Positions 1 to 13,602 of a DNA stretch of 13,602 nt are shown here, piece after piece (position 1 is the first letter of the stretch; every line of letters starts with the position of its first letter). The stretch comes from Chitinophagaceae bacterium (GTDB lineage Bacteria > Bacteroidota > Bacteroidia > Chitinophagales > Chitinophagaceae). The translations under genes were made by a program, and so were the position numbers. The notes below the pieces were generated by a model that did no database searches, was not told where the DNA came from, and saw only the letters and a program-made list of their open reading frames with translations. Location of the stretch: the NCBI GenBank assembly GCA_947472635.1, contig CANJDY010000032.1:1-13602 (forward strand), in the 5' to 3' direction.

Positions 1-393
1 ATGATGCAATACAGTTTAGCTGATCGACGACCAGAAGAAACCTGCTTACAGCTATTGAAAAAAAACAATATCGGTGTATTGGCAAGAGGCACTGTTGCCG
101 GTGGACTATTGGCTGGAAAAACAGCCAAGTCTTATCTTGGACTCAGTGAAGCTGAAATAATGGCTGTATCAAAAGCTGTTAAAGCCACTACCGTACCGGA
201 AAGCAATCCGGCAGCATCGGCTATCCGCTTTGTACTGCAACACCCTGCCATCACCTCAGCAGTTGTAGGGGTTAGAACAGAAGTCCAATTGACGGAAGTT
301 TTGCAGGCAATCGGCGATGGTGAAATTTCAGCAGCAGCACTCAATACTTTAAAGGAATCCATCCGATGTTTATATTATGAACAACATAGGTAA
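1..393 (+). CDS. Aldo/keto reductase, C-terminal part (cut by left window edge)
   Basis: The reading frame is open from the first base and ends at TAA 391-393, so only the last 130 residues are visible. Aldo/keto reductases are about 320 residues long NADPH-dependent (alpha/beta)8-barrel oxidoreductases of the cytoplasm. Recognised from the family's C-terminal pattern: a QYSLADRRPEE segment near residue 3, an IGVLARGTVAGGLL strand near residues 24-37, and the closing pattern AIRFVLQHPAITSAVVGVRTEVQL near residues 74-98, where the cofactor phosphate end of the barrel lies. The ATG at base 1 is most likely internal, because the catalytic Asp-Tyr-Lys-His part of the barrel would lie upstream. 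Substrate cannot be told. No terminator hairpin is evident after it; the next gene has its own candidate promoter. Confidence 0.85.
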   Translation: MMQYSLADRRPEETCLQLLKKNNIGVLARGTVAGGLLAGKTAKSYLGLSEAEIMAVSKAVKATTVPESNPAASAIRFVLQHPAITSAVVGVRTEVQLTEVLQAIGDGEISAAALNTLKESIRCLYYEQHR

Positions 394-522
394 AGCATTC
401 CCACTACTTATCATTGTAAAAATACTGAACGGCTGATGGGGAATAGTGATTTATCCTTTGCTCCCTATACATAATTTCCATACTCCTTTCACATTTAATT
501 CTCTCCTCCCTATTTTAAATAA

Positions 523-530
523 TACCTTTG
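523..530 (+). promoter_or_regulatory. Candidate Bacteroidota -7 promoter element for pepE
   Basis: TACCTTTG matches the Bacteroidota primary sigma -7 consensus TAnnTTTG exactly. It lies 40 bases before the ATG at 571, giving a leader of about 35 nt. I see no convincing TTG at the -33 position about 19 bases further upstream, so this rests on the -7 element alone. It supports translation from 571 and independent transcription from the upstream reductase. Confidence 0.45.
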
Positions 531-570
531 AAAAATCGGTTTCATTTTATCAAGCTGAATATTATTGACT

Positions 571-1296
571 ATGTCTATTAATCGAATTTTGGCCCTCAGT
601 AGTTCCCGAGTTGGAAATAATGGCTATTTGCAAAATGCAGCCCCCATCATTAAAAAATTTTTGGGAGAGGGGTCTTTTACAATCGCATTTATTCCATTTG
701 CTGCAGTAGGAATTCAATATGAAGCCTATGCTAATGCTGTTAAAAAAGGATTAGCGGATTTACCCTATACTATCCATATTGTGCTCCCCGAAAATGCAAA
801 AGAGCTGATTGAAAAAGCAGACGTGATAATGGTAGGCGGGGGTAATACATTCAAATTGCTACATGATATTTACGCCTACAAATTATTGGATGTAATTCGC
901 AATAAGGTAAACAAAGGAACGCCTTACATTGGCTGGAGTGCAGGTGCAAATATTGTAAGTCCCAGTATCGGAACTACCAACGATATGCCCGTGATAGAAC
1001 CCAGCAGTTTCAATGCTTTGGGATTACTACCCTTTCAAATCAACCCGCATTATACGAATGAACATCTACAGGGGCACCATGGTGAAACCCGTGACCAGCG
1101 ACTCGAAGAATTTATCCAGTTAAACCCTGGTGTGGCAATTATTGGATTACCCGAAGGAACTGCATTGCAATTGGAAAATGGGCTACTTCAATTTATTGGG
1201 CAAATGCCTGGGATACTGTTTTACACAAATGAAAATGAAGAAAAACCACTTAGACGTGAAATCAATGAGTCGACTGATCTGGCATTTTTACTTTAA
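571..1296 (+). CDS. pepE: Peptidase E (alpha-aspartyl dipeptidase, family S51)
   Basis: Cytoplasmic serine dipeptidase that hydrolyses Asp-X dipeptides and so helps recycle peptides. The protein has 241 residues from ATG 571 (E. coli/Salmonella PepE is 229). The nucleophile motif GWSAGAN puts Ser at 123, the INPHY motif puts His at 160, and LPEG puts Glu at 195; these are the Ser-His-Glu triad known for this family, each shifted by three from the enterobacterial 120/157/192. The glycine-rich VGGGNTFKLL segment (about residues 88-97) and the TTNDMPVIEPSSF stretch after the nucleophile are also diagnostic. An in-frame TTG six bases upstream (565) is open, but ATG 571 fits the family N-terminus (INRILALSSS). 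It is transcribed towards the convergent pRiA4b-like gene. Confidence 0.93.
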   Translation: MSINRILALSSSRVGNNGYLQNAAPIIKKFLGEGSFTIAFIPFAAVGIQYEAYANAVKKGLADLPYTIHIVLPENAKELIEKADVIMVGGGNTFKLLHDIYAYKLLDVIRNKVNKGTPYIGWSAGANIVSPSIGTTNDMPVIEPSSFNALGLLPFQINPHYTNEHLQGHHGETRDQRLEEFIQLNPGVAIIGLPEGTALQLENGLLQFIGQMPGILFYTNENEEKPLRREINESTDLAFLL

Positions 1297-1388
1297 TTCC
1301 AGCTGTCAATTAGTTTACATGCGGCAAACCCGAAAGTATTTTTGCTGACAGAAATAGAATTTGAAACAACTCAATTCCACTTTACTAT

Positions 1389-2009
1389 TTAATTTACAGC
1401 GTTCCACCTCGAAATATACTTTTGAAGATTTCCCAATTGCCTTTTTACCTTAGCCTTATCAAATTTTTCAGGATCAAAATTCGGCCCCACCCAATGACTC
1501 ATTCTGTCGTATTCCGCATGCGTTTTATCTTGTACTATTTTTAGGAGTTTATAATAGCCTTCTATTCCCCCGCAGTCTTCTGGTGGGCAATTCAATTGGC
1601 CATCTACGCAAAGTGGATAAACACCATTATCCTCCACTTCACCCCATTTTTCAATGGATATTTCATGTATCCAACAATCACCAAAGTCATACCGATATTG
1701 AAAAGTATCCTCATCAGATGTGATGATGTCAAATAGGGTAAAGGTTTTCGCAGCTATAATATGTCTATCGCCAAACCCAAACTCACTTTCATCGACTATG
1801 CCAATCCTGTATCCATATACGATAAATTCAAATAAATGGTAATTTTTCCAGCCCATAGCAATCTGGATAATATGGTGCAATTCCAAAAAGGAAGTGTCTT
1901 CAAAAACAAACAACCGCCTTTTGATTAAGGGCGATGAGTGAAGTAGGGTAATTGTTATTTGGATTATTTCTTTCAAAAAATAGATACAATATTGACTCAG
2001 TTTAAACAA
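1389..2009 (-). CDS. Plasmid pRiA4b ORF-3 family protein
   Basis: A 206-residue protein (longest reading) of the pRiA4b ORF-3-like family (IS1096 TnpR-like fold), a common chromosomal family of uncertain function sometimes near mobile elements. Visible family pattern: IIQITITLLHSSPLIKRRLFV, then LHHIIQIAMGWKNYHLFEF (about residues 44-62), then a YRYDFGDCWIHEI segment near 104-116, a CPPEDCGG loop near 140-147, and a closing HWVGPNFDPEKFD segment. The start is a problem: the frame has no ATG or GTG before the conserved region. Only TTG at 2009 and TTG at 1976 are available; 1976 gives MKEIIQITIT and fits the domain start better. Either a TTG start is used or the original start has been lost. 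Convergent with pepE; no terminator hairpin is convincing between them. Confidence 0.8.
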   Translation of the reverse strand: MFKLSQYCIYFLKEIIQITITLLHSSPLIKRRLFVFEDTSFLELHHIIQIAMGWKNYHLFEFIVYGYRIGIVDESEFGFGDRHIIAAKTFTLFDIITSDEDTFQYRYDFGDCWIHEISIEKWGEVEDNGVYPLCVDGQLNCPPEDCGGIEGYYKLLKIVQDKTHAEYDRMSHWVGPNFDPEKFDKAKVKRQLGNLQKYISRWNAVN

Positions 2010-2214
2010 ATTGATAATTAAATATATATAGTTATTATGAATACAACAAATATTATGAAATTAATTTAGTTTTTAATAGCAACTTACATTCACAAAAAAC
2101 AGCACAAAGGGTGGTTTTGATAGAAGAGTACGTAATTTGCGAAGAGGTGGTAACTAGATAGCAGGAATAACAGCTGATTGGCCATTTCCAAGTAGGAATC
2201 AACCTTTTATTAGT

Positions 2215-2463
2215 ATGGACGAAACTTTCGAGATTCCGGTATTGTATAGGGGCCAGGAATTACTGTTTCCTGCAAGGCTGCTGGCGTTGGGTTATGTGCA
2301 CAAATTTCTGGTGACGATAGAGGGGCAGGACTTTTTTTTTGAACCCGATAACAATGGAGAATACCGGGCATTGATAGATCCATTGTACCAGGGTGATGCA
2401 AAAAAAGTAGATGTCGAACTGTTCAGGGCTATTGCGGAGGCAATTGAATCCATCTTACATTAA
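2215..2463 (+). CDS. Conserved small protein, 82 residues, function unknown
   Basis: Starts at ATG 2215 and ends at TAA 2461-2463, only 14 bases before the Ate/Bpt-like gene, so the two are probably cotranscribed. No signal peptide or membrane segment. Residues 5-60 look like alternating beta strands (IPVLYRGQEL, KFLVTIEGQDFFFEPD), followed by an amphipathic C-terminal helix (LFRAIAEAIESIL). I believe similar acidic proteins with a FEPD motif occur widely in Bacteroidota as hypothetical proteins, but I cannot attach a domain name. Position suggests a partner or translationally linked companion of the downstream protein; that is inference only. Confidence 0.75.
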   Translation: MDETFEIPVLYRGQELLFPARLLALGYVHKFLVTIEGQDFFFEPDNNGEYRALIDPLYQGDAKKVDVELFRAIAEAIESILH

Positions 2464-2477
2464 TGACCTAAGTATTT

Positions 2478-3524
2478 ATGTTTGCACAGATAGCATACCC
2501 CGAAGAACTAGCCCCTGAAGCATTGGACAACTATTTAGCCAATGGATGGTTTAGGATGCGGCAAACAATTTTTACTACCAATTTTCTTCATTTCAACCAA
2601 GCGTTTTATTCAGCCATCTGGCTAAGGGTTGCCTTGGTAGAATACAAGGAGGAAAAGAAATTTAAATTGCTTCAAAAGCTTAACAAAGCATTCAGCATTG
2701 AAATCAAAAAATCCGACACCGAAAAATGTAGTCTTGCGCATGAGCTACTATTTCAACAGTACCGACAATCTATTTCATTTGAGGTTTCAGACTCCCTTCA
2801 AGAACTACTTTTTGGCAATGAGACCCATTCTATATTCAATACTCATGAAGTCAATGTCTACGATGGCGACATCCTGATAGCTGCAGGCTTTTTTGATCTG
2901 GGTGAAAAAACTGCAGCGGGCATTACCTGTATCTACCACCCTGCATATAAAAAACATAGTTTAGGCAAATTCCTGATGTACCTAAAAATAGATTTTTGTC
3001 AACAGCAGGAGCTACAATATTTTTATCCTGGCTATGTTGTTCCCGGCTATACCCCTTTTGAATACAAACTTTCGATAGGAAAAGCCAGCCTTCAATATCT
3101 GGAACTAGCATCGCAACAATGGCTCCCGTTTGCACCAACTGCATCTATCCCAAGTCCATTACAAAAAATGGTTGAAAAACTGAAGGCGGTTCAAGTATTA
3201 TTGAAAGCAATGGCCATTCCCAATACCTTTCAATATTATCGATTTTTTGAAGCGAATTTAAACCTTCCCTGTTTAGACAGTCAACTATTTGATTTCCCGG
3301 TGTTTTTGCATTGCTTTCCAAAAGCCAATGCCGCTACTTTATCAATCATCGTATTTGATGTAAGTGTTGGTGGGTATCAACTCTTGCAGGTAACCTCAAC
3401 TATTCGTCTTGGGCCCCATCAACAAAGCAGCACGGTTTTTGAAGAAAGTTTATTGAAAGTAAAAAGTCGCCTATTTGTTTCTCCCAGCGCTGCAGAAATG
3501 GCCAACTTTTTAACTACTTACTAG
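2478..3524 (+). CDS. Arginyl-tRNA--protein transferase (Ate/Bpt)-like protein, non-canonical
   Basis: 348 residues. Residues about 83-205 match the GNAT-like ATE C-terminal domain: a VNVYDGDILIAAGFFD strand pair, then AAGITCIYHPAYKKHSLGK (the family's S-x-Y/x-DP-x-SLG pattern), then YFYPGYVVPGYTPFEYKL (the family's YLGYWI-x-MxYK pattern). Residues about 14-55 (NGWFRMRQ...FYSAIWLRVAL) line up with the N-terminal ATE domain, but the cysteines normally found there (CxxC in Bpt, the Fe-S ligands of ATE1) are all replaced. Residues 206-348 form an extra region with no domain I recognise; typical Bpt proteins stop near 230-250 residues. Known family members transfer Arg or Leu from tRNA to protein N-termini for N-degron turnover. 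Whether this one still does so is uncertain. It follows the 82-residue gene by 14 bases, and its 3' end overlaps an inverted repeat. Confidence 0.68.
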   Translation: MFAQIAYPEELAPEALDNYLANGWFRMRQTIFTTNFLHFNQAFYSAIWLRVALVEYKEEKKFKLLQKLNKAFSIEIKKSDTEKCSLAHELLFQQYRQSISFEVSDSLQELLFGNETHSIFNTHEVNVYDGDILIAAGFFDLGEKTAAGITCIYHPAYKKHSLGKFLMYLKIDFCQQQELQYFYPGYVVPGYTPFEYKLSIGKASLQYLELASQQWLPFAPTASIPSPLQKMVEKLKAVQVLLKAMAIPNTFQYYRFFEANLNLPCLDSQLFDFPVFLHCFPKANAATLSIIVFDVSVGGYQLLQVTSTIRLGPHQQSSTVFEESLLKVKSRLFVSPSAAEMANFLTTY

Positions 3525-3550
3525 CCGCATTTAGTATTGTAAAAGTTGGC
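3501..3550 (+). terminator. Long stem-loop across the stop codon of the Ate-like gene
   Basis: GCCAACTTTT (3501-3510) is a perfect 10-base inverted repeat of AAAAGTTGGC (3541-3550). Inside the 30-base loop a second small stem can form, TACTA 3519-3523 with TAGTA 3532-3536. The TAG stop (3522-3524) is within the inner stem. A T-rich tract (3562-3567) follows 11 bases after the outer stem, too far for a classical terminator, so it may be a 3'-end stabilising structure instead. Confidence 0.35.
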
Positions 3551-3998
3551 TAATTGGAAATATTTTTTCAAATCATCCGCTAATGATAAAAAGTAATTTA
3601 TAAAAACACAACGCAAACTCGGTAGTAAAAAATATTTTTTTATGTTTATTATGGTTAATGAAAGATTAATATTAATTTCAAACCACTACGATTCCCAATA
3701 CGTCTGAAGTAACCCTTTCCATTAACTGTCTGCTTGCAGATTGTCAAATATTGATCTTTCTAAAAATCCATTGAACTGCCCACTTTAAAGGAAATACTTT
3801 CAATCCTTTTACAAATTTTGTCGCGTAAAATTTCTCCCATTATCCGTTTTTAAAAAAGTCGATAAATCCATCTATCCGTTGCAGCTCCAAAAAATTGCAA
3901 TAGTCACTAATGATAAAAAAATAAGTCCTTGAAGTTATTTAAGGTGTGCTATTTACAACTCATTTTTTTGAACAATTACTTTTTAAAATAATACGATT
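3525..3998. other. 474-base AT-rich intergenic region
   Basis: Apart from the right arm of the stem-loop at its left end, I see no credible gene here. All frames are cut into short pieces. There are many A/T runs and no exact TAnnTTTG element upstream of the gene at 3999. A TTTG at 3967-3970 lies 18 bases before TAATACGA, a weak promoter-like arrangement that would give almost no leader. A 13-base direct match (CTAATGATAAAAA at 3580 and 3907) looks accidental. Confidence 0.6.
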
Positions 3999-4274
3999 AT
4001 GGAATATTCATACAATGCTTATACCAAACTAATTGATAACCAACTCTACTATTTTGTAAAAAAATATTTACAGCTTTCTGAATTGAAAGACGTGGAACCT
4101 ATACTAACGAATTATGGAATGCACTTAGATTTTTATAAGGCCTGTAATATCGCCTCAATCAATGATCCCGCATTACGGGAACAACTTTTTAGGGAAGCGA
4201 AAGCAACCATTCAACAGGCAAAAGTGATTGATTTTAATGGGGCAAGATTTTCAAGAAAAACCGCCAAAAAATAA
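3999..4274 (+). CDS. Hypothetical protein, 91 residues
   Basis: ATG 3999 to TAA 4272-4274. I do not recognise a domain. The protein is soluble, has no signal peptide, is rich in Tyr/Leu/Lys, and is predicted mostly helical: NAYTKLIDNQLYYFVKKYL (about residues 6-24) and LREQLFREAKATIQQAKVI (about 59-77) look like amphipathic helices around a short central segment with YGMHLDFYKACNI. The C-terminus is basic (SRKTAKK). It stands alone between two long non-coding regions, so neighbours give no clue. Coding character (codon pattern, length relative to surrounding stop-dense sequence) favours a real gene. Confidence 0.6.
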   Translation: MEYSYNAYTKLIDNQLYYFVKKYLQLSELKDVEPILTNYGMHLDFYKACNIASINDPALREQLFREAKATIQQAKVIDFNGARFSRKTAKK

Positions 4275-4326
4275 TTTTTTACTTTTACTAAGAAGCTGAC
4301 TATAAAAATTGGGGCTTATTTAAAAA

Positions 4327-4388
4327 TAAAAAAGGAGCCGGGATAGAAATCCCGCTCCGCTTTAAAATCCAATATCCTATGAAAAACT
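4327..4388 (-). ncRNA. Putative short minus-strand RNA ending in an intrinsic terminator
   Basis: Reading the minus strand, TAAATTTG (4400-4393) is an exact TAnnTTTG element. About 30 bases past the expected start site comes a strong hairpin: GGAGC (4358-4354 on the plus strand complement) plus ATCCC/GGGAT arms, loop of four, one bulged C, spanning 4334-4358. It is followed at once on the minus strand by TTTTTTATTTTT (4333-4322), a proper U-tract. On the plus strand the same hairpin lacks a good U-tract, so it is oriented as a minus-strand terminator. There is no minus-strand gene to its right for it to terminate, hence the small RNA reading. It could also act weakly as a terminator for the gene ending at 4274. 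The expected -33 TTG at normal spacing is not clear. Confidence 0.4.
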
Positions 4389-4392
4389 GATA

Positions 4393-4400
4393 CAAATTTA
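4393..4400 (-). promoter_or_regulatory. Candidate -7 promoter element for the minus-strand RNA
   Basis: Minus-strand TAAATTTG fits TAnnTTTG exactly. A TTTG lies 13 bases upstream of it on the same strand, shorter than the usual spacing near 19, so -33 support is weak. Confidence 0.35.
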
Positions 4401-4707
4401 CGTTCTAAAATAACAAATCCCCCACTTAGAAGGATTTAGTAGATAAAAGAAATGTTATTTTTTGAAGAAATAAATTTAGTTTACTAAATATGAAAAAATA
4501 TAAGTAAAAAATTAAACAATATGATTTTGCCTACGAATGAAAGGAATTTCTGCCAATAATATAAATCTTCATAGTTCAAAATAATGCTATTTCAAATATG
4601 AATGACAGCTTCCCTGTTCACCCAGCCAACTACCAAAGAGAAAAAGATTAAACATTTCGACTGTTATTATATACTTAGGCGTCTTATAAGGTAGATAAAT
4701 AAATTAT

Positions 4708-7623
4708 ATGATGCGATTTGTAGGGCTATCCCTTTTTTCACTGCTTTTTGGAATAACCTTGCTAGCCCAAAGCCCTTCCAACAGGGGTATTGTTAGAGAT
4801 GAGGACAAGTTGCCTGTTATAGGCGCTACAGTGACCGTTTTTTTTAAAAAAGATAGTTCCAAAGCTGGAATCAAGTCCACTGTAACCGATACAAAAGGAC
4901 GGTTCCTATTGCCTATTTTGGGAAAGAGCGGGTTTGTTATTGAAATTAGCTCTATTGGCTACGAAAAATTTAGAAAAGAAATAACTACTATAGAAGGAAT
5001 GAAGGAGCTACGCTCCATCTCCATTAAAAAGCAAGGAAAGGAGCTAGAGGGGGTAACCATTGTTGCCAAAACACCGCCAGTAATACTGAAAGGTGATACA
5101 GCAGAATTTAGTGCCAGCCAGTTCAAAGTAAACCCTGATGCTACCACAGAGGACCTGATTAAAAAAATGCCTGGAATTACAGTTGCCAGAGATGGTACTG
5201 TGACCGCCCAAGGGGAACAAGTAAAAAAAGTTACCATCGATGGAAAGGATTTTTTTGGGGATGATGCATCTGCAGCGCTAAAAAATATGCCATCGGAAGT
5301 GGTGGATAAAATTCAGGTATTTGATAAATTGAGCGACCAAGCGATGCTTACCGGATTTGATGATGGAAATTCTGTGAAAGCGTTGAATATCGTAACCAAA
5401 TCAGGCATCAAAAACGGTCAGTTTGGACGGCTTTATGCAGGTGGTTCTAATGAAAGATATAGCAGCGGTGGAAATGTCAGCTTTTTTAAGGGCTCCAGGC
5501 GCATCACATTAATAGGCAATTTTAATAATATTAACCAACAAAATTTTGGTTCCCAAGATTTACTGGGTGTTACCAGTAGCAGTAGCAGCAGTAGAGGTAG
5601 CAGTAGCAGCAGAGGTGGCAGTAGCAGCAGAGGGAGCTCTGGCGGTGGTTACAGCGGATATGGCGGAGGGACTGAGGATTTTATAATTGGTCAAGCGAAT
5701 GGTATAAGCAAAACCAATGCGCTCGGCATTAATTATAGTAACCAGTTTACAAAAAAGCTTCAGGTTAGCGGCAGCTATTTTTATAATAATAGTAATAATT
5801 ACAATGAGGCTTTAGTAAATACAGAGACTTTTTTCAATCCAAAAAATCAGTTCAGTTTACAAAACAGCCATTCTCTTTCTAAAAATGACAATCACCGAAT
5901 CAATCTGCGGGTGGAGTACAAATTAGATTCGGTCAATACCATCTATATTATTCCGAGTATTAATTTTCAGAACAATAACTCTTCTTCGCTTTCAACTGCG
6001 CAAAACTACTACGGCACCAACGACTCTCTTAATACATCCCTTACTAACAGAAGGGCAGATAAATTGGGCTACTATATCAAGAACAGTATTATGTTTCGCC
6101 ACGGTTTTCCAAAAAGGGGCCGATCTATTTCGCTTGGTATCAATACCACTTTTACTAAAAACAATGGGGAAAGTTACACAGATGCCAAATACCGATTTTT
6201 TAAATATGCTATTACAAGCGATTCACTTCAAAATCAATTTTATGATAATCCCGCCAATGGAAATACCATTGGACTCAACATCTCTTACACTGAACCCGTT
6301 GGTAAAAAAGGTCAGGTTCAGGTTGAATACACCCCATCAATACAAAAGAATGAGACCGATCAACAAACCTTTTTATTTGATGGTTTCGCTTACTCAAAGT
6401 TTGACCCTGTTTTATCCAATCAATTCGAAAATACCATTACTACCAATAATACCGGTGTCAGCTATAGGTTAGGTCAAAGTCGGGATGAACAACTTTCTTT
6501 TGGTGCTAATTTGCAACATTCTACTTTAGAGAGTCAGCGAATTTTCCCTACGACTTCCAATGTACATCAATCATTTTCTAATATATTACCCAATGCTATG
6601 TGGCGCAAAAAGCTCTCTCAAAAGAGTAATGCTAGTTTGTACTACAAAGCATATACTGTATTCCCAACGGTAACTCAATTACAGGATGTGGTTAATATTT
6701 CCAATCCTTTAAGAATTAGCAGTGGAAATCCTACTCTTAAGCAATCATTCACCCAATATCTTTCGCTTAGATATACTTTTATCAATTCAAAAACCAGCAG
6801 AAGCTTATTTACCAATTTGTACCTGCAAACCGCCAGCGACTTTATTGCTAATGCAACTTACATTGCTACCGCAGATTCGACGATTCAGCAAAACCTTACT
6901 ATTAAAAGAGGTTCACAGTTAACAAAATCTGTTAACCTAGATGGATATAAAAGTTTACGAGCCTATTTTACCTATAGTATGCCAATAAAAGTAATTAAAT
7001 CAACCATGAATTTGAATACGGGGTTCGGCTATGCGAAACTACCTGGATTAGCCAATTATCATTCAACCATCACCAATAACTATTCCTATAATGGCGGAAT
7101 CGTACTAGCAAGCAATATCAGCGAGTGGGTCGATTTTAATGTTTCTTACAACGCCAATTTTAGTACCGCTCAAACAATTTCTTTTAATAGTTCTACAACC
7201 AAATATGTAAACCAAACAGCAGGAATCCAGCTCAATTTATTAAGTAAAAAGGGTTGGTTTGTACAAAACGATCTCGCAAATCAAGTGTATAGTGGCTTAA
7301 CAGATGGCCTTAACCAGAACTTTTGGTTGTGGAATGCTGGAATCGGTAAAAAATTCTGGAAGAAAAAGGCGGCGGAGTTAAAACTGTCTGTTTTTGACTT
7401 ACTAAAACAAAATCAAAGCATCATCCGAACAGTAACAGGTGCTTATATTGAAGATGCTAGAAATAAGGTGTTACAGCAATATTTTATGCTCACTTTTAGC
7501 TATAGTCTTAAGAATTTTGGAGTAGCTTCAAGGTCATATAATGGTGGAGATGGACAATATAGGGATGGAAGGATGGGAGAGGGAATGTCAAGGCCAAGTG
7601 GCGGGTCGAGTCACAATTTTTAG
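4708..7623 (+). CDS. Outer-membrane beta-barrel protein with carboxypeptidase-regulatory and plug-like domains (TonB-receptor-like)
   Basis: 971 residues. A signal peptide occupies about residues 1-20 (MMRFVGLSLFSLLFGITLLA, cut near LAQ). Residues about 26-110 form a CarboxypepD_reg-like Ig-type domain (IVRDEDKLPVIGATVTV, TDTKGRFLLPI, SSIGYEKF). Residues about 113-235 are plug-like (LEGVTIVAKTPPV, EDLIKKMPGI, VKKVTIDGKDFFGDD, NIVTKSG). The rest is an outer-membrane beta-barrel of the OMP_b-brl_3 type with many Asn/Ser-rich amphipathic strands. Residues 289-321 form a Ser/Gly/Arg low-complexity insert encoded by short DNA repeats. The last strand (QQYFMLTFSYSLKNFG) is followed by a Gly/Arg/Ser tail ending in Phe. 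The protein probably sits in the outer membrane and may import or sense a ligand; the substrate is unknown. A second ATG (4711) follows immediately. It is 30 bases upstream of the ECF sigma gene, suggesting one operon. Confidence 0.88.
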   Translation: MMRFVGLSLFSLLFGITLLAQSPSNRGIVRDEDKLPVIGATVTVFFKKDSSKAGIKSTVTDTKGRFLLPILGKSGFVIEISSIGYEKFRKEITTIEGMKELRSISIKKQGKELEGVTIVAKTPPVILKGDTAEFSASQFKVNPDATTEDLIKKMPGITVARDGTVTAQGEQVKKVTIDGKDFFGDDASAALKNMPSEVVDKIQVFDKLSDQAMLTGFDDGNSVKALNIVTKSGIKNGQFGRLYAGGSNERYSSGGNVSFFKGSRRITLIGNFNNINQQNFGSQDLLGVTSSSSSSRGSSSSRGGSSSRGSSGGGYSGYGGGTEDFIIGQANGISKTNALGINYSNQFTKKLQVSGSYFYNNSNNYNEALVNTETFFNPKNQFSLQNSHSLSKNDNHRINLRVEYKLDSVNTIYIIPSINFQNNNSSSLSTAQNYYGTNDSLNTSLTNRRADKLGYYIKNSIMFRHGFPKRGRSISLGINTTFTKNNGESYTDAKYRFFKYAITSDSLQNQFYDNPANGNTIGLNISYTEPVGKKGQVQVEYTPSIQKNETDQQTFLFDGFAYSKFDPVLSNQFENTITTNNTGVSYRLGQSRDEQLSFGANLQHSTLESQRIFPTTSNVHQSFSNILPNAMWRKKLSQKSNASLYYKAYTVFPTVTQLQDVVNISNPLRISSGNPTLKQSFTQYLSLRYTFINSKTSRSLFTNLYLQTASDFIANATYIATADSTIQQNLTIKRGSQLTKSVNLDGYKSLRAYFTYSMPIKVIKSTMNLNTGFGYAKLPGLANYHSTITNNYSYNGGIVLASNISEWVDFNVSYNANFSTAQTISFNSSTTKYVNQTAGIQLNLLSKKGWFVQNDLANQVYSGLTDGLNQNFWLWNAGIGKKFWKKKAAELKLSVFDLLKQNQSIIRTVTGAYIEDARNKVLQQYFMLTFSYSLKNFGVASRSYNGGDGQYRDGRMGEGMSRPSGGSSHNF
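5572..5670 (+). repeat. Ser/Gly/Arg-coding short tandem repeats inside the outer-membrane protein
   Basis: AGT/AGC/AGA/GGT codons dominate. Two adjacent 18-base units, 5596-5613 and 5614-5631, differ at one base and encode GSSSSR and GGSSSR; they are preceded by a run of six Ser codons plus Arg. Units are multiples of three, so length changes keep the frame. Positioned between early barrel strands, it probably forms a flexible loop. Confidence 0.75.
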
Positions 7624-7653
7624 GTATTTTTAGGTGGCCTTAATAAATTTAAT

Positions 7654-8241
7654 GTGGTAAACCAGCCAGAAGAATTAATTAGAAAATTAAAGCAGGGAGA
7701 TCAATTGGGATTTGTCGCTGTGATGGACCAGTATCAACATATGGTGTATAATACCGCCGTTGGTATTGTGCAAAATGAGGAAGATGCAGATGATATTACA
7801 CAGGAGGTTTTTGAGCAGGTATATCTTTCCATTAGCTCTTTTAAAGGCGAATCAAAATTATCAACCTGGCTTTACCGGATTGCCATTTCAAAGGCCTTAG
7901 ATCATGAAAAAAAGAAAAAAAGAAAAAAAAGATTTGGTATAGTTCAAAGTTTATTTGGCAACGCTGACAGTGAAAAATATACACCAGTAGAGTTCTATCA
8001 TCCGGGTGTACAATTGGAACAAAAAGAAAGGGCCGCCGAATTATTTGCTGCACTGAAAAAATTGCCTGATAAACAAAGGGTGGCTTTTACGCTGCATAAA
8101 TTAGAAGGTCAGAGCCACCAAGAGATTGCTGAAATAATGAATAAAAGTTTGTATGCCGTTGAGGCACTGATGGGCAGGGCGAAAGCAAATTTAAAAACTT
8201 TGTTACATAATTATTATTACGAAAACTTGTCGGACCAATAA
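7654..8241 (+). CDS. ECF-family RNA polymerase sigma factor (sigma-70 family)
   Basis: 195 residues. Region 2 covers about residues 18-93, with YQHMVYNTAVGIVQNEEDADDITQEVF (core-binding and -10 recognition helices) and STWLYRIAISKALD. A very basic linker (KKKKRKKR, residues 86-93) follows, then region 4 at about 126-186 with the helix-turn-helix LPDKQRVAFTLHKLEGQSHQEIAEIMNKSLYAVEALMGRAKANLK. Length is typical of ECF factors; regions 1 and 3 are absent. The start is a GTG at 7654, 30 bases after the outer-membrane protein stop; no in-frame ATG is better placed before region 2. Downstream lie an anti-sigma-like membrane protein and CnrX/Spy-like proteins, so it probably directs an envelope or metal stress response and may control this operon. 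Confidence 0.92.
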   Translation: MVNQPEELIRKLKQGDQLGFVAVMDQYQHMVYNTAVGIVQNEEDADDITQEVFEQVYLSISSFKGESKLSTWLYRIAISKALDHEKKKKRKKRFGIVQSLFGNADSEKYTPVEFYHPGVQLEQKERAAELFAALKKLPDKQRVAFTLHKLEGQSHQEIAEIMNKSLYAVEALMGRAKANLKTLLHNYYYENLSDQ

Positions 8242-8251
8242 AAATTCCGTT

Positions 8252-8593
8252 ATGAAAAATAAACAAACCATATATGATTTGGTTGAAGAAGCTTTCAACA
8301 GTGTCAACAACATAGAGAGGGCCAGTCCAAAGCCATTTCTTCTTTCACGGGTTAACAGTAGGTTGCAAAACAAAAAGAGCGGTAGTTGGTGGGAAAATGC
8401 AGCATTGCTAATAGGCAGACCCAGTATCGCAATTCCGGGATTGGCAATGTTGATGGTTGTTAATTTAACCGCTGTGATTTTTTATGCCTCAGAACAAGCC
8501 GTAGTGATATCAGAACAATCCCTTCAGGCATCCTCTGATGAATTTTCTTATACGGTAGCTACTATTTATGACAATGAAAACTCAGAACCATGA
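8252..8593 (+). CDS. Small single-pass membrane protein, putative anti-sigma factor
   Basis: 113 residues, starting 11 bases after the sigma factor stop. The N-terminal 57 residues are cytoplasmic-like and helical, with a pattern ERASPKPFLLSRVNSRLQ (about 22-39) that I have seen in Bacteroidota proteins encoded next to ECF sigma genes. One membrane helix lies at about 58-79 (SIAIPGLAMLMVVNLTAVIF). The short C-terminal part would face the periplasm. There is no zinc-binding HxxxCxxC anti-sigma motif, so if it is an anti-sigma factor it is of a CnrY-like short type. The role rests on position and topology. Its TGA overlaps the next gene's ATG (ATGA at 8590-8593), which suggests translational coupling. 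Confidence 0.7.
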   Translation: MKNKQTIYDLVEEAFNSVNNIERASPKPFLLSRVNSRLQNKKSGSWWENAALLIGRPSIAIPGLAMLMVVNLTAVIFYASEQAVVISEQSLQASSDEFSYTVATIYDNENSEP

Positions 8594-9081
8594 TTATAAA
8601 TAATCCAAACCAGCGAAAGGTATTTCTAATCACCATTACAATTTTACTTTCCGTAAATATTGTATTGCTTGCATTTCTTTTGCTTAATAAAGACAGGGCC
8701 AAGCAAGGAGCCAAGCAAGATAGAAAAACCGTGATATCCAATTTTTTGAAAAAAGAAATCGGATTTGATCAGGAACAATTGCTGCAATATGATACTACTA
8801 GCAAGCTCTACCGAGTTAAAATAAAGAGCTTTTTTGAAAATGTTGGAACAAATAAAAATGAGCAGCTTAAAAAATTAGTGTCAGGAAATTTTAGCGACTC
8901 CGTCATCCAATCGCTCGGAGACGAGTCAGCTGCAGCACATAAAATAATGGAGGTAAATATGTTTACCCATATAAAAAATATTCGACAGCTTTGTAAGCCA
9001 GCTCAACTTCCAGCTTTTGATTCTTTATGCAGTAAAGTATTCGGAAAGAAGGATGAAGGAAAGAAAAAAACGACGAAATAA
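8590..9081 (+). CDS. Membrane-anchored CnrX/CpxP-like periplasmic sensor
   Basis: 163 residues. An uncleaved N-terminal anchor lies at about 10-32 (KVFLITITILLSVNIVLLAFLLL), followed by a helical periplasmic domain. The pattern near the end, MFTHIKNIRQLCKPAQLPAFDSLCSKVF (about 122-149), matches the HFxxIRxLCxPxQxxxFD signature of the Spy/CpxP and periplasmic heavy-metal sensor group; the Lys-rich tail is unstructured. The conserved His and the two Cys could bind metal. In CnrYXH systems a CnrX protein of this kind senses metal and releases the sigma factor from CnrY. The four-base overlap with the preceding putative anti-sigma gene fits such a pair. The specific ligand is unknown, and protein-folding stress is an alternative signal. 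Confidence 0.72.
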   Translation: MIINNPNQRKVFLITITILLSVNIVLLAFLLLNKDRAKQGAKQDRKTVISNFLKKEIGFDQEQLLQYDTTSKLYRVKIKSFFENVGTNKNEQLKKLVSGNFSDSVIQSLGDESAAAHKIMEVNMFTHIKNIRQLCKPAQLPAFDSLCSKVFGKKDEGKKKTTK

Positions 9082-9154
9082 CCTTTGCCGACAGTTTGGC
9101 TTACAATAATCGTCTAACTTTTAATATATCGTATAACCTAAAAATTTATTTGCC

Positions 9155-9550
9155 ATGAAAAAACAAATTGCATTGCTATTGACTACTGCATTATTAAGCT
9201 TTACTGCTGTAAATGCACAAGGTGGGGGTGGACAACGCCAAACACCTGAAGAAAGAACGAAGGCTGCCATGGAAAAGCTTGTTCCCTTAAATTTGGATGC
9301 CGACGCTACCAAAAAAACGGAATCAATTTTTGCTGATTATAACAGTTCATCGCAAAAGGCAATGGAAGAAATGCGGGCAAGCGGCTCAACAGATAGAGAC
9401 GCGATGATGGCCAAGCGAAAGGAGCTGTCGGATGCAAGAGACATAAAATTAAAAGCGATTTTCAGTGCAGACCAAATGAAAAAATGGAAAGACGAAATTG
9501 AGCCTTCCATGAGGCCGCAAAGAGGAAATACCCCTCCTGCTAAAAACTAA
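9155..9550 (+). CDS. Exported Spy/CpxP-like small helical protein
   Basis: 131 residues with a clear signal peptide (MKKQIALLLTTALLSFTAVNAQ, cut near AQ 21-22). The mature part begins with a Gly/Gln-rich segment, then has two copies of an LTxxQ-like pattern: LNLDADATKKTESIFADY (about 47-64) and IFSADQMKKWKDEI (about 107-120), which is the organisation of Spy-type periplasmic chaperones. A basic Pro/Arg tail ends it. It follows the sensor gene by 73 bases, a gap that contains a weak promoter-like TAACTTTT at 9115-9122. Likely a periplasmic chaperone or stress output of the sigma system; function is inferred. It ends at a strong terminator. Confidence 0.78.
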   Translation: MKKQIALLLTTALLSFTAVNAQGGGGQRQTPEERTKAAMEKLVPLNLDADATKKTESIFADYNSSSQKAMEEMRASGSTDRDAMMAKRKELSDARDIKLKAIFSADQMKKWKDEIEPSMRPQRGNTPPAKN

Positions 9551-9559
9551 GTTATAGAT

Positions 9560-9592
9560 AAAAAACTGCTGATTAATCAGCAGTTTTTTTTT
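9560..9592. terminator. Bidirectional intrinsic terminator
   Basis: CTGCTGATTAATCAGCAG (9566-9583) is a perfect palindrome that folds as a seven-base stem with a TTAA loop. It is preceded by six A and followed by nine T, so it has a U-tract in both directions. It lies between the convergent Spy-like gene (ends 9550) and the DsbA-like gene (ends 9621) and serves both. Confidence 0.9.
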
Positions 9593-9620
9593 GCTCAATC
9601 CTTGCAGAAAAACTCCTTGA

Positions 9621-10274
9621 TTAATTCGCCAATTCTGATAATACTTGGTCAAGTCTTTCTTTCAAGTTTTCATAACTAGTGTAGCCTCTAGACAATAGAT
9701 GAAACTTAGTTTCACTGAGCTGCAGTAAAACTGCTGGATAACCGGTAATTTGTAATTGTTTGCAAAGAGCAAATTCATAGTAGGCCATTTCCTTGTAGGC
9801 TTCCGATTTTAATTTAGCATAGAATGTTTCGGGCTGAATTGAATATTTTTCCAGTAAATGCCGATAGGATTCGTCATCGCAGAGATCTCTTCCTTCAAAA
9901 TGAAGGGCATATTGAAGATCTGTTACAAACTCAACCTGCCGATCTGGATAAAATTCCTTGAAAATGCAAAGTGCGATGGCAGGTTTTTCAGATGCCGGAT
10001 ACCAATCACTTAAGTCTGGATGGTTGATATGCCATAAATAATCATTTCCAAATTTAACTCCGGTATGCTCTTCAACTACGCTATAGGCTTTTTGAATGTA
10101 ATCGGCAGTAATGCTAATGTGCTTGGCTTCTTCATCGAGAATCATTCCCCCACTTAACACTTCAAAATCAAGACGATCCTTGTATTGATCCGCGATTATT
10201 TTTATTACTGGGCTAAATCCATAGCACCAGCCGCAGTAGGCGTCGTAACAGTAAAGTAAGGTAGGTTTTTCCAT
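9621..10274 (-). CDS. DsbA/FrnE-family thioredoxin-fold oxidoreductase
   Basis: 217 residues from ATG 10274. The first strand leads into CYDAYCGWCYGF, giving a CGWC redox motif at Cys14-Cys17; ITGYPAVLL puts the expected cis-proline at residue 180. The long helical insert between them is typical of the DsbA/FrnE (2-hydroxychromene-2-carboxylate isomerase-like) group. There is no signal peptide, so it is probably a cytoplasmic thiol-disulfide protein. A longer reading starting at 10313 (13 more residues) would begin inside the REP array and is unlikely; MEKPTLLYCYDAYC fits the family start. It is downstream of the RAYT on the same strand, and the array 10300-10350 lies only about 26 bases before its start. 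It shares the terminator at 9560-9592 with the convergent gene. Confidence 0.87.
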   Translation of the reverse strand: MEKPTLLYCYDAYCGWCYGFSPVIKIIADQYKDRLDFEVLSGGMILDEEAKHISITADYIQKAYSVVEEHTGVKFGNDYLWHINHPDLSDWYPASEKPAIALCIFKEFYPDRQVEFVTDLQYALHFEGRDLCDDESYRHLLEKYSIQPETFYAKLKSEAYKEMAYYEFALCKQLQITGYPAVLLQLSETKFHLLSRGYTSYENLKERLDQVLSELAN

Positions 10275-10299
10275 AATGAAAAGTTGATTAAGATAAAGT

Positions 10300-10350
10300 T
10301 TCCGGTGACTCACCGGAGGGAGTGACTCACCGGAGGGAGTGACTCACCGG
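10300..10350. repeat. REP triplet array 1 (17-bp period) between RAYT and dsbA-like gene
   Basis: Three copies of GTGACTCACCGG start at 10305, 10322 and 10339, exactly 17 bases apart. They are separated by AGGGA twice and preceded by TTCCG. The first unit is the 15-base near-palindrome CCGGTGACTCACCGG, which folds as CCGGTG/CACCGG with a three-base loop. The array ends three bases before the complement of the RAYT stop codon (10354). The central base is C here and G in the other two arrays. Confidence 0.9.
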
Positions 10351-10353
10351 GTG

Positions 10354-11031
10354 TTATTCCAATTTTGATGAGGGCCAATCTTTTTGATAAAAATATGCTG
10401 CTTGTTGATTATGAGTAAAGATAAAATTATTTATCCCATTAAAAAATTCTAGTACTTTTTCAGAATCTACCCAGCTATGGTCATTTTGTACTACTGGCAG
10501 GTAAGATGAAAAAGGATAATTTTTGTAATCCTTTACCAGTTGATGTTTCTGAGCGTTGGCATTGGTATAGATGATGGCTTGCTGCAAATGAGCTTCCCCA
10601 TTAATTTGTATTCTTTTAAAGGGCTTTTGAAAAATACCTCCCTTCCTTTCATATTTATTGTTGACATAATTGGCATAGGAAACCAAAAAGCTGTTCATTT
10701 GACGCTCTATCACTTTATTGAAAAAAACTTCATTTTCATGCTCGTCATAAAAATTATTCATTGAATTTGTCCGCTCCTTTTTGGGAATCTGGTGTATCAA
10801 TTGATAGATAGATGCCGAGGACTTTGTTTTAATAATATGATGAGTATGGTTGGTAAGGAGACAAAAACTCCAGACGTCCAAGAAGTCCCCTGTAAATATT
10901 TTAAACCGCTCCTTAAAGGTTTTATAGTCTTGATGATCCTGAAAAAGTAAAAGCCCGTCAATGCTTTTACAAACAATATGGTAATGCTCAACTGGGGAAA
11001 AATGAGCTTTGAGTGTTTCGGGCGTGGGCAT
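10354..11031 (-). CDS. REP-associated tyrosine transposase (RAYT, Y1 transposase family)
   Basis: 225 residues. RAYTs are IS200/IS605-like single-strand nucleases thought to mobilise REP palindromes. The FCLLTNHTHHIIK segment carries the HUH-type metal motif as His62-Thr63-His64, with Thr in place of the usual hydrophobic residue. Segment RQMNSFLVSYANYVNNKYERKGGIFQKPFKR (about 110-140) matches the family core (x-RKGxLFQ-x-FKR), and QAIIYTNANAQKHQLV (about 151-166) matches the YIHxNPxxHGLV pattern, giving Tyr155 as the likely nucleophile. Full-length with no frameshift, so possibly active. Start ATG 11031. It is bracketed by REP triplets on both sides, three bases after its stop and 22 bases before its start, which ties gene and repeats together. 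Confidence 0.88.
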   Translation of the reverse strand: MPTPETLKAHFSPVEHYHIVCKSIDGLLLFQDHQDYKTFKERFKIFTGDFLDVWSFCLLTNHTHHIIKTKSSASIYQLIHQIPKKERTNSMNNFYDEHENEVFFNKVIERQMNSFLVSYANYVNNKYERKGGIFQKPFKRIQINGEAHLQQAIIYTNANAQKHQLVKDYKNYPFSSYLPVVQNDHSWVDSEKVLEFFNGINNFIFTHNQQAAYFYQKDWPSSKLE

Positions 11032-11052
11032 TTTTTCTATTTTATCTACCTC

Positions 11053-11102
11053 TTCCGGTGAGTCACCGGTAGGAGTGAGTCACCGCAACCGGTGAGTCAC
11101 CG
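11053..11102. repeat. REP triplet array 2 (17-bp period) upstream of RAYT
   Basis: Three GTGAGTCACCG cores start at 11058, 11075 and 11092, again exactly 17 bases apart, preceded by TTCCG. The six-base spacers are GTAGGA and CAACCG. The first unit is the complete CCGGTGAGTCACCGG palindrome. The array lies 22 bases upstream of the RAYT start codon, in its leader or promoter. Confidence 0.9.
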
Positions 11103-11117
11103 CCAAAGATCTCTATC

Positions 11118-11138
11118 AATATACACATTTTGTATATT
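11118..11138. promoter_or_regulatory. AT-rich palindrome between REP arrays 2 and 3
   Basis: AATATACA (11118-11125) and TGTATATT (11131-11138) form a perfect eight-base inverted repeat with a five-base loop. It lies in the 73-base AT-rich segment between the two arrays, upstream of the RAYT on the minus strand. It could be an operator, part of the RAYT promoter, or a transposase-recognised hairpin; nothing here decides between these. Confidence 0.35.
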
Positions 11139-11175
11139 ATTTCCTACAATAATCCATGTTACCGTTGGTTCCCCC

Positions 11176-11226
11176 TTCCGGTGAGTCACCGATCGCAGTG
11201 AGTCACCGGGTGGGGTGAGTCACCGG
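11176..11226. repeat. REP triplet array 3 (17-bp period) at the 3' end of polA
   Basis: Three GTGAGTCACCG cores start at 11181, 11198 and 11215, 17 bases apart, preceded by TTCCG. The spacers are ATCGCA and GGTGGG. The array ends nine bases from the polA stop codon (11236-11238 on the minus strand), a typical REP position just after a stop. The hairpins could protect the polA mRNA 3' end. Confidence 0.9.
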
Positions 11227-11235
11227 ATATAGAAA

Positions 11236-13602
11236 TTAATGCGCTACCAACCAATTATTGCCTTCTCCAATTTCTGCATCCGTAGGTACGCCATTGGGCA
11301 ATGCCAAGGCTGTTTGCATACAATGTAATATCACAGGCTTTATAATTTCCACCTCATCCTTGTGTGCATCAAACACTAATTCATCATGCACCTGCAACAA
11401 CATTTTTGATCTAAAGTTTTGTCGCTTAAATTCCGCATGAATTTTAATCATCGCCAGTTTAATCATGTCTGCCGCAGAGCCTTGGATTGGAGAGTTAATC
11501 GCATTTCGCTCAGCAAAACCACGCACAGTAAAATTAGCTGAATTAATATCCCTTAACCACCGCTTCCGCCCCATCAAGGTCTCTACATACCCTGCTTCTT
11601 TTGCAAAATTGATGGTATCATCCATATACTTTTGAATATTGGGAAATTGCTTTTTATAATTATCAATGATCTCTTTTGCCTCCGACCTTGATATGGCTAG
11701 ATTTTCTGCCAACCCAAATGCACCTTGTCCATAGATAATTCCAAAATTCACGCTCTTAGCCCGATACCGCATTTCCTTGGTCACTTCCGATTCTTCTACA
11801 TTGAACACTTTGGCTGCCGTAGCTGTATGAATGTCTTTTCCTGTTTTGAAAGCCTCACACATATTTACGTCTCCACTAATGGCGGCTACAATTCTTAATT
11901 CAATCTGCGAATAATCGGCTGATATCAATACATGATTTTCATCCCTAGGTATAAATGCTTTTCTTATCTCCCGCCCCCTTTCCGTTCGTACCGGAATATT
12001 CTGTAAGTTTGGATTGGTGCTGCTAAGTCTACCTGTTACGGCCACCGCCTGTGCATAGCTAGTGTGCACCCTGCCTGTTTTTTTATTAATCAATAAAGGC
12101 AATGCGTCAATATACGTATTCTTTAATTTGGTTAACTCTCGGAAAGTTAAAATGTCATCGCAAATTTTATTCTGGTGAGCCAATTTTGCCAGCACATCTT
12201 CGCCGGTTGCATATTGCCCTGTCTTGGTTTTTTTTGCCTTAGGATCTAGCTTTAATTTTTCAAACAACACTTCACCCAATTGTTTGGGACTTGCCAAATT
12301 GAATCGAACACCCGCCTGCTCATACACGCTCTCTTCACTTACTTTTGCTTCTATCTCCAACTGTTTACTATACACATTTAAAAAAGACTCGTCAATTCGA
12401 ATCCCTTCAAACTCCATGTCGGTTAATACTTTTACCAAAGGATTCTCTACCTCATAAAAAATCTTTTCTACTGATTTAGCAGCCAATTGAGGGAGAAAAA
12501 CATTTTTTAATTGAAGGGTGATATCAGCATCCTCCGCCGCATACTCTTTGATTATATCCAACTCCACCTCTCTCATGTTACCCTGACCCTTTCCTTTTTT
12601 CCCGATAAGTTCGGTTATGGAAACCGGCATGTAACCAAGGTATTTCGCACTAAGGGCATCCATGCTTCTTTTCCCTTCGGGCTCCAGCACATAATGCGCC
12701 AACATGGTATCAAAAATATTCCCCTTCAATGTAAAACCATACCACTTCAATATCAACAAATCATATTTTATATTCTGTCCAATCCATGTTTTGGATTCAT
12801 CATTGAATATTGACTCAAAGCTTTTTAGCAACAAGATGCATTCTTCCCTATTGTCAGAACAAGGAACATAATATCCTTCGCCTGGTAGAATGGAAAAACT
12901 CATTCCTACCAATTCCGCATTGTTAGCATCCAGTCCAGTTGTTTCTGTATCAAAACATATTTCAGGTGACGATGCCAGCAAGTTTTTTAATGCCTCAATT
13001 GATTCATGGATGTTAATCAATTGGTATTGATGGGGCGTATTGTTAATGTTTTTATCCGCTACCAAATCATTGCCAGCGCCAATTTCTGCATCGGGCTCAT
13101 TGTATACTTTCATCGCCGGCTGTTCAACTGCATTGCCAAATAAATCGAGTTGGCCATTGACTGCAATCGGATTATTTTTAACAGCAGCTGAATTGTCAGC
13201 TCCTAAATCCAAAACGATTTCTTCGCCCAGGATTCTTTTAGCCATTGCTTTAAATTCCAACTCAGTAAACACTTCTTTCAGCGCCTCGCGGTTCATCTCT
13301 TTTATCCTAAAATTTTCTTCATGAAATTCTGTTGGTACATTGATGATAATGGTCGCTAATTTTTTACTTAGAATAGCCATCTCCTTTCCTGCTCTCACTT
13401 TTTCGCCAACAGATCCTTTTATCTCATCTGCATGATCAAGTATGTTTTCCAAAGTGCCATATTCCTGTAATAATTTGGCCGCAGTTTTTTCACCAATCCC
13501 TTTTATTCCGGGAATATTATCCACTGCATCTCCCATCAAGCCCAACATGTCGATCACCTGACTTACATTATTAATTCCCCATTTGGCACAAATTTCTTCC
13601 GG
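11236..13602 (-). CDS. polA: DNA polymerase I (N-terminus beyond right window edge)
   Basis: 788 codons are visible; the frame stays open to base 13602 (PEEICAKWGINNVSQV precedes the GTG at 13557, which is therefore internal). Roughly 150 N-terminal residues, the catalytic part of the 5'-nuclease, are missing. Seen in order: the helix-hairpin-helix end of the 5'-nuclease (GDAVDNIPGIKGIGEKTA); a 3'-5' exonuclease with FDTETTG (near 12945), GQNIKYDLL and YAAEDAD, so the DEDDy proofreading residues are intact; and the polymerase domain with motif A DYSQIELR (near 11910), motif B R-x3-K-x3-F-x3-YG (near 11750, Phe kept) and motif C HDELVFD (near 11375). Functions in Okazaki fragment maturation and repair. 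The stop is followed after nine bases by REP array 3; the RAYT and DsbA-like genes follow on the same strand. Confidence 0.97.
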   Translation of the reverse strand, partial: PEEICAKWGINNVSQVIDMLGLMGDAVDNIPGIKGIGEKTAAKLLQEYGTLENILDHADEIKGSVGEKVRAGKEMAILSKKLATIIINVPTEFHEENFRIKEMNREALKEVFTELEFKAMAKRILGEEIVLDLGADNSAAVKNNPIAVNGQLDLFGNAVEQPAMKVYNEPDAEIGAGNDLVADKNINNTPHQYQLINIHESIEALKNLLASSPEICFDTETTGLDANNAELVGMSFSILPGEGYYVPCSDNREECILLLKSFESIFNDESKTWIGQNIKYDLLILKWYGFTLKGNIFDTMLAHYVLEPEGKRSMDALSAKYLGYMPVSITELIGKKGKGQGNMREVELDIIKEYAAEDADITLQLKNVFLPQLAAKSVEKIFYEVENPLVKVLTDMEFEGIRIDESFLNVYSKQLEIEAKVSEESVYEQAGVRFNLASPKQLGEVLFEKLKLDPKAKKTKTGQYATGEDVLAKLAHQNKICDDILTFRELTKLKNTYIDALPLLINKKTGRVHTSYAQAVAVTGRLSSTNPNLQNIPVRTERGREIRKAFIPRDENHVLISADYSQIELRIVAAISGDVNMCEAFKTGKDIHTATAAKVFNVEESEVTKEMRYRAKSVNFGIIYGQGAFGLAENLAISRSEAKEIIDNYKKQFPNIQKYMDDTINFAKEAGYVETLMGRKRWLRDINSANFTVRGFAERNAINSPIQGSAADMIKLAMIKIHAEFKRQNFRSKMLLQVHDELVFDAHKDEVEIIKPVILHCMQTALALPNGVPTDAEIGEGNNWLVAH

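Follow-up and report, generated by a model that had tools for sequence, protein, structure and literature searches.

The three clusters of phased repeats that surround a RAYT-like gene in the window, the whole stretch of 13,602 nucleotides that was analysed, probably go back to a dispersed hairpin element associated with RAYTs, of which they would be the tandem-array form. Judged from sequence comparison, these arrays would have inherited their period from the hairpin and would have grown by tandem duplication. It is most likely the arms of the hairpin that set the regular spacing, and not a protein that counts to three.

Phased repeat clusters in the window and in sister genomes

The repeats and the genes next to them are arranged as follows.

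9621..10274, minus strand: DsbA-family thioredoxin-like gene, downstream of the RAYT gene, with the ATG at 10274 as the preferred putative start
10305..10349: cluster 1, three 11-mers GTGACTCACCG at 10305, 10322 and 10339 with a 17-bp period, in the gap that separates the DsbA-like gene from the RAYT stop
10354..11031, minus strand: RAYT-like gene for a Y1/HUH transposase of 225 aa, flanked by clusters 1 and 2, with NHTH at 61-64 and the invariant Y122
11058..11102: cluster 2, three 11-mers GTGAGTCACCG at 11058, 11075 and 11092 with a 17-bp period, shortly before the RAYT start
11181..11225: cluster 3, three 11-mers GTGAGTCACCG at 11181, 11198 and 11215 with a 17-bp period, 10 bp downstream of the polA stop
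11236..13602, minus strand: DNA polymerase I gene (polA), truncated by the window boundary, with its stop adjoining cluster 3

Nine exact matches to GTGASTCACCG on the plus strand form three clusters of three, and all six within-cluster intervals measure 17 bp, in agreement with the preliminary description of this DNA. If one mismatch is allowed, both strands of the window together hold 15 matches, compared with 0.07 expected and a maximum of 2 in 200 shuffles. TTCCG stands ahead of each of the three clusters as had been described, but the single orientation that was derived from this edge is not proven by it, the arm being near-palindromic. The spacers had been said to vary freely, which does not apply to all of them, as both spacers of cluster 1 read GAGGGA. 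The central base is C,C,C in cluster 1 (the one at 10305-10349, which is the cluster after the RAYT because this gene lies on the minus strand) and G,G,G in clusters 2 and 3. This had been noted correctly, but it is not a conserved feature, since the furthest-upstream cluster, read in the RAYT sense, shows C,C,C in the window and G,G,G at its counterpart in locus L001. CRP/FNR-like half sites and GANTC methylation sites may also be present within GTGASTCAC. The longest reading of the DsbA-like ORF begins with a GTG at 10313, inside cluster 1; a start at the ATG at 10274 is more likely.

The window protein scores 36.3 bits against NCBIfam NF047646 (REP_Tyr_transpos), below the curated cut-off of 80, and 17.3 bits against Pfam Y1_Tnp, under the cut-off of 23. 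A search of the PDB by sequence with this protein gave no match. A 25-row alignment of the RAYT contains NHTH and the invariant Y122, which is presumably the catalytic residue. The AlphaFold2 model made from this alignment has a pLDDT of 91.1, and its best PDB match in Foldseek is 4er8_A, the structure of TnpA-REP in complex with a REP hairpin, at 15% identity and E 5.8e-7; the TM score is 0.67 when normalised by the target length and 0.50 by the query. An HUH motif, one presumably catalytic tyrosine and a Y1 transposase fold, by which RAYT / TnpA-REP proteins are recognised, are all present, and the curated family cut-off is not reached. Because the family scores are below cut-off and the best match of the model is 4er8, the 225-aa protein is a remote RAYT by sequence. 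The earlier claim that REP-like palindromes flank a RAYT is supported.

An alignment of the RAYT was run against genome contigs and gave 17 loci, and the sister genomes were reached through this gene. The genomes compared are mostly draft MAGs, in which repeats may be misassembled. The RAYT at L001 is 94% and that at L002 82% identical to the one in the window. The three RAYT-flanking sites carry 3/3/3 copies in the window, 3/2/5 at L001 and 6/2/4 at L002, and other loci hold 2-8 copies, so the triplet cannot be upheld as the unit. Genome-wide, GTGANTCACCG is found 82 times in G001 (3.1 Mb), whereas the reversed control pattern has 4 matches there. It occurs 29 times in G002, 17 times in G008 and 7 times in G004; each of the remaining four genomes (of eight) has 1-3 matches, and there the reversed control scores equal or higher. 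Cluster sizes were counted in the fetched motif-bearing loci, a subset of all matches, and copies up to 40 bp apart were grouped. For G001 this gives 17 single matches, six clusters of two, four of three, three of four and two of five copies. In these clusters 30 of the 31 intervals are 17 bp (the remaining one is 18), so the strict phasing extends to this sister genome. The fetched G002 clusters have 2 to 8 copies and 29 of 37 intervals are 17 bp; the off-period intervals of 14, 21, 25, 26, 31, 33 and 34 bp count against the explanation of the arrays as hairpin-derived. Within nine G001 arrays, 7 of 16 pairs of neighbouring spacers are identical, compared with 22 of 550 pairs from different arrays. 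In one five-copy G001 array two spacers alternate (A B A B), as expected from the duplication of a two-unit block.

That the motif represents coincidental simple repeats or a recurrent coding motif is practically out of the question. Several single matches of G001 do lie at the same coding-like positions in G002, as a conserved coding sequence would, and these are probably chance matches. For the clusters, coincidence is refuted by the excess of matches in the window and in G001 over shuffled and reversed controls.

The DNA of L002 and L003 aligns with the window on both sides of the RAYT, and that of L004 on the DsbA side. L001 resembles the window only as far as the array upstream of the RAYT (L001 ~3742, window 11235), and the place of polA in L001 is taken by two other ORFs of 484 and 723 aa. 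Either recombination has taken place at this array or the assembly is wrong there. Two G001 arrays (L050) are absent from the matching G002 interval, and the junctions are not alignable.

Inverted hairpin pairs and RAYT genes in related genomes

Six genomes (G003, G004, G005, G008, G134 and G465) carry the inverted pair GTGAGTCAC...GTGACTCAC with the same arm, with periods of 17-20 bp that are mostly 18, 19 or 20. Because the arm GTGA-S-TCAC is near-palindromic, the inverted pair also constitutes a direct repeat, the two arms being identical at 8 of 9 positions and differing at the central base. Inverted pairs, the arrangement that REPs have in a REPIN, are the form in related genomes; the window has same-centre arrays only, with inverted G/C pairs absent and outer stems of 2-4 bp at its three clusters. 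DNA folding of three hairpin pairs gave z values of -9.9 and -16.8 (L003) and -15.2 (L225), and the arrays are far weaker than these pairs (-2.6 to -3.1 in the window and -3.6 for the five-copy L001 array), which for the window arrays speaks against a derivation from the hairpin. In G001 and G002 clusters were scored for perfect stems only, with the L054 cluster at a contig end left out. Here the outer stem measures 6-12 bp in all four two-copy pairs with G/C centres; of the other 21 clusters (16 with at least three copies), 20 have 0-4 bp. The exception is a two-copy C/C cluster with an outer stem of 14 bp. At L001 3878 the stem of the C/C pair is longer but contains a bulge, and was scored as 3.

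We propose that the basic element is an inverted pair of 9-bp arms that would form one long hairpin, as it does in the related genomes. Its near-palindromic arms would act as direct repeats separated by one period (17 bp in this lineage), and slipped-strand replication or unequal recombination between them could duplicate the 17-bp unit. Duplication of this unit would lead to arrays of 2-8 copies in which the period and mostly a single central base are kept, and most of the arrays do show both constant. We infer this step from pair to array from the copy-number differences and the repeated spacers. The adjacent RAYT is probably an HUH nuclease which recognises, or formerly recognised, the single-stranded hairpin and dispersed the element; the REPtron-like layout, the fold and the co-occurrence described below point to this role. 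At the 3' ends of genes the folded element probably acts on mRNA 3' ends or readthrough, effects that have been reported for REPs.

The preliminary description had favoured an iteron-like or multi-subunit binding array under selection on spacing. In such an operator a double-stranded array would assemble several subunits of the RAYT or of a regulator, for example in RAYT autoregulation. The strict 17-bp period within the clusters, their position at both sides of the RAYT and the near-palindromic arm, as often found in dimer operators, are compatible with this. However, the number of copies per cluster is not conserved and varies even at orthologous sites, so the fixed site number and phasing of an iteron or multi-site operator is not found. 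Moreover, the same arrays occur at many further loci of G001 and G002, relatives carry single inverted pairs with other periods, and 17 bp does not correspond to a whole number of helical turns. An operator of this kind is therefore quite improbable. It is also superfluous: in a hairpin whose inner part is 8 nt long, one arm follows the other at a distance of 17 bp.

The proposed link between hairpin and RAYT was followed in the genus of G004 (93 genomes) with the pattern GTGANYCACN{2,16}GTGRNTCAC, which also catches arrays. The pattern is present in 13 of the 93 genomes, a close RAYT (E <=1e-85) in 10 and both in 8. Accordingly, 8 of the 10 genomes with a close RAYT carry the hairpin and 5 of the 83 genomes without (Fisher p 5e-7, shared ancestry ignored), at a cut-off that was picked after the list had been viewed. 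At the search cut-off of 1e-30 the hairpin is found in 8 of 24 versus 5 of 69 genomes (p 0.004, shared ancestry ignored). The link therefore stands as a correlation within the genus but it is not strict. G465 has 13 hairpins (L224-L236) and only remote RAYT matches (3.7e-8), and G409, G443, G415 and G438 have 1-2 hairpins each with a close RAYT absent. In G006 and G403 (in-frame TAG) the RAYT is present and the hairpin pattern absent. In G465 the RAYT may have been lost, may be missing from the assembly or may be supplied by another family. The only RAYT-like locus listed in this genome (L252) holds one GTGAGCCAC. In a family sample of 394 genomes, 3 show the strict pair pattern and 82 a RAYT (E <=1e-15); one of the three, G080, has 2 hairpins and no RAYT at this cut-off. 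Most RAYT genomes of the family sample are thus without the motif, likely because the hairpins that flank their RAYTs differ in letters.

For these flanking hairpins 61 RAYT loci were scored with the omission of four (L001, L005, L006 and L007), some genomes being represented twice. A hairpin with a stem of at least 10 lies within ~300 bp of the RAYT at 47 of 57 loci, whereas only 44 of 303 same-size stretches more than 500 bp away contain one. If the longest arm of each locus is taken, 15 of 47 are more self-palindromic than their shuffles (p <=0.05), with a mean score of 3.81 versus 2.55, where related loci are not independent. Examples of such RAYT-flanking arms are GTGGTCCAC, AGTTGACAACT, GGTTGCCAACC, ACCTGACAGGT and GATATGACATATC. 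The excess in self-palindromicity is absent at many of the remoter RAYT loci, and 11 control hairpins far from RAYTs average 2.9. At L125 the flanking hairpins have the arm GATATGACATATC, and one pair shows an identical central base on both arms, possibly a second case of a change from pair to direct repeat. At L110 / L167 (G300) there are three near-identical long-loop hairpins upstream of the RAYT, with a loop of 11 nt and outer stems of only 2 bp.

Outer stems and the position of the elements at gene ends

Beyond the core, 42 of 67 hairpin elements (those near contig ends dropped) continue into a perfect outer stem of at least 6 bp. All of these belong to six genomes, in which 42 of 53 GTGASTCAC-type hairpins have an extra stem of 6-18 bp: G134 (14/21), G465 (13/13), G008 (8/10), G004 (4/5), G003 (2/2) and G005 (1/2). 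In seven other genomes none of 14 hairpins has one (G300 0/6, G080 0/2 and five genomes with one or two copies 0/6). The letters of the outer stem are different at each site. When the flanks were exchanged between elements, a stem of at least 6 bp was formed in only 10 of 1560 pairs; within G465 it was 10 of 156, where the bases adjoining the core are partly shared. The outer stems of G134 are bimodal, with 14 elements at 7-13 bp, 7 elements at 2 bp and no intermediates, as if there were two kinds of insertion or two ages.

The elements could primarily be RNA structures at 3' ends, i.e., terminators or mRNA stabilisers under selection by the host, with the RAYT as an incidental neighbour at most sites. 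As a primary explanation we consider this rather unlikely, although several observations are in favour of it. In seven non-window genomes the median distance from the stop codon of a gene pointing at the element is 7.5-24 bp, as determined with a crude ORF caller and only for elements with such a gene. The contexts of 81 elements are co-directional in 46 cases, convergent in 15 and divergent in 5, while 9 elements lie inside an ORF and 6 at an edge. For 30 of 40 outer-stem elements such a stop was present in the search range, and 23 of these 30 stems start within about 10 nt of it or overlap it. At one orthologous site (L063 in G001, L249 in G002) the element is present in both sisters and both arms differ together. 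However, a U-tract is lacking, since only 3 of 40 outer stems have a T- or A-rich edge compared with 12% of random windows. Furthermore, the co-occurrence with the RAYT clade and the presence or absence of arrays between the sisters point to a mobile origin. The mobile-element reading and the reading as 3'-end RNA structure are compatible with each other. A search of the window, L001, L002 and L003 against Rfam at gathering scores gave no match.

The outer stems may come from the insertion itself, from later template switching, from selection or from structures that existed before. If the core had been inserted at the apex of ordinary terminators, outer stems would also result, and gene ends without a core do show stems of at least 7 bp in 10 of 79 cases in G001, 8 of 66 in G002, 5 of 54 in G134, 0 of 9 in G465 and 2 of 19 in G008 (5, 3, 2, 0 and 0 after shuffling). 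This explanation is not well supported, as the edge typical of a terminator accompanies so few of the outer stems. In a search for empty sites the matches in relatives of G134 were mostly 66-74% identical over longer stretches and those of G465 yielded nothing of use, the relatives being too distant. Overlap of the outer arms with a coding end, taken as a sign of copying, is seen in 3 of 40 by the rule of the script and is uninformative. Template switching at replication is described as a route by which perfect stems are made and mended (PMC8794818).

A further, tentative and rather doubtful idea is that the outer stems are inverted target duplications. The RAYT would place the short core, with its hairpin, into single-stranded DNA immediately after a stop codon. 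Fold-back synthesis, primed or provoked by this hairpin, would then duplicate the adjacent 6-18 nt on the opposite side. If this is true, each insertion builds its own unique perfect stem, and the resulting signature of an 'inverted target-site duplication' would mark a distinct mode of spreading. In the portions of the compared literature that were covered we met no description of such spreading for Y1 transposases or REPs.

Relation to known RAYT and REP systems

The RAYT/REP kind is already known, and the tandem-array form, the self-palindromic arms and the per-site outer stems are the parts worth following. The way in which RAYTs spread REPs or keep them in place is still little understood. 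In this RAYT group the flanking hairpins change between clades and often keep self-palindromic arms, which is useful for learning what the enzyme reads. The proposed way from a hairpin to a phased array is simple, and phased arrays can pass for iterons. The per-site outer stems, finally, would be a record either of the insertion mechanism or of repeated template switching at gene ends. Among the matches listed in the open-licence literature, titles and abstracts contained nothing that describes this system or the letters of the arm.

Subclass 2.6 of TnpA-Y1 belongs mostly to Bacteroidetes, and according to the sections consulted, 'atypical secondary structures' without GT[AG]G were found there by manual inspection (Corneloup et al., 2018, PMC6006769). 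A host from the Bacteroidota and REP-like structures that recur in the genome and are without GT[AG]G are common to both, as far as these sections show. The motifs given there for subclass 2.6 are NH[LIV]H, WQ and YIH[QN]NP, whereas the window RAYT has NHTH, FQ and YTNANA (within NHTH, GGIFQ and YTNANAQKH). The remoter RAYTs of the set carry YIHxNP-like motifs and there is a general trend from YIHxNP to YTNANA; the motif table was made with crude patterns that missed or misplaced a motif in some rows, and we rely on the window row and the general trend. Because of these YIHxNP-like motifs the window RAYT may, on sequence grounds, be a derived sister lineage of subclass 2.6.

For the TIRYT/TIRtron systems, self-complementary and 'double palindromic TIRs' near tyrosine transposases are described (Figure 9 in Di Nocera et al., 2013, PMC3733652). 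In the parts of this paper that were compared, by text description, the likeness consists in tyrosine transposase genes with non-GTAG flanking repeats, some of which are self-complementary and some present as dimers or clusters. The same parts make no mention of tandem 17-bp phasing or of site-specific outer stems. Two groups of TnpA-REP are reported to have co-evolved with their own REPs (Corneloup et al., 2021, PMC8266576).

The closest parallel in layout is the REPtron of E. coli, Pseudomonas and Stenotrophomonas, in which a Y1/HUH gene is likewise flanked by palindromes that recur elsewhere, mostly in intergenic positions. Here the palindromes flank the gene in the window and recur in G001 and G002 with the 82 and 29 matches given above, and the fold of the window RAYT is nearest to 4er8. 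In difference to REPtrons, a GT[AG]G foot is not in excess: among the 67 hairpin elements scanned, a set to which the window arrays do not belong, it is found in 5 at the foot of the full stem and in 5 just outside the core, compared with 7% of random windows. The arms are self-palindromic here, and many copies form head-to-tail tandem arrays of 2-8, whereas REPtrons have single REPs or inverted REPIN pairs.
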